Shown: positions 1-64,000 of the stretch, one piece after another
Layout: every line of letters starts with the position of its first letter
Numbering within the stretch: the first letter of the stretch is position 1
Assembly: GCA_947624965.1 (NCBI GenBank)
Contig: CANQMN010000008.1
Span: forward strand, 1 to 64,000
Source: an uncultured Clostridia bacterium
GTDB taxonomy: Bacteria; Bacillota; Clostridia; Christensenellales; Borkfalkiaceae
Length of the DNA stretch: 64,000 nucleotides
Direction of reading: 5' to 3'
Program-made: the position numbers and the translations under genes
Notes under the pieces: generated by a model
What the model was told of the DNA's origin: nothing
Seen by the model: only the letters and a program-made list of their open reading frames with translations
Databases searched by the model: none

Positions 1-315
1 CATATATACCCCCAATAATTTATTGTTATTTGAATGAAAAACAAAGTAAGCGCTTGCCGAGACGCACGGCGACGACCGCAGAATGCGCGGAGGGCGGCGG
101 ACTTAAAACGCGGGAAAAGCGTGGTAAGCGGCGATGCCGAAGAAAAGGTTTGAAGATTTATAAAGCGTTTCAATCGGATGGGCCCGCGCAAAGGTTCCCC
201 GCCGCATGCCGAAAACGATCGGCAAGCGCGCCCCGCTCCGACCGACGGCGCAGATGCGCTTTTCGGTCGGAACGGAGTTTCCTTCATTTTACAACGCGGT
301 CCCGAGCATGTCTAC

Positions 316-355
316 CACACGTGTGTTACATTTATGTCGCACACGTGTAACATTT
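316..355. promoter_or_regulatory. Pair of ACACGTGT palindromes, operator-like
   Basis: Two copies of a site reading CACACGTGT followed by an ACATTT-type tail lie at 316-333 and 340-355, with their centres 24 bp apart. The core ACACGTGT (317-324 and 341-348) is a perfect palindrome. The spacing of a little over two helix turns suits two dimers on one face of DNA. The target gene and the regulator are unknown; the TTG-started XRE protein at 943-1491 is one candidate regulator. Confidence 0.35.
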
Positions 356-420
356 TTCGATTTTTTTCTCTACTTTTTGCGAAAAAACTCTACTCACGGT
401 AGAATTGAAATTTTAGGAAA

Positions 421-446
421 GATCCGCCGCGTTTACGCGGCGGATC
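421..446 (-). terminator. Hairpin after the secreted-protein gene
   Basis: A perfect 11-bp stem (GATCCGCCGCG with its complement) and a 4-base loop starts just beyond the stop of the minus-strand gene at 451-927. The T-run after the stem on the minus strand is short (CTTTCCT), so it is either a weak intrinsic terminator or an mRNA-stabilising 3' hairpin. Confidence 0.55.
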
Positions 447-450
447 CCAA

Positions 451-927
451 TCAATCGTTGATAAGATTTCCCGCTCCGTCGATATGGACGACGTCCGTGC
501 ACAATTCTTCCTGATCGCCGCCGTCGATGGTGTAAATGATTCTTGCGCACCAATAGCGGGACTCGCCTTTCGTGGGAGCATCGCACGAAATCGAATCGTA
601 CTTGGGCAATTTAGAGTGGCTGGCGGTTCCGTCGAGTCTCATGCCTCTGTAACTGGAAAGATAGGTCGCGGAGGAATAAAGATACAGTTTAATGGAAACA
701 GTTGAGTCGAAAATGGAATATTTATATGTTGCAGTTGCTTTTACTCGGCTGTTTTCCCCCACTATACTTACGGTTACTACTGTATATAACCCCGTCGGCT
801 CCACCATTTCCTCGGGCGTTTCTTCGCTTGCTTGCGCACGCGCAGGTAATGCCATAAGCAAACCGGAGCACGCAATAAACACAAATAACAACGCAAACAA
901 AATTACAGCAAATTTTTTCCTTGTCAT
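451..927 (-). CDS. Small secreted protein, function unknown
   Basis: A 158-residue protein with a clear export signal: basic MTRKK, a hydrophobic stretch to about residue 25, then an ALPARAQA-type signal peptidase I site. The rest is a small, mostly beta-predicted domain rich in Ser, Thr and Tyr, with three cysteines that could partly pair outside the cell. I do not recognise the family. I chose the ATG at 927 because AGAGGTG lies six bases upstream; the in-frame GTG at 936 is part of that ribosome-binding site. It lies 15 bp behind the membrane-anchored XRE regulator and probably shares its transcript, so it may be part of that regulator's response. Confidence 0.7.
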   Translation of the reverse strand: MTRKKFAVILFALLFVFIACSGLLMALPARAQASEETPEEMVEPTGLYTVVTVSIVGENSRVKATATYKYSIFDSTVSIKLYLYSSATYLSSYRGMRLDGTASHSKLPKYDSISCDAPTKGESRYWCARIIYTIDGGDQEELCTDVVHIDGAGNLIND

Positions 928-942
928 AGTTTTCACCTCTTA

Positions 943-1491
943 TTATTTTTCTTTGTTGATAAGGAGATAGTGAACCGTCATCAAGACGAAAATCCCTATC
1001 GAAATGAGCGTGGCAACCAAACTGATCCAAAACCATTCGGGCTCAATAAATAAATTGCTTGCAGCTTCATAAGATCTTTCAAAATCAAAAACTATTTCGC
1101 CGATCGTGATCGTAATCGCCGCGGCGACCATCGCGACTAGGGCGATGATAAACAGAATGACGCACTGCGCGATATTCAAACGGCGGCGGACCGCCGCGCC
1201 CGAAGCGGCCGCATCGGCGACGGCGATCTCGGACGTCTCCTCTTGGGAGATATTCTCCTCCGCACGATAGGTGCGCGGGATCTCCGTGCCGTTGGAGAAC
1301 AGCCAATCGACGCTGACATGAAAGGCGTTGCACAGCACATTGAGGCGACCGATATCGGGCACGACTTCGCCCGATTCCCATCTTCCTACCGTTTGACGGG
1401 AAACGCCGACCAACTCGCCGAATTTTTCCTGCGTGGCATTCCTTTCGGAGCGCAGTTCCCGTACTCTCAAAGAAAAATTTTCGTTGGACAA
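943..1491 (-). CDS. XRE-family regulator with C-terminal membrane segments
   Basis: A 182-residue protein. Residues 5-65 form a Cro/CI-type helix-turn-helix (LRSERNATQEKFGELVGVSR and the following WESGEVVPD, a canonical XRE signature). Residues about 65-105 are a linker, and two strongly hydrophobic stretches follow at about 108-130 and 153-175, so the DNA-binding domain appears tethered to the membrane. This architecture is common in Firmicutes, where such proteins often control neighbouring envelope genes. The start codon is TTG, since an in-frame stop lies a few codons upstream and no ATG is available; GGAAG precedes it. It is cotranscribed with the secreted protein downstream. The ligand is unknown. 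Confidence 0.8.
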   Translation of the reverse strand: MSNENFSLRVRELRSERNATQEKFGELVGVSRQTVGRWESGEVVPDIGRLNVLCNAFHVSVDWLFSNGTEIPRTYRAEENISQEETSEIAVADAAASGAAVRRRLNIAQCVILFIIALVAMVAAAITITIGEIVFDFERSYEAASNLFIEPEWFWISLVATLISIGIFVLMTVHYLLINKEK

Positions 1492-1606
1492 TGTGATTTT
1501 CTTCCGATGAATAATTTACGATCGCGCAAAACGCGGAACGAGCGGACGTTTGAAACGGCGGACCCACAAAGACGGGAAATACAATGTTTCCCAATTGAAC
1601 AACGGT

Positions 1607-1635
1607 ATTATAACATACCTTTCGGAAAATTTCAA
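1607..1635 (-). promoter_or_regulatory. Sigma-70-type promoter of the XRE/secreted-protein operon
   Basis: On the minus strand TTGAAA (1630-1635) and TATAAT (1607-1612) are separated by 17 bp. The predicted start, near 1600, leaves a leader of about 110 nt before the TTG start at 1491. Confidence 0.65.
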
Positions 1636-1666
1636 GCCCAAAATCTATAATAATCGACAAAATTTT

Positions 1667-1960
1667 TCAAAATTCGATGTGCTGAAAATCTTTTCGGGAG
1701 GAACGGCGGTAGAGGATGGCTTTTCTGCCGATGACGGCGACGACCTCCGCGCCGAGAAGTTCGGCGAGGTTTTCGGCGAGGTTGTCCCCCTCCTCGCCCG
1801 AAGCGGGAAGCAAGGTAACTTTTATGAGCTCGCGCGCCTCCAAAGCCTCCGAGAGGCTGTTGACGAGGTTTTCTCCGATGCCGTCTTTACCGACCTGCAT
1901 CACGGGCTTTATCGTGCTTGCGAGCGATCTCAAATGCGCCCGCTGTTTGCTTGTGAACAT
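1667..1960 (-). CDS. yhbY: YhbY-type RNA-binding protein (CRM domain)
   Basis: A 97-residue single-domain protein of the CRM/YhbY family, which binds rRNA and acts in large-subunit ribosome assembly. The start MFTSKQRAHLRSLA and the segment PVMQVGKDG carry the family's GxxG-like loop; the later VVAVIGRKAILYRRS strand also matches. I use the ATG at 1960 because GGAGATAT lies directly upstream; a longer frame reaching to 2023 has no ribosome-binding site. It follows obg by 78 bp on the same strand, the usual neighbourhood of this gene, consistent with a shared role in 50S maturation. Confidence 0.9.
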   Translation of the reverse strand: MFTSKQRAHLRSLASTIKPVMQVGKDGIGENLVNSLSEALEARELIKVTLLPASGEEGDNLAENLAELLGAEVVAVIGRKAILYRRSSRKDFQHIEF

Positions 1961-2038
1961 ATATATCTCCTTTTTTCGCCGCGGTCCGTGCGACCGCGGG
2001 ACTTTATTTTCACGGCGGAACAAGTCCCGCCATTTCCG

Positions 2039-3313
2039 TTACACGTACTCGAATTCCACATCCCCGACGATGACGGTATCGCCCGCGCGGCAACCCATCT
2101 CTTCGAGCGATTTGAACACGCCGCGCAGTTTGAGGACGCGCTGGAAATACGCCATGCTGTCCGGGTTATTCAAGACGACGTTGCGGCAAAGCATATCGAC
2201 GAGCCCGCCCACGATGACATACGCGCCGTTTTCGTCGCGGAAGATCTCGAACTGCGTGTTGTCCGTCTCCTCGAACAGAAATTCGTCCGCGGGAATGCGT
2301 TCGGCGGGCGGAAGGGTGCGAAGCAGTTCGGCGATCGCCTGCAAGAGTTCCTGCGCGCCCTCGCCGCGCACCGCGCGAAGCAAAAACACGGGATATTTCT
2401 TTGCATACTTCTTTTTGAAACGGGCGATGTTTTCCTCCGCACCGAACACGTCGCACTTGTTGAGCGCGACGAGCATGGGCAGAGCGGCAAGTTTTTCCGA
2501 ATAGGAGCCGAGCTCCCCGTTGATGATCTCGAAGTCGCGGAGGGGGTCTCTTCCCTCGACGCCCGAGATATCCACGACGTGCACGAGCATGCGCGTGCGC
2601 TCGATGTGGCGAAGAAAATCGTGCCCGAGCCCCGCGCCCTGCGCCGCGCCCTCGATGAGCCCGGGGATATCCGCGACGACGAAACTTTCGTCATAGAAAC
2701 GCGCCACGCCGAGGTTGGGAGAGAGCGTCGTAAAGTGATAGTCCGCGATCTTGGGACGCGCCGCCGAGATCTTGGAGAGCAACGTGCTCTTGCCCACGTT
2801 GGGAAACCCCACGAGCCCGACGTCCGCGATGACCTTCATTTCGAGCACGATGTCGCGGGCGCGCGTGAGCACGCCCTTTTGGGCGAAATCGGGCGCATGG
2901 CGGCGCGCCGTCGCGAAACGGACGTTTCCCTTGCCCCCTCTGCCGCCTTTGAGCACGCAGATCTCCTCGCCGTCCTCATAGACGTCGCAGAGGATCTTCC
3001 CGCTCTCCGCGTCGCGGACGAGCGTTCCGCAGGGGACCTTGATGCGAAGATCGGCGCCGCGCTTGCCCGAACATTGGTTGGTCCCGCCGCGTTCGCCGTT
3101 TCCCGCAAAATATTTGGAGACGAAGCGGAAGGAAAGCAGATCCCCCGTGTCCTTATCGCCCACGAAGTAAACGCTTCCGCCGTCGCCGCCGTCGCCGCCG
3201 TCCGGTCCGCAGGCGGGCTTGCCCTTGAACGCCTTGAAGGAGTTCATGCCGTCGCCGCCGTTTCCCGCTTTTATCGTGATCTTTACCCGATCGGTAAATC
3301 CGCCCGCTGCCAT
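2039..3313 (-). CDS. obg: GTPase Obg (ribosome assembly and stress)
   Basis: A 424-residue Obg/CgtA GTPase. The N-terminal glycine-rich Obg fold (about 1-160) shows GNGGDG and the PDGGDGGDGG loops; the G domain has the P-loop GFPNVGKS at about 169-176, a DIPGLIEGA switch II and the NKCD specificity motif. The C-terminal OCT domain (about 345-424) is present, as in Gram-positive Obg proteins. It acts in 50S assembly and (p)ppGpp-linked growth control. The start ATG at 3313 has no Shine-Dalgarno site; a promoter ends only six bases before it, so the mRNA is predicted to be leaderless. yhbY follows. Confidence 0.96.
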   Translation of the reverse strand: MAAGGFTDRVKITIKAGNGGDGMNSFKAFKGKPACGPDGGDGGDGGSVYFVGDKDTGDLLSFRFVSKYFAGNGERGGTNQCSGKRGADLRIKVPCGTLVRDAESGKILCDVYEDGEEICVLKGGRGGKGNVRFATARRHAPDFAQKGVLTRARDIVLEMKVIADVGLVGFPNVGKSTLLSKISAARPKIADYHFTTLSPNLGVARFYDESFVVADIPGLIEGAAQGAGLGHDFLRHIERTRMLVHVVDISGVEGRDPLRDFEIINGELGSYSEKLAALPMLVALNKCDVFGAEENIARFKKKYAKKYPVFLLRAVRGEGAQELLQAIAELLRTLPPAERIPADEFLFEETDNTQFEIFRDENGAYVIVGGLVDMLCRNVVLNNPDSMAYFQRVLKLRGVFKSLEEMGCRAGDTVIVGDVEFEYV

Positions 3314-3319
3314 ACGAAC

Positions 3320-3348
3320 AGTATAGCAAATTTGCGCGCGCTTTGCAA
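3320..3348 (-). promoter_or_regulatory. Promoter of obg, predicted leaderless mRNA
   Basis: Minus-strand TTGCAA (3343-3348), 17 bp, TATACT (3320-3325). Only six bases (3314-3319) separate the -10 from the obg ATG, so transcription should start at or next to the start codon. Confidence 0.65.
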
Positions 3349-3429
3349 ACGATTCCGCACCGAAAAATTTTTTGCAAAACGCGTTAAAACCGCGCCGAAC
3401 GCGGTACAATATATATGAGGTGATAAAAT

Positions 3430-4149
3430 ATGTATTCCTATCTCCTGTTTTTGCTCATTCTCGTGCCGTGCATCGCCTTTTCCGCATGGGCGAGCGCGCG
3501 CGTCAGCACGACGTTCGCCGCCTGCGACAAGATCGCGACGCGCTCCTGCATGACGGGATACGACGTCGCCGTGCGCCTGATGCGCAACCGCGGCGTAAAC
3601 GACATCGCCGTGAACCGCGTGAAGGGCTCCCTCACCGATCACTTCAACCCCGCGAAGAAATGCGTCAATCTCTCCGCGAGCACGTTCGGGAGCGCGTCCG
3701 TGGCGGCGGTCGCCGTCGCCGCGCACGAAGTGGGGCACGTTATGCAGAGCCGCAAGGGATACGTCCCCTATCGCATCCGCAATTTCCTCGTGCCCATCGC
3801 CAACATCGGTTCGCGGCTCGCGCTTCCCATCATTTTGCTCGGGATCTTGCTCGACGTCTTTTGGACCGCCGCGCCCGTCGCCGTCGGACAGTGGGCGGTA
3901 TACGTCGGGATCGGGCTGTACGGGCTCTCCACCCTGTTCATGCTCGTAACCCTTCCCGTGGAGTTCAACGCCTCCCGCCGCGCCGAAAAGATGCTCTTGG
4001 CGGACGGCGCGCTGGTAAAGGAGGAACTTCCCGCGGCGAGGAAGGTGCTCTCCGCCGCCGCGCTCACCTATGTCGCCGCACTGCTCGTCTCCCTCGTGTA
4101 CTTTTTGCGCGTGCTGTTTCTCTTTCTTCCCCTCGTCCGAAGAAAATAA
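3430..4149 (+). CDS. YugP-type membrane zinc metallopeptidase
   Basis: A 239-residue membrane protein of the neutral zinc metallopeptidase family typified by Bacillus YugP. The zinc site HEVGH sits at about residues 104-108 (AAHEVGHVMQ). Hydrophobic segments lie at the N-terminus, around 125-145, 155-180 and near the C-terminus. The family member has the expected length. Substrates of this family are largely unknown; an envelope role is inferred. GAGGTGATAAAAT precedes the ATG. It is transcribed away from obg, alone, and ends in a strong terminator. Confidence 0.85.
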   Translation: MYSYLLFLLILVPCIAFSAWASARVSTTFAACDKIATRSCMTGYDVAVRLMRNRGVNDIAVNRVKGSLTDHFNPAKKCVNLSASTFGSASVAAVAVAAHEVGHVMQSRKGYVPYRIRNFLVPIANIGSRLALPIILLGILLDVFWTAAPVAVGQWAVYVGIGLYGLSTLFMLVTLPVEFNASRRAEKMLLADGALVKEELPAARKVLSAAALTYVAALLVSLVYFLRVLFLFLPLVRRK

Positions 4150-4157
4150 AACGAATT

Positions 4158-4188
4158 GCCACCCGCTCGGCGGGTGGCTTTTTTATTT
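4158..4188 (+). terminator. Intrinsic terminator after the YugP-type gene
   Basis: An 8-bp GC stem (GCCACCCG with its complement CGGGTGGC, 4158-4178) is followed by TTTTTTATTTT. Confidence 0.85.
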
Positions 4189-4199
4189 TGACCGTGATA

Positions 4200-4680
4200 C
4201 CGACCGCAAAAACACAACTCCCCCCACCCTACCCCCTTGGGACGCAAAACTTACCCTCCCCCTCCCCCTCGCGTTGCGAGGGGGAGGGTAAGATGAGAAA
4301 TCGGGGAGAGTGCGGTAATCAGACTACCTCCCCCTTGAAAGGGGGAGGGTTGGGTGGGGGTTGACCGGAAATGCGCGGAGCGGGGAGAAGAAGCCACTCC
4401 CCCTCCCCTACCCCTCCCCCCTCGCGTTGCGAGGGGGAGGGTAACAAGAAGAACAGGGCGAAGAGGAAAAGACGAGCGGAAAGCGACAAAATACCGCTCC
4501 CCCCCCCACCCAACCCTCCCCCCTCGTGAACGAGGGGGGAGGTAAAATAACGGATACCCTGCCCTCTTGGAAAAACAAAGTCGTCCTATCTTGTTGAGAC
4601 GCAAATTTACCCTCCCCATTGTTAGGGGGAGGGCGCGGGAGGGGGTAGCCCCCCTCGCGTTGCGAGGGGGGGAGAAAGAA
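4200..4680. repeat. Cluster of G/C-run palindromic repeats
   Basis: Between the converging YugP-type gene and GT80-like gene lie at least five related inverted repeats built from CCCTCCCCCT, a short loop and AGGGGGAGGG: near 4249-4290, 4326-4368, 4400-4445, 4500-4545 and 4610-4675. Loops read CGCGTTGCG, TTGAAA, CGTGAACG or ATTGTT. Tails such as GTTGGGTGGGGGTTGA recur. Similar units occur at 20565-20605, 31125-31175, 31385-31430 and 51975-52160, always between genes. They resemble REP/MITE-type intergenic repeats. No open frame in this 640 bp stretch looks real. Confidence 0.85.
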
Positions 4681-4793
4681 TAGACGGGCGCGCTTGCCGT
4701 GGGAGCGGATGGGAGTAGAAAAAGGGGGCAAAGGATCGCCCCCTTTCATTTCGGAAATTTCCCGCCGCGCCTCTGTTTTTAGGCGGAGCGTTA

Positions 4794-6041
4794 TTATTCC
4801 GTCAATAATTTGCCCTGCGCATCCACGTCCGTGGCGCCTTGCGCCGCGAGCCAAGCCGAGAGCAACCCGTCGTAAACGTTCTTGCGCGCTGTATCGCTCT
4901 TCCCTTCGTAATAGGCGGCGAGCGCTTTCAGGATATATCCGTTGTTGTAGTACGCCGTCTCGGAGGCGCTCCCGTCCGCATTGTGATCGTGCAACGTGCC
5001 CGCGGTATACCGTTCGCCGACGTTGGTGTTCGCGGAGATATCCGTATCGTAGAGGCACAGGAGAAACTTGACGTCCACGTTCTCGTCGTATCCCTTATAG
5101 GTGGAAGAATCCAGCCCGCCGATCGAGATGTCCGCGCCGAGATAGGCGAGGTTCTCCGCCGCCGTGCCGTAGGGGACCATGCCGATATACTTGCCGACGG
5201 AATCGCTCGCGTGGAAATCGGAGACGAGGTTGTCCATGAGAAGGTCGTAGGTATACGCCTCCGCGCCGTCGCCCGCCACATAGTGGTTCGTCCACGTAGC
5301 GGAGTTCCCCAACACCTCGGAGGGGTGCCCCTTGACGATGATGTCGTAATCCTCCCCATACATCGCGTAAGTGAATTTCATTGTGAACATGTAGTCAATG
5401 TAGTAATTGAAGCACTGCACGCGCACGGCGGCTTTCTGCGCGTCCGTCGCGGGCGTGGGATAATTTTCCTCGTCCGCGAGCGCGTCGAGGAAGATCTGAT
5501 AGTCCGCCTCCGTCCCGAAGAGGAGCGGCGTCTTGTACTTTTCGTCCAAGGCGGCGTAAGTTGCGGGCACGTCCTCCGCGCTCGTCGCGCCGCCGATGCC
5601 GTATTTTGCATCCGAAGCGAGTGCGGGCGAACCCTTCACGCGCGAGCCGATAAAGACGAGCTTCTTCGTCGGCACCGCTGTTCCGTCGTCGAGCTGCGTC
5701 CGCGTCAGCGCGGAATAAGTCGCCTGATAGTACTGCCCGTACATGAGGGAGAGATACGCCGTTCTCTGCGCCGCGGTGAGCGCGTGCACGGAAGCCGAAA
5801 TGCTCTTCGAGCGGATCTCGGTCTCGTATTCCGTCTCCTCGTCGTGTCCCTCCGCGCCGATCGCGGAAAGCAGCTTGCTGTCGCCGAGCGGTTCGAGATA
5901 GGCGACGAGATTTTCCTTGTTCTGCACGCGCCAGACGACGTCTTCAAGCGCCGCTGCCGCGCAACCGTAATGAAATCCCTGCGAAAGCCCAGCGAGCGTG
6001 TTGTCCGTCTTGGCGAGGATCGCGTCCCTCTTTGCTCTCAT
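4794..6041 (-). CDS. GT80-like sialyltransferase, C-terminal part (after in-frame TAG)
   Basis: This frame is the direct continuation of the lipoprotein gene at 6060-6632; the two are in the same frame and separated only by TAG and six codons. Numbered from the ATG at 6041, KGHP is at 237-240 within DYDIIVKGHP, and GGLDSS at 308-313. These match the KGHP (catalytic His) and G-V/I-A-S-S motifs of GT80 sialyltransferases such as Pasteurella PmST1 and the Photobacterium enzymes; LTAAQRTAYLSL and LVFIGSR also match that family's central LTPEQQ and FIFTGT segments. The fit is by remembered motif order, not by alignment. The ATG at 6041 has no ribosome-binding site, so independent translation is unlikely. 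Either a broken gene or one needing read-through. Confidence 0.7.
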   Translation of the reverse strand: MRAKRDAILAKTDNTLAGLSQGFHYGCAAAALEDVVWRVQNKENLVAYLEPLGDSKLLSAIGAEGHDEETEYETEIRSKSISASVHALTAAQRTAYLSLMYGQYYQATYSALTRTQLDDGTAVPTKKLVFIGSRVKGSPALASDAKYGIGGATSAEDVPATYAALDEKYKTPLLFGTEADYQIFLDALADEENYPTPATDAQKAAVRVQCFNYYIDYMFTMKFTYAMYGEDYDIIVKGHPSEVLGNSATWTNHYVAGDGAEAYTYDLLMDNLVSDFHASDSVGKYIGMVPYGTAAENLAYLGADISIGGLDSSTYKGYDENVDVKFLLCLYDTDISANTNVGERYTAGTLHDHNADGSASETAYYNNGYILKALAAYYEGKSDTARKNVYDGLLSAWLAAQGATDVDAQGKLLTE

Positions 6042-6059
6042 ATCCGCGATGTTCGCGAG

Positions 6060-6632
6060 CTAGGCTTCGTACGGCTCGTCGTGCTGGGCGGAGACGCTCT
6101 TCCCGTCCACATAGGTCGTGCGGAAATTGGTATACGTGCTGACGCCGTCCTCGCAGAGAATGAGCTCATACTGTCCCTTTTTGAGCCCCGCGTTCGCCGC
6201 GAGTGCAAAGCCGAACATGGGGTCGGCGTCGCGCAGATAGATATGGAACACTTCCTCGCCCTTGTTGAGCTCCTCGATGCAGTCCACCATCGCCGTGAAC
6301 TGTTCCTCCTGAAAGCCCTCGCTCTTGTTGCTCGTAACGTCGAAGCCGACGTTGTGGAAGTTCAGCCCCTCCGTCGTCGCGATGCCGCTGTACGTATTGC
6401 CCCGCTCGATCATCGCATACGTCTCGTAGCCGTTCCCGACGCTGTCGAGCGCGGCGAGCACGGGCGGAATGGTCGCGAGCGTGAACACGATGTTATAGTG
6501 CGTCCCGTCGAACGTGTCGCCGGACGGGTCTTGCGGAGTCGGGTCCGCGGGCGTTTCCGCGCAGGCGGCGAACCCCGCCGCGCAGACCGCGGAGAGCGCG
6601 AGGCAGACGAATCCTTTCAAAAACTTCTTCAT
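6060..6632 (-). CDS. GT80-like lipoprotein, N-terminal part ending at in-frame TAG
   Basis: The 190-residue product begins with a lipoprotein signal (MKKFLKG, hydrophobic core, FAAC with the lipidated Cys at 24). Residues 46-65 (YNIVFTLATIPPVLAALDSV) resemble the first strand of GT80 sialyltransferases, and CEDG at 160-163 fits the conserved DDG whose Asp is the family's catalytic base. The product stops at TAG (6060-6062), in the middle of the expected enzyme, and the frame continues for over 400 codons. Start ATG 6632 has AGAGAGG upstream; a start at 6659 lacks one. Photobacterium GT80 enzymes are also lipoproteins. With read-through the whole would be 612 residues. No sialic-acid genes are nearby. 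Confidence 0.7.
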   Translation of the reverse strand: MKKFLKGFVCLALSAVCAAGFAACAETPADPTPQDPSGDTFDGTHYNIVFTLATIPPVLAALDSVGNGYETYAMIERGNTYSGIATTEGLNFHNVGFDVTSNKSEGFQEEQFTAMVDCIEELNKGEEVFHIYLRDADPMFGFALAANAGLKKGQYELILCEDGVSTYTNFRTTYVDGKSVSAQHDEPYEA

Positions 6633-6657
6633 AAAAGACCTCTCTTTCGTTTTCTCC

Positions 6658-6687
6658 ATTATAAATTTCCCGCGCCGCGTTTGTCAA
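6658..6687 (-). promoter_or_regulatory. Promoter of the GT80-like gene
   Basis: Minus-strand TTGACA (6682-6687) and TATAAT (6658-6663), both perfect consensus, with an 18-bp spacer. An intact strong promoter argues that the gene has not long been dead. Confidence 0.7.
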
Positions 6688-6700
6688 CCGATTTCTCACG

Positions 6701-6731
6701 AAAAAACGCCGTCTCGCATACGGACGGCGTT
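6701..6731 (-). terminator. Intrinsic terminator of icd
   Basis: A 9-bp stem (AACGCCGTC and its complement) with a 9-base loop is followed on the minus strand by TTTT, just downstream of the icd stop. Confidence 0.75.
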
Positions 6732-6745
6732 TTGCGCGGCAATTT

Positions 6746-7951
6746 TCAAAGCCGATCTGCGACGGCGTAGAGAAATTCCGTCGTGTTGCATTTTTTCGGC
6801 GAGACGCCCTCCGCATGGAAGAGCGGGATGAGGTCCCCCGTCATTTCGCCCTCCTCGATGGTGCGGCGGGTGGCGTCTTCGAGGCGCTTTGCGAAGTCTG
6901 TGAGGGCGGGAAGCCCGTCCAGCTCGCCGCGCTTTTTGAGCGCGCCCGTCCACGCGAAGATCGTCGCGACGGAATTTGTGGAGGTCTCCTCCCCCTTCAA
7001 GTACTTGTAGTAGTGGCGGGTCACGGTGCCGTGCGCCGCCTCGAACTCGTATTTCCCGTCCGGGGAGACAAGCACGGACGTCATCATGCCGAGGGAGCCG
7101 TACGCGGTGGCGACCATATCGCTCATCACGTCCCCGTCGTAATTTTTGCACGCCCACAGCACGTTCCCGTCCGACCGCACGACCCGCGCGACCGCGTCGT
7201 CGATGAGCGTATACAGATAGGTGATGCCCGCCTCCTCAAAGGCAAGGCGGTACTCCTCGAACACCTCGGCGAAGATATCGCGGAACTCCCCGTCGTACAC
7301 CTTGGCGATGGTATCCTTGGCGGCGAAGATGAGCGGCGTCCTGCGTTCGAGCGCGAAGCGGAAACAGGCGTGCGCGAAGGAGCGGATGGAGGCGTCCACG
7401 TTGTGCATCGCCTGAACGACGCCCGTCTGCCCGTTAAAATCGTGCACGAGCCGCCTGCCGACCTCCCTGCCCTCCTTGTCCTCGCCCACGAGGTACACCT
7501 TTTCCCCGCGCACGGCACGCACGTCCACGGCGGAATAGAGATCGCCGTAGGCATGGCGGGCGAGCACGACTGGCTTCGTCCACGTGGGGATAAACGGACG
7601 GATCCCCTTCACCGTGATGGGCGCGCGGAACACCGTTCCGTCCAAAATACGGCGGATGGTGGCGTTGGGGCTCTTCCACATCTCGCGGAGCCCGTATTCG
7701 CTCACGCGCGCCGCGTTGGGCGTGATGGTGGCGCACTTCACCGCAACGCCGTATTTCTTCGCGGCGAGCGCGCTCTCCACCGTTACCGTATCCGCCGTCT
7801 CGTCGCGGTGCTTCAACCCCAGATCGTAGTACTCCGTCTTCAAATCGACGTAGGGCAGAATGAGCGTTTCCTTGATGTGCTGCCAGAGGATGCGGGTCAT
7901 TTCGTCCCCGTCCATTTCGACGAGGGGGGTTTTCATCTCGATCTTGTTCAT
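6746..7951 (-). CDS. icd: NADP-dependent isocitrate dehydrogenase
   Basis: A 401-residue isocitrate dehydrogenase of the eukaryote-like/type II subfamily, converting isocitrate to 2-oxoglutarate and CO2. It starts MNKIEMKTPLVEMDGDEMTR; SPNATIRRILDGTVFR is the isocitrate-binding segment, and FEAAHGTVTRHY with TSTNSVATIFAW the cofactor-binding end. The length is normal for the family. It is the last gene of the tsaE-ddl cluster but has its own promoter inside the 3' end of ddl. The ATG at 7951 has no Shine-Dalgarno site and lies nine bases after a perfect TATAAT, so it should be leaderless or nearly so; a second ATG at 7936 is possible. Confidence 0.95.
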   Translation of the reverse strand: MNKIEMKTPLVEMDGDEMTRILWQHIKETLILPYVDLKTEYYDLGLKHRDETADTVTVESALAAKKYGVAVKCATITPNAARVSEYGLREMWKSPNATIRRILDGTVFRAPITVKGIRPFIPTWTKPVVLARHAYGDLYSAVDVRAVRGEKVYLVGEDKEGREVGRRLVHDFNGQTGVVQAMHNVDASIRSFAHACFRFALERRTPLIFAAKDTIAKVYDGEFRDIFAEVFEEYRLAFEEAGITYLYTLIDDAVARVVRSDGNVLWACKNYDGDVMSDMVATAYGSLGMMTSVLVSPDGKYEFEAAHGTVTRHYYKYLKGEETSTNSVATIFAWTGALKKRGELDGLPALTDFAKRLEDATRRTIEEGEMTGDLIPLFHAEGVSPKKCNTTEFLYAVADRL

Positions 7952-7960
7952 AGCAATTTC

Positions 7961-7989
7961 ATTATACCAAATTTCTCCTGCGTTTGCAA
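7961..7989 (-). promoter_or_regulatory. Promoter of icd, predicted leaderless mRNA
   Basis: Minus-strand TTGCAA (7984-7989), 17 bp, TATAAT (7961-7966), overlapping the last codons of ddl. Nine bases separate the -10 from the icd ATG. Confidence 0.65.
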
Positions 7990-9062
7990 CCCTTTCCGCC
8001 CGCAAAAACCTTTCCTTCCAAGAGCCCCGTCGGGAGCGTCTCCTTTTTGCGCGGCGGGTTGGCAAGCGCCTCCTCCACGAGCGAGGACAAAAACGCCCGC
8101 GCGTCGGTGAGCCGTTCGCCGAAGAGGTAGAAGGCGAGAGAGCCCGGCACCGTGTTGAGCTCGTTGAAATAGACTTCCCCGCCCGCGAGCAAAAAGTCCG
8201 CCCGCACGACGCCGCGCACGTCGAAATTTTCGTAGATCGCCTTCGTGTAGGCGCGCACCTTCTCCGCCGCCGCCTCGGGAATGTCCGCGGGAATGGCGGA
8301 ACGGCGTTCTGCGCGCTCGTACTTTTCCGAGAAGGTGAGAACGTCGCTCCCCGAAAAGACCTCCTCGACGGGCGAGAGCACGACCGCCCCGTCCTTCCGA
8401 TAGGCGGCGCAGTTGAGATCGCGCTTGTCTCGGAAATATTCCTCGACGAGCGCGCTGTCGTCGAGACGGTAGGCGCGCCCGAGCGCGGCGGCAAGTTCTT
8501 TCTCGTCCCGCGCCACCTCGATGCCGATGCTCGAACCGAGCCGCGCGGGCTTCACGATGACGGGAAATCCGAACGGCAACGGCGCGCATGCCTCTCCTTC
8601 CCGCATGAGAACGGCGCGTGCCACGGGAATTTTCAACCCCATTGCCGCGATTTTCCCGTAGTGCTTGTTCATGAAGAGCGCGGAGACCGCCGTCGGCGGC
8701 GAAGCGCAAGGGAGCCCGTTCCACGCCAAGAGCGCGGAGAGCGTGCCGTCCTCCCCCGCGCCGCCGTGGCAGCAGTTGAGTGCGACGTCGAGGCAAAAGA
8801 GCCGTTTTTTCTTCCCCGCGCGGAAGAGCGCGCGCCCGCGCAGTTCTACGGCGGGAAAGTTCGGCGCGCGGCGGAACTCCTCCACCGAGAGCCGCCCGTC
8901 CGTCGCGGTCATCCCGCCCGCGCGCGGCAGATAGACGGCGACGACGCGGTAGCCCGCGCCGCGCAGAAGATTGGCTGCAAAGAGCCCCGTGATGACGGAA
9001 ATTTCGTGCTCGTTGGAGTCCCCTCCGAAGAACACGCCCACCGTTTTCCTTTCGTTCGGCAT
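7962..9062 (-). CDS. ddl: D-alanine--D-alanine ligase
   Basis: A 366-residue ATP-grasp enzyme that joins two D-alanines for peptidoglycan. Motifs: VFFGGDSNEHEISVITG at residues about 10-26, the CCHGGAGEDGT segment around 95-106, the GFPVIVKPARLGSSIGI ATP-grasp loop, and YFNELNTVPGSLAFYL near the C-terminus with the metal-binding Asn/Glu. Length is normal. The C-terminus has a short basic tail (GCKRRRNLV). It follows the MurF-like ligase by about 58 bp, and MurF consumes the D-Ala-D-Ala made here, so the two probably act together. Confidence 0.95.
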   Translation of the reverse strand: MPNERKTVGVFFGGDSNEHEISVITGLFAANLLRGAGYRVVAVYLPRAGGMTATDGRLSVEEFRRAPNFPAVELRGRALFRAGKKKRLFCLDVALNCCHGGAGEDGTLSALLAWNGLPCASPPTAVSALFMNKHYGKIAAMGLKIPVARAVLMREGEACAPLPFGFPVIVKPARLGSSIGIEVARDEKELAAALGRAYRLDDSALVEEYFRDKRDLNCAAYRKDGAVVLSPVEEVFSGSDVLTFSEKYERAERRSAIPADIPEAAAEKVRAYTKAIYENFDVRGVVRADFLLAGGEVYFNELNTVPGSLAFYLFGERLTDARAFLSSLVEEALANPPRKKETLPTGLLEGKVFAGGKGCKRRRNLV

Positions 9063-9120
9063 GAAAAAAACACCTCCGCTGAAAATTTTTTCGCTCGGGT
9101 GCTTCTTTTGCTTGCGAAGA

Positions 9121-10707
9121 TCAGAGATATTTATCGGGCAGATCGTTGAGAAACAGCACGCTGTCCCCCTCGGCGAGTTCCTCGGCGAGCAGTTTCTGCG
9201 CGGCTTTGAGGTCGGGTACGACGCGCACGTGCGCCGCGTCCCCGCCCGCGGCGAGATAGCCGTTCCGCACGGGCAAAACGAGGGTCTCGCCCACGAGGAT
9301 CACTTCGTCCAGTCCGGCGAAGGACGCGCCGAGCTTTTCGTTCTCCTCGCGCTCGATGTCCCCGAGTTCGACGAGCCCGGGCGTTACGACGTACTTTCTT
9401 CCGCCGAACAGACCCAGCGTCTCCACGGCGTCCCGCGCGCCGAGCACGTTGGAATTGTAGGAATCGTCGAGAATGTTCACCCCGTTTTCGGTCAGCTTTT
9501 GCAGGCGGTGCGGCACGGGGCTCACGTTCTTTACGGCGTCTGCGATCTCCTCCGCCGTCATGCCGAGCATCAGGGAGAGCGCCGCCGCGAGCGCGATGTC
9601 CTCCGCCGCATGCCGCCCCAAAATCGGGGTGGAGACGGGAAACTTCTTCCCGTCCAGACGGAGGGTGAAGCGCGTACCTTCCGTGGAGAGCGCGATGTCC
9701 TCCGCGGCAAAGTCGCGCCCCTCGACCAAGGAGCCCTCCTTCGCGAACGCCGCCGCGCTCTCGCCCAAGACCGTCCGTTCGGCGCGCGCCGCCAAAATGC
9801 CCTTCTCCGCGCGGATCTTTTCGAGGGACCCGAACGTGGAGAGATGTTGCGCGCAGACCCCCGTAACAATGCCGACGGCGGGGTGCACGAGGTCGCACAG
9901 TTCGGCGATGTCCCCCTCGTAGCGCGCCCCCATCTCGGCGAGGAAGATGTCGCAATCCAGCCCGTTCTCGTTGATACACCGCGCGATGCCGATGGGCGTA
10001 TTGTACGAGGAAGGCGTCGCGATGACGCGAAATTTCGCAGAGAGGATCTCCTCCGCCGCGCGCTTGACGCTCGTCTTGGCGAAGCTCCCCGTGATCCCCA
10101 CCTTCACGCAATCGCAGGCGGCGAGCTTGCGCTTCGCCCGCCAGATGAGGTTTTTATTGCGCGGGTTCTCGTAGATCTTCATCACGAGATTGGCGAGCAC
10201 GAGGAGAAGGGGCAGCGCGAGCGGAAGGAACGCGAGCGGAACGAGGCGGAAGATGCGGGCAAGGTCGTGCCCGATGGCTTCCGCCGCGCAGTGGAACCCG
10301 ATGCCGCAGCCGAAGATGATGGCGAACAGCAACAGAAAGTGGCAGACGGCGAGCCGCACGAGCCGCCGCGTGCGGCGGAGCGGCACTTTGAGCGCCTTTC
10401 CGAAGGCGTACACGAAGAGCGCGCACGTCGCCGTAAACGCAACGGCGCCCGCGAGATTCGCATAGAACGGTCCCGCAAAGGAAAAGCAGATGCTCGAAAG
10501 GGTAACGAGGAGAAGCAGGGAACACGCAAAGATGGCGTGCCGCCAAAGGAACATGTTCGCCCTACGGTAGTGCCATCTCAAATACGCCCTGCACGAATAC
10601 CCCTCCTGTTGCAAGATCCCGAGCATGGGGAGGGAACAGAGAACGAGCATACATGCGAACACGATCGCATACGCCGCGTTGATGAGATAGACTTCGGTTG
10701 TCAGCAT
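9121..10707 (-). CDS. MurF-like Mur ligase with N-terminal membrane domain
   Basis: A 528-residue protein in two parts. Residues 1-180 contain about five hydrophobic helices (roughly 6-30, 55-75, 80-104, 115-140, 155-177). Residues 200-528 are a Mur ligase of MurF type, with TPSSYNTPIG, the DDSYNSN motif and the GLVELG segment. MurF adds D-Ala-D-Ala to the UDP-MurNAc-tripeptide. The P-loop reads GITGSFAKTSVK (204-215) instead of the usual GxxGKT, with Ala in place of the Gly before Lys. It lies immediately upstream of ddl. The ATG at 10707 has AGGAG upstream and overlaps the preceding gene by 7 bp. MurF activity is likely; a related lipid-linked or membrane-tethered ligase is the alternative. 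Confidence 0.8.
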   Translation of the reverse strand: MLTTEVYLINAAYAIVFACMLVLCSLPMLGILQQEGYSCRAYLRWHYRRANMFLWRHAIFACSLLLLVTLSSICFSFAGPFYANLAGAVAFTATCALFVYAFGKALKVPLRRTRRLVRLAVCHFLLLFAIIFGCGIGFHCAAEAIGHDLARIFRLVPLAFLPLALPLLLVLANLVMKIYENPRNKNLIWRAKRKLAACDCVKVGITGSFAKTSVKRAAEEILSAKFRVIATPSSYNTPIGIARCINENGLDCDIFLAEMGARYEGDIAELCDLVHPAVGIVTGVCAQHLSTFGSLEKIRAEKGILAARAERTVLGESAAAFAKEGSLVEGRDFAAEDIALSTEGTRFTLRLDGKKFPVSTPILGRHAAEDIALAAALSLMLGMTAEEIADAVKNVSPVPHRLQKLTENGVNILDDSYNSNVLGARDAVETLGLFGGRKYVVTPGLVELGDIEREENEKLGASFAGLDEVILVGETLVLPVRNGYLAAGGDAAHVRVVPDLKAAQKLLAEELAEGDSVLFLNDLPDKYL

Positions 10708-11402
10708 AGTAAAAACTCCTCTGCCGCGAGATTGAACGCGATCGGGTCGTCGAGATGGGCGAAATGCCCGCATCCCTCCAAAATTTTCAGGCGGCTCCCC
10801 TTCACGCGGGAAAGATAGACGTTTGCGGACGCGGGCGGCGTCTCCTCGTCCCGCTCTCCGCAGACGAAGAGCACGGGACGGGCGATCCGCGCCGCCTGCT
10901 CCCGCAGATCCTCGTTGACGATCTTCTTATAGCTCTCCCGCATGAGCGGCGGGAGCGTACGGTATTCCGCGCTCCCGAACTTTTTTTCCGCAAAGCGGGG
11001 CGCAAACTTTTTCACCGCGCGGTACGCCGCGACGCGGAAGCGGTAGCCCATGCCCCGCGCGGGCACGATGCCTGCGCACCCGACGAGCACGGCGCGGTCG
11101 AACGCGTCCCCGCGGGAGAGCAGTTTCACCGCGACCCTTCCGCCGAAGGAATGGGCGAGCACGTGCGGAAATGCGATCCCCCGCCGCGCGAGAAATTCCT
11201 CCGTCCAGTCCGCATAGTCGTCCACCGACCACGCCGCGGGAAGGGCGTCCGCGCCGCCCATTCCCGGGAAATCGGGCGCGGTAACGCGAAAATATTTGGA
11301 AAAGTACGTTATCTGCGGGTAAAAACTCTCCTTGGAAGAGAGGTAGCCGTGCAGGAGCACGAGGTCCTTCCCCTCTCCTTGTTGCAGATAGCAATCCTTC
11401 AA
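10701..11402 (-). CDS. Alpha/beta-fold hydrolase
   Basis: A 233-residue alpha/beta hydrolase. LVLLHGYLSS is the oxyanion-hole strand, AHSFGG carries the nucleophile Ser at 85, CGERDEETPP the likely acid, and GCGHFAHLDDP the catalytic His. Substrate unknown. The start is a TTG that shares bases with the rimI stop (TTGA overlap) and sits six bases after AGGAG; no ATG fits. The tight coupling to rimI and the cell-wall genes suggests one transcript but not a specific role. Confidence 0.8.
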   Translation of the reverse strand: MKDCYLQQGEGKDLVLLHGYLSSKESFYPQITYFSKYFRVTAPDFPGMGGADALPAAWSVDDYADWTEEFLARRGIAFPHVLAHSFGGRVAVKLLSRGDAFDRAVLVGCAGIVPARGMGYRFRVAAYRAVKKFAPRFAEKKFGSAEYRTLPPLMRESYKKIVNEDLREQAARIARPVLFVCGERDEETPPASANVYLSRVKGSRLKILEGCGHFAHLDDPIAFNLAAEEFLLC

Positions 11403-11833
11403 GCGAGCTCCTTTTTCATGACGACGGCGTCCTCGCCGTCCGGATAATAGCGCGTGCGGCAGTACAGCCCCGTATATCCGCATTTGAGATAGAGGGCGAG
11501 CGCGCCCGCGTTGGAGACGCGCACTTCGAGGAAGATGCGCTTCACCCCGCGCGATCTTGCGACCTCTTCGAGGTCTTGCATGATGCGCTTCCCCCTGCCG
11601 CAACGGCGGTACAATTCGCGCACGGCGATCAGCTCGATCTCCGCCTCGTCAAAGACGACGCTCATGCCGCCGTATCCGCATACGGCGTCCCCCTCTTCGA
11701 GAACGACGCCGACAAAGCGGTCGGAGAGAAAGCTGTCCGCAAGCATGCGGCGGGTCCAAGGATCGGGAAAGCACTCCCGCTCGATTTCCGCGATCGTATC
11801 CAGATCGTCCATTTTCCAAGCGCGCGCCGTCAT
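11399..11833 (-). CDS. rimI: RimI-type protein N-acetyltransferase
   Basis: A 144-residue GNAT acetyltransferase. It begins MTARAWKMDDLDTIAEIE, has FLEVRVSNAGALALYLKCGY (the classic RimI C-terminal signature) and the acetyl-CoA loop around RRCGRGKRIM. RimI acetylates the N-terminus of ribosomal protein S18 in Escherichia coli. It lies directly after tsaB (ATGA overlap), the conserved tsaE-tsaB-rimI order. Confidence 0.92.
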   Translation of the reverse strand: MTARAWKMDDLDTIAEIERECFPDPWTRRMLADSFLSDRFVGVVLEEGDAVCGYGGMSVVFDEAEIELIAVRELYRRCGRGKRIMQDLEEVARSRGVKRIFLEVRVSNAGALALYLKCGYTGLYCRTRYYPDGEDAVVMKKELA

Positions 11834-12435
11834 TTTCTGTTTTCCTCCGCCGAACTCTTCCGCAGATAGAGCGCGGCAAGCCGCGAAGCGTCTCCCCGCC
11901 GCCCGCAGAGCGCGCGCGCCGCGAGGATAAGCCCCCGCGAAGCGTCCGCCGTCTCGCAGGGAAAGGAGAGCGGCTCCGCGGAATAGGGAACGTACCCCTC
12001 CGAGACGAGCGCTTCGACCTCCGCCCGCGCAAGATATGCGGGAGCGGCGCGCACGGCGTCCCCCTCGTAGGCGCAGGCGTAAAAGCAGTTGTGCCCCGCG
12101 TCCACGAGCGCGAGTTTTTTCCCGCCCGAAACAGCGTATGCGATCGTCTCGAAAGAGGTTACCGCGAGCGCGGGGACCTCGGCGGCGAGGCACAGCCCCT
12201 TCACCGTGGAAACGCCGATACGGATGCCCGTGAACGACCCCGGTCCCGCCACGCAGGCGATGAGATCGCACGCCCGCAGAGAAAGTTCCGCTTCGCGGAG
12301 GGCGAGATCTATCTCGTCCGAGAGGAGCACGGAATGGCGCGTGCCGCACACCGTCGTGCGGACGATCTCCCTCTCTCCGTGCACGGCGGCGACGCACAGC
12401 CGCCTGCCGCTCGTATCGATCGCAAGAAAATTCAA
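11830..12435 (-). CDS. tsaB: TsaB, tRNA t6A modification scaffold
   Basis: A 201-residue TsaB (YeaZ) protein, partner of TsaD and TsaE in making threonylcarbamoyladenosine at position 37 of ANN-decoding tRNAs. It starts with an ASKHA-type strand (NFLAIDTSG) and has GPGSFTGIRIG, the family signature. The start codon is a TTG overlapping the tsaE stop (TTGA), preceded by GGGAG about eight bases away; no ATG is available near the conserved N-terminus. Confidence 0.93.
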   Translation of the reverse strand: MNFLAIDTSGRRLCVAAVHGEREIVRTTVCGTRHSVLLSDEIDLALREAELSLRACDLIACVAGPGSFTGIRIGVSTVKGLCLAAEVPALAVTSFETIAYAVSGGKKLALVDAGHNCFYACAYEGDAVRAAPAYLARAEVEALVSEGYVPYSAEPLSFPCETADASRGLILAARALCGRRGDASRLAALYLRKSSAEENRK

Positions 12436-12833
12436 TACCGTATCTCCCGTTCGCACTCGCCCCGCTTTACGATCTCCACCCGCTTGCACGTTGCGGGCAG
12501 AAGTCCGCGGATGTTTTCGCTCCATTCGACGAGGCACACGCCGCCCGCGTCGAAATATTCCGCAAAGCCGAGCCGTTCCGCCTGTTCCTCGCTCTGCACG
12601 CGGTAGCAGTCGAAATGAAAGAGCCTGTCCCGATAGCTGTTCACATACGCGTAAGTGGGGCTCGTTACCTCTTCCGAGATCCCCATTCCCAACGCGATCC
12701 CCTTTGCGAGCGCCGTCTTGCCGGCGCCCATTTCGCCTTCGAGGAGCACAACGTCCCCCGCGCGCAGGGTGGAGGCGTACGCCTTCGCCCATTCTCTCGT
12801 CTCCGCTTCCGAGCGGGAAAGAAAAACCGCCAT
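12432..12833 (-). CDS. tsaE: TsaE, ATPase of the t6A complex
   Basis: A 133-residue P-loop ATPase with GEMGAGKT at 33-40, and SPTYAYVN and LVEWSENI typical of the family. It drives the TsaBDE cycle. First gene of the operon tsaE-tsaB-rimI-hydrolase-murF-like-ddl. Its ATG lies eight bases after a perfect TATAAT and has no Shine-Dalgarno site, so the operon mRNA should begin at or almost at the start codon. Confidence 0.93.
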   Translation of the reverse strand: MAVFLSRSEAETREWAKAYASTLRAGDVVLLEGEMGAGKTALAKGIALGMGISEEVTSPTYAYVNSYRDRLFHFDCYRVQSEEQAERLGFAEYFDAGGVCLVEWSENIRGLLPATCKRVEIVKRGECEREIRY

Positions 12834-12841
12834 ACGCGGAT

Positions 12842-12870
12842 ATTATAGCGCATACGGCGGATTTTTGCAA
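12842..12870 (-). promoter_or_regulatory. Promoter of the tsaE operon, predicted leaderless
   Basis: Minus-strand TTGCAA (12865-12870), 17 bp, TATAAT (12842-12847). The tsaE ATG is eight bases further on. Confidence 0.65.
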
Positions 12871-12894
12871 GGCATTCGCGGCAACTTGAAAAAT

Positions 12895-14559
12895 TTAACG
12901 GAGGATCCAGACGGACAACCCGCAGAAGATGATGAGCGAAAGCGCGTCGACGATGGTCGTGATGAACGGCGAGGCGACGGCGGCGGGGTCGAGCTTTATC
13001 TTCTTCACGAACAGCGGGAGGAGACACCCGACGAGCTTCGCGATGACGATGGTGCAGAACATCGCGAGCGAGACGACGGCGCAGCGGCGCAGCGTATAGC
13101 CCTCGTACCCGAAGATGAGATTGTCGATGAGCATGAGCTTTCCGAAGCACGCGACCGCGAGCGTCGCGGCAAGGAGAAGGGAGACGCGGAACTCCTTCCA
13201 GAGCACTTTTGCCGTGTCCCGCGTGGTGAGTTCCCCGAGAGCGAGCGAGCGGATGACGGTTACGGAGACCTGCGAGCCCGAGTTGCCGCCCGTGTCCATG
13301 AGCATGGGCACGCAGGCAAACAGCACGGGGCTGATGGCGTTGAGACTGCTCTCGAACGTGTTGATGATGAGCCCCGTGAACGTCGCGCTGATCATGAGGA
13401 TGAGGAGCCACGGCACGCGGTTCTTCCAGATGGAGAACACGCTCGTTTTGAGATAGGGCTTGCTCTCGTGCAAAACGCCCGCCATCGCCTCGATATCCTC
13501 GGTGTTCTCTTCCTCGATGACTTCCATTGCGTCGTCGACGGTAACGATGCCGACGAGCCGCCGCTCGTCGTCTACGACGGGAATGGCGAGGAAGCCGTAA
13601 TCGGAGATCTTCCGCGCGACTTCCTCCCTGTCGTCATGGGTGTGGACATAGATGACGTTGTCCTCCATGATGTCCTCGACGTGCGCCAGCTTATCCGCGA
13701 GCATCAAATCTTTCGCCGTTACGAGCCCGAGCAGTTTGTTCGCGTCGTCCGTAACGTAACAGGTGTAGATGGTCTCCTTGTCGATCGCCTGCGCGCGGAT
13801 ATGGTCGAACGCCTCGTCCACGGTCATGCCGGGGTGGAAGCGGACGAACTCTATCGTCATGATGCTCCCCGCGCTGTCCTTGGGGTATTTCAGGATCTCG
13901 TTGATGAAGGCGCGCGTCTCGCTGTCGCTCTGGGCGAGCAGACGCTTGACGACGCTCGACGGCATCTCCTCCACGAGGTCCACGGTATCGTCGAGGAACA
14001 GCTCGTCCATGACCGCCTTGATCTCGACGTCGGTGAGCTTTTGCAGAAGTTTTTCCTGTGTGTCCGGCTCGATCTCCACAAACATTTCCGCCGCCAGATC
14101 TTTGGGAAGGATGCGGAACAGCACGGGGAGGTCCTCCTCCTCCGCGCTCTCGAACACGGCGGCGAGGTCGGTCTCGTTCATCGAGGAGAGAAGCGGCTTC
14201 AACACGGCGAAGTTCTTCTCTTTGAGGAGCGCGAGGATCTCGTCCTCCTCCGCAATGCGGCGGGCGACTTCCTCGGGCATCTCCTCGATGATGTCGACGG
14301 TGTCCTCGACGGACACGTCCTCCATGACCTCTTCGAGCTCATCGTCGTTGAGCCCCGCGACGATCTTTTGCTGGACGGACGCGTCCAACATCACGAGCGC
14401 GTCCGCGAGCAGGTCGCTGTCGAGCGCGCGGCTGAACGGCACGAGATCGCCGTCGCCGAGCGCGGACAAAATATGCGCCGCCTCTTCGGGCTTTTTCACC
14501 GAAGCGGCAGCGCTTTCATAATCCTTTTCTTGCAGGAACTTGTTGATCGTTTCATCCAT
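12895..14559 (-). CDS. mgtE: Magnesium transporter MgtE
   Basis: A 554-residue MgtE channel. The acidic N-domain (about 1-230) is built of MgtE repeats such as DDELEEVMEDVSVEDTVDII; a CBS pair follows (about 240-365, including GIVTVDDAMEVI), the magnesium-sensing module; then five membrane helices (about 385-554) with the DTGGNSGSQ pore signature. It imports Mg2+ and closes when cytosolic Mg2+ binds the N and CBS domains. The ATG at 14559 has GGAGGCGGAG upstream. It is preceded by a 22-codon leader ORF on the same transcript; no M-box was found. Confidence 0.95.
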   Translation of the reverse strand: MDETINKFLQEKDYESAAASVKKPEEAAHILSALGDGDLVPFSRALDSDLLADALVMLDASVQQKIVAGLNDDELEEVMEDVSVEDTVDIIEEMPEEVARRIAEEDEILALLKEKNFAVLKPLLSSMNETDLAAVFESAEEEDLPVLFRILPKDLAAEMFVEIEPDTQEKLLQKLTDVEIKAVMDELFLDDTVDLVEEMPSSVVKRLLAQSDSETRAFINEILKYPKDSAGSIMTIEFVRFHPGMTVDEAFDHIRAQAIDKETIYTCYVTDDANKLLGLVTAKDLMLADKLAHVEDIMEDNVIYVHTHDDREEVARKISDYGFLAIPVVDDERRLVGIVTVDDAMEVIEEENTEDIEAMAGVLHESKPYLKTSVFSIWKNRVPWLLILMISATFTGLIINTFESSLNAISPVLFACVPMLMDTGGNSGSQVSVTVIRSLALGELTTRDTAKVLWKEFRVSLLLAATLAVACFGKLMLIDNLIFGYEGYTLRRCAVVSLAMFCTIVIAKLVGCLLPLFVKKIKLDPAAVASPFITTIVDALSLIIFCGLSVWILR

Positions 14560-14610
14560 AACTCCGCCTCCACGCGTATTTTAAGAAATTCGGCGCGGAC
14601 AGAAGGAGCC

Positions 14611-14648
14611 ACGGACTCTATGCGGAAAGATACGCCGCGAAAGTCCGT
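14611..14648 (-). promoter_or_regulatory. Nested hairpin within the mgtE leader ORF
   Basis: Outer stem ACGGACT (14611-14617) with AGTCCGT (14642-14648); inner stem GCGG (14622-14625) with CCGC (14635-14638). A ribosome pausing after the Pro-Asp-Pro codons would cover the outer stem's upstream arm on the mRNA. A TCCGC just downstream can also pair with GCGGA near the mgtE start. Function is inferred. Confidence 0.4.
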
Positions 14649-14686
14649 TGCGTCCTTGGGTCCGGGTTGATACTTCGTCCCTTCAC
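14618..14686 (-). CDS. Leader ORF upstream of mgtE, candidate regulatory peptide
   Basis: A 22-codon ORF (GTG start, TAG stop) in the mgtE leader, beginning about 25 nt after the predicted transcription start. AGGAGG sits eight bases before the GTG, as good a ribosome-binding site as any gene here. The peptide starts MKGRSINPDPRTQ and ends in AAYLSA. The Pro-Asp-Pro core recalls Salmonella MgtL (MEPDPTPLP), in which low Mg2+ destabilises the translating ribosome and switches on the mgtA transporter gene. A nested hairpin covers the second half of the ORF. That the ORF is translated and senses Mg2+ is inference; the ORF, its site and its position are direct observations. Confidence 0.6.
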   Translation of the reverse strand: MKGRSINPDPRTQRTFAAYLSA

Positions 14687-14717
14687 GGTCGTTTCCTCCT
14701 TGTTTTTCTCTACTAAT

Positions 14718-14746
14718 ACTTTATTCCAAAGTGCGAAAAAAGTCAA
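14718..14746 (-). promoter_or_regulatory. Promoter of mgtE
   Basis: Minus-strand TTGACT (14741-14746), 17 bp, TAAAGT (14718-14723). The start near 14711 gives a leader of about 150 nt that includes the whole small ORF. Confidence 0.55.
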
Positions 14747-14771
14747 TGATTTTGCGGCAATTTTTCAAATG

Positions 14772-15512
14772 TCAATCCCAAAGGAAATAGCGCAAAAGCG
14801 CGAAGAGTAGAAGAAGCAGCACGGCGGCGATCACGGATGCGAGCGCGATCGCGTCCCGCTTGCCGAACGCCCTCCCCTCGGGCGAGAGCTTGGCGTTCAC
14901 CCGCTCGATCGCGCGGGAGATCCGCTTGTACACGAAGAAGCTCACGACGCCCGCGATGAGACAGCGCATTACGTTGAAGGGCAGAACGGAGACCCACAGG
15001 TAAAACGTGTAGAAATTCGCCTGCGTAATGTTCGGAAAGAGCCCGCTCATCATGCCGAGAAGGGGCTGCCACGAGCCGTCGAACATGATGTAGACGTAGA
15101 AGGGAATGAGAATGAGACGGTTGGCGAGAATGGCGACGGCGACGGAGGAGACGGAGCCGACGGCAAGCGCGAGGATCGCTCCCTTCATGGAGTGCATGTG
15201 CTTGTAGATGAGCCCCGCGGGAAGAACGAACCCGAAACCGATGAGAAGATTCGCGAGCTCCCCCACGAACGCGTTCGCCGTTCCGAGACAGACCAGCTTG
15301 ACCAAAATTTTCACGACGACGATGAGGCACCCCGAAACGGGACCGAGGGCGAACGTTCCGAGAAAGAGCGGAATGTCCGAAAAGTCAAATTCGAGAAAGC
15401 CCGGGAAGGCGAACGGGAGCGAAAACTTTGCAATGTGCAACAGCCCCGCGAGCGCCCCGAAGAGCGCGATCATCACAATTCTCGTCGTACTGAAAAAACG
15501 TTTGTCCTGCAT
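14772..15512 (-). CDS. ribU: Riboflavin ECF transporter S component RibU
   Basis: A 246-residue membrane protein with about six helices, of the RibU type: substrate-binding subunit of an energy-coupling-factor transporter for riboflavin. FDFSDIPLFLGTFALGPVSG and the GELANLLIGF segment match the family. The C-terminal tail adds a seventh hydrophobic stretch. It lies directly behind an FMN riboswitch with a terminator, which confirms the substrate. The shared EcfAA'T energising module is not in this window. GAGGTGAG precedes the ATG. Confidence 0.92.
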   Translation of the reverse strand: MQDKRFFSTTRIVMIALFGALAGLLHIAKFSLPFAFPGFLEFDFSDIPLFLGTFALGPVSGCLIVVVKILVKLVCLGTANAFVGELANLLIGFGFVLPAGLIYKHMHSMKGAILALAVGSVSSVAVAILANRLILIPFYVYIMFDGSWQPLLGMMSGLFPNITQANFYTFYLWVSVLPFNVMRCLIAGVVSFFVYKRISRAIERVNAKLSPEGRAFGKRDAIALASVIAAVLLLLLFALLRYFLWD

Positions 15513-15523
15513 GTTCTCACCTC

Positions 15524-15550
15524 AAAAAAACGCACCCCAAAGGGGGCGCG
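15524..15550 (-). terminator. Riboswitch-controlled terminator before ribU
   Basis: On the minus strand GCGCCCCCTTTGGGGTGCG folds into a GC hairpin followed by seven T, ending just before the ribU ribosome-binding site. FMN binding to the upstream aptamer should favour it. Confidence 0.85.
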
Positions 15551-15555
15551 AAAAA

Positions 15556-15668
15556 ATTCTTTTCTCATCCGGACTATACCGTCGGTACGGGAATTTCACC
15601 CGTTCGGGGGCTCTACGCCCTTCGCAGACTTTACTGCCGGTGGAGACTTTCACTCCGCCCCAAAGATC
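15556..15668 (-). ncRNA. FMN riboswitch (RFN element)
   Basis: The minus strand shows the RFN blocks in order: GGGGCGGAGTGAAAGTC, CCACCGGCAGTAAAGTCTGC, a variable arm, GTGAAATTCCCGTACCGAC and GGTATAGTCCGGATGAGA. It lies directly upstream of the terminator and ribU, so FMN should repress riboflavin uptake. Confidence 0.95.
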
Positions 15669-15890
15669 GTTCGCAAAATTCTTTTTCACAGCGCCCTGCG
15701 GGCGGCATGCTGCGGGCAAAGAAATTTGCGAGGATTGAAGTTGTACATCTCTTCGCGGTCCGCCCGCGAATAGGACGTTCTCAAAGTAAGTGAGCGCGAA
15801 ATATCGCGCAAACTGCGCGCGGCGGCGGGAGACCCTGCGCCGCGCAGGATGCTTCCCCTCCCCCAACGGGGAAAAGAAAGCTATCGAAAG
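15669..15890 (-). other. Long unexplained leader before the FMN riboswitch
   Basis: About 215 nt between the predicted transcription start and the aptamer hold no recognised gene or RNA. A hairpin with a CCCC/GGGG stem and GTT loop lies near 15855-15875. A 20-codon ATG frame (15705 to 15764 region) lacks a ribosome-binding site. Confidence 0.4.
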
Positions 15891-15891
15891 T

Positions 15892-15920
15892 ATTATAGTC
15901 CGCGCTCTGCGAAAACGCAA
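15892..15920 (-). promoter_or_regulatory. Promoter of the FMN riboswitch-ribU unit
   Basis: Minus-strand TTGCGT (15915-15920), 17 bp, TATAAT (15892-15897), directly after the glyA stop codon. Confidence 0.6.
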
Positions 15921-15925
15921 GCGTT

Positions 15926-17176
15926 TTACAGGATATCGTTTGCGTACAGCGGGAATTTTTCGCAGAGAGCTTCCACCTGGGCGCGGACGGCGGGTACGGC
16001 GGCTTCGCGCTTATGGACGATCTCGGTAACGAGGTCGGCAATCTCCGTCGCTTCCCCCTCCTTCATGCCGCGGGAGGTTACGGCGGGCGTGCCGATGCGC
16101 ACCCCGCTCGTTACGAAGGGGGACGTCGTCTCGAAGGGAATGGTGTTCTTGTTCGCCGTGATGCGCGCCTCGTCCAAAAGTTTTTCGAGCTCCTTGCCCG
16201 TCATCTCCTCTTTGCGCAGGTCGAGGAGCATGAGGTGGTTGTCCGTGCCGCCCGAGACGAGCCGCAAGCCGTTCTCCGTAAACCGCTGTGCCATCGCCGC
16301 GGCGTTTTTTACGATCTGCTTCTGATACTGCTTGAATTCGGGCGACAATGCCTCCTTGAAGGCGACCGCCTTCGCCGCGATCACGTGCATGAGAGGACCT
16401 CCCTGCATGCCCGGGAACACCGCCTTGTCGATGAGTTTGGCGTATTTTTCCTTGCACATGATAACGCCGCCGCGGGGACCGCGAAGCGTCTTGTGGGTGG
16501 TCGTTGTAACGAAATCCGCATACGGCACGGGGGACGGGTGGAGCCCCGCCGCGACGAGCCCCGCGATGTGCGCGATATCCACGAACATGTACGCGCCGAC
16601 CTTATCGCAGACGGCGCGGATACGCGCGAAGTCGAGAAAGCGCGGATAGGCGCTCGCACCCGCGACGATCATCTTGGGCTTGCACGAGAGCGCGATGCGC
16701 TCCATCTCGTCGTAATCGATGGTCTCCGTCTCGCGGGAGACGCCGTAGGGAACGACGTTGAAATACATCCCGGAGAAGTTGACGGGCGAGCCGTGCGTGA
16801 GGTGTCCGCCGTGGGAGAGGTCCATTCCCATCACGGTGTCGCCGGGTTTGAGCACGGAGAAGTAGACGGCGAAATTCGCCTGCGCGCCGCTGTGCGGCTG
16901 GACATTGGCATGCTCGCACCCGAAGAGCGCTTTGAGCCGTTCCCGCGCGAGGTCCTCCGCTTCGTCCACAAACGCACACCCGCCGTAGTACCGCTTGCCG
17001 GGATACCCCTCCGCGTATTTGTTGGTTAGGTGCGACCCCATCGCCGCCATCACCGCGGGGGAGACGATGTTTTCGCTCGCGATGAGTTCGAGGTTCCCGC
17101 GCTGGCGGGCAAGTTCTTTTTCCATGATGTCCGCGATCTCGGGGTCGGTCTTTCGGATACAGGATATATCTATCAT
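15926..17176 (-). CDS. glyA: Serine hydroxymethyltransferase
   Basis: A 416-residue PLP enzyme that interconverts serine and glycine while charging tetrahydrofolate with a one-carbon unit. [14 protein letters not shown] and the PLP-lysine motif [14 protein letters not shown] (Lys at about 229) are all present; length is normal. The ATG at 17176 has AGAGAGG six bases upstream; the frame stays open further upstream without a ribosome-binding site. It has its own promoter. Confidence 0.97.
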
Positions 17177-17197
17177 ATGCGCCTCTCTTTTTTTCTC

Positions 17198-17226
17198 ATT
17201 ATAACAAAAAAGCGCACGGAATGCAA
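17198..17226 (-). promoter_or_regulatory. Promoter of glyA
   Basis: Minus-strand TTGCAT (17221-17226), 17 bp, TATAAT (17198-17203). Confidence 0.65.
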
Positions 17227-17324
17227 GGAAATCGGCGGAAAAAGATACACGCGCCGTCCGCCGCACACAGCGCGTCGGGCGGCGTGGTGTGAGAGGGCGC
17301 GAGAGGTGCGCAAAAGAGAAGAAG

Positions 17325-17350
17325 CGCCCCGCGGCGAAAGCCGCGGGGCG
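17325..17350 (-). terminator. Hairpin after the zinc-ribbon membrane protein gene
   Basis: An 11-bp perfect GC stem with a 4-base loop; the minus strand continues CTTCTTCTCTTTT, a broken T-rich tract. Confidence 0.6.
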
Positions 17351-17367
17351 AAAAAGTAAGAGAAATT

Positions 17368-18498
17368 TTAACGACCGTTGTATGTATAGTGCGTCCGCCC
17401 GCCATAGTGGCTGGTATAGGACACTCTTCCCCGTTGCCCGCATTTTCCGCAGACGTAGTGATAAACTCTGGTCGAAGTGCTTCCCGTCTCGTGCGTGTCG
17501 TACCCGGGCATCCAATCGTACACGCCCACGATCTCGTTCCCGTCCGAATCGCGGAGCGAAGAGACCTTGTATTCCCCCGAAGCACGGGATTCGACGATTT
17601 TATCGTATGTGCCGTACGATTTCTTCCCCTTCCCCGCATAGACAAACGTGTGCAGGGTGTGACAAGTGGGACAGACGCGCTCCTCGATCTCCGACCAATC
17701 CCGCAAACAAAATTGCCTCAACCACAGAATGCCGTGCACCATGCCCGCGGCGAAGGCGACGGGGGCGTACCACATGAGGAGCAGGAGCGCGCGGTGCATG
17801 TGCGCAAACGACGGGAAGTTGAGGAGGAAATAAGTGAGCCAACCGCCGCCGAAAAGAATGAGTGCGCCCATGATGCAGCTCCCCGCCAAAAATATCTTTT
17901 TCCGCACTTTCCGCTCCGTGCCGTGCTCATAGACATTCTGCCCGTATTCATAGTAACGGGGGTATCTTTTCATCTCGTCTATCCAGAAACTCTCCTGGCT
18001 GAAATCGTGTTTCGCCCTGTTTCTTCTCTGCTCGGGCGTCAGACGGCTTGTGAGGTGCAAAAAATTCACGTCCGTTAAATAGAACACATACGCGATGACA
18101 CACGTCACAAGTACCACGGAGATCCCTATCCCTATCCACGCATCCCTTGCAAGGGTTTCGTCCGCATATCCCGACGCCGCAAAGGCGATGTAGCCGATGG
18201 CAAGTCCGACCGCCATCATGAGGAGCGTCATTCCAATGCCGATGATAAAACTGCGCAAAAACTCACGGACGGCGAGTTTCAGATAATATTTCCACGGTCT
18301 CCCCCGCAAAAGTTTCCGGTATATCCTCTTGGAGAGCGTTTCATGCGCTTCTCTGTACTCGTCCTGCTCATTCCAATCGGAAATATAGGCGAATGAGGAG
18401 AGCATGTGTCCGCAGTAAAGTCCGTTTTCGTCCCGTTCGCCGCAGGGAATAGGCTTTTCCGTCCTCGGTATCTCTTCGGCAATCTTCGCTTTTTTCAT
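17368..18498 (-). CDS. Membrane protein with zinc-ribbon motifs, function unknown
   Basis: A 376-residue protein I do not recognise. It has an N-terminal soluble part with two cysteines ([13 protein letters not shown]), two pairs of hydrophobic helices (about 85-110 and 120-142; 205-228 and 238-260), and a C-terminal soluble region with CPTC and CGKC pairs that could form a zinc ribbon. The tail is rich in Tyr, Gly, Ser and Thr. GGAG lies seven bases before the ATG. It has a consensus promoter in an AT-rich region and diverges from a small XRE regulator, which may control it. Confidence 0.65.
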
Positions 18499-18538
18499 CG
18501 TGTTGCTCCGCTTATTTTTTGTTTTTTTATATAATTTT

Positions 18539-18567
18539 ATTATATAAGAAGTTTAATTCTTTGTCAA
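18539..18567 (-). promoter_or_regulatory. Consensus promoter of the zinc-ribbon membrane protein
   Basis: Minus-strand TTGACA (18562-18567), exactly 17 bp, TATAAT (18539-18544): a perfect sigma-70/sigma-A consensus. Such a strong promoter usually needs a repressor; the divergent XRE gene and the inverted repeat at 18576-18589 are close by. Confidence 0.75.
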
Positions 18568-18575
18568 TTATTTTA

Positions 18576-18589
18576 AGAAGATTTCTTCT
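18576..18589. promoter_or_regulatory. Inverted repeat, possible XRE operator
   Basis: AGAAGA-TT-TCTTCT, a perfect inverted repeat with a 2-bp spacer, between the -35 of the leftward promoter and the start of the rightward XRE gene. Binding there could affect both genes. Confidence 0.4.
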
Positions 18590-18600
18590 AATATGGTCAT

Positions 18601-18801
18601 ATGATAGCCGAACGGATCAAAGAATTGCGCACGGAAAAAGGGCTTTCGCAGGCGCAACTCGGAAAAGTGATTGGAACAAGCCAAAAAGCCATAGATTTTT
18701 GGGAACGGAACGTTCATGAGCCAAAGGCAAGCTATATTATTGCTTTGTGCGACTTCTTCGGCGTTTCTGCGGACTATCTGCTCGGCAGAAAGGAAATTTA
18801 A
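18601..18801 (+). CDS. Small XRE-family regulator
   Basis: A 66-residue protein made of one helix-turn-helix of Cro/CI type: IKELRTEKGLSQAQLGKVIG, then a recognition helix and WERNVHEPKASYIIALCDFFGVSADYLLGR, the standard XRE ending. It is AT-richer than its neighbours, which fits recent acquisition. The ATG has no clear ribosome-binding site. It diverges from the zinc-ribbon membrane protein and is followed by a bidirectional terminator. Confidence 0.8.
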   Translation: MIAERIKELRTEKGLSQAQLGKVIGTSQKAIDFWERNVHEPKASYIIALCDFFGVSADYLLGRKEI

Positions 18802-18887
18802 TTGCACATTGTTTGCGCCCGAGAATAAAATTTTATAAAAACCTTTTTTCTTTGATCGTTGGTATGGGAAGAGAAATGAAACAGCAT

Positions 18888-18927
18888 AAAAAGCGCGACC
18901 CGCAAAAGGCGGGACGCGCTTTTTTTA
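18888..18927. terminator. Bidirectional terminator between XRE gene and trxA
   Basis: AAGCGCG-ACCCGC and GCGGG-ACGCGCTT form a long hairpin flanked by A-run on the left and T-run on the right, serving both converging genes. Confidence 0.85.
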
Positions 18928-18942
18928 CAGCATTTTACGGCT

Positions 18943-19257
18943 CTATAAATTTTGCGTGAAAAATTCGCGCAGTTCGGCTTCGGGAAGGAAGCCGAGATTG
19001 TGCGTTTTTACCTGTCCGTCCGCAAAGATATATACATCCGGAATGGAGAAGATGCCGAGGGACGCCGCGAGGTCGCCGTTCTCATCGATGTTGACTTTGA
19101 CAAAGGTCGCCTTCTCCTTGAACTCTTCGGAGAGCGGCTCCATCACTTGCCCGAGCATGCGGCAGGGCATGCACCACGCCGCCCAAAAATCGCACACGAC
19201 CGTCCCGCCCTTTGCGACGAGTTCGTCGAGTTCCTTACCGCTCATTTCCCTGATCAT
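18943..19257 (-). CDS. trxA: Thioredoxin with WCMPC active site
   Basis: A 104-residue thioredoxin, a small cytoplasmic dithiol reductant. CDFWAAWCMPCRM holds the active-site cysteines at 29 and 32, with Met where most thioredoxins have Gly; the cis-Pro loop reads FSIPDVYIF. It starts inside the last codons of hisS (23 bp overlap); GGGAGGGAAC precedes the ATG at 19257. Its stop is TAG at the normal family C-terminus, which shows that TAG ends translation in this genome. Confidence 0.92.
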   Translation of the reverse strand: MIREMSGKELDELVAKGGTVVCDFWAAWCMPCRMLGQVMEPLSEEFKEKATFVKVNIDENGDLAASLGIFSIPDVYIFADGQVKTHNLGFLPEAELREFFTQNL

Positions 19258-20515
19258 CTGTTCCCTCCCCGACGATATATTGCGCCAATTCCGAAAATTT
19301 TACGCGGCGCGACGCCGAAGTCTCCATGTTTTTGACCTCCGCCGCGCCCTCTTCGAGCTCCGCTTCCCCTAAAACGGCAACATAGCGCGCGCCGAGCTTA
19401 TCCGCATACTTCATTTGCGCCTTTAAGGAGCGATCCAAAAGATCGGTCTCGCAGGCGACGCCCGCCCGCCGCAATTCCTCCGCGAGCAGAAACGCTTTTT
19501 TCCGCGACGCCTCGTCCATGCCCGCGAGATAGCAATCCGGGCGGGCGGGCGCGGGCAGAGGGGCCCCCTCCGCCTCCATCACCATGATGAGCCGCTCTAT
19601 TCCCGCGCCGAAGCCGACCGCGGGCGTCGGCTTTCCGCCGAGCTGCGCAAGAAGCCCGTCGTACCTGCCGCCGCCGAGCACCGTCCCCTGCGCACCCGCC
19701 GCTTCCGACGTAAACTCGAACACGGTGCGGCTGTAATAGTCCAGCCCGCGCACGATGGAGGGATCGACGGTATACGCGACCCCCGCCGCCGAGAGGAGCT
19801 CCTTCACCCGCCCGAAATGCGCGCGGCAGTCGTCGCACAGATAGTCGAGCATGCGGGGCGCGCCCGCCGTGAACCGCTTGCAGGAATCGTTCTTGCAGTC
19901 GAGCATGCGCATCGGATTTTTTTCAAAGCGCGCCCTGCAATCTTCGCACATTTCGGCGAGATGGGGGCGGAAATATTCCCGCAAAGCCTCCTGATAGCCC
20001 GCGCGGCAGGAAGGGCAGCCGATGGAATTCAGCCGCAGCTCCGTCTTGCGCAGACCGATGTTCTTCAAAAAGGCGTCCGCGAGGCAGACGATCTCCGCAT
20101 CGGCGGCGGGAGAAGCCGCCCCGTAGAGCTCCGCGCCGAACTGGTGGAACTCGCGAAGCCTGCCCGCCTGCGGGCGTTCGTAACGATAGGCGGAAAAGAG
20201 ATAGTACGCCTTGAAGGGCATTGCGCCGCCCTGCAAACCGTTTTCGAGAAACGCCCGCGCGACGCCCGCCGTCCCCTCGGGGCGGAGCGTGATGCTCCTG
20301 CCGCCCTTGTCGAGGAAGGTGTACATTTCCTTGGTAACAACGTCCGTCGTGTCGCCCACGCCGCGCGAAAAGAGCTCCGTATGCTCAAACACGGGGGTGC
20401 GGATCTCGCCGAATCCGTATCCCTCCGCCGTAACGCGCGCCACGTCCTCGATATACTGCCAGATGTGCGACTGCGAAGGCAAAACGTCCTTCGTGCCCTT
20501 GGGAATGTTGATCAT
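19235..20515 (-). CDS. hisS: Histidyl-tRNA synthetase
   Basis: A 426-residue class II synthetase charging tRNA-His. Motif 2 (AYRYERPQAGRLREFHQFG), the histidine loop RGLDYYSRTVFEF, and motif 3 (GFGAGIERL) are present, with the anticodon domain at the end. A middle segment with four Cys pairs (CPSC, CEDC, CKNDSC, CDDC) could bind zinc, as in some clostridial HisRS. The ATG at 20515 has AAGGAG upstream. trxA overlaps its end. No T-box was seen in front of it. Confidence 0.96.
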   Translation of the reverse strand: MINIPKGTKDVLPSQSHIWQYIEDVARVTAEGYGFGEIRTPVFEHTELFSRGVGDTTDVVTKEMYTFLDKGGRSITLRPEGTAGVARAFLENGLQGGAMPFKAYYLFSAYRYERPQAGRLREFHQFGAELYGAASPAADAEIVCLADAFLKNIGLRKTELRLNSIGCPSCRAGYQEALREYFRPHLAEMCEDCRARFEKNPMRMLDCKNDSCKRFTAGAPRMLDYLCDDCRAHFGRVKELLSAAGVAYTVDPSIVRGLDYYSRTVFEFTSEAAGAQGTVLGGGRYDGLLAQLGGKPTPAVGFGAGIERLIMVMEAEGAPLPAPARPDCYLAGMDEASRKKAFLLAEELRRAGVACETDLLDRSLKAQMKYADKLGARYVAVLGEAELEEGAAEVKNMETSASRRVKFSELAQYIVGEGTDDQGNER

Positions 20516-20891
20516 GAAAACTCCTTGGTGGTTTGTTGGTCGAAGAGTATCTTGGGCGGCTCCCCCCACCCTACCCTCCCCCCTCAACGTGAGGGGGGAG
20601 GCAAGATGCGCCGACGAATTACCGCCCTATCCTTGCTACAAATTACGGCGCGGAGCAAAACCACGCTTTTGCGGAGCGCCCCAAAAATTACGGCGCGGAG
20701 CAAGGTCGCCCTGCGGAGCGCTCCCAAAATTTACGGCGCGGAGCAGGGTCGCCCTGCGGAGCGCACCCAATTTGCAACGCTACCGCAGGCTTAATGTCGG
20801 GGAGAGCGAATATCGAGATAAGGTCGGTATCCCATATGCGCTACATTCTTCGCAAAAAAGATTTTCCGAAGGGAAAGATTTTTTGCGAAAC
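20516..20891. repeat. Repeat-filled spacer between hisS and hslU
   Basis: The 376 bp hold one G/C-run palindrome (about 20565-20605) of the family seen at 4.2-4.7 kb, then three tandem copies of a 43-45 bp unit starting at 20641, 20686 and about 20730. Each unit begins with (A)TTACGGCGCGGAGC, ends with GCGGAGCG and a C-run, and diverges mainly in the middle. No promoter or gene of its own is evident. Confidence 0.85.
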
Positions 20892-22202
20892 TTACAAAAC
20901 GTACTTTTTGAGGTCTCTATCCTTCGTGATCTTGGAGAGGTGCTCCTCGACGTACTTGCGGTCGATCTGCACGGGAACGACGGGATAGTCCCCGCCGCCC
21001 GCGTTGAAGGAGATATCCTCCAAGAGATATTCCATCACGGTATGGAGCCGCCGCGCGCCGATGTCCTCGCTCGTGAGATTGATGTCCTCCGAGATCTCCG
21101 CGATCGCCTCGATGGCGTCCTGCGTAAACTTCAAATCGATGTTGTCCACCGCAAGGAGCACCGCATATTGCTGGGTGAGCGAATGCTCGGTATTGGTGAG
21201 GATGTTGACGAAATCCTCCTTCGTGAGCGATTTGAGCTCGACGGAAACGGGGAAACGTCCTTGGAGTTCGGGAATGAGGTCCTCTACCCGCGCGACGTGG
21301 AACGCGCCCGCCGCGATGAAGAGCATATAGTCCGTCTTGACCGCGCCGTACTTCGTCATCACCGTGCTCCCCTCCACGATGGGAAGGATATCGCGCTGGA
21401 CCCCCTCGCGGGAGACATCCGCGCCCGCGGTGTTCTCCTTGCCCGCGATCTTATCGATCTCGTCGATGAAGATGATGCCGTCGTTTTCGGCGCGGCGGAG
21501 CGCTTCCTCCTTCACCGCGTCGTCGTCGATGAGTTTCTCCGCTTCCTCTTCGATGAACAGCGTCATCGCTTCCTTTACGGTGATCTTGCGCTTCTTCCGC
21601 TTGGGAGGAAGCATTTCGCCGAAGATGGAGCCGAGGTTGATCGCCGCCCCGCCCGGCACGAGCTCCATGCTCTTGGGTTCGTCCCGCACTTCCGCTTCGA
21701 TGACGAGCCTGTCGAACACGCCCTTGCGGAGCGATTCGAGAAGATTTTGCTCGAACACGTCCCGCGCGGTCTCGCCGCGGTCGTTCTTTTTGAGTTCGGC
21801 GAGGAGTTTTACCATCTTCTTTTCGGCGACGTCCGTCGCCTTGACGCGAACTTCCTCCTCCTTTTCGTCCTTTACGAGGCGGTAGGCGCATTCGACGAGG
21901 TCGCGCACCATGCCCTCCACGTCCTTGCCGACGTAGCCGACTTCGGTGTACTTGGTCGCCTCCACCTTGACGAAGGGGGCTTTGACGAGCTTGGCGAGCC
22001 GCCTTGCGATCTCCGTTTTCCCCACGCCCGTGGGACCCTTCATGATGATGTTCTTGGGCGTGATCTCCTCGCGGAGTTCGGGGGAGAGCTGCGCCCTTCT
22101 GTAACGGTTGCGGAGGGCGATGGCGACCGCTTTTTTCGCCTCGTCCTGTCCGATGATATGCTTGTTGAGTTCGTTTACGATCTGTTTGGGAGATAAATTC
22201 AT
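20892..22202 (-). CDS. hslU: HslU, ATPase of the HslVU protease
   Basis: A 436-residue AAA+ unfoldase. GPTGVGKT (56-63) is the Walker A motif; IIFIDEIDKI the Walker B; a long I-domain (about 110-235) separates them, and LQGRFPVSVEL with GARRLHTVMEYLLEDI form the sensor regions. It feeds substrates to HslV. Start ATG 22202 overlaps the hslV stop by one base (TGATG) and uses GAGGTGG inside hslV. Confidence 0.96.
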   Translation of the reverse strand: MNLSPKQIVNELNKHIIGQDEAKKAVAIALRNRYRRAQLSPELREEITPKNIIMKGPTGVGKTEIARRLAKLVKAPFVKVEATKYTEVGYVGKDVEGMVRDLVECAYRLVKDEKEEEVRVKATDVAEKKMVKLLAELKKNDRGETARDVFEQNLLESLRKGVFDRLVIEAEVRDEPKSMELVPGGAAINLGSIFGEMLPPKRKKRKITVKEAMTLFIEEEAEKLIDDDAVKEEALRRAENDGIIFIDEIDKIAGKENTAGADVSREGVQRDILPIVEGSTVMTKYGAVKTDYMLFIAAGAFHVARVEDLIPELQGRFPVSVELKSLTKEDFVNILTNTEHSLTQQYAVLLAVDNIDLKFTQDAIEAIAEISEDINLTSEDIGARRLHTVMEYLLEDISFNAGGGDYPVVPVQIDRKYVEEHLSKITKDRDLKKYVL

Positions 22203-22735
22203 CACACCACCTCGCAAATGATATGGTCGTTCGTGTAGACGCAGATCTCCGAAGCGATTTTCAGCGATTTGCGCGCGATCTCCTCCGCCGAAAAATCGGT
22301 GTTCTGCGCAAGGGCGCGCGCCGCCGCGAGCGCGTAGTTGCCGCCGCTCCCGATCGCGCAGATGCCCTCGTCGGGTTCGATGACTTCCCCCGTGCCCGAG
22401 AGAATGAGGAGGGTATCCTTGTCTGCCGTGATCATCATTGCGTCCAGCTTTCTGCCGATCTTGTCGCTCCGCCAAAGGTCGGCGAGCTCCACCGCCGAGC
22501 GCATGAGATTGCCCGCGAACTTATTGAGCATGCCCTCGAACCGCTCGGAGAGGGAGAAGGCGTCCGTAACGCTCCCCGCGAACCCCAAAATAACTTTGCC
22601 GCCGTAAATGCGGCGCACCTTGATCGCCGTGTTCTTGAACACGACGCTCTCGCCCATCGTGACCTGTCCGTCCCCCGCGATCGCGGTAACGCCGTTCTTT
22701 TTTACGGCGCAAATGGTCGTACCCCGAAATTCCAT
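22202..22735 (-). CDS. hslV: HslV, peptidase of the HslVU protease
   Basis: A 177-residue proteasome-like peptidase forming a double ring capped by HslU. The catalytic Thr must be exposed by removing the first five residues (MEFRG then TTI); Thermotoga HslV has a similar leader. [17 protein letters not shown] and [16 protein letters not shown] match the family. Part of the comM-dprA-topA-trmFO-hslVU operon. Confidence 0.96.
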
Positions 22736-22777
22736 GTGTTACTCCTTCGCCCGAAAGGGCAAGCGTTCTCCCTTTAT

Positions 22778-24067
22778 TTAACCGTTTATTTGCGCTTTGA
22801 AACGTTCGATCGCTTCAAGGGACCGTTCGGCGAGAAGGCGCCGCCGCTCCTTCTTATCCCGCACGCCCTCGAAGCCGCCCTCCAAGATGCCGTAATTGGC
22901 GTTCATGGGCTGGAAATCTTCGCTTTCCGCCGCGATATAGCGGGAGAGCGCGCCGAGAACGGTCGTCGCGGGCGGAACGATCGGCTCCTTCCCGTTGAGT
23001 CTGCGCCAGAGGTGGATGCCCGCGAGAAGTCCGCTCGCGGCGCTCTCCACATACCCTTCCACCCCCGTGAGCTGTCCCGCAAAGAAAAGTTCGGGATTGC
23101 TCTTTGCCGAAAGATCCGCGCGCAGGACGCGCGGGGAGCGCAGAAAGGTATTGCGGTGCATCACGCCGTACCGCTCGTATTCGGCGTTTTTGAGGGCGGG
23201 GATCATGGAGAACACCCGCTTTTGTTCGCCGAATTTCAGGTTGGTCTGGCAGCCGACGAGCCCGTAGCTCGTGCCCGCGGCGTTCTCCTTGCGGAGCTGC
23301 AACACGGCGTACGGACGTTTTCCCCCGTCCGAAAGTCCCACGGGCTTGAACGTGCCGAAGCGGAGGGTATCCTCCCCCCGCGCCGCCATTACCTCGACGG
23401 GCATGCACCCTTCAAAAATTTCTCCCTTCTCGAAGGCGTGCAGATCGGCGCGTTCCGCGCCGACGAGCGCACGGACGAACGCCGTGTACTCCTCCTTCGT
23501 CATGGGACAGTTGAGATAGTCCCCCGTGCCCCGCCCGTAGCGGTCCTGCACGAACGTCCTCGAAAAGTCGATGCTCTCCGCGGAGACGATGGGCGCGGAC
23601 GCATCGTAAAAGCAGAGCGCGCCGCCGAATGTCCGTTCCAACGCCTGATACAGCCCGCCGGACGTGAGCGGTCCCGTCGCGACGATCCCCCGCGCGGGGA
23701 GTTCGGTCTCCTCCGCGCAACGGAACGATATCTCACCCCGTTCCCGCAATTTTCGGGTAACGGTCGTGGCAAACGCCGCCCTGTCCACGGCGAGCGCGCC
23801 GCCCGCGGGCACCCGCGTCGCCTCCGCCGCCGCCATCGTGATCGAGCCGAGCCTGCGCATCTCTTCCTTCAACAGTCCGCAGGCGTTGCCGTATACATCG
23901 TCGCTTTTGAGCGAGTTGGAACAGACGAGCTCGCAATAATCCGCATTGGAATGCGCCGCCGTAAAGCGGGCGGGTTTCATATCCGTAAGCTCGGCGCAAA
24001 CGCCGTGCGTCGCCAAAAAATACGCCGCCTCGCTCCCCGCGAGCCCTCCGCCGACGATCTTAACCAT
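22778..24067 (-). CDS. trmFO: TrmFO, folate-dependent tRNA U54 methyltransferase
   Basis: A 429-residue FAD enzyme (formerly Gid) that makes 5-methyluridine 54 in tRNA from methylene-tetrahydrofolate. The FAD fingerprint VKIVGGGLAGSEAAYF opens the protein; LVCSNSLKSDD and GQLTGVEGYVESAASGLLAG are family signatures. Its first codons overlap the end of topA by 8 bp. Confidence 0.96.
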   Translation of the reverse strand: MVKIVGGGLAGSEAAYFLATHGVCAELTDMKPARFTAAHSNADYCELVCSNSLKSDDVYGNACGLLKEEMRRLGSITMAAAEATRVPAGGALAVDRAAFATTVTRKLRERGEISFRCAEETELPARGIVATGPLTSGGLYQALERTFGGALCFYDASAPIVSAESIDFSRTFVQDRYGRGTGDYLNCPMTKEEYTAFVRALVGAERADLHAFEKGEIFEGCMPVEVMAARGEDTLRFGTFKPVGLSDGGKRPYAVLQLRKENAAGTSYGLVGCQTNLKFGEQKRVFSMIPALKNAEYERYGVMHRNTFLRSPRVLRADLSAKSNPELFFAGQLTGVEGYVESAASGLLAGIHLWRRLNGKEPIVPPATTVLGALSRYIAAESEDFQPMNANYGILEGGFEGVRDKKERRRLLAERSLEAIERFKAQING

Positions 24068-26270
24068 CGGAGGGCGCGCGCGCAGGCGCGGGCTCTTTAT
24101 AGGAGCACTCCTTGTTGGAACAGCGCACGCCGCCGCGCGCCGTCTTGACGAGCGCGCCGCCGCACGCGGGGCACTTCTTCCCCGTGGGCTCGTCCCAGCT
24201 CATGAACTTGCACACGGGATATCCGCTGCAACCGTAATACAGTTTGCCCGCGCGGGAGCGAAGCCGCTTGGTCGGCTTCCCGCAGTCGGGACAGATGCCC
24301 GCAAAACTTTCCTCCTTTTTCTCCCCGTAGGGAAGGGTGGATTTGCAGGTGGGATAATCGGGACAGGCGAGGAATTTTCCGTACCTGCCGCTCTTCACCG
24401 TCATGAGACGCCCGCATCTGGGACAGGGAACATCGGAGATCTCCGCCTCCCCCTCGCTGATGATGTTGGAGCACGCGGGATAGTTGGAACAGGCGAGATA
24501 CTTGCCGTACTTGCCCGTTTTGCGCACCATGGGATGCCCGCACTTCTTACAGAGGATCTCCGTCAGCTCGTCGCCGTCCGTCCCCGCATGGCGGAGCTGT
24601 TCTTCAAAGGGCGGATAGAATGCGGCGATGATGGCGTGCCAGTCCCTGCCGCCGTCCTCGATCTCGTCCAGCTTCTTTTCCATGTCCGCGGTAAAGCCGA
24701 CGTCCATGACGTCGGGGAAGTACCGCACGAGCATGTCCGTGATGGAATAGGCGACCTCGGTGGGCTTCATGTATTTGCCGTCTTTTTCGACGTATTTGCG
24801 CTTGTTGAGCACGGAGATGATGGAAGCGTACGTAGACGGTCTGCCGATGCCCTTGTCCTCCATCGCCTTTACGAGGGAGGCGTCCGTATAGCGGACGGGC
24901 GGCTTCGTGAACTTCTGCTCGGGCTTTACGGAGAGCGGCGTGAGCGCGTCCCCCTCCGAAAGAGGCGGGAGAAGTTCCGTCCGTTCCTCTTCGTCCTCCT
25001 TCTTCACGTCCTGCCAGACGGCGGTGTAGCCTGCGAATTTCAACGCCTTGCCGCTCGCCCGCAGCCCGTATGCGCCGTTCGCGATCTCGATCTGCATCGC
25101 GTCGTACTGCGCTTCCGCCATCTGCGAGGCGATGAACCGCTCGTAGATGAGTTTGTACACGTTGTAGTGCTTCTTGTCGAGCATCTTCTTCGCGCGCTCG
25201 GGCGTGAGATGCACGTCGATGGGACGGATCGCCTCGTGCGCGTCCTGCGCGCCCTTCTTGGACGCGTAGAAGTTGGGCTTTGCAGGGGCGTATTCGTTCC
25301 CGAACGTCTCGCGGATATACCCGAGCGCCGCCGCCTGCGCGTCCTCGGAGACGCGCGTGGAGTCCGTTCGGATGTAGGTTACGAACGCGACATGCCCGTC
25401 CCCTTCGATCTCCAACCCCTCATAGAGATGTTGCGCCATGAGCATGGTCTCGGGGGCGGAATAGCCCAGCTTGTTGGAGGCGTCCTGTTGGAGGGTGGAC
25501 GTCGTGAAGGGCGCGGGCGCGTGCGACTTCGCGACGCTCTTTTTCACGCTCGCGACGGTATAGCCGCCCGCGGCGAGCGCGGAAAGCGCCGCGTCCGCCT
25601 GCTTGCCGCTCTTTATCCGCAGTTTTTTTCCGTTCTCCTTTTCGAGGACCGCGCGGAAGGGCGCGAACCGCTTCTTGCCGTCCTGCAATTCGACGGAGAT
25701 CGTCCAGTATTCCTCGGGCACGAACGCGGAGATCTCGCGCTCCCTGTCCACGACGAGGCGGAGCGCGACCGACTGCACCCTGCCCGCCGAAAGTCCGTTT
25801 TGGATCTTGTTGTTGAGGAGCGGGGAGAGCTTATAGCCCACGAGGCGGTCCAGAACGCGGCGCGCCTGCTGGGCGTCCACGAGATTGTAGTTCACCGTGC
25901 GCGGATGTTCGAGCGCGCGCTCCACGGCGCGCGGAGAGATCTCGTTGAATTCGATGCGGTTCTTTCCCTCCTCGGGCAGTCCCAACACCTGTTGCAGATG
26001 CCACGAGATCGCCTCCCCCTCGCGGTCGGGGTCGGTCGCGAGATACACTTTTCCCGCGCGGCGCGCCTCCTCCGCGAGCCGCTTTATCGTCTCCTCCTTG
26101 CCGGGCGAGGTAACGTACTTGGGCTCGAAGTTTTTTTCCACCGCGACGCCGAGCTTCTTTTCGGGAAGGTCGCGAATGTGTCCGCCCGAAGCGTCCACGC
26201 GGTACTTGCCTTTGAGGTATTTGGAGATTGTTTTCGCCTTGGAGGGCGATTCCACGATGATAAGGTCCAT
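24060..26270 (-). CDS. topA: DNA topoisomerase I
   Basis: A 736-residue type IA topoisomerase relaxing negative supercoils. The Toprim domain starts MDLIIVESPSKAK; LATDPDREGEAISWH binds metal; the active-site Tyr is at about 299 (FVTYIRTDSTR); NGLSAGRVQSVAL follows the gate region. The C-terminus has four zinc ribbons (CKKC, CPRC, CPDC and CPAC with their partner Cys pairs), slightly more than the usual three of Escherichia coli. It sits 14 bp behind dprA. Confidence 0.97.
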   Translation of the reverse strand: MDLIIVESPSKAKTISKYLKGKYRVDASGGHIRDLPEKKLGVAVEKNFEPKYVTSPGKEETIKRLAEEARRAGKVYLATDPDREGEAISWHLQQVLGLPEEGKNRIEFNEISPRAVERALEHPRTVNYNLVDAQQARRVLDRLVGYKLSPLLNNKIQNGLSAGRVQSVALRLVVDREREISAFVPEEYWTISVELQDGKKRFAPFRAVLEKENGKKLRIKSGKQADAALSALAAGGYTVASVKKSVAKSHAPAPFTTSTLQQDASNKLGYSAPETMLMAQHLYEGLEIEGDGHVAFVTYIRTDSTRVSEDAQAAALGYIRETFGNEYAPAKPNFYASKKGAQDAHEAIRPIDVHLTPERAKKMLDKKHYNVYKLIYERFIASQMAEAQYDAMQIEIANGAYGLRASGKALKFAGYTAVWQDVKKEDEEERTELLPPLSEGDALTPLSVKPEQKFTKPPVRYTDASLVKAMEDKGIGRPSTYASIISVLNKRKYVEKDGKYMKPTEVAYSITDMLVRYFPDVMDVGFTADMEKKLDEIEDGGRDWHAIIAAFYPPFEEQLRHAGTDGDELTEILCKKCGHPMVRKTGKYGKYLACSNYPACSNIISEGEAEISDVPCPRCGRLMTVKSGRYGKFLACPDYPTCKSTLPYGEKKEESFAGICPDCGKPTKRLRSRAGKLYYGCSGYPVCKFMSWDEPTGKKCPACGGALVKTARGGVRCSNKECSYKEPAPARAPSDG

Positions 26271-26284
26271 TCTTTCTCCTTGTT

Positions 26285-27292
26285 TCAGACAGCCGTGTAG
26301 CGGTTTCCGCCCGCCTTCACGACGAGATTTTTGAGTTCGAGCGAGGCGAGCGTCGCCGCCGCCTCGTATACGGGGATCTCCGCCCGTTCGGCGATGACCG
26401 CCGCGTGAAGTTCACCGCTCTCTTTGAGAACGGTAAGAACGCGCCGTTCGGCGGGGGTAAGCGGGACTTCCTCCCGCACGTCCTCCTGCATCCCATAGGC
26501 GGCGAAGATGTCCTCCGCGCCCGTCGCGAGATACGCGCCCTTTTTGATGAGTTCGTTGCACCCCTCGCCCTGCGCCGCGCCCGGATTGTGGGGAAAGGCG
26601 AACACGTCCCGCCCGCCGTCCAGCGCGAAATTCGCGGTGATGAGCGCGCCGCTCCGCTTGCCCGCGGAGACGACGAGCGTCCCCTCCGCAAGCCCCGCGA
26701 GAATGCGGTTGCGCGCGATGAAGTGAAATTTTTTGCTCTGCGTGCCGAAGGGATATTCGGTGAGGAGCAGTCCCGCCCGTCTCACCCGCTCCTTCAAAGA
26801 GGCGTGTGCGGCGGGGTAGCACCCGTCGATGCCGCAGGGCAGCACGCACACGGGGGAGCCGCCCGCGAGCGCGCCTTCGAGCGCGGCGGCGTCTCCGCCT
26901 TCGGCGAGCCCCGTTACGACGGCAAAGCGGCGGGAGAGCCGTTCCGCGGTGAGTTTTGCGAGCTTTTCCGCCCACGGCGGGGTAATGCGGGAACCGACGA
27001 TACAGAACATGCGCGCTTTGAGCAGTTCCCGCCTGCCCGCGCCGAAGAGAAGAAGGGGCGGCGACGGGCTATTTTTGAGGAGCGCGGGGTAATCCTCGTC
27101 GAGAAGGGAGACGGCAAAGACTTCTTCCCGCTCCATGCGCGCAAGAAGCCGCCCGACCTCTTCCTCCCCGCTTTCGGTGAGGAGCTCCGCGGGACGGGAA
27201 ACGGCGCGGAGCCGCGCGACGCGTTCCCGATATTCGAGCCCCGCGCACGCGCACAGCCAAAGCATTCCCTTCTCGTCCGAGGAAAATTCCAT
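26285..27292 (-). CDS. dprA: DprA, DNA-processing protein
   Basis: A 335-residue DprA (Smf) protein that loads RecA on incoming single strands in natural transformation. The Rossmann-like core shows IVGSRITPPW, VVTGLAEGGDAAALEGAL, CVLPCGIDGCYP, and SGALITANFALDGGRDVFAFP; a winged-helix DML1-type domain follows at about 275-335. Three bases separate it from comM. Confidence 0.94.
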   Translation of the reverse strand: MEFSSDEKGMLWLCACAGLEYRERVARLRAVSRPAELLTESGEEEVGRLLARMEREEVFAVSLLDEDYPALLKNSPSPPLLLFGAGRRELLKARMFCIVGSRITPPWAEKLAKLTAERLSRRFAVVTGLAEGGDAAALEGALAGGSPVCVLPCGIDGCYPAAHASLKERVRRAGLLLTEYPFGTQSKKFHFIARNRILAGLAEGTLVVSAGKRSGALITANFALDGGRDVFAFPHNPGAAQGEGCNELIKKGAYLATGAEDIFAAYGMQEDVREEVPLTPAERRVLTVLKESGELHAAVIAERAEIPVYEAAATLASLELKNLVVKAGGNRYTAV

Positions 27293-27295
27293 CGT

Positions 27296-28819
27296 TTACC
27301 CCATTTTATCGTAGATGCGGTAGGAGACCGCCTCGTACACGTGCTTGGGCAAGATCTCCTCGCTGCCGTCCAGATCGGCGATCGTGCGGGCGACCTTGAT
27401 GATCCGCCCGCGGGCGCGCGCGGAGAGCTTCATCCGCTCGAACGCGGCGCGCAAAATTTTCTCGCTCTCCTCCGTGAGCGCGCAAAACGCGGCGATCTCC
27501 CGCTCCCCCATTTCGGCGTTCGTGGAGATGCCGCTTTGGGAAAAGCGATGCCGCTGGATGTTCCGCGCGACGTCCACCCGCTCCTTCACCTGCGAGGAAG
27601 TTTCCCGCTTCTCCGTCGAGACGAGCTCGTCGTAGCTCACGTTGTCCACTTCCACTTGCAGATCGATGCGGTCGAGAAGGGGTCCCGAGACCTTTTTGCG
27701 GTAGGCGCGGATCTCGGCGGGCGTACACGAACAGGTGAGGTTGGCGGAACCGTAGTTGCCGCAGGGACAGGGATTCATGCTCGCGCAGAGCATGAACCGC
27801 GCGGGGAAGGTTACCGTGCCGCCCGCGCGGGAGACGGTGATCTTGCCGTCTTCGAGGGGCTGGCGGAGCGCCTCCAACGTGGAGCGCTTATATTCGGGCA
27901 ACTCGTCCAAAAAGAGCACGCCGCCGTGCGCGAGGGAGATCTCCCCGGGGTGCACGACGCGGTTTCCGCCGCCGCACATCGAGACGGTGGTCGCCGTATG
28001 GTGCGGGGTGCGGAAGGGGCGTTCGCTGACGATCCCCTCCTCGCCGAGCACGCCCGCGACCGAATGGATCTTGGTGATTTCGAGCGCTTCGTCGAAGGAG
28101 AGGTCGGGCATGATCCCGGGAAGGCACCGCGCGAGCATCGTCTTGCCCGTTCCGGGAGGACCCACCATGAGCAGATTGTGTCCGCCCGCGACCGCGATTT
28201 CCAGCGCGCGGCGGGCGAGCGGCTGTCCCTTTACGAACTTCAAATCGGCGGAATTTTTCTTCTCCGCATGCGGGACGAATTCCGCCGTTTCGAGGGGAAG
28301 GATGCGCTCCGTTCCCATCACGTGCCGCACGACTTCCGTCAGCGTGCACGCGGGATAGATCTCCGCGCCGCCGAGATAGCGCGCCTCCGCGGCGTTGGCG
28401 GCGGGAATGACGAAACGGCTGAACCCGTGCCCCTTCGCCGAGATGAGAATGGGCAACAGCCCGCTCACGGGACGGAGATCGCCGTTCAGGGCGAGTTCAC
28501 CCAAAAAGACGGTGTCCTTCAAGTCCGCCCCGACGAGCTGTTCGCTCGCCTTCAACAGGCTCACCGCCACGGCGAGGTCGAACGCCGCGCCCTCCTTGCG
28601 GATATCGGCGGGCGCGAAATTGATGGTGATCTTATTCATGGGGAAGAGCATCCCGCTGTTTTTCAGCGCGGAGCGCACGCGCTCCTTGGATTCCTTCACC
28701 GCGGTATCGGGAAGCCCCACCATGTCGTAGGCGGGGATCCCCTTGTTGACGTCCGTCTCGACTTCGACAGGCACGCCTTCGAGACCGTTCAGGCAATAAC
28801 AGACGATTTTCGCGATCAT
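27296..28819 (-). CDS. comM: ComM/YifB family AAA+ helicase
   Basis: A 507-residue AAA+ protein of the magnesium-chelatase-like ComM family; in Vibrio it is a branch-migration helicase for transformation. An N-terminal Lon-protease-like fold (about 1-170), Walker A GPPGTGKT, Walker B VLFLDELPEY, and a zinc-binding CPCGNYGSANLTCSC segment are visible. Together with dprA it suggests a capacity for DNA uptake, though no uptake pilus genes are in the window. Confidence 0.94.
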   Translation of the reverse strand: MIAKIVCYCLNGLEGVPVEVETDVNKGIPAYDMVGLPDTAVKESKERVRSALKNSGMLFPMNKITINFAPADIRKEGAAFDLAVAVSLLKASEQLVGADLKDTVFLGELALNGDLRPVSGLLPILISAKGHGFSRFVIPAANAAEARYLGGAEIYPACTLTEVVRHVMGTERILPLETAEFVPHAEKKNSADLKFVKGQPLARRALEIAVAGGHNLLMVGPPGTGKTMLARCLPGIMPDLSFDEALEITKIHSVAGVLGEEGIVSERPFRTPHHTATTVSMCGGGNRVVHPGEISLAHGGVLFLDELPEYKRSTLEALRQPLEDGKITVSRAGGTVTFPARFMLCASMNPCPCGNYGSANLTCSCTPAEIRAYRKKVSGPLLDRIDLQVEVDNVSYDELVSTEKRETSSQVKERVDVARNIQRHRFSQSGISTNAEMGEREIAAFCALTEESEKILRAAFERMKLSARARGRIIKVARTIADLDGSEEILPKHVYEAVSYRIYDKMG

Positions 28820-28831
28820 ATCGCCGCCCCC

Positions 28832-30928
28832 TTACGCGAAGAATTTCGCCATGAAGGACGCGGGAAGCGGAACGGAGAACGTAAACACGAGAAGAAGCGC
28901 AAAGCCCGCGATGAGCAGTCCCAGCCCGACCCAGCAGAGAATGCGGCAGACCTTGCCCGCCTTTCCCTCCTGTTCGGTATAGCGGCGCACGGCGTCGCCG
29001 AAGAGCGCGGCGGCAAAGACGAACGCCGCGAGCAGGAACGCGAGCGCGCCCTGCGCGAAGAACGCGGTCGCGAGCGAGAGCACGATGCCCGCAAGCGGCA
29101 CGCAGATGCGGCGGAGCTCCTTGCGTTGCTCTTTTCCGATCTCCTTCGCCATGATGATGCGCACGAGGCGGTACGCCGCATAGACCACGCCTGCGAGCGC
29201 GCAGAGAAGCGCGACGAAGTTGAACGTCGCGAGCGTTACCGCATACGTGCCGCCCGTGCCTTGGAACAGGCGGTAGAAGAAAAGCGATCCCGTGGACGCC
29301 GTGCGCTCCGTTCCGCCCACGAAGCCCGCGGCGAACGCCTTCCACGCGAGCCCGAAGATGCCGTTCGCGGGCGCGGAGGGATCGTCGTAAACGCGCATAT
29401 AGGCGTACGAGGCGGGGACCATCGCGATGAGCGCGATGACGAACAGCCCCAAAAGAAGGGTGAGCCCGAACACGACGGGCGCGAGAATGTTTTTATAGCG
29501 GTACTCCGCGGCGACCTTCGCCTTCTCGGAGGGAACGGACCGCTCCCCTTCCGCGGCGGGCTGCTCCCCTTCCGCGGCGAGCTGCGCTCCCTCCGCGGGA
29601 ACGGGCGCCTCCTCCGCCTCCGTCTTGGCGAGACGGTAGCGCATCGCCGCCCTCTGGCGGAACATGCCGCAGACGAACAGCGCGACGACGCCCGCGACGG
29701 GCACGACGAATGCGCCGTTCACGCAGACCGCGGCGGCGCCGAAGATCCCCGAGAGCGCAAGGGGAACGGCGGACCCGAGGGAGGCTTTTTTCATGCCGCC
29801 CGCATAGAAGCGGTGGCAGAGATCGAGCGAAAGAACAAAGAAGAACAAGCCGATCGTAAGCGGCGTTCCGAAGTGTCCGAGGGCGAATGCGGCATTGGAG
29901 AGCGCGTACAAAAGCGCGAACACGAACGCCGCCTTATCGCTCCGCGTAAGCCGTTTCACGAGGAAATACCCCGCGACGAGCACGCCGAACGAGGCGAGCA
30001 TGGGGAAGAAGCGCAGTCCGAACGGGCTGACGCCGAAGATCGCCGTGCCGAGCGCGAGCAGATCCAAGCCCAGCGCGTTGTAAGATCTGTCGCCGAAATA
30101 ATAGCCGATGTTTTCGGGATCGTACTTATTGCCCTCTTGGAAATGTTCGAGCATGAGAAGGGAGGAGACTTCCTCCTGTCCGTAGCGGTAGAAGGAGGAC
30201 TGCGACGAGGCGGGGATCTCCTGCGCGTCGAGGAGCTTTTTCGCCTCTTCGAGCGCTTGCGCGCGCGTTTCGCCCGCCGCCGAATTATAGACGAGCTCGG
30301 TCTGCTCCCCCTCGTAAATTTCGGCGGGAACGACGCAATATTCGCCCGTCCCTTGGTTGCCGTCCAGCTTTTCGCCCACGAACACGATCTCGTTGATGCG
30401 CACGTTGCAGTTGCGCGCCGTGAGTTTGTAGTACTGATAGGAGCTGATGCGCCAGCCGTCCTCCGGGATCTCGAAAGGCTCCGTCCAGTTCCAAAGCGCG
30501 TTCTCCGTCGCCGCGACGGTCTGCTTCCCGTCCTCGGCGGACTGATCGGCTTGGCGGAAATTCGCGATGGACGCCTCCACATAGTTGGGATAACTGCTCG
30601 TTACCGAATAGGCGCGCCCGAGGCGGAGCGTCGCGACGGCGCCCTCCTGCGCATAGATCGCGCCCACGTTGAGATAGATATGCTTGACGACAAGCGGCGT
30701 GGTCGACGACGAAGAGCCGTCCTCCGTCTCCTCCCGATAGTCGGAGAGGTGAAAGACGATGGCGGGCTCCACCGCGGAGCTTCCCCGCGTTTTCAGCTCG
30801 TACGAGCCGCCCGTCGTCGCCGTGGCGCCGAGCGTCCCGAGTCCGACGGCGAGAAACGCGAAGGCGAGAATGAGGAAGGCGCAAAAATACGCGGAATAGG
30901 ATTTGAGCTTTGCAAACATTTTTCGCAT
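28832..30928 (-). CDS. GT-C fold (GT39/ArnT-like) membrane glycosyltransferase, tentative
   Basis: A 698-residue protein. One N-terminal helix (about 10-33) is followed by a roughly 220-residue exported domain and then ten or more helices. NIGYYFGDRSYNALGLDLLALG and the following helices resemble the phospholipid-carrier-dependent mannosyltransferase (GT39) superfamily, but I see no clear catalytic Asp-Glu pair in the first loop, so the assignment is weak. A cytosolic loop near 440-470 has imperfect repeats (AEGAQLAAEGEQPAAEGER). It heads the comM-dprA-topA operon with only 12 bp to comM. The ATG at 30928 is preceded by AAGGAA; 30919 is an alternative start. Confidence 0.55.
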   Translation of the reverse strand: MRKMFAKLKSYSAYFCAFLILAFAFLAVGLGTLGATATTGGSYELKTRGSSAVEPAIVFHLSDYREETEDGSSSSTTPLVVKHIYLNVGAIYAQEGAVATLRLGRAYSVTSSYPNYVEASIANFRQADQSAEDGKQTVAATENALWNWTEPFEIPEDGWRISSYQYYKLTARNCNVRINEIVFVGEKLDGNQGTGEYCVVPAEIYEGEQTELVYNSAAGETRAQALEEAKKLLDAQEIPASSQSSFYRYGQEEVSSLLMLEHFQEGNKYDPENIGYYFGDRSYNALGLDLLALGTAIFGVSPFGLRFFPMLASFGVLVAGYFLVKRLTRSDKAAFVFALLYALSNAAFALGHFGTPLTIGLFFFVLSLDLCHRFYAGGMKKASLGSAVPLALSGIFGAAAVCVNGAFVVPVAGVVALFVCGMFRQRAAMRYRLAKTEAEEAPVPAEGAQLAAEGEQPAAEGERSVPSEKAKVAAEYRYKNILAPVVFGLTLLLGLFVIALIAMVPASYAYMRVYDDPSAPANGIFGLAWKAFAAGFVGGTERTASTGSLFFYRLFQGTGGTYAVTLATFNFVALLCALAGVVYAAYRLVRIIMAKEIGKEQRKELRRICVPLAGIVLSLATAFFAQGALAFLLAAFVFAAALFGDAVRRYTEQEGKAGKVCRILCWVGLGLLIAGFALLLVFTFSVPLPASFMAKFFA

Positions 30929-31488
30929 GGGTATGTGTTCCTTCTTTCCCTATTATATTGTCTCTATTCTAACCGATAAAACGTAAATTGTAAACGGATT
31001 TTCGGGTCTTTCGCGAAAAAATTTTCCCCGAATGCGGCGGCGGGCGGAGCGTCCGCGCAAAAAAACAGCCCGCGCGGCGGGCGCTTTCCTTCGCGCTCGG
31101 CAACAGCGGTACGGGCAACTTTCCCTCCTCCCCCCCACCCTACCCTCCCCCTCGCGTTGCAAGGGAGAGGTGAAAAAGTCCCCCTTGTTGAGGGAATCCT
31201 TCCGAAAGAGCGAAATATATCCCTCCCTACAAGAAGAACAGAATACATACACCCCCAAAAAAGGCTAAAATATACACCCCCTCCAAGCGAGCTAAAATAA
31301 CATCTCCCCTTTCAAGAGAGCTAAAATATACACCTCCCTCTTTCAAGAGAGCTAAAATATACACCCCCCAAGAAAGCTAAAATAACACCTCCCCCTTTGC
31401 AAGGGGGAGGGTTGGGTGGGGGTTGAACTCCTCTGCGCTCCTTTGTTTCCTCCCCCTCTCTCTTCCTAATGGAAGGGAAAAAGCGGAC
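30929..31488. repeat. Repeat-rich spacer between rplS and the GT39-like gene
   Basis: Two G/C-run palindromes (about 31125-31175 and 31385-31430) flank five tandem copies of an AT-rich unit beginning GCTAAAATA, at 31264, 31291, 31320, 31351 and 31376 (spacing 25-31 bp). Several units carry CTTTCAAGAGA, a small inverted repeat. The promoter of the GT39-like gene probably lies at the left edge: TATAAT at 30952-30957 with a poor -35 (TTTATC). I see no gene. Confidence 0.8.
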
Positions 31489-31524
31489 AAAAAAACAGCC
31501 CGCCATCGACTTTTGGCGAGCTGT
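31489..31524 (-). terminator. Intrinsic terminator of rplS
   Basis: ACAGCTCGCC and GGCGGGCTGT pair on the minus strand and are followed by seven T. Confidence 0.85.
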
Positions 31525-31540
31525 CTTTTTTGTTGCTTTC

Positions 31541-31885
31541 TTACTTCTTTTCCTTGATTTTCGCGGCTTTGCCCGTGAGTCCACGCAGGTAGTAGAGCTT
31601 CGCTCTTCTCACCTTGCCCGCTCTCACCACCGTAACATAGGCGACTTTGGGGGAGTGGAGAGGGAAGCAACGCTCTACGCCGACGCCGAACGAAAGGCGG
31701 CGCACCGTAAACGTCTCGCGGATCCCGCCGTTCTTTTTGGCAATGACGACGCCCTCGAAATTCTGGACTCTTTCCTTGCCGCCTTCGATAATGCGGTAGC
31801 CCACTTTCACGGTGTCGCCGACGTTGAACGCGGGCGTTTCCTGCTTCATGCCCTCGGCTTCGATTGCCTCGATCAGACCGTTCAT
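31541..31885 (-). CDS. rplS: Ribosomal protein L19
   Basis: A 114-residue L19, a 50S protein at the interface with the small subunit. [35 protein letters not shown] and [14 protein letters not shown] are diagnostic. GGAGG lies upstream of the ATG at 31885. It is transcribed alone from its own promoter, without the common trmD/rimM neighbours. Confidence 0.97.
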
Positions 31886-31957
31886 TGACCTATACCTCCG
31901 TATTTACGCGACGTTCGTGCCCGTTTTCGGCAGAGGACCGCCCGAAGTCATAAAGGA

Positions 31958-31985
31958 TTATAAAGGATATCTCGGAAAAAATCAA
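31958..31985 (-). promoter_or_regulatory. Promoter of rplS
   Basis: Minus-strand TTGATT (31980-31985), 16 bp, TATAAT (31958-31963). Confidence 0.6.
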
Positions 31986-32014
31986 CCGATTTTGCGTGCG
32001 TTTTGCAAAATTTT

Positions 32015-33277
32015 TTATGCGGGCGGCTCCGCGGACGGTCCGTCCTCCGCGGGATCGGCGATCGGGCTCTCACGCACGCCCTGCACGGGCGCGTAAGTAT
32101 CTCTGCGGAAGAGCGTGCGCGAGAGCAAATTCCCCCGTTCGTCGTATTCGAGCAGCCAGCTCTCGCTCTTTATGCCCTCCCGTTCCCTCTGCACGATCTT
32201 CTCTTCTTCCCCCTTTACGACCTTCTCCTCGGGCGGGGGGAGCCGTTCGAGCACGCAGCTCTCCACGGCGTACCGCTTGCCGTCCGGCAGTCCGTAAAAC
32301 TCAAACGCGACGCTCGACCGCGCCGTTCGCGCCAAAATATAGACGGGCACGGAATAGGGATTCACGAATTTCAAATCGCTGTAATCGGAGACCATCGCGT
32401 CCTGCGAGGGGGGAACGTAGGAGACGGCGAGGGAATGCGGACGGCTCGCGGTGATCTTCATGCCCGCGCGGATCGCCGCGCCGAGGAGCGTCGTGCTCGT
32501 CTGGCATACGCCGCCGCCCACGCCCTGCACGAATTCCCCCTGTTGGATAACGGTCGCCTCCACGAAGCCGTTCTCCCGCGTGCGCCTGCCCACGCGCGCG
32601 TTGAACGAAAACTCCTCCCCCGGCTCCACGACCGTGCCGCCCACGCGCGCCGCCGCGAGCCGCACGTTGTGCGCGCGGGAGACGTTCCCGCCGTCGAACG
32701 CCGTGGAAAAGCGGGAGAGCCGCCGCGTCCGCGCGCGGAGCTGTTTTTCGGTAACGGCGGGGGAAGTTTCGCGGCAGGAGAGAAACACTTCTTCCCCCGT
32801 TTCGAGGGCGCGCGCCGCGTCCGCAAGCAAGCGGGCGTAGTCGCAGGAGACCCCCTTCTCCCCTTCGAGATAGACGAATCCCGCGGGCGAAAAGGAGAGC
32901 TCCGCGTCGCGCGGGGCGCGGAAGTTTTGCTCGCAGACGGCGAGAAGTTCCGCCTCCATGTCCGCCCAGTTCCGCCTGACGTCGGCGCGGAGATTCTCTC
33001 CCCGCTTTGCCGTACGGACGAGCGACGGGACGTTATCCGTAAACGAGAGCGCGGGACTGCGCACGACGACGTCCCCGCACGGCGCATGCACGACGAGCGG
33101 GGGAAGCGTTTCCGCGATGCGCGCGCGGACGAGCGTCTCCGCTTCGGAAAATTTCATTCCCCCCACGTCCACACCCTCGATGCGCACGCCCGCTCTCACC
33201 GTTCCGCGAAACGTTCCGCAACAAAAAAACAGGCTCCCCGCAAGGAGGAGCGCAACGACTGCCCGAATTTTTTTCAT
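32015..33277 (-). CDS. VanW family exported protein
   Basis: A 420-residue protein with an N-terminal membrane anchor (VVALLLAGSLFF) and a large outside part. The VanW domain (about 205-335) shows VEPGEEFSFNARVG, ENGFVEATVIQQGEFVQGVGGGVCQTSTTL and HSLAVSYVPPSQDAMV, all diagnostic. A peptidoglycan-binding-type segment precedes it and a G5-like stretch follows. VanW proteins occur beside vancomycin-resistance and cell-wall genes, but their activity is not settled. It lies 8 bp behind the PHP gene and probably shares the recF transcript. Confidence 0.88.
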   Translation of the reverse strand: MKKIRAVVALLLAGSLFFCCGTFRGTVRAGVRIEGVDVGGMKFSEAETLVRARIAETLPPLVVHAPCGDVVVRSPALSFTDNVPSLVRTAKRGENLRADVRRNWADMEAELLAVCEQNFRAPRDAELSFSPAGFVYLEGEKGVSCDYARLLADAARALETGEEVFLSCRETSPAVTEKQLRARTRRLSRFSTAFDGGNVSRAHNVRLAAARVGGTVVEPGEEFSFNARVGRRTRENGFVEATVIQQGEFVQGVGGGVCQTSTTLLGAAIRAGMKITASRPHSLAVSYVPPSQDAMVSDYSDLKFVNPYSVPVYILARTARSSVAFEFYGLPDGKRYAVESCVLERLPPPEEKVVKGEEEKIVQREREGIKSESWLLEYDERGNLLSRTLFRRDTYAPVQGVRESPIADPAEDGPSAEPPA

Positions 33278-33285
33278 ACGCTCCG

Positions 33286-34110
33286 TCAGAGGGGAGCAAG
33301 CGCGTTTAACAGCGCGCTGTCCGCGGAAAACACGGGAAGCCCGAGCGTGCGCCCCGCGCCCTCCGCGTGAAAATCCGAACCGCCCGAAACGAGCAGTCCG
33401 TGCCGCGCCGCATAGCGCAGAAAATACTCCCTCTCGCTTTCAGTATGAAGCGTATGAATACATTCTATACCATCCAGCCCCCGCCGCACGAGCCCTTCCA
33501 GCAGGGCGTCCCGCTCCGCGGCGGGCAGGCGGATACACCCCGGGTGCGCCAAGAACGCGAGCCCGCCGCAGGCGTGGATCGCTTCCACCGCCTCCGCGGG
33601 CGTGGGGCGTCCCAAATCGGAATAGGCGGGGCGACCCCGCGTAAAGAGCTCCTCGTACAGGCGGCGCACATCCGCGCCCGTCCGCCTTGCAAACGCGCGG
33701 ACCACGTGCATGGTATGCAGCGGCGCGCTCTTTTCGCGCTGTTCGGCGAGCGCATCGTCCAAGGTGAGCGAGAGCCCGAGCGCGGCGTTCGCCTTTTGCA
33801 CGCTGTCCTCCGCGCGCTTGACCGCGCCCTCCCGCCGCGCGGCAAGAAAGGCTTCGTACGCGCCGTTCCTTTCGCAACGGTAGCCGAGCACGTGTACCTT
33901 TACGTCCGTATAGGAGGAAATTTCCCACCCGGGTACGAAAAAAAGCCCGCAGGCGCGCGCCGCCGCCCGCTTCTCCTCCATGCCCTCCATGTTGTCGTGA
34001 TCGGTGAAGGAGACGAGCTCCACCCCCGCGCGGCGCGCCATCTCCGCAACGGCGGCGGGAGAATGCGCGCCGTCCGAATAATAGGTGTGGATGTGCAGAT
34101 CCGCCCTCAC
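33286..34110 (-). CDS. PHP-domain phosphoesterase
   Basis: A 274-residue PHP protein with metal-binding motifs ADLHIHTYYSDG at the start, FTDHDN near 40, AHPG around 195 and GSDFHAEG near 245. Relatives are 3',5'-nucleoside bisphosphate phosphatases acting on AMP 2'/3' phosphates or RNA ends, so a role in nucleotide cleanup is plausible. The start is a GTG sharing bases with the recF stop (GTGA) and preceded by GGAGG. Confidence 0.85.
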   Translation of the reverse strand: MRADLHIHTYYSDGAHSPAAVAEMARRAGVELVSFTDHDNMEGMEEKRAAARACGLFFVPGWEISSYTDVKVHVLGYRCERNGAYEAFLAARREGAVKRAEDSVQKANAALGLSLTLDDALAEQREKSAPLHTMHVVRAFARRTGADVRRLYEELFTRGRPAYSDLGRPTPAEAVEAIHACGGLAFLAHPGCIRLPAAERDALLEGLVRRGLDGIECIHTLHTESEREYFLRYAARHGLLVSGGSDFHAEGAGRTLGLPVFSADSALLNALAPL

Positions 34111-35192
34111 GGGACGAGCCTCCCCCCGCGGACGGTGAGCTTTACGCACTCTTTTCCGTACAGCGCGCGCTCCGCGTGCGTGCAAGTGAGGATACATTGC
34201 AGTCCCTTCACTTTTTCCACGAGCTTTTTGCGGCGGGGAAGATCGAGCTCGCTCATCACGTCGTCGAGGATGAGCACGGGCGTCTCCCCCGAGAGCAGTT
34301 TGAAAATTTCCACTTCCGCGAGTTTCATGGCGAGCGCCGCCGTGCGCGTCTGCCCCTGCGAGGCGTAGCCGCGGGCGTCCTCCCCGTCGAGCATCACCTT
34401 CACGTCGTCGCGGTGCGGTCCCACCGTCGTAAAGCCGAGGCGGAGATCCCGCTCGTAGGCGTCCGCGAGCTCTCTTACGAGCTTTTTGCGGATCTCCTCC
34501 TCGCTCTCGGGATAGGCGCGCTCCGCGGAGAGCGCGAGCGTCTCCGCGCCGTCCGTAAGATAGGCGTGCGCCTCCGCCGCGAGCGGCGAGAGCTTTGCGA
34601 GATATTCCCGTCTGGCTTTTACGATGCGCGCCGCGTACGCCGCGAGCTGTTCGTCCCACACGGGAAGGGTCTCCAAGACGAGCGCGGCGTCCCGCTCTTT
34701 GAGCAGGTTGTTCCTCTGGTCGAGGATCTTTTGGTAGCGTTGCAGCGCGACGCAATACGGGCGGGAAGTCTGCGAGATGGAGAGGTTGAGAAAGCGCCGC
34801 CGCTCGTCGGGACCGTCCTGTATGAGGCGGAGCTCCCCCGGGGAAAAGAACACGCTGTTCATGTTTCCGAGGAAATCCGCCGCCCGCGCGACGCGGACGC
34901 CGTTCACGCGGAGCTCCCGCCTGTTGTCGTATATTTCCGCTTCGAGCACGACCGTGCCGAAACGGCTCCCCGCCTCCGCGCGGAGATAGGCGGAGCTCTG
35001 TCCGTGGCGGATGAGCTGGCGGTCGTGGCGGATGCGGAGGGAAGAGCCCGTGCAGAGATAGAACACGGCCTCCGCGCAGTTGGTCTTTCCCTGCGCGTTT
35101 TTCCCCGTGAGCACGTTGAGCCCTTCGCCGAAGGCGAACGTCTCGTTCTCGTAATTTCTGAAATTGCGGAGCGTGAGCGTTTTTATGTTCAT
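34107..35192 (-). CDS. recF: RecF, recombination mediator
   Basis: A 361-residue SMC-like ATPase that helps RecA load at gapped DNA. Walker A GKNAQGKTN (30-38), signature SQGQTRTAAL, and Walker B VLILDDVMSELD are clear. The ATG at 35192 gives the conserved N-terminus MNIKTLTLRNFRNY; an ATG five codons upstream is possible. It diverges from dnaA with 122 bp between, instead of following dnaN as in many Firmicutes. Confidence 0.95.
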   Translation of the reverse strand: MNIKTLTLRNFRNYENETFAFGEGLNVLTGKNAQGKTNCAEAVFYLCTGSSLRIRHDRQLIRHGQSSAYLRAEAGSRFGTVVLEAEIYDNRRELRVNGVRVARAADFLGNMNSVFFSPGELRLIQDGPDERRRFLNLSISQTSRPYCVALQRYQKILDQRNNLLKERDAALVLETLPVWDEQLAAYAARIVKARREYLAKLSPLAAEAHAYLTDGAETLALSAERAYPESEEEIRKKLVRELADAYERDLRLGFTTVGPHRDDVKVMLDGEDARGYASQGQTRTAALAMKLAEVEIFKLLSGETPVLILDDVMSELDLPRRKKLVEKVKGLQCILTCTHAERALYGKECVKLTVRGGRLVP

Positions 35193-35219
35193 TTTCGCCG
35201 AAATCATCCCCGAAATCGC

Positions 35220-35248
35220 TTTCTTTTTGAGCGGATTTGTACTATAAT
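35220..35248 (+). promoter_or_regulatory. Probable dnaA promoter
   Basis: TATAAT at 35243-35248 with a poor -35 (TTTCTT, 35220-35225) 17 bp upstream. One DnaA-box-like TTATCCGAG (six of nine bases) directly follows at about 35249-35257; no cluster of DnaA boxes is visible in the gap. Confidence 0.4.
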
Positions 35249-35268
35249 TTATCCGAGGGTACTTTTTT

Positions 35269-35297
35269 ATTATAGCAAAATTCCCGAAAAAGGAAAA
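35269..35297 (-). promoter_or_regulatory. Possible recF promoter
   Basis: Minus-strand TATAAT at 35269-35274; the -35 region 17 bp away (TTTTCC) is a poor match, so this is weak. Confidence 0.35.
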
Positions 35298-35314
35298 GCG
35301 TTTGCGAGGGAAAA

Positions 35315-36661
35315 ATGACGGAAAAAGCACAGTTCGAGTATTTGTGGAACAAAATCAAGGAGAGGGCTCGCCAACTCGTCAACCCCATCTCTTACAGCAC
35401 GTTCATCGAGAACCTCGTTCCCGAGGACGTCGTCAACCGCAAGATCGTGCTCAAAGCGGAGACCGAGCTGACGGCGAAGCTCATTTCGACGAGCCATGCG
35501 GAAAAACTCCGCGAGGCGATCTCCACCGCCGACGTGGGGCTCTCCGACTTCATCATCGTCGTCGACGGGAGCGAGATCTACACGCTCAACGAGACGCCCG
35601 ACGCGCTCGAAGAGACCCCCGTCGTCATCGACAAGCGCTATACCTTCGATTCCTTCGTGGTGGGTACCTCCAATAAGTTCGTGTACGCCGCGGCGAAATC
35701 GGTCGCCGAGGCACCCGGGGAAAACTTCAATCCCCTCTACATCTACGGCGGCACGGGGCTCGGCAAGACGCACCTCATGCAGGCGATCGCGAACGAGATC
35801 GCCGAAAAAAAGCCCTCGCTGAAAGTGATCTATACGACGAGCGAGAAGTTCCTCAACGAATATGTGGACAGCATGTACGCGAAAAAGGGCGCGGGCAGGG
35901 AGGCGGATTCCCGCTTCCGCAACCGCTACCGCGGCGTAGACGTCCTTCTCATCGACGACATCCAGTTCTGGGCGGGCAAGTACGGCGTGCAGGAGGCGTT
36001 TTTCCACACCTTCAACGAACTTTTCGGACAGCACAAGCAGATCGTCATCTCCTCCGACTGTCCCGCAAAGGACCTTACAACGCTCGAAGAGCGTCTGCGC
36101 ACCCGCTTCGAGGGCGGGCTCATCGCGGATATCCAGCCGCCGGACGTCGAGACGAAGATCGCCATCTTGAAGCGGAAGGCGCTCGAAAAGCGGTACGTCG
36201 TTCCCGACGACGTGCTCGCCTTCCTCGTGAAGAACTCGGACAACAACGTGCGCACGCTCGAAGGGCGGCTGAACACCGTCATCTTCGCCAGCAAACTGCA
36301 CGAGGAGCCCATCTCCCTCAAACTCGCCTCCACCGCGCTCGCCGAATCCATCAACACCGAAGAACAGGAGGAGGTAACGCCGGAGAACATCATCAAGGCG
36401 ACGTGCTCCTACTTTTCCATCACGAAGCAGGAGCTCCTCGGCAAGAGCAAGCGGCAGGAGATCGTGCGGGCGCGGCAGATCTGCACCTATCTCATGTGCG
36501 ACATGCTCACGCTCCCCCTCGTCTCGGTCGGCAAGCTGATGGGCGGGCGGGATCACTCCACCGTCATCTATACGCGGGACAAGGTCGTCGAACTCATGCG
36601 CGTGAACGACGCCATCGCAAAGGACGTGAACGACGTCCGCAGCATCATTCTCAAACAGTAA
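35315..36661 (+). CDS. dnaA: Chromosomal replication initiator DnaA
   Basis: A 448-residue DnaA. Domain I (1-85), a short linker, the AAA+ domain III with GGTGLGKT (145-152) and VLLIDDIQFWAGK, and domain IV ending with VGKLMGGRDHSTV, the DnaA-box-binding signature. It is followed by a terminator and mnmG, not by dnaN. GGGAAAA before the ATG is a weak ribosome-binding site. Confidence 0.97.
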   Translation: MTEKAQFEYLWNKIKERARQLVNPISYSTFIENLVPEDVVNRKIVLKAETELTAKLISTSHAEKLREAISTADVGLSDFIIVVDGSEIYTLNETPDALEETPVVIDKRYTFDSFVVGTSNKFVYAAAKSVAEAPGENFNPLYIYGGTGLGKTHLMQAIANEIAEKKPSLKVIYTTSEKFLNEYVDSMYAKKGAGREADSRFRNRYRGVDVLLIDDIQFWAGKYGVQEAFFHTFNELFGQHKQIVISSDCPAKDLTTLEERLRTRFEGGLIADIQPPDVETKIAILKRKALEKRYVVPDDVLAFLVKNSDNNVRTLEGRLNTVIFASKLHEEPISLKLASTALAESINTEEQEEVTPENIIKATCSYFSITKQELLGKSKRQEIVRARQICTYLMCDMLTLPLVSVGKLMGGRDHSTVIYTRDKVVELMRVNDAIAKDVNDVRSIILKQ

Positions 36662-36664
36662 CCG

Positions 36665-36690
36665 AAAAAACCCCGCGCAGGGGTTTTTTT
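36665..36690 (+). terminator. Intrinsic terminator of dnaA
   Basis: AAAAAACCCC and GGGGTTTTTTT pair around a GCGCA loop, directly after the dnaA stop. Confidence 0.8.
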
Positions 36691-36704
36691 GAAAGGATCT
36701 CTCT

Positions 36705-38576
36705 ATGCGCGAATTTCTGGAAACGCAGTGCGACGCCGTCGTCATCGGCGCGGGGCACGCGGGGGCGGAAGCCGCTCTCGCGCTCGCCCGCACGGGGCTC
36801 TCCACGGTGCTTCTCACACTCAATCCGGACAGCATCGGCTTCATGCCCTGCAACCCCTCCGTCGGCGGAACGGCGAAGGGGCATTTGGTGCGCGAGTTGG
36901 ACGCGCTCGGCGGCGAGATGGGACGTTGCGCGGACAAATGCGCCCTGCAAGTGCGCATGCTCAACCGCGGAAAGGGCGCGGCGGTGCAGTCTCTCCGCGC
37001 GCAGGTGGACAAAAACGCCTATCACCGCGAAATGAAGCGCACCCTCGAACACACCGAAAATCTGCGCATCGCGCAGGGCGAGGCGGCGGAGATCCTCACC
37101 GAAGGCGGAAAAGTGTGCGGCGTCCGCACGACGTACGGCGGCGTCTTTGCCTGCCGCGCCGCCGTCGTCGCAACGGGGGTGTACCTCGGCGCGCGGACAA
37201 TTACGGGGGAAGAGGTGCGCGAGAGCGGACCCAACGGCTTCGCGCGGGCGACCGCGCTCACGCAGTCCCTCCTCTCGCTCGGTTTCCGCATGCGCCGCTT
37301 CAAGACGGGCACGCCCGCCCGCCTCGACGGCAGGACGGTGGACTTCTCCGCGCTCGAACGGCAGGACGGGGAGGACGTGTATCCCTTCTCCTTCATGAGC
37401 GAACGGGTCCCCGCCGCCCGCACGCCCTGCTATCTTACGTGGACGAACGCGGAAACGCACCGCCTCATTCTCGAAAATCTCGACCGTGCCCCCCTCTACA
37501 ACGGGCAGATCTCCTCTGCGGGTCCCCGCTATTGTCCCTCCATCGAGACGAAAGTCGTCCGCTTCGCGGATAAGGAGCGCCACCAACTCTTTTTGGAGCC
37601 GGAGGGCGCGGACACGACGGAGATCTACGTGCAGGGGCTCTCCACTTCCCTCCCGCACGACCTGCAAAAAGCGGTCTACCGCACGGTAAAGGGGCTCGAA
37701 CACTGCGAATTCGTGCGGTACGCCTACGCCATCGAGTACGACTGCATCGACCCGCTCGACATCCTTCCCACGTTGGAGAGCAAAAAAACGGAGGGGCTGT
37801 ACACGGCGGGACAGATCAACGGCACGAGCGGCTACGAAGAAGCCGCGGCGCAGGGGCTCGTCGCGGGGCTCAACGCCTCGCTGAAATTGCGCGGAAAGCC
37901 CCCGCTCATCCTCGGGCGCGACGAGGCGTACATCGGCGTGCTCATCGACGACCTCACGGTGAAGGGAACGGACGAACCCTACCGCATGATGACGTCGCGC
38001 GCGGAATTCCGCCTCTCCCTCCGGCAGGACAACGCCGACATGCGCCTCACGCAAAAGGGATACGAAGCGGGGCTCGTGAGCGAGGCGCGCTACGCGGCGT
38101 TCTTGCGGCGCAAGGCGATGCGGGAGGAGGCGCTCGCCTTCCTCGAAAGCCGCGCCCCGCAGGCGGAAGCGGACGCGCTCGTACGGGCGCACGGCGCGCC
38201 GCCCCTCTCCTCGGGCGTTACCTATGCCGATCTTCTCCGCCGCGGCATTCCCCTCTCCGAGCTCCGCGCCCGCATGGGCATTTTGGGCGATCTCCCGCAG
38301 GACGTCGCCGACGGCTGCGAAACGGAGATCGGATACGCGGGCTATCTGCGCGCGAACGAGAAGCAGATCGAGCGCGCGCGGGCGGCGGAACAGCGCGCGC
38401 TCCCGCCCGATCTGGATTACGCCTCCATCGCGGGGCTCCGCCTCGAAGCGCGGGAAAAACTCGCCCGCGTAAAGCCGCGCACCTTGGGACAGGCAGAGCG
38501 CATCCCCGGCGTAAATCCCGCCGACGTCGCCGTCCTGATGATCTATTTGAGCTTGCGAGAAAAGCAGGGCTCCTGA
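36705..38576 (+). CDS. mnmG: MnmG (GidA), tRNA U34 modification enzyme
   Basis: A 623-residue FAD protein that, with MnmE, installs the 5-carboxymethylaminomethyl group on wobble uridine. DAVVIGAGHAGAEAALA is the FAD fingerprint; CNPSVGGTAKGHLVRE, FKTGTPARLD, and INGTSGYEEAAAQGLVAGLN are signatures; length is normal. AAGGA lies nine bases upstream of the ATG. mnmG near dnaA is common in bacteria; mnmE is not in the window. Confidence 0.97.
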   Translation: MREFLETQCDAVVIGAGHAGAEAALALARTGLSTVLLTLNPDSIGFMPCNPSVGGTAKGHLVRELDALGGEMGRCADKCALQVRMLNRGKGAAVQSLRAQVDKNAYHREMKRTLEHTENLRIAQGEAAEILTEGGKVCGVRTTYGGVFACRAAVVATGVYLGARTITGEEVRESGPNGFARATALTQSLLSLGFRMRRFKTGTPARLDGRTVDFSALERQDGEDVYPFSFMSERVPAARTPCYLTWTNAETHRLILENLDRAPLYNGQISSAGPRYCPSIETKVVRFADKERHQLFLEPEGADTTEIYVQGLSTSLPHDLQKAVYRTVKGLEHCEFVRYAYAIEYDCIDPLDILPTLESKKTEGLYTAGQINGTSGYEEAAAQGLVAGLNASLKLRGKPPLILGRDEAYIGVLIDDLTVKGTDEPYRMMTSRAEFRLSLRQDNADMRLTQKGYEAGLVSEARYAAFLRRKAMREEALAFLESRAPQAEADALVRAHGAPPLSSGVTYADLLRRGIPLSELRARMGILGDLPQDVADGCETEIGYAGYLRANEKQIERARAAEQRALPPDLDYASIAGLRLEAREKLARVKPRTLGQAERIPGVNPADVAVLMIYLSLREKQGS

Positions 38577-38655
38577 CCCGCCAGCGGAGGCGATACCCCG
38601 TACATGGGTGCGCCGAACGGCGTCCCCCGCCGCACATGAACATTCCGCACAAAGA

Positions 38656-38693
38656 AAAACGCCCGCCTGTTTCAGGCGGGCGGCGTTTTTTAT
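38656..38693. terminator. Bidirectional terminator between mnmG and the YfbR-like gene
   Basis: GCCCGCCTG-TTT-CAGGCGGGC with T-run on the right and A-run on the left, serving the converging genes. Confidence 0.85.
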
Positions 38694-38694
38694 T

Positions 38695-39276
38695 TTACAG
38701 CCCTTCCAACTCGTCGAGGGTGAGCGAGAAGGCGGGAATAAAACAATCGAGAAAATACTTAACGGCGGGCAAATCGCTCTCTTCGAGCGCCTTTCGGATG
38801 GTCTTTTCCGCCTGTACGAATTCGTTGTTGCCGCTGCGGAGCTCTTCGAGACACTTGATGTAGGCGGAGAGTTTATCCGCCGCCTTTACGAGCTTGTATT
38901 CGCGCGACGACTTATCCGCCAAGAGATAGGGCGAGATCTCTTTCCGCATTTCCTCGGGGAGCGTGCCCGCGATCTTTTCGACGGCGAGCGTTTCGAGTTT
39001 TTCGTATTCGCCGTGGATACTGTGGTTGAAATATTTTACGGGCGTGGGCAGATCCCCCGTCATCACCTCGCTCACTTCGTGATAGAGCGCGTACAGAACG
39101 GCTTTTTCCGTATCGGCGTCGCCGCCGTACAGGGTGCGGTCGATCACGCAGAGCGCGTGCGTGAGCACGGCGACGGAGTGGGAATGTTCCATGATGTTCT
39201 CGTCGCGCGTGGAGCGCATGAGTTGCCAGCGTTTGATAAACTTCATTCTGTCGAGGTAAGCGTAAAACTTTTCCAT
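38695..39276 (-). CDS. YfbR-like 5'-deoxynucleotidase (HD superfamily)
   Basis: A 193-residue HD-fold protein close to Escherichia coli YfbR, which dephosphorylates deoxynucleoside monophosphates. ENIMEHSHSVAVLTHAL and GDLPTPVKYFN are diagnostic. The metal-binding HD pair is H-E here (YHEVSEVMTGD versus HDASEVLTGD in YfbR), a conservative change at a ligand. GGGAGATCGCA precedes the ATG. Confidence 0.88.
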   Translation of the reverse strand: MEKFYAYLDRMKFIKRWQLMRSTRDENIMEHSHSVAVLTHALCVIDRTLYGGDADTEKAVLYALYHEVSEVMTGDLPTPVKYFNHSIHGEYEKLETLAVEKIAGTLPEEMRKEISPYLLADKSSREYKLVKAADKLSAYIKCLEELRSGNNEFVQAEKTIRKALEESDLPAVKYFLDCFIPAFSLTLDELEGL

Positions 39277-39296
39277 TGCGATCTCCCTTTTTTTCG

Positions 39297-39325
39297 ATTA
39301 TATCACTTGTTCGGCAAAAAAACAA
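39297..39325 (-). promoter_or_regulatory. Promoter of the YfbR-like gene
   Basis: Minus-strand TTGTTT (39320-39325), 17 bp, TATAAT (39297-39302). Its -35 directly abuts the -35 of the divergent thiT promoter. Confidence 0.6.
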
Positions 39326-39354
39326 TTGACTTTGCCGTGATTTCGTGATAAAAT
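39326..39354 (+). promoter_or_regulatory. Promoter of the TPP riboswitch-thiT unit
   Basis: TTGACT (39326-39331), 17 bp, TAAAAT (39349-39354), with the start near 39361, just upstream of the aptamer. Confidence 0.65.
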
Positions 39355-39374
39355 TCTTTCCACAACCGAATTAT

Positions 39375-39447
39375 CCGTCGTGGGTGCCGAAAGGCTGAGA
39401 TGATACCATTGGAATCGGACAAGGTAATACTTGAACGAAAGAACGGG
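39375..39447 (+). ncRNA. TPP riboswitch (THI element)
   Basis: GTGGGTGCCGAAAGGCTGAGAT contains the invariant CTGAGA; ACCATTGGAATCGGACAAGG and GTAATACTTGAACGAAAG match the second arm of the THI element. CCGT at the start can pair with ACGG at the end. An intrinsic terminator follows. Confidence 0.9.
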
Positions 39448-39466
39448 AGTTTCACGGAATTTTTTT

Positions 39467-39497
39467 CGCCTGCGGAATTTTCGCGGGCGTTTTTTAT
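39467..39497 (+). terminator. Riboswitch-controlled terminator before thiT
   Basis: CGCCTGCG and CGCGGGCG pair (one G-U) and are followed by TTTTTTATTT, between the TPP aptamer and the thiT ribosome-binding site. Confidence 0.8.
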
Positions 39498-39544
39498 TTC
39501 GGGGGCGGGTAACTCGATCGGAAAAAATTTTTTCGGAGGTTTTT

Positions 39545-40843
39545 ATGTTACTCAATTCCCTTTTGGTAGCCTACCAAGACTACCGGAAAGAAGAACTGCC
39601 CGACGGGAGCAAGATCAAGCATTACGACTACCCCGACATCTGGACGTCGTTCGCAAAGGACAACCTTTCCACCGTCTTTCTGTGGGTCGCCGTCGCACTC
39701 GCGGCAATTCTCATCGTCGTGGGGCTGTTCGTGTGGTTCAAACAGCAGGAGAAGTTCAAACGCTTCTTCACCGTTGCGGTGGCGCTCGCCGTCGGCTTTG
39801 CCGTCGCCGTCATCGTCGCCATGCTCTCCCTCGAATTTATGGATATGGCGGAAAGCGATACGGTGTACGACCTCGTGCTCTACCCCGCCATTACCTTGGG
39901 CGCGGTCGTCGTTTTGGGCGTCGCGGCGGTGTACGTCGCCTCCCTCTTCGGCGAGAAGGCAAAGAAGATCGCCCTCATCGCCGCGGGGTCTACAATGGGA
40001 GCCGCGCTCATCGCGCTCCTCGTCTGCCTCGGGGTATATCTCGCCTCGGGCAAGGGCGAATACAACAACGACGTCGCCATCACGACGACGGAAAACGTGC
40101 TCCTCTATGTGTGCGCCGCCGTGCTCATCGGCGTCTTGCTCTTTTTCGCCTTCTTCTTCGGACGGAAGGATAAAAAGGGCTTCGACACGAAATCCATCTC
40201 CTATGCCGCCGTGTGCATCGCGATGAGCTTTGCGCTCTCCTATCTCGCCCCCATCCATATGCCGCAGGGCGGGTCGGTTACCATTGCCTCCCTTCTGCCC
40301 CTCATGATCTACTCGTACATGTTCGGCGTGAAGAAGGGCGTCTTCGCGGGCTTTATCTACGGCATCTTGCAAGCGGTGCAGGATCCGTGGATCATTCACC
40401 CCGCGCAGTTCCTCCTCGACTACCCCATCGCGTTCGCGTGCATCGGCGTCGCGGGGCTCTTCGCCAATGTCAAGAAATTGGAGAAGCTCCCGCAGGTGCA
40501 GTTCGCCCTCGGCGCGGTGGTGGCGAGCATCCTGCGCTTTGCGAGCCATGTGCTCTCGGGCGTGTTTGCCTTCTCCGAATACGCGGAGGACCTCAACCCG
40601 TGGGTGTACAGCCTCGGCTATAACGCCTTCGTGTTCGCGGACATCGCCATCGTCATCGCCGTGGGCGTCATCGTGTTCAGCTCCAAGGCGTTTATCCGCG
40701 AGGCGAAAAAGTTTAACGCCCCCGCGGAAACGCCCGTCTTGTCCGAAGAGACCGCCGAGCCCGTCGAACAACTTCCCGCGCCCGAGGAGCCCGCAACACC
40801 CGAGGAGCCCGCGCCGCTTTCCTCCCAAGAGGACAAGCCGTAA
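39545..40843 (+). CDS. thiT: ThiT-like thiamine transporter with large N-terminal membrane extension
   Basis: A 432-residue protein. The ThiT domain (about 213-390) carries SYLAPIHMPQGGSVTIASLLP, the thiamine-binding loop, and GFIYGILQAVQDPWIIHPAQF, closely typical of this ECF S component. Ordinary ThiT is about 180-200 residues; here some 210 extra residues precede it with about five helices (near 41-65, 75-95, 110-133, 140-165, 183-203), and a Pro/Glu-rich tail follows. The TPP riboswitch upstream supports thiamine as substrate. GGAGG lies upstream of the ATG. The N-terminal part might be its own coupling or partner domain; this is unknown. Confidence 0.88.
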   Translation: MLLNSLLVAYQDYRKEELPDGSKIKHYDYPDIWTSFAKDNLSTVFLWVAVALAAILIVVGLFVWFKQQEKFKRFFTVAVALAVGFAVAVIVAMLSLEFMDMAESDTVYDLVLYPAITLGAVVVLGVAAVYVASLFGEKAKKIALIAAGSTMGAALIALLVCLGVYLASGKGEYNNDVAITTTENVLLYVCAAVLIGVLLFFAFFFGRKDKKGFDTKSISYAAVCIAMSFALSYLAPIHMPQGGSVTIASLLPLMIYSYMFGVKKGVFAGFIYGILQAVQDPWIIHPAQFLLDYPIAFACIGVAGLFANVKKLEKLPQVQFALGAVVASILRFASHVLSGVFAFSEYAEDLNPWVYSLGYNAFVFADIAIVIAVGVIVFSSKAFIREAKKFNAPAETPVLSEETAEPVEQLPAPEEPATPEEPAPLSSQEDKP

Positions 40844-40851
40844 AACGACAT

Positions 40852-40881
40852 GATCCCCCCGCTCTGCGGGGGGGATTTTTT
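40852..40881 (+). terminator. Intrinsic terminator of thiT
   Basis: ATCCCCCC-GCTCTG-CGGGGGGGAT followed by TTTTTT. Confidence 0.85.
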
Positions 40882-40886
40882 GGGAG

Positions 40887-40914
40887 AAAAAACCTCCCCG
40901 TTATACAGGGAGGC
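40887..40914 (-). terminator. Intrinsic terminator of the pyrH-rseP operon
   Basis: On the minus strand CCTCCCTG and GGGGAGG pair around TATAAC and are followed by TTTTTT, downstream of the rseP stop. Confidence 0.75.
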
Positions 40915-40935
40915 AGGCGGCAAAAATCCGCGGCG

Positions 40936-42138
40936 TCAAATAAATTGCAGGACATCCACGAGGATGGCGAACCCGATGAGGAACACGAACCCTACGGCGT
41001 GGACGATCGCCTCCACCTTGCGCGAAATGGGTCTGCCGCGCACCCATTCAATTGCGGTGAACACCATTTTACTGCCGTCCAGCGCGGGAATGGGAAGGAG
41101 ATTGAACACGGCGAGGTTGACGCCGATAAAGCCTGCGATCTCCAAGAAATTTCTGAAACTTCTGCGCGCGACCTGCGAGGTGAGGGAAATCGTCGTCAGC
41201 GGACCGCCGACCGCGCTCAAACCGAGCCGCCCCGTGAACAGTTCCCCTATCACGCGGAAGATGGAGCCCGCGATCTTCCACGAATAGACGAAAGAACGCC
41301 CGAGCGTCTCGAAAAAGCCGAACCGCTGGGTGCCCGAAGCGGGCGTCTTGACGCCGAGCGCCGCCCAGACGGCGTCCGTGTCCGTGCTGCTCTTCACGTT
41401 CACGTCCTCGCGCAGCATGACAGAGACCGTCATCTTCTCGCGCGTTCCGTCCTCCGCGAGGCGGGTAAGGACAAATTCCACCATGTCCCCCCTCTTTTTG
41501 CCGTCTACGGCGCGCGCGAGGTCTGTGGTGAGATACAGATCCCGTCCGTCCGCTTCGAGTAGGATATCCTTGTCTTGCAGGCTGTACTGCGCGTATTCGG
41601 GGGGAACATTCTCCTTCTCCGTCTCGTAGACGGCGGGCATGCTCTGCCCGTAGGCGAGAAGGCAGACGGTGATGAGGATCAGTGCCAAAAGATAGTTCAT
41701 CGCCGCGCCCGAACAGAGCACGACGAGCCGTTTCCATGGCTTCATATGGGTGAACTTTCCGTCGTCCGTCCAAAGTTCGTTGCGCTTTTTGGGCACAGCG
41801 GGCGGGGCGGGCGGCTTTTCTGCCCCCTCTTCCGCGGGGGTTTTCTCTTTGAAGAACGGGTGCTCTTCCTCCTCGCCGTCCTCCCCCGAAAAGGCGCAAT
41901 ATCCCCCCAGCGGGACGAGGCGCAGAGCGAACGTCTCGCCCGATTTTTTCCGCTTCTTCTTAAAAAAGGCGGGACCGAATCCGATGGAAAATTCGTCGAT
42001 CTTGAATTTGAGAAGTTTCCCCGCGACATAGTGTCCGAACTCGTGCACGGTGATCATCACGAGCAGGATGAGGATGGCGAGGAGAACGGAGCCGGTCGTG
42101 CGGAACACGTCCGCCGCCGAGAGAAGATCAATCATCAT
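40936..42138 (-). CDS. rseP: RseP, site-2 zinc protease
   Basis: A 400-residue intramembrane metalloprotease that cuts anti-sigma factors and signal peptide remnants. The zinc site HEFGH (VMITVHEFGHYVAG) is in helix 1, the second metal ligand is in NLLPIPALDGSKM, and a PDZ domain lies between. An insert rich in Glu, Pro and Lys (around 85-120) precedes the second helix. It overlaps the dxr end; ATG 42138 or 42135 may be used and neither has a ribosome-binding site, so translation may be coupled to dxr. Confidence 0.94.
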   Translation of the reverse strand: MMIDLLSAADVFRTTGSVLLAILILLVMITVHEFGHYVAGKLLKFKIDEFSIGFGPAFFKKKRKKSGETFALRLVPLGGYCAFSGEDGEEEEHPFFKEKTPAEEGAEKPPAPPAVPKKRNELWTDDGKFTHMKPWKRLVVLCSGAAMNYLLALILITVCLLAYGQSMPAVYETEKENVPPEYAQYSLQDKDILLEADGRDLYLTTDLARAVDGKKRGDMVEFVLTRLAEDGTREKMTVSVMLREDVNVKSSTDTDAVWAALGVKTPASGTQRFGFFETLGRSFVYSWKIAGSIFRVIGELFTGRLGLSAVGGPLTTISLTSQVARRSFRNFLEIAGFIGVNLAVFNLLPIPALDGSKMVFTAIEWVRGRPISRKVEAIVHAVGFVFLIGFAILVDVLQFI

Positions 42139-43210
42139 ATAAGAATTTGCGCGCATGCCTCCGCGCGAGCCCGTCCGCCTCTTCGAGCGCGGGATAGCTC
42201 TCCGCCGCCGCAACGGGAAACGCCGAAAGGGCGTCCTCCACAGTCTCGGCGATTCGGGAGAATGCTATGCGTCCCGCAAGGAAAGCGCAAACCGCCTCCT
42301 CCGCCGCCGCGTTGAGCACGGTGGGCGCGGTCCCGCCCCGCTTCCCCGCTTCGAGCGCAAGCCCGTAGCAGGGGAACTTTTCGGCGGGGAGCCGCTCGAA
42401 GTGGAGCGCCCCGAGCTTTTCGAGGTCGAGCGTGGGCGCGCAGGGCAACCGTTCGGGATAGGTGAGCGCGAGCTGGATGGGCACGCGCATATCTGGATAG
42501 CCGAGCTGGGCGATCGCCGCGCCGTCGCAAAAACAGACGAGGGAATGCACGATGCTTTCGGGGTGCACGACGGCGGAGATGCGCGAGAAGTCCGCGCCGT
42601 ACAGCCATTTCGCCTCGATGATCTCGTATCCCTTGTTGAGCAAGGTCGCCGAATCCACCGTGATCTTCGCCCCCATGCGCCACGTCGGATGCTTCAAGGC
42701 GTCCTCCGCCCGCACGCGGGAGAGCTGTTCTTCGGTAAAATGCAAAAACGGTCCGCCGCTCGCGGTGAGCACGAGCCGCTCGAAGGGGGCGTCCCTGCGG
42801 AAGGAGAGCGCCTGAAAGATCGCGGAATGCTCGCTGTCCACGGGGACGATCTCCGCGCCGCACCGCCGCGCCGTCTCCGTTACGAGCTGTCCGCCGCAGA
42901 CGAGGGATTCCTTGTTCGCGAGGGCGATCTTCTTGCCCAGCGCCGCCGCCTGCAAGGTATAGCGGAGCCCCGCGAACCCGCCCGCCGCGATAAAGGCGAC
43001 GTCGCAGTCGTCAAAGATATCCTCCGCCGCGCCGTCCGCCGCAACGTACGCCGCGCGCGGATGGAATTCCTCCGCCATCGACCGCAGACCTGCGCGGTCC
43101 CGCCCTGCGACGAGGACGGAAAAACAAAATCTATCGCGGTGATTGCGCACGGTCTCGGCGACCTGTCTGCCGATGTTTCCCGTACAACCGACGAGCGCGA
43201 TCTTCTGCAT
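42128..43210 (-). CDS. dxr: 1-deoxy-D-xylulose-5-phosphate reductoisomerase
   Basis: A 360-residue DXR (IspC), first committed enzyme of the MEP isoprenoid pathway. ALVGCTGNIGRQ binds NADPH; LANKESLVCGG, PVDSEHSAIFQ and TASGGPF mark the active site, KHPTWRMGAKITVDSATLLNKG is diagnostic. Slightly shorter than the usual 380-400. GGAGACAGCC precedes the ATG. Its product pathway feeds UppS upstream. Confidence 0.96.
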   Translation of the reverse strand: MQKIALVGCTGNIGRQVAETVRNHRDRFCFSVLVAGRDRAGLRSMAEEFHPRAAYVAADGAAEDIFDDCDVAFIAAGGFAGLRYTLQAAALGKKIALANKESLVCGGQLVTETARRCGAEIVPVDSEHSAIFQALSFRRDAPFERLVLTASGGPFLHFTEEQLSRVRAEDALKHPTWRMGAKITVDSATLLNKGYEIIEAKWLYGADFSRISAVVHPESIVHSLVCFCDGAAIAQLGYPDMRVPIQLALTYPERLPCAPTLDLEKLGALHFERLPAEKFPCYGLALEAGKRGGTAPTVLNAAAEEAVCAFLAGRIAFSRIAETVEDALSAFPVAAAESYPALEEADGLARRHARKFLYDD

Positions 43211-43230
43211 GGCTGTCTCCTTTATCCGAA

Positions 43231-43255
43231 AACGCCCGCGTGGACAGCGGGCGTT
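43231..43255 (-). terminator. Hairpin between cdsA and dxr
   Basis: AACGCCCGC and GCGGGCGTT pair with a 7-base loop; the minus strand reads on TTTTCGG. Probably a weak or partial terminator inside the operon. Confidence 0.5.
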
Positions 43256-43276
43256 CCGATATTCATTCTATGCGGC

Positions 43277-44362
43277 TTATCCCACGATCATGATCCGCGC
43301 CACCATCGTAAGGCAGACGACGAGCGACGCGAAGAGCGAGGAATCGATCCGATCGAGGATCCCGCCGTGCCCCGGCAGGATCTTGCCCATGTCCTTGATG
43401 CCGAGTTTTCGCTTGACGGCGCTCTCCACGAGGTCGCCGAACTGCGAGAACGCCGACGTGAGGATGCCGAGCGAGAGGAAGAAGATGATGTTGAGCGCGT
43501 TGATGGGAAGCTCCCATCCGAGCGGCGCGATGAGCCCCGAGCCGTCGAGCAAGGTAAAGCCGTAGCAGGCGAAGAAGATGACGACCGCGCCGATCGCGCC
43601 GCCGATGAGTCCGCCGAGCCCCCCCACGAGCGTCTTTTTGGGGGAGACGGAGGGCGCCATCTTGGCGGGGAACTTCTTCCCGAACAGCCGCCCGAACACA
43701 TATGCGAGCGAATCGGCGAACGGGCAGATGACGAACACGAAGAGGACGGCGAGCTCGGAATACTTTTCGAGGTGGTTGCACACTTCGAGCACGAGCAGGA
43801 AGAAGGACGGGTAGATGTAGGAGAGCAGGGAATATCCCGTGGATTCGAGATCGACCTTTCCGTGCGCGAACACGAGGAGCGCGAAGAGCAGGGCGATGCC
43901 CGCTATGAACACGACGAACGTGATGTGCAGCGAATAATTTCGCCCGCGCGCGCCCAAAAAGCCCGTGCCGCCCGCGACGGGATCGGGCAAACTGATGCCG
44001 AGAACGTCCGCAAAGTAGAAGTCGCTCACGGAATAGGCGACGAGCACGAGGACGGAAAACACCATGACGATGATCTTTTGCGAACCGTGCAGTTTTTCCC
44101 CGAACGCGCGGAGCATCTCCCATGTCCCGACGCCCGCAAACAGAAAGAGCAGGACGTCGAAACACAGATCTCCCACGCCGAGCGGGATCGTTCTTCCGTC
44201 GTCCGTAACATAGGGCACCCAGACGAACATCTTCATCAAGAAGAACGCGAGCAGCACGACGCAATATACAACGCCCGTGAGAAGGCGCAACCGCAAATTG
44301 TTCTCCTTCTTCACAGGCGCAGCCTGTACTTCTTCGTTTTCCATATCTTTTCGCCCCCGCAA
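43277..44362 (-). CDS. cdsA: Phosphatidate cytidylyltransferase CdsA
   Basis: A 361-residue membrane enzyme making CDP-diacylglycerol for phospholipids. About eight helices and the C-terminal CdsA signature SAFSQFGDLVESAVKRKLGIKDMGKILPGHGGILDR-type motif (SQFGDLVESAVKR, GHGGILDRID). The TTG at 44362 has AAGGAG eight bases upstream; the ATG at 44344 has none, so I prefer TTG. Part of the pyrH-rseP operon. Confidence 0.94.
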   Translation of the reverse strand: MRGRKDMENEEVQAAPVKKENNLRLRLLTGVVYCVVLLAFFLMKMFVWVPYVTDDGRTIPLGVGDLCFDVLLFLFAGVGTWEMLRAFGEKLHGSQKIIVMVFSVLVLVAYSVSDFYFADVLGISLPDPVAGGTGFLGARGRNYSLHITFVVFIAGIALLFALLVFAHGKVDLESTGYSLLSYIYPSFFLLVLEVCNHLEKYSELAVLFVFVICPFADSLAYVFGRLFGKKFPAKMAPSVSPKKTLVGGLGGLIGGAIGAVVIFFACYGFTLLDGSGLIAPLGWELPINALNIIFFLSLGILTSAFSQFGDLVESAVKRKLGIKDMGKILPGHGGILDRIDSSLFASLVVCLTMVARIMIVG

Positions 44363-44377
44363 AGGAGGGACTCCTTG

Positions 44378-45070
44378 TTACAGTTTCCCGAACCGCCGAT
44401 CCCGCGCGGCATAGGCTTTGAGCGCCTCGTCGAAATCTTCGTCCGTAAATTCCGGGAACATCTTCTCCGAAAAATAAAATTCGGAATAGGCGCACTGCCA
44501 GAGCAAAAAGTTGGAGATGCGCAGTTCCTTTCCCGTCCTTATGAGAAGGTCGGGCGCGGGCATATCTCCCGTCCGGAGCAGGGAGGAAAACGTCTCCTCG
44601 TCCACCTCTTTCCCGCGGCGGACCGCTTCGTTCGCGGCGGCGAGGATATCCTGCCGCCCGCCGTAGCCGATGGCGAGCACGAGCGTCCCCCGTTCGCCGC
44701 CCGCCGTTCTCTCCTCTCCCGCGCGGATGAGCGTCCCGATATCCGCGGGCAACAGGGACAGATCGCCGATCACGCGGAGGGAGATCCCCTTCTTGCGGAG
44801 CGTCTCGGCGTTGCTCGCGAAAAATTCGCGGAAGAGCCCGAAGAGCCCTTTGAGCTCCTCCTCGGGGCGGTTGAGATTTTCGGTGGAGAGCGCGAACAGC
44901 GTGCAATAGCGCACGCCCGTATCGAAGACGTGCTCGGTGAGCGCGATCATGCGCTTTACGCCCGCGCGATGTCCCGCGCTCCGCGGCAACAGCCGCTTTT
45001 TCGCCCACCTGCCGTTTCCGTCCATGATGATGGCGACATGGCGGGGCGTATTTGCTCCGACTTCCGCCAT
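44378..45070 (-). CDS. uppS: Undecaprenyl diphosphate synthase UppS
   Basis: A 230-residue cis-prenyltransferase making the lipid carrier for cell-wall precursors. IIMDGNGRWA contains the catalytic Asp at 17; HRAGVKRM, FALSTENLNRP, AIGYGGRQDI and DLLIRTGKELRISNFLLWQCAYSE-type motifs (RTGKELRISNFLLWQ) are present. Start ATG overlaps the frr stop (TGATG). A longer frame upstream has no conserved residues. Confidence 0.96.
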   Translation of the reverse strand: MAEVGANTPRHVAIIMDGNGRWAKKRLLPRSAGHRAGVKRMIALTEHVFDTGVRYCTLFALSTENLNRPEEELKGLFGLFREFFASNAETLRKKGISLRVIGDLSLLPADIGTLIRAGEERTAGGERGTLVLAIGYGGRQDILAAANEAVRRGKEVDEETFSSLLRTGDMPAPDLLIRTGKELRISNFLLWQCAYSEFYFSEKMFPEFTDEDFDEALKAYAARDRRFGKL

Positions 45071-45642
45071 CAGACGGTCATGAGCTCCTTTTCCTTCGCC
45101 GCGATCTCTTTCTCGATCCGCTCGATGTATTTCCCGACGCACTCCTCGATGTCGAGTTCGAGATTTCTCGCCTCGTCCTCGGAGAGCTCCTTGCCGTTCT
45201 TCATCTTCTTCACGGTGTCCATCGCCTCGCGGCGGTTGTTGCGCGCGGCGACCTTGCTGTCCTCGCCCATGCGCCTTATCTGCTTCACGAGATCGCGCCG
45301 ACGCTCCTCGGTGAGTTCGGGGAACACGAGGCGGATGACGTTGCCGTCGTTGGCGGGATTGATGCCGAGCGCGGAACTTTGGATGGCTTTCTCGATGGAT
45401 TTGAGAAGGGATTTATCCCACGGGCTGATCACGAGACAGCGCGCGTCCGCCGCGGAGATGTTGCCGAGCTGGTTGAGCGGGCTCATGCCGCCGTACGCCT
45501 CTACGAGCAACTTGTCGAGCACGTGCGGATTGGCGCGTCCCGCGCGGATGGCGGAATAATCGTCTTTGAGAACGTTCACCGTCTTTTCGAGTTTGTCCTC
45601 CAAGATGAGAAGGACTTCTTCCGCCTTTTCGTTATCGATCAT
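45070..45642 (-). CDS. frr: Ribosome recycling factor
   Basis: A 190-residue RRF that, with EF-G, splits post-termination ribosomes. DDYSAIRAGRANPHVLDKL, VISPWDKSLLKSIEKAI and the C-terminal RRDLVKQIRRMGEDSKVAARN match. AGGAGG lies upstream of the ATG; pyrH lies 10 bp before it. Confidence 0.97.
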   Translation of the reverse strand: MIDNEKAEEVLLILEDKLEKTVNVLKDDYSAIRAGRANPHVLDKLLVEAYGGMSPLNQLGNISAADARCLVISPWDKSLLKSIEKAIQSSALGINPANDGNVIRLVFPELTEERRRDLVKQIRRMGEDSKVAARNNRREAMDTVKKMKNGKELSEDEARNLELDIEECVGKYIERIEKEIAAKEKELMTV

Positions 45643-45652
45643 ACAGACCTCC

Positions 45653-46363
45653 TTATTCGTTGCTGATCAAGGTTCCTATTTTTTCACCGCACACCGTGCG
45701 GATGATGGAATTCTTTTCGCCGAGGGCGAACGCGAGCACGGGGATACGGTTTTCCTTGCACATCGTCGCCGCCGTCGCGTCCATCGCTTTGAGATTTTTA
45801 TTGATGATCTCGTCGAAAGTGAGCCTGTCGTATTTCTTCGCTTCGGGGTTGACGCGGGGGTCACTGTCGTAAATGCCGTCCACGTTCTTCGCCATGAGCA
45901 GTACGTCCGCGGCGATCTCGCACGCGCGCTGTGCCGCCGCCGTGTCCGTGGAACAGTACGGGTTCCCCGTGCCGCACGCGAGAATGACGATGCGCCCCTT
46001 TTCAAAGTGGTGGAGCGTCTTGCGCAAAACGTACGGCTCCGCGACCGAGACCATGTTGAGCGCCGTCTGCACGCGCGTGGGAATGCCCTTCTTTTCGATG
46101 GCGTCCATCATCGCGAGCGAATTCATCACGGTCGCCAGCATGCCCATGTGGTCTGCTGTCGTCCTGTCCATGTTCGTGCCCTGCCGACCCCGCCAAAAGT
46201 TTCCGCCGCCGATGACGAGCGCGATCTCCACGCCCATGCCGTGGATCTGCACGAGCTGATCGACTACGTTGGAGATGACGTCCTCGTTGAGCCCGAACCG
46301 CTGTTCCCCGGCGAGCGCCTCCCCCGACAGTTTGAGTAAAACACGCTTATATTTCGGTTGCAT
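45653..46363 (-). CDS. pyrH: UMP kinase
   Basis: A 236-residue bacterial UMP kinase. LLKLSGEALAG opens it; VIGGGNFWRG and NPYCSTDTAAAQRA bind nucleotide; DGIYDSDPR and FDEIINKNLKAMDATA complete the family pattern. First gene of the operon pyrH-frr-uppS-cdsA-dxr-rseP. Confidence 0.97.
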   Translation of the reverse strand: MQPKYKRVLLKLSGEALAGEQRFGLNEDVISNVVDQLVQIHGMGVEIALVIGGGNFWRGRQGTNMDRTTADHMGMLATVMNSLAMMDAIEKKGIPTRVQTALNMVSVAEPYVLRKTLHHFEKGRIVILACGTGNPYCSTDTAAAQRACEIAADVLLMAKNVDGIYDSDPRVNPEAKKYDRLTFDEIINKNLKAMDATAATMCKENRIPVLAFALGEKNSIIRTVCGEKIGTLISNE

Positions 46364-46399
46364 GATATCCCCTCTTATGTTCCGGCGATCTCTTTTTTC

Positions 46400-46428
46400 A
46401 GTATAACATACCCGCGCAAAAAAAGCAA
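46400..46428 (-). promoter_or_regulatory. Promoter of the pyrH operon
   Basis: Minus-strand TTGCTT (46423-46428), 17 bp, TATACT (46400-46405). A GC hairpin near 46449-46483 lies upstream of it and may terminate the preceding membrane-protein gene. Confidence 0.6.
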
Positions 46429-46562
46429 TACTTTCCTCGGAAGAAATCCCGCGCGCGCCGCGGAAAAGCGTCTGCGGCGCGCCCCTCTTTTGCGCGAAAG
46501 TTGCGGTTTTTTTGCAGTATTGCGCGAAAACGCCGTCCGCCCCGAAAAAGGCGGGCGCGGGC

Positions 46563-47363
46563 TTACGCGCGCTCCCTCACGCGCATGGCGTTGAGCTCCT
46601 GCACTCTGCCGAGGAAGGAGACCGCCGTCTCCCGCCTTTTGAGCGTCTCGGTGAACTTCGCCGTAACGAGCGCATAGATACAGAAGATGGGCGGCGCGCC
46701 GAGGTTGGTCTCCAAGAGGGAATTGACGACGAGCGTCGTGATCTTCTGCCCCCAGTCTGCGATTTCCGCGCTTCGGATGCCGCCGAGAAGAAGCGAGAAC
46801 TCCCAAGCGAACTGCACGAGTATGCCGATCGCGAGCATCCAAAAGAGCGGGAAACGCTTCGTCCTGTCCCTCTGAAACAGATTATAGCAGATCGCGGCGC
46901 CGTACCCGAGCACGAGGATGAGCGCCATATAGCCGTGGTAGGCGCCCGTCGTGCGCTGGATCTTGATGGGCGCAAGGTCCTGCCCGAAGGTATTCGCGAG
47001 CATGGGCGCGGCGATCCACCAGACCGCGATAAGCAGGGACCATTCCGCGAGATGTTTGTCCTTGGAAAACCAAAGCCAGATCCAAACGAAGTTGGTGATG
47101 CCGTAGCTCATGCTCATCCAAAGGAGCACCCAGAAGAGATCGCCGCCCTCGATGGAGCGCGAATGCGTGGCGAGGTGAAAGATGCCGTAATCGACGATCA
47201 TGTATAAAATGCCGCCCGCGATGCCCCAGAGCAGGGTGAGGTATTTTTTCTTGACGACAAGAAGGACGCACAGCCCGACGAGAAACGCGATGTCGAGGTA
47301 GATATACAGGGGGTTGAACACCCGTTGGGCGACGATCTCGCCCGCGAGAAGGGACGGTTGCAT
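46563..47363 (-). CDS. Seven-helix membrane protein, function unknown
   Basis: A 266-residue protein with about seven helices and short loops. Residues such as GITNFVWIWLW and GYMALILVLGYG are Trp/Tyr/Gly-rich. I do not recognise the family. It interrupts the usual rpsB-tsf-pyrH order, lying between tsf and pyrH, and follows the tsf terminator, so it may depend on read-through from tsf. GGGAGATAAAATC precedes the ATG. Confidence 0.65.
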   Translation of the reverse strand: MQPSLLAGEIVAQRVFNPLYIYLDIAFLVGLCVLLVVKKKYLTLLWGIAGGILYMIVDYGIFHLATHSRSIEGGDLFWVLLWMSMSYGITNFVWIWLWFSKDKHLAEWSLLIAVWWIAAPMLANTFGQDLAPIKIQRTTGAYHGYMALILVLGYGAAICYNLFQRDRTKRFPLFWMLAIGILVQFAWEFSLLLGGIRSAEIADWGQKITTLVVNSLLETNLGAPPIFCIYALVTAKFTETLKRRETAVSFLGRVQELNAMRVRERA

Positions 47364-47387
47364 GATTTTATCTCCCGTGTCGATACG

Positions 47388-47416
47388 AAAAAAGAGCCGT
47401 CGAACGGCTCTTTTTT
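47388..47416. terminator. Terminator of rpsB-tsf
   Basis: AAAAAAGAGCCGT-CGA-ACGGCTCTTTTTT, symmetric, just after the tsf stop on the minus strand. Confidence 0.85.
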
Positions 47417-47426
47417 GTAAATTTCG

Positions 47427-48341
47427 TTACTTCTTCATCGCTTCGACTTGCTTGGCGACTTCTTCGGACAGGTCCTCGCTCTTCTTTTCGAGCCCCTCGC
47501 CCATGACGAAGAACACGAACGCATGCAGCGCGGTCTCGGGAAGTTTCGCGCCCGCGATGAGCTGTTTCAGGGTTACCTTGTCGTCCTTGACGAATTTCTG
47601 TTCGAGGAGACAGTTCTCCTCGTAGAACTTCTTGATCTTGCCCTCGACGATGCCGGCGAGTACCTTTTCGGGCTTGCCCGCCATCTTCTCGTCGTTGCGG
47701 ATCTCTTGCAGGAGAATGGATCTCTCCTTCTCGACGGTCTCGGGAAGGACATCCCCCTTGCAAAGATACGCGGGCTTGGAGAACGCGGTGTGCAGCGCGA
47801 TGTCGTGCGCGAGCGCCTTGTTCTCGGGCGTGGCGGGGCAGGCAAAGTCGAGCATGACGCCCATCGTGCCGCCCATGTGGATATATGTTTCGACGAAGCC
47901 TTCGCTCTCGTACCGCGCAAAACGGCGCACCGAGATCTTTTCGCCGATGACGCCCACCTGCTCTTGGATGTACGTCTCCACCGTCTTGCCGCCGAGCTCG
48001 CTCGCGAGAAGTTCCGCAACGTCCGCGGGCGCGACTTTTGCGATCTGCTTCGCGATCGTCTCCGCGATCTCGTGGAAGCGTTCGCCCTTCGCGACGAAAT
48101 CGCTCTCGCAGTTGACTTCGACGAGCACGCCCGTGTTGCCCTCGACATAGGCGGAGACGATGCCCTCCGCCGCGATCTTGGAGGCGCGCTTTGCCGCCTT
48201 GGCGATGCCGCGCTCGCGGAGGATATCCGCCGCCTTCTCGAAATCGCCCTCCGCGTCCGTAAGCGCGCGCTTGCAATCCATCATGCCGGCGCCCGTCTGC
48301 TCGCGGAGCTTCATAACGTCCTTTGCCGTAAATTCAGCCAT
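47427..48341 (-). CDS. tsf: Elongation factor Ts
   Basis: A 304-residue EF-Ts, nucleotide exchange factor for EF-Tu. VMKLREQTGAGMMDCKRAL is the N-terminal signature and VEVNCESDFVAK the second. AAGGAG lies upstream of ATG 48341. It directly follows rpsB. Confidence 0.97.
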   Translation of the reverse strand: MAEFTAKDVMKLREQTGAGMMDCKRALTDAEGDFEKAADILRERGIAKAAKRASKIAAEGIVSAYVEGNTGVLVEVNCESDFVAKGERFHEIAETIAKQIAKVAPADVAELLASELGGKTVETYIQEQVGVIGEKISVRRFARYESEGFVETYIHMGGTMGVMLDFACPATPENKALAHDIALHTAFSKPAYLCKGDVLPETVEKERSILLQEIRNDEKMAGKPEKVLAGIVEGKIKKFYEENCLLEQKFVKDDKVTLKQLIAGAKLPETALHAFVFFVMGEGLEKKSEDLSEEVAKQVEAMKK

Positions 48342-48359
48342 GGTTTTCTCTCCTTGCAA

Positions 48360-49130
48360 TTATTCTTCGCTCGCCGCGACGACTTCTTCGATGTCCGCGG
48401 GCGCTTCTGCGGGCGCCGCCTCTTCCTCCGCGGGAAGAACGGGCGTCTCGCCCTGATTCGCCTCGATGACCGCGTTCGCGATGACCGAAGAGATGAGCTT
48501 GATGGCGCGGATCGCGTCGTCGTTGCCGGGAATAACGTAATCGATGAGGTCGGGATCGCAGTTGGTATCCGTGATGGCGACGATGGGAATGTGCAGTTTC
48601 CTCGCCTCCGAGACCGCGATGTCCTCGTTATGCGGGTCTACGACAAACATCAGCCCGGGCATGCCGCGCATGTTCTTGATGCCGCCGAGATTGCTTTCCA
48701 GCTTTTCCATCTCTTTTTTGAGCCCGAGCACTTCCTTCTTGGGGAGAAGGTCGAACTCGCCGCTCTGCTCCATTCTTTCGAGCTTTTCGAGATAATCGAT
48801 GCGCGAACGGATGGTTTTGAAATTGGTGAGCGTACCGCCGAGCCAACGGGAGTTGACATAGAACTGCCCGCAGCGGAGCGCCTCTTCCTTGACGGCGTCC
48901 TGCGCCTGCTTCTTGGTGCCGACAAAGAGCACGCTCTTGCCCGCCTTCACGCTCTCCACGACGAAGGAGTACGCCTCTTCGATGAGCTTTGCGGTCTGTT
49001 CGAGATCGACGATGTGGATATCGTGCCGCGCCGCGAAGATGTACTTCTTCATCTTGGGGTTCCACTTTCTCGTTTGGTGCCCGAAATGGACGCCCGCTTC
49101 GAGAAGCTGTTTCATGGTGATAACTGCCAT
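48360..49130 (-). CDS. rpsB: Ribosomal protein S2
   Basis: A 256-residue S2. [37 protein letters not shown], and [17 protein letters not shown] are diagnostic; the tail is Ala/Glu-rich. GGAGGCATT precedes the ATG. The mRNA leader is about 110 nt. Confidence 0.97.
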
Positions 49131-49249
49131 AATGCCTCCGTTATACCGCCTCCGCACGCCTTTTTCCGCTCTTTTTCCGCCGATGAGATTTGCGGAACAC
49201 GGGAAGCGGAACGCGCGAAGTGAGGATTGCCCGCATTGCGAGCGTTACG

Positions 49250-49278
49250 ATTATACCATAGCGGAAAATTTTTTGCAA
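49250..49278 (-). promoter_or_regulatory. Promoter of rpsB-tsf
   Basis: Minus-strand TTGCAA (49273-49278), 17 bp, TATAAT (49250-49255). Confidence 0.7.
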
Positions 49279-49340
49279 CTTGTTTTGAAGCGGAAAAACG
49301 GAATTTTCCCGCGGCGCGACGAAAAAATCCCGCAAACCGC

Positions 49341-49369
49341 TTGACAGCGGGAGCGACCCGAACTATAAT
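49341..49369 (+). promoter_or_regulatory. Consensus promoter of the MarR redox operon
   Basis: TTGACA (49341-49346), exactly 17 bp, TATAAT (49364-49369). The perfect consensus suggests it is held down by a repressor, most simply the MarR protein encoded first. Confidence 0.75.
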
Positions 49370-49400
49370 TAAAATACGAATTAGGATTTCAGAGGTCTTT

Positions 49401-49841
49401 ATGGACGCACGCACCTTTTTTTACACACTCGGGAAACTCGTGTACGGGCTCGACGGCGCGTACGAAGAGTACGGGCGGAACTGCCGCGTGGGTTCGCCCA
49501 ACCTTTTGTGGATCCTCTACGCCCTGAACGACGGCGGGCGGCACAGCCAAAAGCAAATTTGCGGCGACTGGGCGATCCCGCGGAGCACGGCGAATACCAT
49601 CGTAAAAGATTTGGAGAGCAAAAACTACGTTGCGCTCTCCCGGATCGAAGGCGAACGGCGGGAACTTCTCATCTCCCTCACGCCGCGCGGCAAGGAATAT
49701 GCGGACGGAATTTTGTCCGACCTCTACGCGCGGGAAAGGGAAATTTATTCGGAGATAGAAGCCCCCGAAGAACTTCTCGAAACTTTGCAAAATTTGGCGG
49801 CGAAGATGCAGAAGATCGCCGCAAAAGGAGATAAAATATGA
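49401..49841 (+). CDS. MarR-family transcriptional regulator
   Basis: A 146-residue winged-helix protein. The DNA-binding region runs from about 33 to 100: SQKQICGDWAIPRSTANTIV is the recognition helix and ISLTPRGKEYADGIL the wing and following helix, standard for MarR. The three Cys include one in the NCRVG segment and ICGDW, possible redox sensors, though this is speculation. It leads an operon of flavodoxins and quinone-type enzymes and probably represses it. Confidence 0.88.
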   Translation: MDARTFFYTLGKLVYGLDGAYEEYGRNCRVGSPNLLWILYALNDGGRHSQKQICGDWAIPRSTANTIVKDLESKNYVALSRIEGERRELLISLTPRGKEYADGILSDLYAREREIYSEIEAPEELLETLQNLAAKMQKIAAKGDKI

Positions 49842-50314
49842 GCAAGAAAATTTTGGTAGCGTATTTTTCCGCGAGCGGAACGACGAAACGGGCTGCAAGC
49901 CTTCTTGCAAAGGCGGCGAACGCCGACCTCTTCGAGATCGAGCCCAAAGAGCCCTATACGAACGCCGACCTCGATTGGACGAACAAGAAGAGCCGCTCGT
50001 CGTTGGAGATGAACGACCCCGCTTCCCGCCCCGAGATCAAAAGCCGCGTCGAAAATCTTTCGGACTATGACGCCGTTTTCGTCGGCTTCCCCGTGTGGTG
50101 GTACACCGCGCCGACCATTATCAAGACCTTCCTCGAAAGCTACGATTTTTCGGGCAAACAGATCGTCCTCTTTGCGACGAGCGGCGGGAGCGGGCTCGGC
50201 AAGACGGAGAGCGCCTTGAAGCCCTGCGCCCCGAACGCCGAATGGAAGGGCGGAAAACTCCTGAACGGCGCAAGCGAAGCCTCGCTCAAATCTTGGGTGG
50301 AGGGTGTGTTATGA
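49838..50314 (+). CDS. Flavodoxin, cytoplasmic
   Basis: A 158-residue flavodoxin of the Flavodoxin_4 type. KILVAYFSASGTTKRAA is the FMN phosphate loop; GFPVWWYTAPTIIKTFLES and ATSGGSGLGKT the isoalloxazine loops. No signal peptide. It overlaps the marR stop (ATGA) and the next start (ATGA). Confidence 0.9.
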   Translation: MSKKILVAYFSASGTTKRAASLLAKAANADLFEIEPKEPYTNADLDWTNKKSRSSLEMNDPASRPEIKSRVENLSDYDAVFVGFPVWWYTAPTIIKTFLESYDFSGKQIVLFATSGGSGLGKTESALKPCAPNAEWKGGKLLNGASEASLKSWVEGVL

Positions 50315-51069
50315 AGAAGGAAAAAATAACGCAGGACGCGGGGAGGAAGTCGCTCGGGGCGTTCGCCCCCGACTTCGCGCACTATAACGACGATATCCTC
50401 TTCGGCGAGAATTGGAACAACGGCGATATCGACCACAAGACGCGGTGCCTCATCACCGTCGTCGCGCTCATGGCTTCGGGCATTACGGACAGTTCGCTCA
50501 AATATCACTTGGAGAACGCCAAAAAGGCGGGCGTAACAAGAAAGGAAATTGCCGCCGCGATCACGCACGTCGCCTTCTATGCGGGCTGGCCCAAGGCGTG
50601 GGCGGTGTTCAACATGGCGAAGGACGTCTGGACGGAAGATCGCGCCGAGGACGCAATGGCGGCGCATGAAAATTCGATGATCTTCCCCATCGGCGCGCCC
50701 AACGACGGCTTTAAACAATATTTCAGCGGAAAGAGCTATCTCGCGCCCGTCTCCAAAGAACAGGTCGGCATCTTCAACGTTACGTTCGAGCCCTCTTGCC
50801 GCAATAATTGGCATATCCACCGCGCGACAAAGGGCGGCGGACAAATTCTCGTCTGCGTCGCGGGCAGAGGTTGGTATCAAGAATGGGGCAAAGAGGCAAT
50901 CGAAATGAAGCCGGGGGATGTCGTCAACATCCCCGCGGGCGTCAAACACTTCCACGGCGCGGCGAAGGACAGCTGGTTCTCCCACCTCGCCATTGAAGTT
51001 CCGGGCGAGAACGCCGCTAACGAATGGTTAGAGCCCGTCTCGGACGAAGAATACAACAAGCTCCCGTGA
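50311..51069 (+). CDS. Carboxymuconolactone decarboxylase-cupin fusion
   Basis: A 252-residue fusion. Residues 1-120 are a CMD/AhpD-like domain (DHKTRCLITVVALMA, YHLENAKKAGVTRKEI, THVAFYAGWPKAW); the usual CxxH reads YHLEN without the second Cys, so AhpD-type peroxidase chemistry is unlikely. Residues 150-250 are a cupin with WHIHRATKGGGQILVCVAGRG and PAGVKHFHGA, giving the His/Glu metal set. Such fusions are often annotated as quinone- or lactone-related enzymes. Confidence 0.85.
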   Translation: MKKEKITQDAGRKSLGAFAPDFAHYNDDILFGENWNNGDIDHKTRCLITVVALMASGITDSSLKYHLENAKKAGVTRKEIAAAITHVAFYAGWPKAWAVFNMAKDVWTEDRAEDAMAAHENSMIFPIGAPNDGFKQYFSGKSYLAPVSKEQVGIFNVTFEPSCRNNWHIHRATKGGGQILVCVAGRGWYQEWGKEAIEMKPGDVVNIPAGVKHFHGAAKDSWFSHLAIEVPGENAANEWLEPVSDEEYNKLP

Positions 51070-51077
51070 GGCGCGCA

Positions 51078-51368
51078 ATGGCTCTTACGGTAAATATCTA
51101 TTACACGGGCACGGGCGGCAACGCGCAAAAGTTTGCGGAAGAAATGAAAACAAGCGGGCTTGTGGACAGGATCCGCGCCGAGAAAGGCAATCTGCGCTAC
51201 GAATATTTCCTGCCATTAGACGACCCCGAGACGGTGCTCCTCATCGACGCTTGGGAAAGCGAGGAAGCGCTCGATCTTCATCACAAGAGCCCGCAGATGG
51301 CGGCGATCGCCGCGCTCCGCGAGAAATATCGCCTCAAAATGCGCGTGCAAAAATTCACCGAAAGATAG
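51078..51368 (+). CDS. ABM-domain monooxygenase
   Basis: A 96-residue antibiotic-biosynthesis-monooxygenase-like protein, a small ferredoxin fold. GNLRYEYFLPLDDPETVLLI and EALDLHHKSPQM match the family; relatives act as quinol monooxygenases (YgiN). GAGG lies upstream of the ATG. Confidence 0.85.
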   Translation: MALTVNIYYTGTGGNAQKFAEEMKTSGLVDRIRAEKGNLRYEYFLPLDDPETVLLIDAWESEEALDLHHKSPQMAAIAALREKYRLKMRVQKFTER

Positions 51369-51377
51369 AGAATTGCC

Positions 51378-51968
51378 ATGAAAAGAGCAAAACAGTTGTC
51401 TTTTACGATTGCGGCGACATGCTGTTTCGCGCTCGCCCTCTCCGCCTGCGGCGGGAACGACGGGAAAGAAAAACTCGGCGACGCCGCCCCCTCCGAGATC
51501 CTCGTCGCGTACTTCTCCTGTACGGGCAACACCGAGAGAGCGGCGGAATACGTCGCGGACGCCACGGGGGGCACGCTCTATGAGATCGTGCCCGAACAGC
51601 CCTATACGGCGGACGACCTCGACTACCGCGCCGATTGCCGCGCGAACGTCGAACAAAACGACGAGACCGCCCGCCCCGCGATCGGCGGGACGTCGGCGAA
51701 TATGGCGGACTACCGCGTCGTCTTTCTCGGCTATCCCATTTGGTGGAGCGAGGCGCCCAAAATCATGTATACCTTCCTCGAAAGTTATGACTTTTCGGGC
51801 AAGACCATCGTCCCGTTCTGCACGTCGGGTTCGAGCGGGATCGGGTCGAGCGCGGAGAATATGCACGGCTCGGCGAGCGGTGCGACGTGGCTTACGGGCA
51901 AGCGGTTTTCCTCCTCCGTCTCGAAAGCGGACGTGGAGGATTGGATAGACAGCTTGACTGCCGAATAA
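51378..51968 (+). CDS. Flavodoxin lipoprotein, exported
   Basis: A 196-residue protein: lipoprotein signal ending LALSACGG (Cys at 24), short linker, then a Flavodoxin_4 domain (ILVAYFSCTGNTERAAEYVAD; GYPIWWSEAPKIMYTFLES; CTSGSSGIGSS). It parallels the cytoplasmic flavodoxin of the same operon and should sit on the outer face of the membrane. Confidence 0.88.
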   Translation: MKRAKQLSFTIAATCCFALALSACGGNDGKEKLGDAAPSEILVAYFSCTGNTERAAEYVADATGGTLYEIVPEQPYTADDLDYRADCRANVEQNDETARPAIGGTSANMADYRVVFLGYPIWWSEAPKIMYTFLESYDFSGKTIVPFCTSGSSGIGSSAENMHGSASGATWLTGKRFSSSVSKADVEDWIDSLTAE

Positions 51969-52168
51969 AAGACGAGCACCCTACCCCCTCCCCTACCCCT
52001 CCCCCTTAAAAGTGGGAGGGTAAAATAGTAAACCCTTCCGCTCGGAGCGGGGTAAAAATATCTCTCCTTCTCGGAGCGGGGTGAAAATACCACTCTTTCT
52101 TGGAAAGAAGAAGGGAAAAAGCAAAAACGTCTCTCCCGCTCGGAGCGGGAGAGGGTAAAAAAACCGAC
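51969..52168. repeat. Palindromic repeat block between converging genes
   Basis: One G/C-run palindrome (about 51979-52025), then several units with the core CGCTCGGAGCG or TCTCGGAGCG followed by GGGTAAAA or GGGTGAAAATA (about 52035-52060, 52065-52090 and 52125-52160). Same intergenic placement as the other blocks. Confidence 0.75.
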
Positions 52169-52200
52169 AAAGCGGTTCGGCAGACAGCCGAACCGCTTTT
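52169..52200. terminator. Terminator of the uraA-upp operon
   Basis: AAGCGGTTCGGC-AGACA-GCCGAACCGCTT, a 12-bp stem, with A/T runs either side. Confidence 0.75.
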
Positions 52201-52236
52201 CGCTTTGTCTTTGACCCCGAGGGGCTTTGAAGTTTC

Positions 52237-52875
52237 CTATTTCGTTCCGAACAGCCTGTCGCCCGCGTCGCCCAGCCCCGGCAGGATATAGCCGTGCTCG
52301 TTGAGGCAGCGGTCGAGCGTGGAGACGTAAACGGGCACGTCGGGGTGCTCCGCAGCGACCTTTTCGATACCCTCGGGCGCGGCGATGATCGCCATGAATT
52401 TGATTTTCTTCACGCCCCGCTTTTTGAGCGCGGCGAGCGCGTCGCAGGCGGAGCCGCCCGTCGCGAGCATGGGATCGACCAAAAACACCGTCTTGTCCTC
52501 GATGCCTTCGGGGAGTTTGCAATAGTATTCCCGCGGCTCCAACGTCTCCTCGTCGCGGTACATGCCGATATGCCCGACGCGCGCCGTGGGAAACACGTTG
52601 TGCACGCCGTTCACCATGCCCAAGCCCGCACGAAGAATGGGAACGATGGCGATACTCTCCTCTTTCACGCGGTACTGCACCGTCTTTTCGAGCGGGGTCT
52701 CCACCTCGACGGGAACGAGCTCGACGTCCCGCATGCTCTCGTAGGTCATCACCGTCGTGATCTCCTCGATGAGCTCGCGGAATTCCTTCATGCCCGTGTT
52801 CTTATCGCGCAGAATGGATACCTTGTGTTTGATGAGCGGATGATCGAAAATAAATACATTGGGGTAGGTTTTCAT
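52237..52875 (-). CDS. upp: Uracil phosphoribosyltransferase
   Basis: A 212-residue UPRTase making UMP from uracil and [31 protein letters not shown], and the PRPP loop [11 protein letters not shown] are diagnostic. It overlaps the uraA stop (ATGA), the classical salvage pair. Confidence 0.97.
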
Positions 52876-54353
52876 TGTTCTTTCCCCTCCTCTTCCGTGT
52901 TTTCTTCGGACGCGACGGCGGCTTCCTCCGCGGCGGGCGTCTCCTCTTGCGCCGCAGGGGCGGTTTGCTCTTCGGAAACGATCTCCGCCGCCTCGGTGTT
53001 CTTCTTGCCGTGAATGTTCACGAGCAGATTTACGAGGATGCCGAGGATGAGCGCGCAGGCGATGGAAGTCACCTTGACGGGTCCGAAGCCGAGCGCCATG
53101 CCGCCCACGCCGACGATGAGAATGACGGAGACGACGAAGAGATTGCGATTGTCGCCGAGGTCCACCTTTTGGATCATTTTGAGACCGGAGACGGCGATAA
53201 ATCCGTACAGCGCCACGCACACGCCGCCCATGACGCAGGCGGGAATGGAGGCGAGAAACAGGACGAAGGGCGCGAGGAAGGAAGCGACGATCGCGACGCA
53301 CGCCGTGACGAAGATGGTGATGACGGAGGCGTTTCCCGAGATGGCGACGCAGCCGATGGATTCGCCGTACGTCGTGTTGGGACAGCCGCCGAATACGGCG
53401 CCCGCGATGGAACCGACGCCGTCACCGAGCAGGGTGCGGGTAAGCCCGGGGTCTTTCAAAAGGTCTGTCTCGATGATGGAGGAGATGTTCTTGTGGTCGG
53501 CGAGGTGCTCGGCAAAGACGACGAACGCCACAGGGATATAGGCGACCGCGATGGTGCCGATGTACGCGCCGATATTGGCGTCGCCGAAGCCGCCCTTGAA
53601 GAATTCGAGGAAGATGAAGTCGGGATACCACGCCGAAGCCTCGGAGAGACGGTTGAAGATGGAGAAGTCGATGATGCGGATGCTCTCCGCACCGGGGATA
53701 TAGCTGAACGCCGTAAAGATTGCGGCGAGCGCATAGCCCGAAAGAATGCCGATGATGAAGGGGATCATCTTCATCATCTTCTTGCCGTAGACGGAGCAGA
53801 CGATCGTCACGGCGAGGGCGACGAGGCCGCACAGCACGCAGAGGATCCCGTGCGCGTCCATGACGTATGCCTGCATATTTGCATCGTAGGCGGCGCTCGT
53901 GATCTGCCCGACCGCGCTTCCCGCAAGCGAGAGACCGATGATGGCGACGGTGGGTCCGATGACGACGGCGGGCATGATTTTATCGATCCACTTGGTGCCC
54001 GCAAAGTGCACGACGACGGCGATGACGACATATACAAGTCCCGCAAACACCGCACCTATCAAGAGTCCGAGATAACCGAGGGAAGCGGAAGTCGCTCCCG
54101 CGAATGCCGCCGTCATCGAGCCGATGAAGGCGAAGGAACTGCCGAGGAACACGGGGCTTTTGAACTTGGTGAAGAGCAAATACACGATGGTGCCCACGCC
54201 CGCGCCGAAGAGCGCCGCGGACTGTGACATCCCGTTCCCCACCATGGTGGGGACGGCGATGGTCGCCGCCAGAATGGCGAGGAGCTGTTGCAGGGCAAAC
54301 AGGACGATTTGCAGAGGCTTGGGTCTGTCTTTCACGCCGTAGATGAGTTTCAT
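52872..54353 (-). CDS. uraA: Uracil/xanthine permease (NCS2)
   Basis: A 493-residue permease with about 12-14 helices. [26 protein letters not shown] and [13 protein letters not shown] (the NCS2 motif) match UraA/PyrP. The C-terminal tail (about 450-493) is rich in Ala and Glu. GGAG lies upstream of the ATG. With upp it takes up and traps uracil. Confidence 0.95.
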
Positions 54354-54392
54354 TCGTATTACTCCTTTTGCGGCTCTTGCCGCATTTTTTCC

Positions 54393-54421
54393 ATCATACC
54401 ATACTTTTTCGGAAATTTCAA
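54393..54421 (-). promoter_or_regulatory. Promoter of uraA-upp
   Basis: Minus-strand TTGAAA (54416-54421), 17 bp, TATGAT (54393-54398). The short leader holds the small stem TGCGGC/GCCGCA at about 54368-54383. Confidence 0.6.
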
Positions 54422-54472
54422 TATCCCGATGAAAATCCGTTGAAAAATCCCGCCGAAACGGCGGGATCTTGC

Positions 54473-55066
54473 TTATTCTTCCTCTGTTTGGGAGACTGCG
54501 CGCGCGATCTCGGCGATGAGCGCATCCTTTCCTTCGCCCGAAACGGCGGAGACGGCGAGGACGTTTCCCTCGCCCAGCCCGAATGCGTTCGCGATCGCGC
54601 GGACGCGCTCCTTGCGCTTCATGCGGGAAATTTTATCGCACTTTGTCGCCACGACGGTAAAGGGAATGCGGTGATAGGCGAGGAAGTTTATCATCTGCAT
54701 GTCGTCCTCGGAGGGGTCGCGGCGGATATCGGTGAGCACGAACGCGCGCGCGATCTTATCCTTTTCCGCGAAAAACGCGTCCAGCGTTTTCCCCCATTTC
54801 GCCTTCTCCTCCTTGGAGACGGCGGCGTAGCCGTACCCCGGGAGGTCGGCAAGGAGAAACGCGCCGAAATCGAAATAGTTGACAAGGCGGGTCCTGCCGG
54901 GGGCGGCGCTCGTCTTGGCGAGCTTTTTTTGCCCCGCGAGCAGGTTGATGAGCGTGCTCTTGCCCGAATTGGACTTTCCGCATACCGCGAGCATGGGCTT
55001 CTGCGGAAGGAGAAACTGCCGCGGGGTCGCCGCGGACGTTACGAATTTCGCGCCCTGCAACGTCAT
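54473..55066 (-). CDS. ysxC: Ribosome biogenesis GTPase YsxC/EngB
   Basis: A 197-residue GTPase for 50S assembly. P-loop GKSNSGKST, then [24 protein letters not shown] and TKCDK. It overlaps the lon stop (ATGA), the common lon-engB pair. Confidence 0.96.
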
Positions 55067-57384
55067 ACGCCGAGCCCCCGCACCGCGCTGCGGAACACCT
55101 CGTCCACGCTCTTCACGCAGATGAAGTTCAGATCTTTCCGCACGTTTTCGGGAATTTCTTCGACGTCCTTTTTATTCTCCTCGGGAATGATGACGTCGCG
55201 GATGCCGATGCGGTTCGCGGCGAGCGCCTTCTCTTTGAGCCCGCCGATGGGGAGCACCTTGCCGCGCAGCGTGATCTCCCCCGTCATCGCGATGTCCCGC
55301 CGCACGGGCTGACCCGTGAACGCGGACAGGATGGCGGTCGCCATCGTGATGCCCGCGGAAGGTCCGTCCTTGGGGATCGCACCCTCCGGGATATGGATGT
55401 GGATATCCTTTTTCTCGAAGTCCTCCTCCGCGATGCCGTACTTATCGGCATGCGCGCGGATATAGCTGATCGCCGCGCGGGCGGATTCCTTCATGACGTC
55501 GCCGAGCTTCCCCGTGAGAAGGATTTCTCCCTTCCCCTGCATGGCGGAAACTTCGATCGTGAGCGTGGACCCGCCGATCGCCGTCCACGCGAGCCCCGTC
55601 GCCGCGCCGACTTCGTCCTCCTCGCGCATCTCGTCCTCGCGCAAAAACCGCTTCGCGCCGAGGAATTTTTCGAGGTTGAGCTTGGTTACGGCGATCGTCC
55701 CCTTCTCCTCGCCCTTGGCGATGCGCACGGCGGCTTTTCGGCACACCGCGCCGATGGTGCGCTCCAACGCGCGCACGCCCGCCTCCATCGTATATCCCTC
55801 CGCCATCGCGAGAAGCGCGCCGTCCGTAAAGCGGATCGCGCCCTCGGCGAGCCCGTTTTCCCTGCTCTTTTTGGGAACGAGATAGCGCTTGGCGATCTCC
55901 AATTTTTCCTGCGTGGTGTAGCCGGAGAGCTCGATGATCTCCATGCGGTCCCGAAGGGGGGCGGGAATGGTATCCAGCGTGTTCGCCGTCGCGATGAACA
56001 TCACCTTGGAGAGATCGTATTCCACTTCGAGATAGCGGTCGCGGAAGGTGGAATTCTGCTCGGGGTCGAGCGCCTCCAACAGGGCGCTCGCGGGGTCGCC
56101 GCGAAGGTCCGAGGAGAGCTTATCCACCTCGTCCAGCAGGAACACGGGGTTCACCGAGCCCGCGTTCTTCATCTCGAATATGATGCGCCCCGGCATCGCG
56201 CCGATGTAGGTGCGCCTGTGCCCGCGGATCTCCGCCTCGTCTTTGAGGCCGCCGAGGCTCATGCGGACGAACTTTCTGCCGAGCGCGCGCGCAATGGAGC
56301 GCGCAATGCTCGTCTTGCCTACCCCGGGCGGTCCCACGAGGCAGAGAATGGGCGCTTTGAGTTCGCCCGTCAGTTTTAGGACGGCGAGGTATTCGACGAC
56401 GCGCTCCTTGATCTTTTCCAGCCCGTAATGATCTTCGGCGAGCATCCGCTCCACGTCTTTGAGCGAGGGCGTATCCTCCGTCTCTTCATGCCACGGGAGA
56501 TCCAACAGCCAGTCCGCATAGTTGCGGAGAACGGTATATTCGGGGGAAGAGGGCGTCATCTTGTCCATGCGCGCGAGCTCGGATAGCGCCTTCTCCTCCA
56601 CCGCCTTGGGGAGCCCCTTTGCGAGCATCCGTTCGCGGAGCCGCTCGCTCTCCTCCACGTCGTCGCCGAGCTCGGCGTGGATCGCCTTCAACTGTTCGCG
56701 CAGAAAGTATTCCTTCTGCGATTTATCGATGTTTTTGCGCACGTCCGCGGAGATCTTGCGTTCGAGCTTGGCGATCTCCAACTCGTCGTTGAGGCACTTT
56801 TCAAAGATGCGCAGACGGCGGACGAGAACGTTCTCCTCCAAGAGCTGTTGTTTCACCTCGTCCTTCAACCGCATGGCGTGGGCGCAGACGTTGATGTAGG
56901 CGTCCATGTCGCCGAGGACGGAGAGGAGCGTCTCCGTCTCTTTGGAGAGCCGCCCGTCGCTCGCGGCGACGTCCCGCACGAGCTCCTTCGCCGTGCGGAA
57001 AAACGCCTCTTCGAGCGCCTCGTCCCCGTGGATAGTGCGGAGCTCGTCGGTCACCGCATAGATGAACGAGCCGTCCGTGCGGAATTCCCGCGCGCGGGCG
57101 CGGTAGACGGCTTCCGCCGTAACGCGCATGCGTTCGCCGGGAAGGCGCGTCGCCTGGCGGATCCGCGCGACCGAGCCGACGGGGCAGAGATCCTCGCCGG
57201 ACGGCGTTTCGAGCGCGGGGTCCCGCTGGCGGACGATAAAGATATATTCGTCCTCTTTTGCCCGCTCGACGGCGGCAAGAGAAAGCCCCCTCCCCACGTC
57301 GAACACGACGGTGGTATCGGGAAACACGACCTGCGTGCGCATGGGCACGACGGGCAAGATCCTTGTTTGTATCTGCATTTCCAT
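55063..57384 (-). CDS. lon: ATP-dependent protease Lon
   Basis: A 773-residue Lon. The N-terminal substrate domain (about 1-200), coiled linker, AAA+ module with GPPGVGKTS and [10 protein letters not shown], and the protease domain with [11 protein letters not shown] (catalytic Ser at about 676) and GGLKEK (Lys at about 719). It degrades misfolded and regulatory proteins. AGAGG lies upstream of ATG 57384. Confidence 0.97.
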
Positions 57385-57410
57385 AGACGTCCTCTCTCGG
57401 GGGAAGTACT

Positions 57411-57439
57411 ATTATATCACACTTTTCCGCGCTTTTCAA
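57411..57439 (-). promoter_or_regulatory. Promoter of lon-ysxC
   Basis: Minus-strand TTGAAA (57434-57439), 17 bp, TATAAT (57411-57416). No CIRCE or CtsR-type repeat seen. Confidence 0.65.
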
Positions 57440-57451
57440 ACACCGAACGGA

Positions 57452-57475
57452 AAAGATCCCGCGCGGGGCGGGTTT
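57452..57475 (-). terminator. Weak terminator after ansA
   Basis: CCCGC and GCGGG pair on the minus strand, followed by ATCTTTTCC. Short stem, so low confidence. Confidence 0.4.
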
Positions 57476-58467
57476 CAATAGATGTCGTTGCGGACGGGCG
57501 TGAGGAAAAGTTCCTTCACGCGCGGAAGTTCCCGCGTGCGGGCGAGCGCCCACATGAGCTTTGCGACCGTCGCCTCCAACGTCATGCAACGAGCTTCCAG
57601 AACGCCCTCGCAGCGGCACAGCTTTCTGCCGACCTCGTACTTGTCGAGCGCGCTCCCCTCCCGCTCCACCTGCGTGGTGATGACGACCGGGCGTCCCTTC
57701 TCCGAATACGCCTTCAAGCGGGCGAAAAACTCGTCGTTCTCGTAATCGGGCAGCCCGCCCGAGCCGAACGATTCCACGACGAGCCCGTCGCAGTGCGTTT
57801 CCAGATAGTCGAAGATGTCGGGACGGATGCCGGGGATCATTTTGAGCACGAACACGTTGTCGTCGAGCGCGCGGAAGAACTGCGGCGCGCCGCTCGGCTT
57901 TTGTTCGGGCAGGTAGTAGAAGGGCTTCCCGTCCCGCACGACGGCGACGTCGGGAAAATCGATGCTCGAAAAGGCATTGTAGCTGCGCGTGCGCGTCTTT
58001 TTGGCGCGCGTGCCCAAAATTACCGCGCCGTCGAACACGACGTGCACGCCCGATGCGCCGTCGTCCGCACAGTAGGCGAACGCGTTCGCGAGATTTTCGC
58101 GCGCGTCGGTATCGCGCAGGTACGCGGACTTTTGGGAGCCCGTGAGCACGATGGGCTTGGCGTTGTTCTGCACGAGGTAGGAGAGCGCAGCGGCGGTGTA
58201 CGCCATCGTGTCCGTCCCGTGGGTAACGACGAATCCGTCGTACTTATCATAGTTCTCCTCGACGAGGCGCGCGACGGCGAGCCAGTGCCGCGCGTGCACG
58301 TTGGTGCTGTCGAGATTGAAGGGCTGAACGGTATCCACGCGGCACAGCTTCGCGATCTCCGGCACGCAGTCCAACAGCTCCCGCGAGCTCATCGCGGGGG
58401 CGAGCCCCTTTTCCGTCTCCTTGGAGGCAATGGTGCCCCCCGTTGCGATCATGAGAATGCGCTTCAT
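57475..58467 (-). CDS. ansA: L-asparaginase, type I
   Basis: A 330-residue asparaginase hydrolysing asparagine to aspartate. The first catalytic Thr is in MIATGGTIAS, the second in VVTHGTDTMAYTA; GSQKS and SFGSGG are also conserved. No signal peptide, so cytoplasmic. It overlaps the upstream unknown gene (ATGA). Confidence 0.94.
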   Translation of the reverse strand: MKRILMIATGGTIASKETEKGLAPAMSSRELLDCVPEIAKLCRVDTVQPFNLDSTNVHARHWLAVARLVEENYDKYDGFVVTHGTDTMAYTAAALSYLVQNNAKPIVLTGSQKSAYLRDTDARENLANAFAYCADDGASGVHVVFDGAVILGTRAKKTRTRSYNAFSSIDFPDVAVVRDGKPFYYLPEQKPSGAPQFFRALDDNVFVLKMIPGIRPDIFDYLETHCDGLVVESFGSGGLPDYENDEFFARLKAYSEKGRPVVITTQVEREGSALDKYEVGRKLCRCEGVLEARCMTLEATVAKLMWALARTRELPRVKELFLTPVRNDIY

Positions 58468-59027
58468 GGTCCCTCCTTTACAAGAAGTTCCGCGAGCGCC
58501 CCGGCAAGGGGCGCCGCAAGTCCCGTTTGTTCGCCGCGCGCCGCGCGCAACAGCGTTTCACCCGTTTGTTTCGCGCCCGCGCCGCACACGAGCGCGCATC
58601 CCTCTCCGCCGAGCAGAGCGGCAAAGACGTCTCCGTCCGCGGCGAGAATACGCGCGACGCCGTACGCTTTCAGCTCCTCCGTCCTCTGCGGAATTTGTTC
58701 GGAGACGAGCACGCGACGGAACCGCGTGTACCGCTTGGCGTCGTACTTCACGCCGCCGAGCTCAACGCACCGCACGCCGTCCGCCGTGAGAAGGCGTTCG
58801 CCCGCGCGCGCCTCCACGCGCTTGATGAGGCGCATGTCGTAGGGAGCGTCCCGTTCCTCGCACAGCTTTATCCGTTCGACGACGGCGCGCTGCAATCCGT
58901 TTCTGCTTCCGACGGGCGCGAGCACGCTCTCGCCCTCCTCCGCGGGGAAGTCGCAGACGTACCAATACGTCCTCCCGGCGAGGTTCTCGTCCTCGGTGAA
59001 ACGGAGCGCGCAGAAGAGCCGCTTCAT
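58464..59027 (-). CDS. Unknown protein, possible PriA-like N-terminal fold
   Basis: A 187-residue protein I do not recognise. Residues 18-55 (WYVCDFPAEEGESVLAPVGS) resemble the beta-barrel start of PriA-like proteins, with a glycine/proline turn before VLAPVG, but the rest (CGAGAKQTGETLL near the end) fits no family I can name. It lies between the propeller-like protein and ansA with 4-bp overlaps on both sides, so the three are surely cotranscribed. Confidence 0.6.
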   Translation of the reverse strand: MKRLFCALRFTEDENLAGRTYWYVCDFPAEEGESVLAPVGSRNGLQRAVVERIKLCEERDAPYDMRLIKRVEARAGERLLTADGVRCVELGGVKYDAKRYTRFRRVLVSEQIPQRTEELKAYGVARILAADGDVFAALLGGEGCALVCGAGAKQTGETLLRAARGEQTGLAAPLAGALAELLVKEGP

Positions 59028-60034
59028 GCGGTGAATTCTTCCTCGGAGAGGGAGACGATCGCGTGCATCTGCCTGCGCACGAAGTATTTATACTTGTTGC
59101 ACGCCGATTCAAACAGCACGTACAGCCTGCCGTCCCGCGCGAAGATCGCCTCGCTCATGCACGGAACGTCCTCCCAAGCGGAGACGAGACGGTCGTTCCC
59201 CAAAAAGTAGAGCGGGACGTCCTTCCCGTTCGCCGAATAATAACCGTCCGCCTGCTCTGCGAACGGCGCGCGGTAGCAATACAGCCCGCTGTCCGAAAGT
59301 CCCCAAGAGCAGGAGAGGTAGACGCTGTTTTCCGTCACCGCGATCCCCTGCACGAGCCCGCGCACCGAGAGCACGGCATACGGCGTCTTGCTCCCGACGC
59401 CGCCCTCCGCGTCGTCGTCTATCTCATAGCAATACACGAGGGCGGGATTGCGCTCCGCCGCCCGCTCGATGCGGTGATCCTCCGCCGTCTCGTAGTTGCC
59501 CGCGCGGTAAAATTCGCCGACGAACAGCTTGTCCCCGAATACCGAGCAATACGCGACGCCCATGTCCGTTTCGAGGACGTCCGTCGCCTCCGCCTCGCCG
59601 TTTCGGAGCGCCGCGGCATAGACGTCGTTCAAGTGGATGCGCACGACGGTCTTGCCGCTCGCGACGAGCAGATATTTATCGGTCGCGGCGACGCCGCCGA
59701 AATGCTCGTCCGAAGTCTCTCCCCCCGCGCGCACGGTAACATAGGCGGGGCTCTCCCCGCCGAGCAGATAGATGCGGGAGGGAACTCCCTCTTTGTAGTA
59801 TCCGCTCACGGCGTAACGGTAGCCGCGCTCGTTTTCGGGAAGCGGGCACATGCCCTGTGGGACGAACCCGTCCGAGAGCTCCGGCAGAGAGATCTCCTCC
59901 TTGGCGCGCGCGTCGAAGCGGGAATAGTCCGCCCCGAAAAACCACACGCAGAGAAAGATCCCCAGCGCGGCGAGCACGGCGAGAAGAACGCCGCATACGA
60001 TCCTGCTTTTAACGTACCGTTTGGTCTTTTTCAT
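59024..60034 (-). CDS. Membrane-anchored, propeller-like exported protein
   Basis: A 336-residue protein with an N-terminal anchor helix (about 10-35) and a large outside part of repeated beta-strand segments ([57 protein letters not shown]), which suggests a beta-propeller. Function unknown. Starts inside the GIY-YIG gene (26 bp overlap) with GGAGAAACTT upstream. Confidence 0.7.
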
Positions 60035-60281
60035 AAGTTTCTCCGATGAGGGCGAGCTTTTCCGCCCTCGTGAGCCGCTTGACGGCGTATTCGCGGCGCA
60101 TCGCCTCCCGCGCGGTGGGGAAGGTCTCCGAATAGACGAGGGAGACGGGCAGCCTGCTACGCGTGTATTTCGCCCCCTTGCCCGCGTTGTGCACGAGGAC
60201 GCGGCGGGCAAGATCGTTCGTATACCCCGTGTAGAGCGTGCCGTCCGCGCACCGCAAAATGTAGACGTAATACGTTTGCAT
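60009..60281 (-). CDS. GIY-YIG domain protein, UPF0213/YhbQ type
   Basis: A 90-residue single-domain GIY-YIG protein: [22 protein letters not shown], and [12 protein letters not shown] match the small YhbQ/YazA family. The metal-binding Glu near position 63-65 (RREYAVKRL) is kept. Its biological role is unclear; some members cut DNA. No ribosome-binding site is obvious before ATG 60281. Confidence 0.88.
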
Positions 60282-60316
60282 AAGAAATCGCGCCGCGCGG
60301 AATGCGCGGCGCCTCT

Positions 60317-61681
60317 TTATTCCTCTTTCGGGGTCTCTTCCGTTTGCGCTTCCGCTCCCTGCGGCGTCTCTTTTTCCTTCGACGTCCCCGCGGCGTTTTT
60401 CGCCTCCGCTTTCCGCTTGGAGGAACTTTCCGCAACGTTCGCGACGGCGCACGCGAGGAACAGCGACAGGACGAACGCCAAAACGGCGACGAGGACGAGG
60501 CTCACTTCCCCTTTCAACTCCGCCAGCGTCGTATCGAAGCGGGTGTACGCTTCCTTCTCGTAGAGAGCCGCGGAGACCGTTCTCGCCGTGTTCGCCGCGC
60601 CGTTGAGCGCGTTGAACTGCGCTTGCAGTTTTTCGGCAAACGCGATGACGTTCGCCTCGGTGAGCGCGCCCTTTGTAACGTTCGCGGCGTCGAGCTCGTC
60701 GCCGAGCTGGTAGCGGATGTTCTCGTTGCGCGCGATGAGCGCGGCGAGCGTCTGGGAGACGTTGGGCATCTCCTCGGGGAACACGATCTGCGGACCGTCG
60801 CTCTCCTCTTCCTTCGTTTTAATCTCCGCAAGACCGACGAAGGAGACGGGCGAGACTCCCGCCGCCGATTTGAGCGCCTCGATCTTCTTTTCGTTGACGT
60901 CGTACTCCGTTTTCAGGGCGAGCCGCTCCGCCGCGACCTGCGCGGCGGGGACATAGCCCCCCTGTTCGAGCTCGCGTTCGAGGGAGGACTGCGTCTTTTC
61001 GTCAAAGACGACGGCGATCTCGCCGCGGTACGCCATGAGGTTGCGCCCGCCGCCCACGCGGTAGCTCCCGCCGAGCAACTCGATCCAATCGTCGAACTGT
61101 CCGACGATGAGTTTCTTCGCCTCGGTGAGGAGCGCGATGCGCGACTCGAATGAAGCCTCCGAGAACAGCGTCTCGTCCGTGGTGAAATCCACGTCGTCCG
61201 CCGCCTCTTTGACGATCCTCTCGGGAATGCGCGCCAGCGTCCGCAAAAAGCCGTTCGCAAGCGCCTTGTCGGAAAAGTAGGACGCCTTCGCTTCGATCGT
61301 ATACTTCCCCGTGTACTCGCGGACGCCGGCGATCTCCTCCGTCTCCGCTTCCACCTGGATATCGTTCTTTTCGAGCAGTTTTTTCACGTCGATCCCCGAG
61401 AACGCCTCGTCCGAACCGTGCGCCCGTTCGAGATAGTCCACAGAGACGATGTTCTGATAATAAAACGGCGTGCCGTCCGGGAATTTCAGGGTGTCGCTCG
61501 CGGGATAAACGATATCGAAAGAGAGCTCATAAGAGGCGCAGAGCGGGTTCACGAGAAACGCGAACACGAGCGTCGCAACGAGCGTTACCAGCACGGTCGC
61601 CGCCGCGATGTACCACTTTCTCTTCCAGATGACGCGGAATATTTCTCCCAAAGAAATTCCGCCCGACTCTTCTTCCTGCAT
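60317..61681 (-). CDS. Wzz-like chain-length/copolymerase family protein
   Basis: A 454-residue protein with two membrane helices, one near 23-43 and one near 392-412, and a large outside domain between them with long helices (about 180-390), the layout of Wzz/PCP proteins. [22 protein letters not shown] is the typical Wzz N-terminus. No tyrosine-kinase domain. A polysaccharide-export partner is likely, but no polymerase or flippase lies nearby. The tail is Glu/Lys/Ala-rich. Confidence 0.75.
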
Positions 61682-61722
61682 GGCTTTTTTCTCCTCTGTC
61701 GTCGTCCGATCGATCGTAATTC

Positions 61723-61751
61723 ATTATAAACGATTCGCGCGCGTTCGTCAA
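61723..61751 (-). promoter_or_regulatory. Promoter of the Wzz-like gene operon
   Basis: Minus-strand TTGACG (61746-61751), 17 bp, TATAAT (61723-61728). Confidence 0.7.
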
Positions 61752-61800
61752 CCCCTGCGCCCCGTTCCCGCGAAAAATTTCCCGCCGCGCGCCCGTTTTT

Positions 61801-64000
61801 TCAGGCGAGAGAGATCTTATCGGCGGACGAACGCACCAGAAGCCCCTGCTGCTCCCCGTATGCGATGCAGTCGTTGAGAAAGGCGCGGAACTTGTTCCCC
61901 GCCCGCGCGGGGCGGAAGGTCTCGAAGAAGAGCGCGAAGAGCTCCTCCGCGGAAAGGGCGGTGCGCTCTTCCAGCGCGCCCTTGAAAAAGGCGAGCGTCT
62001 CGAAGGGCGTAAAGTCCTCCTCGCGCCGCCGCCGCACGTCGTCCCCGCCCGCGCGGTATTTCCACACGGTGACGGCGCGGGGATTTTTGTAAAAGTAATC
62101 GCAGCCCGCCACGCGGACGCGAGGCAGCGCGCAACGCTCCACGAGGTCGTCCAGCCGCGCTTCCGCCCGCGCCCCCGCCCGCGCGACGCCCAAGCTCTGC
62201 AAGACGCGCCGTTTGAGAAAGGCGCGGGAGATGGGCTCCTCCGCGGCGACGACGGCACGGATGCGCGCACGGAGTTCGCCGTCGTGCGCGCCGTCCGTCA
62301 AAAAGTCCGCGCTCCCCGAAAAGACCTGCGCCGCGCGGTAGGGACGGCGGTAGCGGGCGAGCCGCTCCCCCCTTCTCCCCGCGCCCGAGAGCGCGTCCAA
62401 TATCCCTTTCAGCCGCGCGATCTCCCGCTCGGGATTGTTGTAATAGTTCACGTCCGAGACGTACGCGAGGTCCCACCCCGCCCGCGCGAGCGCGCGCGGC
62501 TGCAACACGGCGACGTCCTCCGCCGTTCCCCTGTTTTCCCCGTCGCAGAGAATGCCGAGAAGATACCGTCCCTTCCGCGCGCCGTCCAAAACGCCCACGT
62601 CCACGCGGAAGGAGGAGGTCCCCACGCCGAGGCGGCACGCATAGCCGCGCGCCTCCAATTCCTCCGCGATGAATTTTCCGATCCCGTCCGTGCGGTCCTT
62701 TTCTCCGCGCACGGCGGGAAGCGCGCCCGTCTCCGCATACGCGAGGAAGGCTTTCAGCTCCTCCGCACCGCGGGAGAGCCGCTTTGCGCCCGAAAAATCG
62801 GCGGCGCAGACGGAGGAAAAGACGACCATCTCCTCCCGCGCGCGGGAAACCGCGACGTTGAGCCTCCGCCAGCCGTCCGCACGGTTGAGCGGTCCGAAGC
62901 GGTAGGAGAGCTTTCCCGCGCCGTCCCGCCCGTAGCAGACGGAGAAGAGCACGACGTCCCGCTCGTCCCCCTGCACGTTTTCGAGGTTTTTCACGAAGAG
63001 CGGCTCCTCCCTGTCGTAGGCGGCGGAGACGAGCCCCTTTTCGCGGAGCGCGCGGGCAAGCGCGCGCTCCACTTCCTCCCGCTGTGCCTCCGAGAAGGTA
63101 ACGACGCCCATGCTCGAAGCGGACAGGGCGGGGTCCGAGAGACGGCGGACAACTTCGCGCACGAGCGCCGCCGCCTCCGCGGGGTTGCATTGCGTCCCGC
63201 CGTCCCCGTAAACGCCGTCCGCCTTGACAAAGCGCACCCTGCTCTTTTCGGCGTCGGGAGAGGGAAAACAACGCAGTCCTCCGCCGTAATACGCGGCGTT
63301 GGAAAAGGCGATGAGCGATTCGTGTTTACTGCGGTAGTGCCACACGAGCCGCCGCTCCGGAAGACCGAGGGCGAGAAAATCTTCGAGCGCGCTCTCCGGT
63401 CCCTCCTGCGGCGAGGCGGCGCGGAAGAACGCCGTGGGGGGGAGCTGTTTTGCGTCCCCCGCGACGATCGCGGCGCGGGCGCGGGCGACGGCGCCCGCCG
63501 CCTCTGCCGAGGGCATCTGCGAAGCCTCGTCGAACACGACGAGGTCGAACGCGCAGTCGGGCGGGAGATGTTGCGCGACGGCGGAAGGGCTCATGAGCAT
63601 GCACGGGCAGAGCCGCGCCGCCAGACGGGGGATCTTCGCGAACAGTTGCGCGAGCCCGCCCCCCTTCGTCTGCGAGAAGAGCGCGGCGCGCTCCTCGGCG
63701 AGCTCCCCCTCGGCGGGCAGGCGGGCGCGGAGCACGGCGGAGAGATGCGCGCGCGCCGCGCGGCGCAATTCGTCCGACGCGCGGCGGAATTTTTTCTCCG
63801 TCTCCTCGTACGCGCCCGCAGAGAAGCGGGCGAGCGCGGCGTCGGCGGGGACGTTCGCTTCGAGAAAGACGTCGCACAGCTTTTTCTCGAACGCGGCGAG
63901 CAGATTTTCCGCGTCGAGTGCGCCGCTTTCGAGGGCGTCCGTGAGAAAGGTGAGCCCGCGCGCCGCGAGCTTTTTCGCCGTGGCGCGGTACATGCACCAC
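61801..64000 (-). CDS. SF1 helicase with MTES-type nuclease and DUF3320-like regions, 5' truncated
   Basis: The C-terminal 733 or so residues of a large protein; the frame is open to the window edge, so the start is outside. SF1/Upf1-like helicase motifs: DLVVFDEASQMPSAEA (II), VAGDAKQLPPT (III), WHYRSKHESLIAFSN (IV), ENVQGDERDVVLFSVCYG (V) and LNVAVSRAREEMVVFSS (VI). A PD-D/ExK-like region follows (about RVDVGVLDGARKGRYLLGILCDG), then a DUF3320-like end. In the nuclease segment the usual acidic residue before CDG is Leu, so cutting may be lost. Relatives (DUF4011/COG1112 type) occur in defence loci, but no partner genes are in the window. Confidence 0.82.
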   Translation of the reverse strand, partial: WCMYRATAKKLAARGLTFLTDALESGALDAENLLAAFEKKLCDVFLEANVPADAALARFSAGAYEETEKKFRRASDELRRAARAHLSAVLRARLPAEGELAEERAALFSQTKGGGLAQLFAKIPRLAARLCPCMLMSPSAVAQHLPPDCAFDLVVFDEASQMPSAEAAGAVARARAAIVAGDAKQLPPTAFFRAASPQEGPESALEDFLALGLPERRLVWHYRSKHESLIAFSNAAYYGGGLRCFPSPDAEKSRVRFVKADGVYGDGGTQCNPAEAAALVREVVRRLSDPALSASSMGVVTFSEAQREEVERALARALREKGLVSAAYDREEPLFVKNLENVQGDERDVVLFSVCYGRDGAGKLSYRFGPLNRADGWRRLNVAVSRAREEMVVFSSVCAADFSGAKRLSRGAEELKAFLAYAETGALPAVRGEKDRTDGIGKFIAEELEARGYACRLGVGTSSFRVDVGVLDGARKGRYLLGILCDGENRGTAEDVAVLQPRALARAGWDLAYVSDVNYYNNPEREIARLKGILDALSGAGRRGERLARYRRPYRAAQVFSGSADFLTDGAHDGELRARIRAVVAAEEPISRAFLKRRVLQSLGVARAGARAEARLDDLVERCALPRVRVAGCDYFYKNPRAVTVWKYRAGGDDVRRRREEDFTPFETLAFFKGALEERTALSAEELFALFFETFRPARAGNKFRAFLNDCIAYGEQQGLLVRSSADKISLA

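Follow-up and report, generated by a model that had tools for sequence, protein, structure and literature searches.

The mgtE gene in the window, by which we mean the whole 64,000-nucleotide stretch that was analysed (from a draft genome of 1.79 Mb in 34 contigs), is preceded by a leader that probably places Mg2+ uptake under ribosome-read control. Our favoured reading, held with moderate confidence, is that this leader is a translational attenuator that would read the position of a ribosome on a short upstream open reading frame (uORF). The attenuator architecture is well supported by comparison with related leaders, and we infer in addition that mgtE responds to the leader and that the nascent peptide senses Mg2+. 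Judged by its sequence, the window's leader belongs, as a branch, to a wide clostridial family of apparent uORF attenuators before mgtE. The features of the locus are as follows (SD, Shine-Dalgarno sequence; P0, P1, P2 and Poff, helices).

12895..14559, minus strand: mgtE (PF01769, PF03448 and CBS domains; TIGR00400, 459 bits).
14718..14746, minus strand: putative promoter, TTGACT-17-TAAAGT, directly 5' of the leader (consensus scan, 9 of 12 positions matching).
14695..14700, minus strand: AGGAGG, the SD of the uORF, 8 nt 5' of the GTG at 14686 (sequence).
14618..14686, minus strand: uORF of 22 codons, GTG to TAG, MKGRSINPDPRTQRTFAAYLSA (sequence; frame-preserving spacing in relatives).
14671..14680, minus strand: conserved core GGACGAAGTA, codons 3-5 (Gly-Arg-Ser) and the next base (codon 4 CGA in 59/60 and codon 5 AGT in 60/60 related leaders).
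14682..14690, minus strand: 5' strand of P0, over the uORF start, GACCGTGAA (covariation; found by RNAalifold unprompted).
14633..14641, minus strand: 3' strand of P0, in the late uORF, TTCGCGGCG (covariation and RNAalifold; 7 of 9 pairs form in the window).
14660..14666, minus strand: 5' strand of P1, CCCGGAC, codons 7-9 (swap test and covariation).
14594..14600, minus strand: 3' strand of P1, GTCCGCG, 3' of the uORF stop (covariation; 6 of 7 pairs form in the window).
14622..14638, minus strand: P2 hairpin, GCGG...CCGC, at the uORF end, with one strand common to P0 (covariation).
14605..14610, minus strand: anti-SD, GGCTCC, the 5' strand of Poff (swap test z -5.2 in 60 leaders; exact register set by eye).
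14562..14571, minus strand: mgtE SD region, GGAGGCGGAG, the 3' strand of Poff (sequence and swap test).

The uORF and its AGGAGG lie 5' of mgtE just as the first-pass annotation had described them (14686-14618, minus strand). That annotation also pointed to a hairpin covering the latter half of the uORF. The minimum-energy fold does contain it, but the stability of the 187-nt leader does not exceed that of its shuffles (z -0.49; 60/200 shuffles fold at least as well), and a hairpin seen by eye is therefore no evidence by itself. Support for structure comes instead from covariation in relatives. A scan of the leader found no terminator-like site between the uORF and mgtE. The next gene upstream of mgtE encodes an ECF-type substrate-binding transporter component behind an FMN riboswitch (window positions 14772-15671, minus strand), and is likely to serve riboflavin uptake.

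Among 96 distinct mgtE upstream regions from the genus and its near relatives, 89 carry an SD-preceded uORF and seven have none. Sixty genus-type leaders were chosen by the pattern M[KE][GVA][RP]S; their uORFs have 20-27 codons, begin with GTG or ATG and stop 39-65 nt 5' of mgtE, and all 60 have an SD, partly by selection, since the uORF finder demanded an SD and a start codon. The spacings between conserved blocks inside the uORF fall into a single class modulo 3 in 60/60 and 57/60 genus leaders, and in 27/27 and 26/27 leaders of a sister genus (a set without L015 and L137, which carry a third kind of uORF). Spacings 3' of the uORF stop, in contrast, are spread over the modulo-3 classes, 21/20/19 and 21/20/19 in the genus and 10/11/6 and 9/6/12 in the sister genus. 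Thus, the frame is kept inside the uORF and is free after the stop, a signature of translation, which suggests that the uORF is a leader ORF translated in cells. The earlier claim that a conserved leader peptide precedes an mgtE lacking an M-box is supported.

The conserved part of that peptide is not the one first singled out. The first-pass annotation had drawn attention to a Pro-Asp-Pro core, and had put forward conservation of the Asn-Pro-Asp-Pro codons in relatives as a check; the core is present in the window's uORF, but it occurs in 1 of the 60 genus-type leaders, that is, in this species alone. What the genus conserves is the N-terminus, MKGRS. Codon 2 is AAA or AAG in 59/60, codon 3 is GGN in 59/60 (third base A46 G6 C5 T2), codon 4 is CGA in 59/60 and codon 5 is AGT in 60/60; residues 4-5 are conserved partly by selection, given the pattern used, but their codon choice is not. 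Residues 2-12 of the genus peptides show neither an acidic excess (D+E 0.109, vs 0.138 in the window's long ORFs) nor an excess of Pro (0.038 vs 0.047). The sister-genus peptide differs, being mostly MSDYH..SVDPLS, and is Pro-rich (P 0.152).

Three further observations concern the distribution of the leader. Two mgtE genes of the same genus have no leader (L115 and L132), and by eye a promoter and SD lie immediately 5' of the gene. Two Oscillospiraceae mgtE leaders (L061:910-1010 and L084:359-460) encode METAGRSSRSH... and have GGCCGAAGTAGT in common with the window's genus; their uORF runs into the start of mgtE in another reading frame. Three genomes of another family (f3/g51; L183, L184 and L185) have the element together with an mgtE that is 76-80% identical to the window's, owing either to transfer or to misbinned contigs.

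The helices were assessed in two ways. In a swap test, which compares strands of the same leader with strands exchanged among leaders and which, like our covariation statistics, treats leaders as independent and ignores kinship, P0 (uORF start with late uORF) gave z -10.0 in the 60 genus leaders and -8.1 in the 27 sister-genus leaders. The corresponding values were -7.5 and -3.4 for P1 (codons 5-11 with the post-stop strand), -5.2 and -0.3 for Poff (post-stop strand with the mgtE SD), and -6.4 and +0.9 for P3 (codons 12-18 with the post-stop strand), which is absent from the sister genus. Pairing of the late uORF with the post-stop strand reached z -3.1 in the 60 genus leaders, and four control pairings in the same leaders were no better than swapped strands. 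Between the uORF start and the post-stop strand, pairing was worse than with swapped strands (A:D z +2.7, 60 genus leaders) and so found no support.

On the genus alignment, the P0 and P1 columns are 82.9% paired, with 65 cells in which both sides have changed, and their covariation is 0.288 vs 0.167 in shuffles (0/500 reach it); every slid register is lower in both paired cells and covariation. The same helices in the sister genus are 88.6% paired, with covariation of 0.293 vs 0.183 in shuffles (0/500). P2 tops all shuffles on three of five measures on the genus alignment, which gives no support for P3. Poff is 90.7% paired in the sister genus and near-invariant there, so that its covariation is not above shuffles; RNAalifold, unprompted, returned P0 in the genus and the sister genus, and Poff in the sister genus. 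P0 and P2, each of which covaries, have one strand in common and are thus mutually exclusive helices overlapping the uORF. Poff, which would hide the mgtE ribosome-binding site, covaries in the genus. P0 and P1 cross, and could form a pseudoknot rather than alternative helices.

These helices could be linked to the ribosome as follows. With no ribosome on the leader, the uORF start would pair with the late uORF (P0) and the post-stop strand would pair with the mgtE ribosome-binding site (Poff), giving weak mgtE translation. If a ribosome stays on the earliest codons, or drops off them again and again, P0 would be broken and the downstream strands could pair together (P2, P1 and probably P3); this pairing would capture the anti-SD strand and mgtE would be freed. 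A ribosome moving on would cover the P1 strand, and mgtE would close. It is at the N-terminal peptide, conserved as MKGRS in the genus and as MDxxPLP or MDx..GR in relatives, that a ribosome would hesitate or fall off; going by the accounts of MgtL and mgtQ, low Mg2+ is the most plausible condition for this. Destabilisation of the ribosome by the MgtL route is not obvious in the genus, because its peptide has no acidic or Pro excess.

A ribosome model estimated the cost of opening the mgtE SD by folding leaders with the ribosome footprint kept unpaired; it was run codon by codon on 30 of the 60 genus leaders and on 19 of the 25 leaders of the GR group described below. A ribosome at codons 1-3 lowered the median SD-opening cost in each of the four groups modelled, the drop ranging from 0.6 to 3.5 kcal/mol. 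For the genus and sister genus, a ribosome at codons 9-11 put the cost about 2.3-3.2 kcal/mol above its ribosome-free value. A footprint over codon 9 raised it in 47/60 genus leaders and lowered it in nine, and raised it in 20/27 sister-genus leaders and lowered it in none. Shuffling the P1 region cut the mean codon-9 rise from 3.25 to 0.84 kcal/mol in the genus and from 2.35 to 0.10 kcal/mol in the sister genus, and with a P1 region swapped in from another leader the rise was 1.28 and 0.84 kcal/mol, respectively. In the PLP group (below) and the GR group, a ribosome past codon 7-9 restores the ribosome-free value, without further closing of mgtE. The model therefore predicts that a ribosome hesitating early would open mgtE and that its onward movement would end the opening.

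Similar leaders are common across the class. Among 129 clostridial mgtE genes (the 30 best matches and, ranked by E-value, 99 of those that followed on a list of limited length, minus three studied before and genes that were interrupted or at contig edges), 73 have an SD-preceded uORF of 12-60 codons that begins, at ATG or GTG, with Met-Asp or Met-Glu, vs 1/129 on the reverse strand. Any SD-preceded uORF was found in 104/129 of the upstream regions vs 26 on the reverse strand, and a Met-Asp/Glu uORF precedes 2/34 long ORFs of the window. A loose PLP pattern is matched by 23 of the 73, and 22 have an early Gly-Arg (one Gly-His), with a CGA codon in 19. MgtL-like MDxxPLP starts are frequent in mgtE leaders class-wide, and some read MDxDPLP; the initial description of the peptide as MgtL-like thus suits the class, but not the window's genus, which lacks Asp/Glu or Pro enrichment. 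In PLP leaders the codons used for Leu and Pro differ from one leader to the next, which points to the peptide as the conserved feature.

The helical architecture recurs in these groups. In the swap test, PLP leaders (n=29, including a few variants added by hand) gave z -7.9 for the uORF start with the downstream strand and -5.2 for the downstream strand with the mgtE SD; GR leaders (n=25) gave -8.7 and -4.0 for these pairings and -2.6 for codons 3-13 with the downstream strand, and all other pairings in the two groups lay between -1.5 and +2.2. In an alignment of 19 of the 29 PLP leaders, selected for alignability (A4), a 10-bp P0 shows 96.3% pairing and 26 double changes, against 62.4% and 16 in the best slid register, and P2 shares three columns with P0 and has 12 double changes. 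Each of the two exceeds all 500 shuffles in paired cells, double-changed cells and covariation.

The window's mgtE has no M-box, as first reported: Rfam at gathering thresholds finds the FMN riboswitch alone in the whole window, and at E up to 10 over 14000-15000 it returns seven weak matches, with no M-box (RF00380) among them. Other members of the taxonomic family do have an M-box 5' of mgtE (L024, L028 and L058). The premise that an M-box is the norm before a Firmicutes-type mgtE holds only in part, as 15/129 surveyed leaders have one, called by a purpose-built profile grown from three Rfam matches, not by Rfam itself. Eight leaders apparently have both an M-box and a Met-Asp uORF less than 160 nt from the gene (L257, L258, L264, L267, L277, L293, L309 and L312), out of 12 double cases; in the other four, the uORF lies some 300 nt upstream and may fall within the M-box.

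The leader keeps company with Mg2+ transporter genes. A covariance model of the genus leader (R1) finds a single strong place in its own genome, this locus (next best, 18.8 bits), and in the family as a whole (301 genomes) each of the 32 places with E <1e-8 adjoins mgtE; four weaker ones do not. Weak R1 places in G700, G042:C2, G066, G172:C2 and G214 (L186-L190) were dropped, having neither mgtE nor a similar uORF. R1 misses the sister genus save for one weak place and R2 matches the sister genus alone, and these counts therefore understate the family. Run against 291 genomes of the class with an E limit of 0.01, R3, a model of the 19 PLP leaders, has 38 matches; 35 adjoin mgtE, and 19 of the 35 are its own training leaders. 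The best place without mgtE (E 1e-4; L352:283-402) encodes MDADPLSFNQ..., has a 12-pair P0 and ends 15 nt 5' of a gene for the CorA Mg2+ transporter, R3 having been built from mgtE leaders only. Two other places (L353 and L354), with neither mgtE nor a similar uORF, were set aside as chance.

Relatives of this CorA were found in 12 of 41 genomes, picked mostly for their mgtE leaders. Besides L352, two have a candidate leader, MDTDPYPNRS in L358 (R3 E 0.01, ending 128 nt 5' of corA) and MECDTGNSS in L359 (missed by R3), both of which could be chance; the other corA relatives in these 12 genomes have none. The association with corA thus has one clear case. A leader common to two non-homologous Mg2+ transporters would make Mg2+ the likeliest signal, few as the corA cases are, and Mg2+ sensing by this leader is probable. 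A broader proposal, whose chances we put close to even and if anything slightly short of that, is that Clostridia have class-wide Mg2+-sensing nascent peptides (MDxxPLP, MDx..GR, MSDYH..DPLS and MKGRS) that precede mgtE and in some cases corA, arose convergently with MgtL/mgtQ of enterobacteria and act through a competing-stem translational switch, in places beside an M-box, with the window's genus having a remodelled Gly-Arg-Ser form. We found no earlier account of such a clostridial leader family in the literature searched, which covered few subscription papers.

Other readings of the leader need to be weighed against the attenuator. One, which we regard as unlikely, is an RNA-only riboswitch, in which P0 and P1 would make a pseudoknot, binding would take place at the invariant CGAAGUA core and the uORF would be incidental. 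The crossing of P0 and P1, both of which covary, would fit such a riboswitch, as would a CGA AGT that is nearly invariant despite available synonymous codons. Yet frame-preserving spacing is confined to the uORF, the third base of Gly codon 3 varies (A46 G6 C5 T2), and PLP leaders of the same architecture lack the CGAAGUA core and keep the peptide while codons vary.

It is rather improbable that the uORF senses slow decoding of CGA and AGU, or charged tRNA, instead of Mg2+. PLP leaders of mgtE do without CGA/AGU codons, and the downstream gene is always a Mg2+ transporter, one corA included, even though CGA fills the Gly-Arg site in 59/60 genus and 19/22 GR-type leaders (other Arg positions, 17/74 and 21/127), and in the window AGT makes up 3.5% of Ser codons and CGA 9.4% of Arg codons.

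A uORF that senses nothing and merely tunes mgtE through constitutive translational coupling would be a long shot. Mg2+ is as yet a candidate signal, and seven near leaders lack a uORF, among them L115 and L132, where a promoter and SD seem by eye to stand immediately 5' of the gene, all of which would suit coupling; however, the uORF stop lies 39-65 nt 5' of mgtE in the genus, and coupling does not call for covarying helices that exclude each other at two ribosome-binding sites. A homologue of Salmonella MgtL working by transcription termination is very improbable, for although the MDxxPLP starts of relatives resemble the EPDP start of MgtL, PDP occurs in 1/60 genus leaders and the pairing partner is the mgtE SD, not a terminator, of which the scan shows no likeness between uORF and mgtE.

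As a translational attenuator, our preferred reading, the mgtE leader is predicted by the ribosome model to follow the logic of Salmonella mgtQ more than that of MgtL. The 8-codon mgtQ uORF before mgtB is described as overlapping competing stems that hide or free the mgtB ribosome-binding site, with control at translation, a role for early acidic residues, and an open form favoured by ribosomes at early codons (PMC8092293). The clostridial leader likewise has a uORF overlapping alternative stems, one of them hiding the transporter's ribosome-binding site, and early-codon ribosomes that are predicted to favour the open form. It differs in transporter, phylum and the greater length of its uORF, the likeness drawn here being one of architecture, and its helices come from covariation, whereas those of mgtQ are described from mutants.

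MgtL, the mgtA leader peptide, is reported to have an EPDP start, with acidic residues that cause ribosome drop-off at low Mg2+, and to act via a Rho-dependent terminator (PMC11282234, PMC6460261). It resembles the present leader as a short peptide before a Mg2+ importer, and class-wide relatives share a Met-Asp start with Pro at 5 and 7. However, the window's genus has MKGRS in place of the acidic, Pro-containing N-terminus, which PLP-type relatives have in part, and the covarying helices here suggest that the ribosome-binding site of mgtE is hidden, a mechanism unlike the Rho-dependent control of transcription reported for MgtL.

The M-box (ykoK leader, RF00380) also regulates mgtE in cis, but the new element has a uORF and stands at a locus without an M-box. 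In Mycobacterium tuberculosis, an M-box with a conserved uORF is reported before pe20 (PMC12810186); both are Mg2+-linked leaders with a conserved uORF, but there, as described, the M-box controls the uORF, and here there is no M-box. The mgtE motif SRC-65-1, a riboswitch candidate reported only in Thioalkalivibrio (PMC11109978), is likewise a structured mgtE leader that includes the SD; compared by description, which in the account available mentions no uORF, it differs from the clostridial leader.

Leader uORFs that depend on Mg2+ have been described for mgtA and mgtB of enterobacteria. If the same design is used across Clostridia on unrelated transporter genes, then the ribosome itself would be a recurrent Mg2+ sensor, and the control of many mgtE genes that have no M-box would be explained. 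A natural set of dissimilar peptides (PLP, GR and MKGRS) would also make the nascent-chain causes of hesitation or release at low Mg2+ testable.
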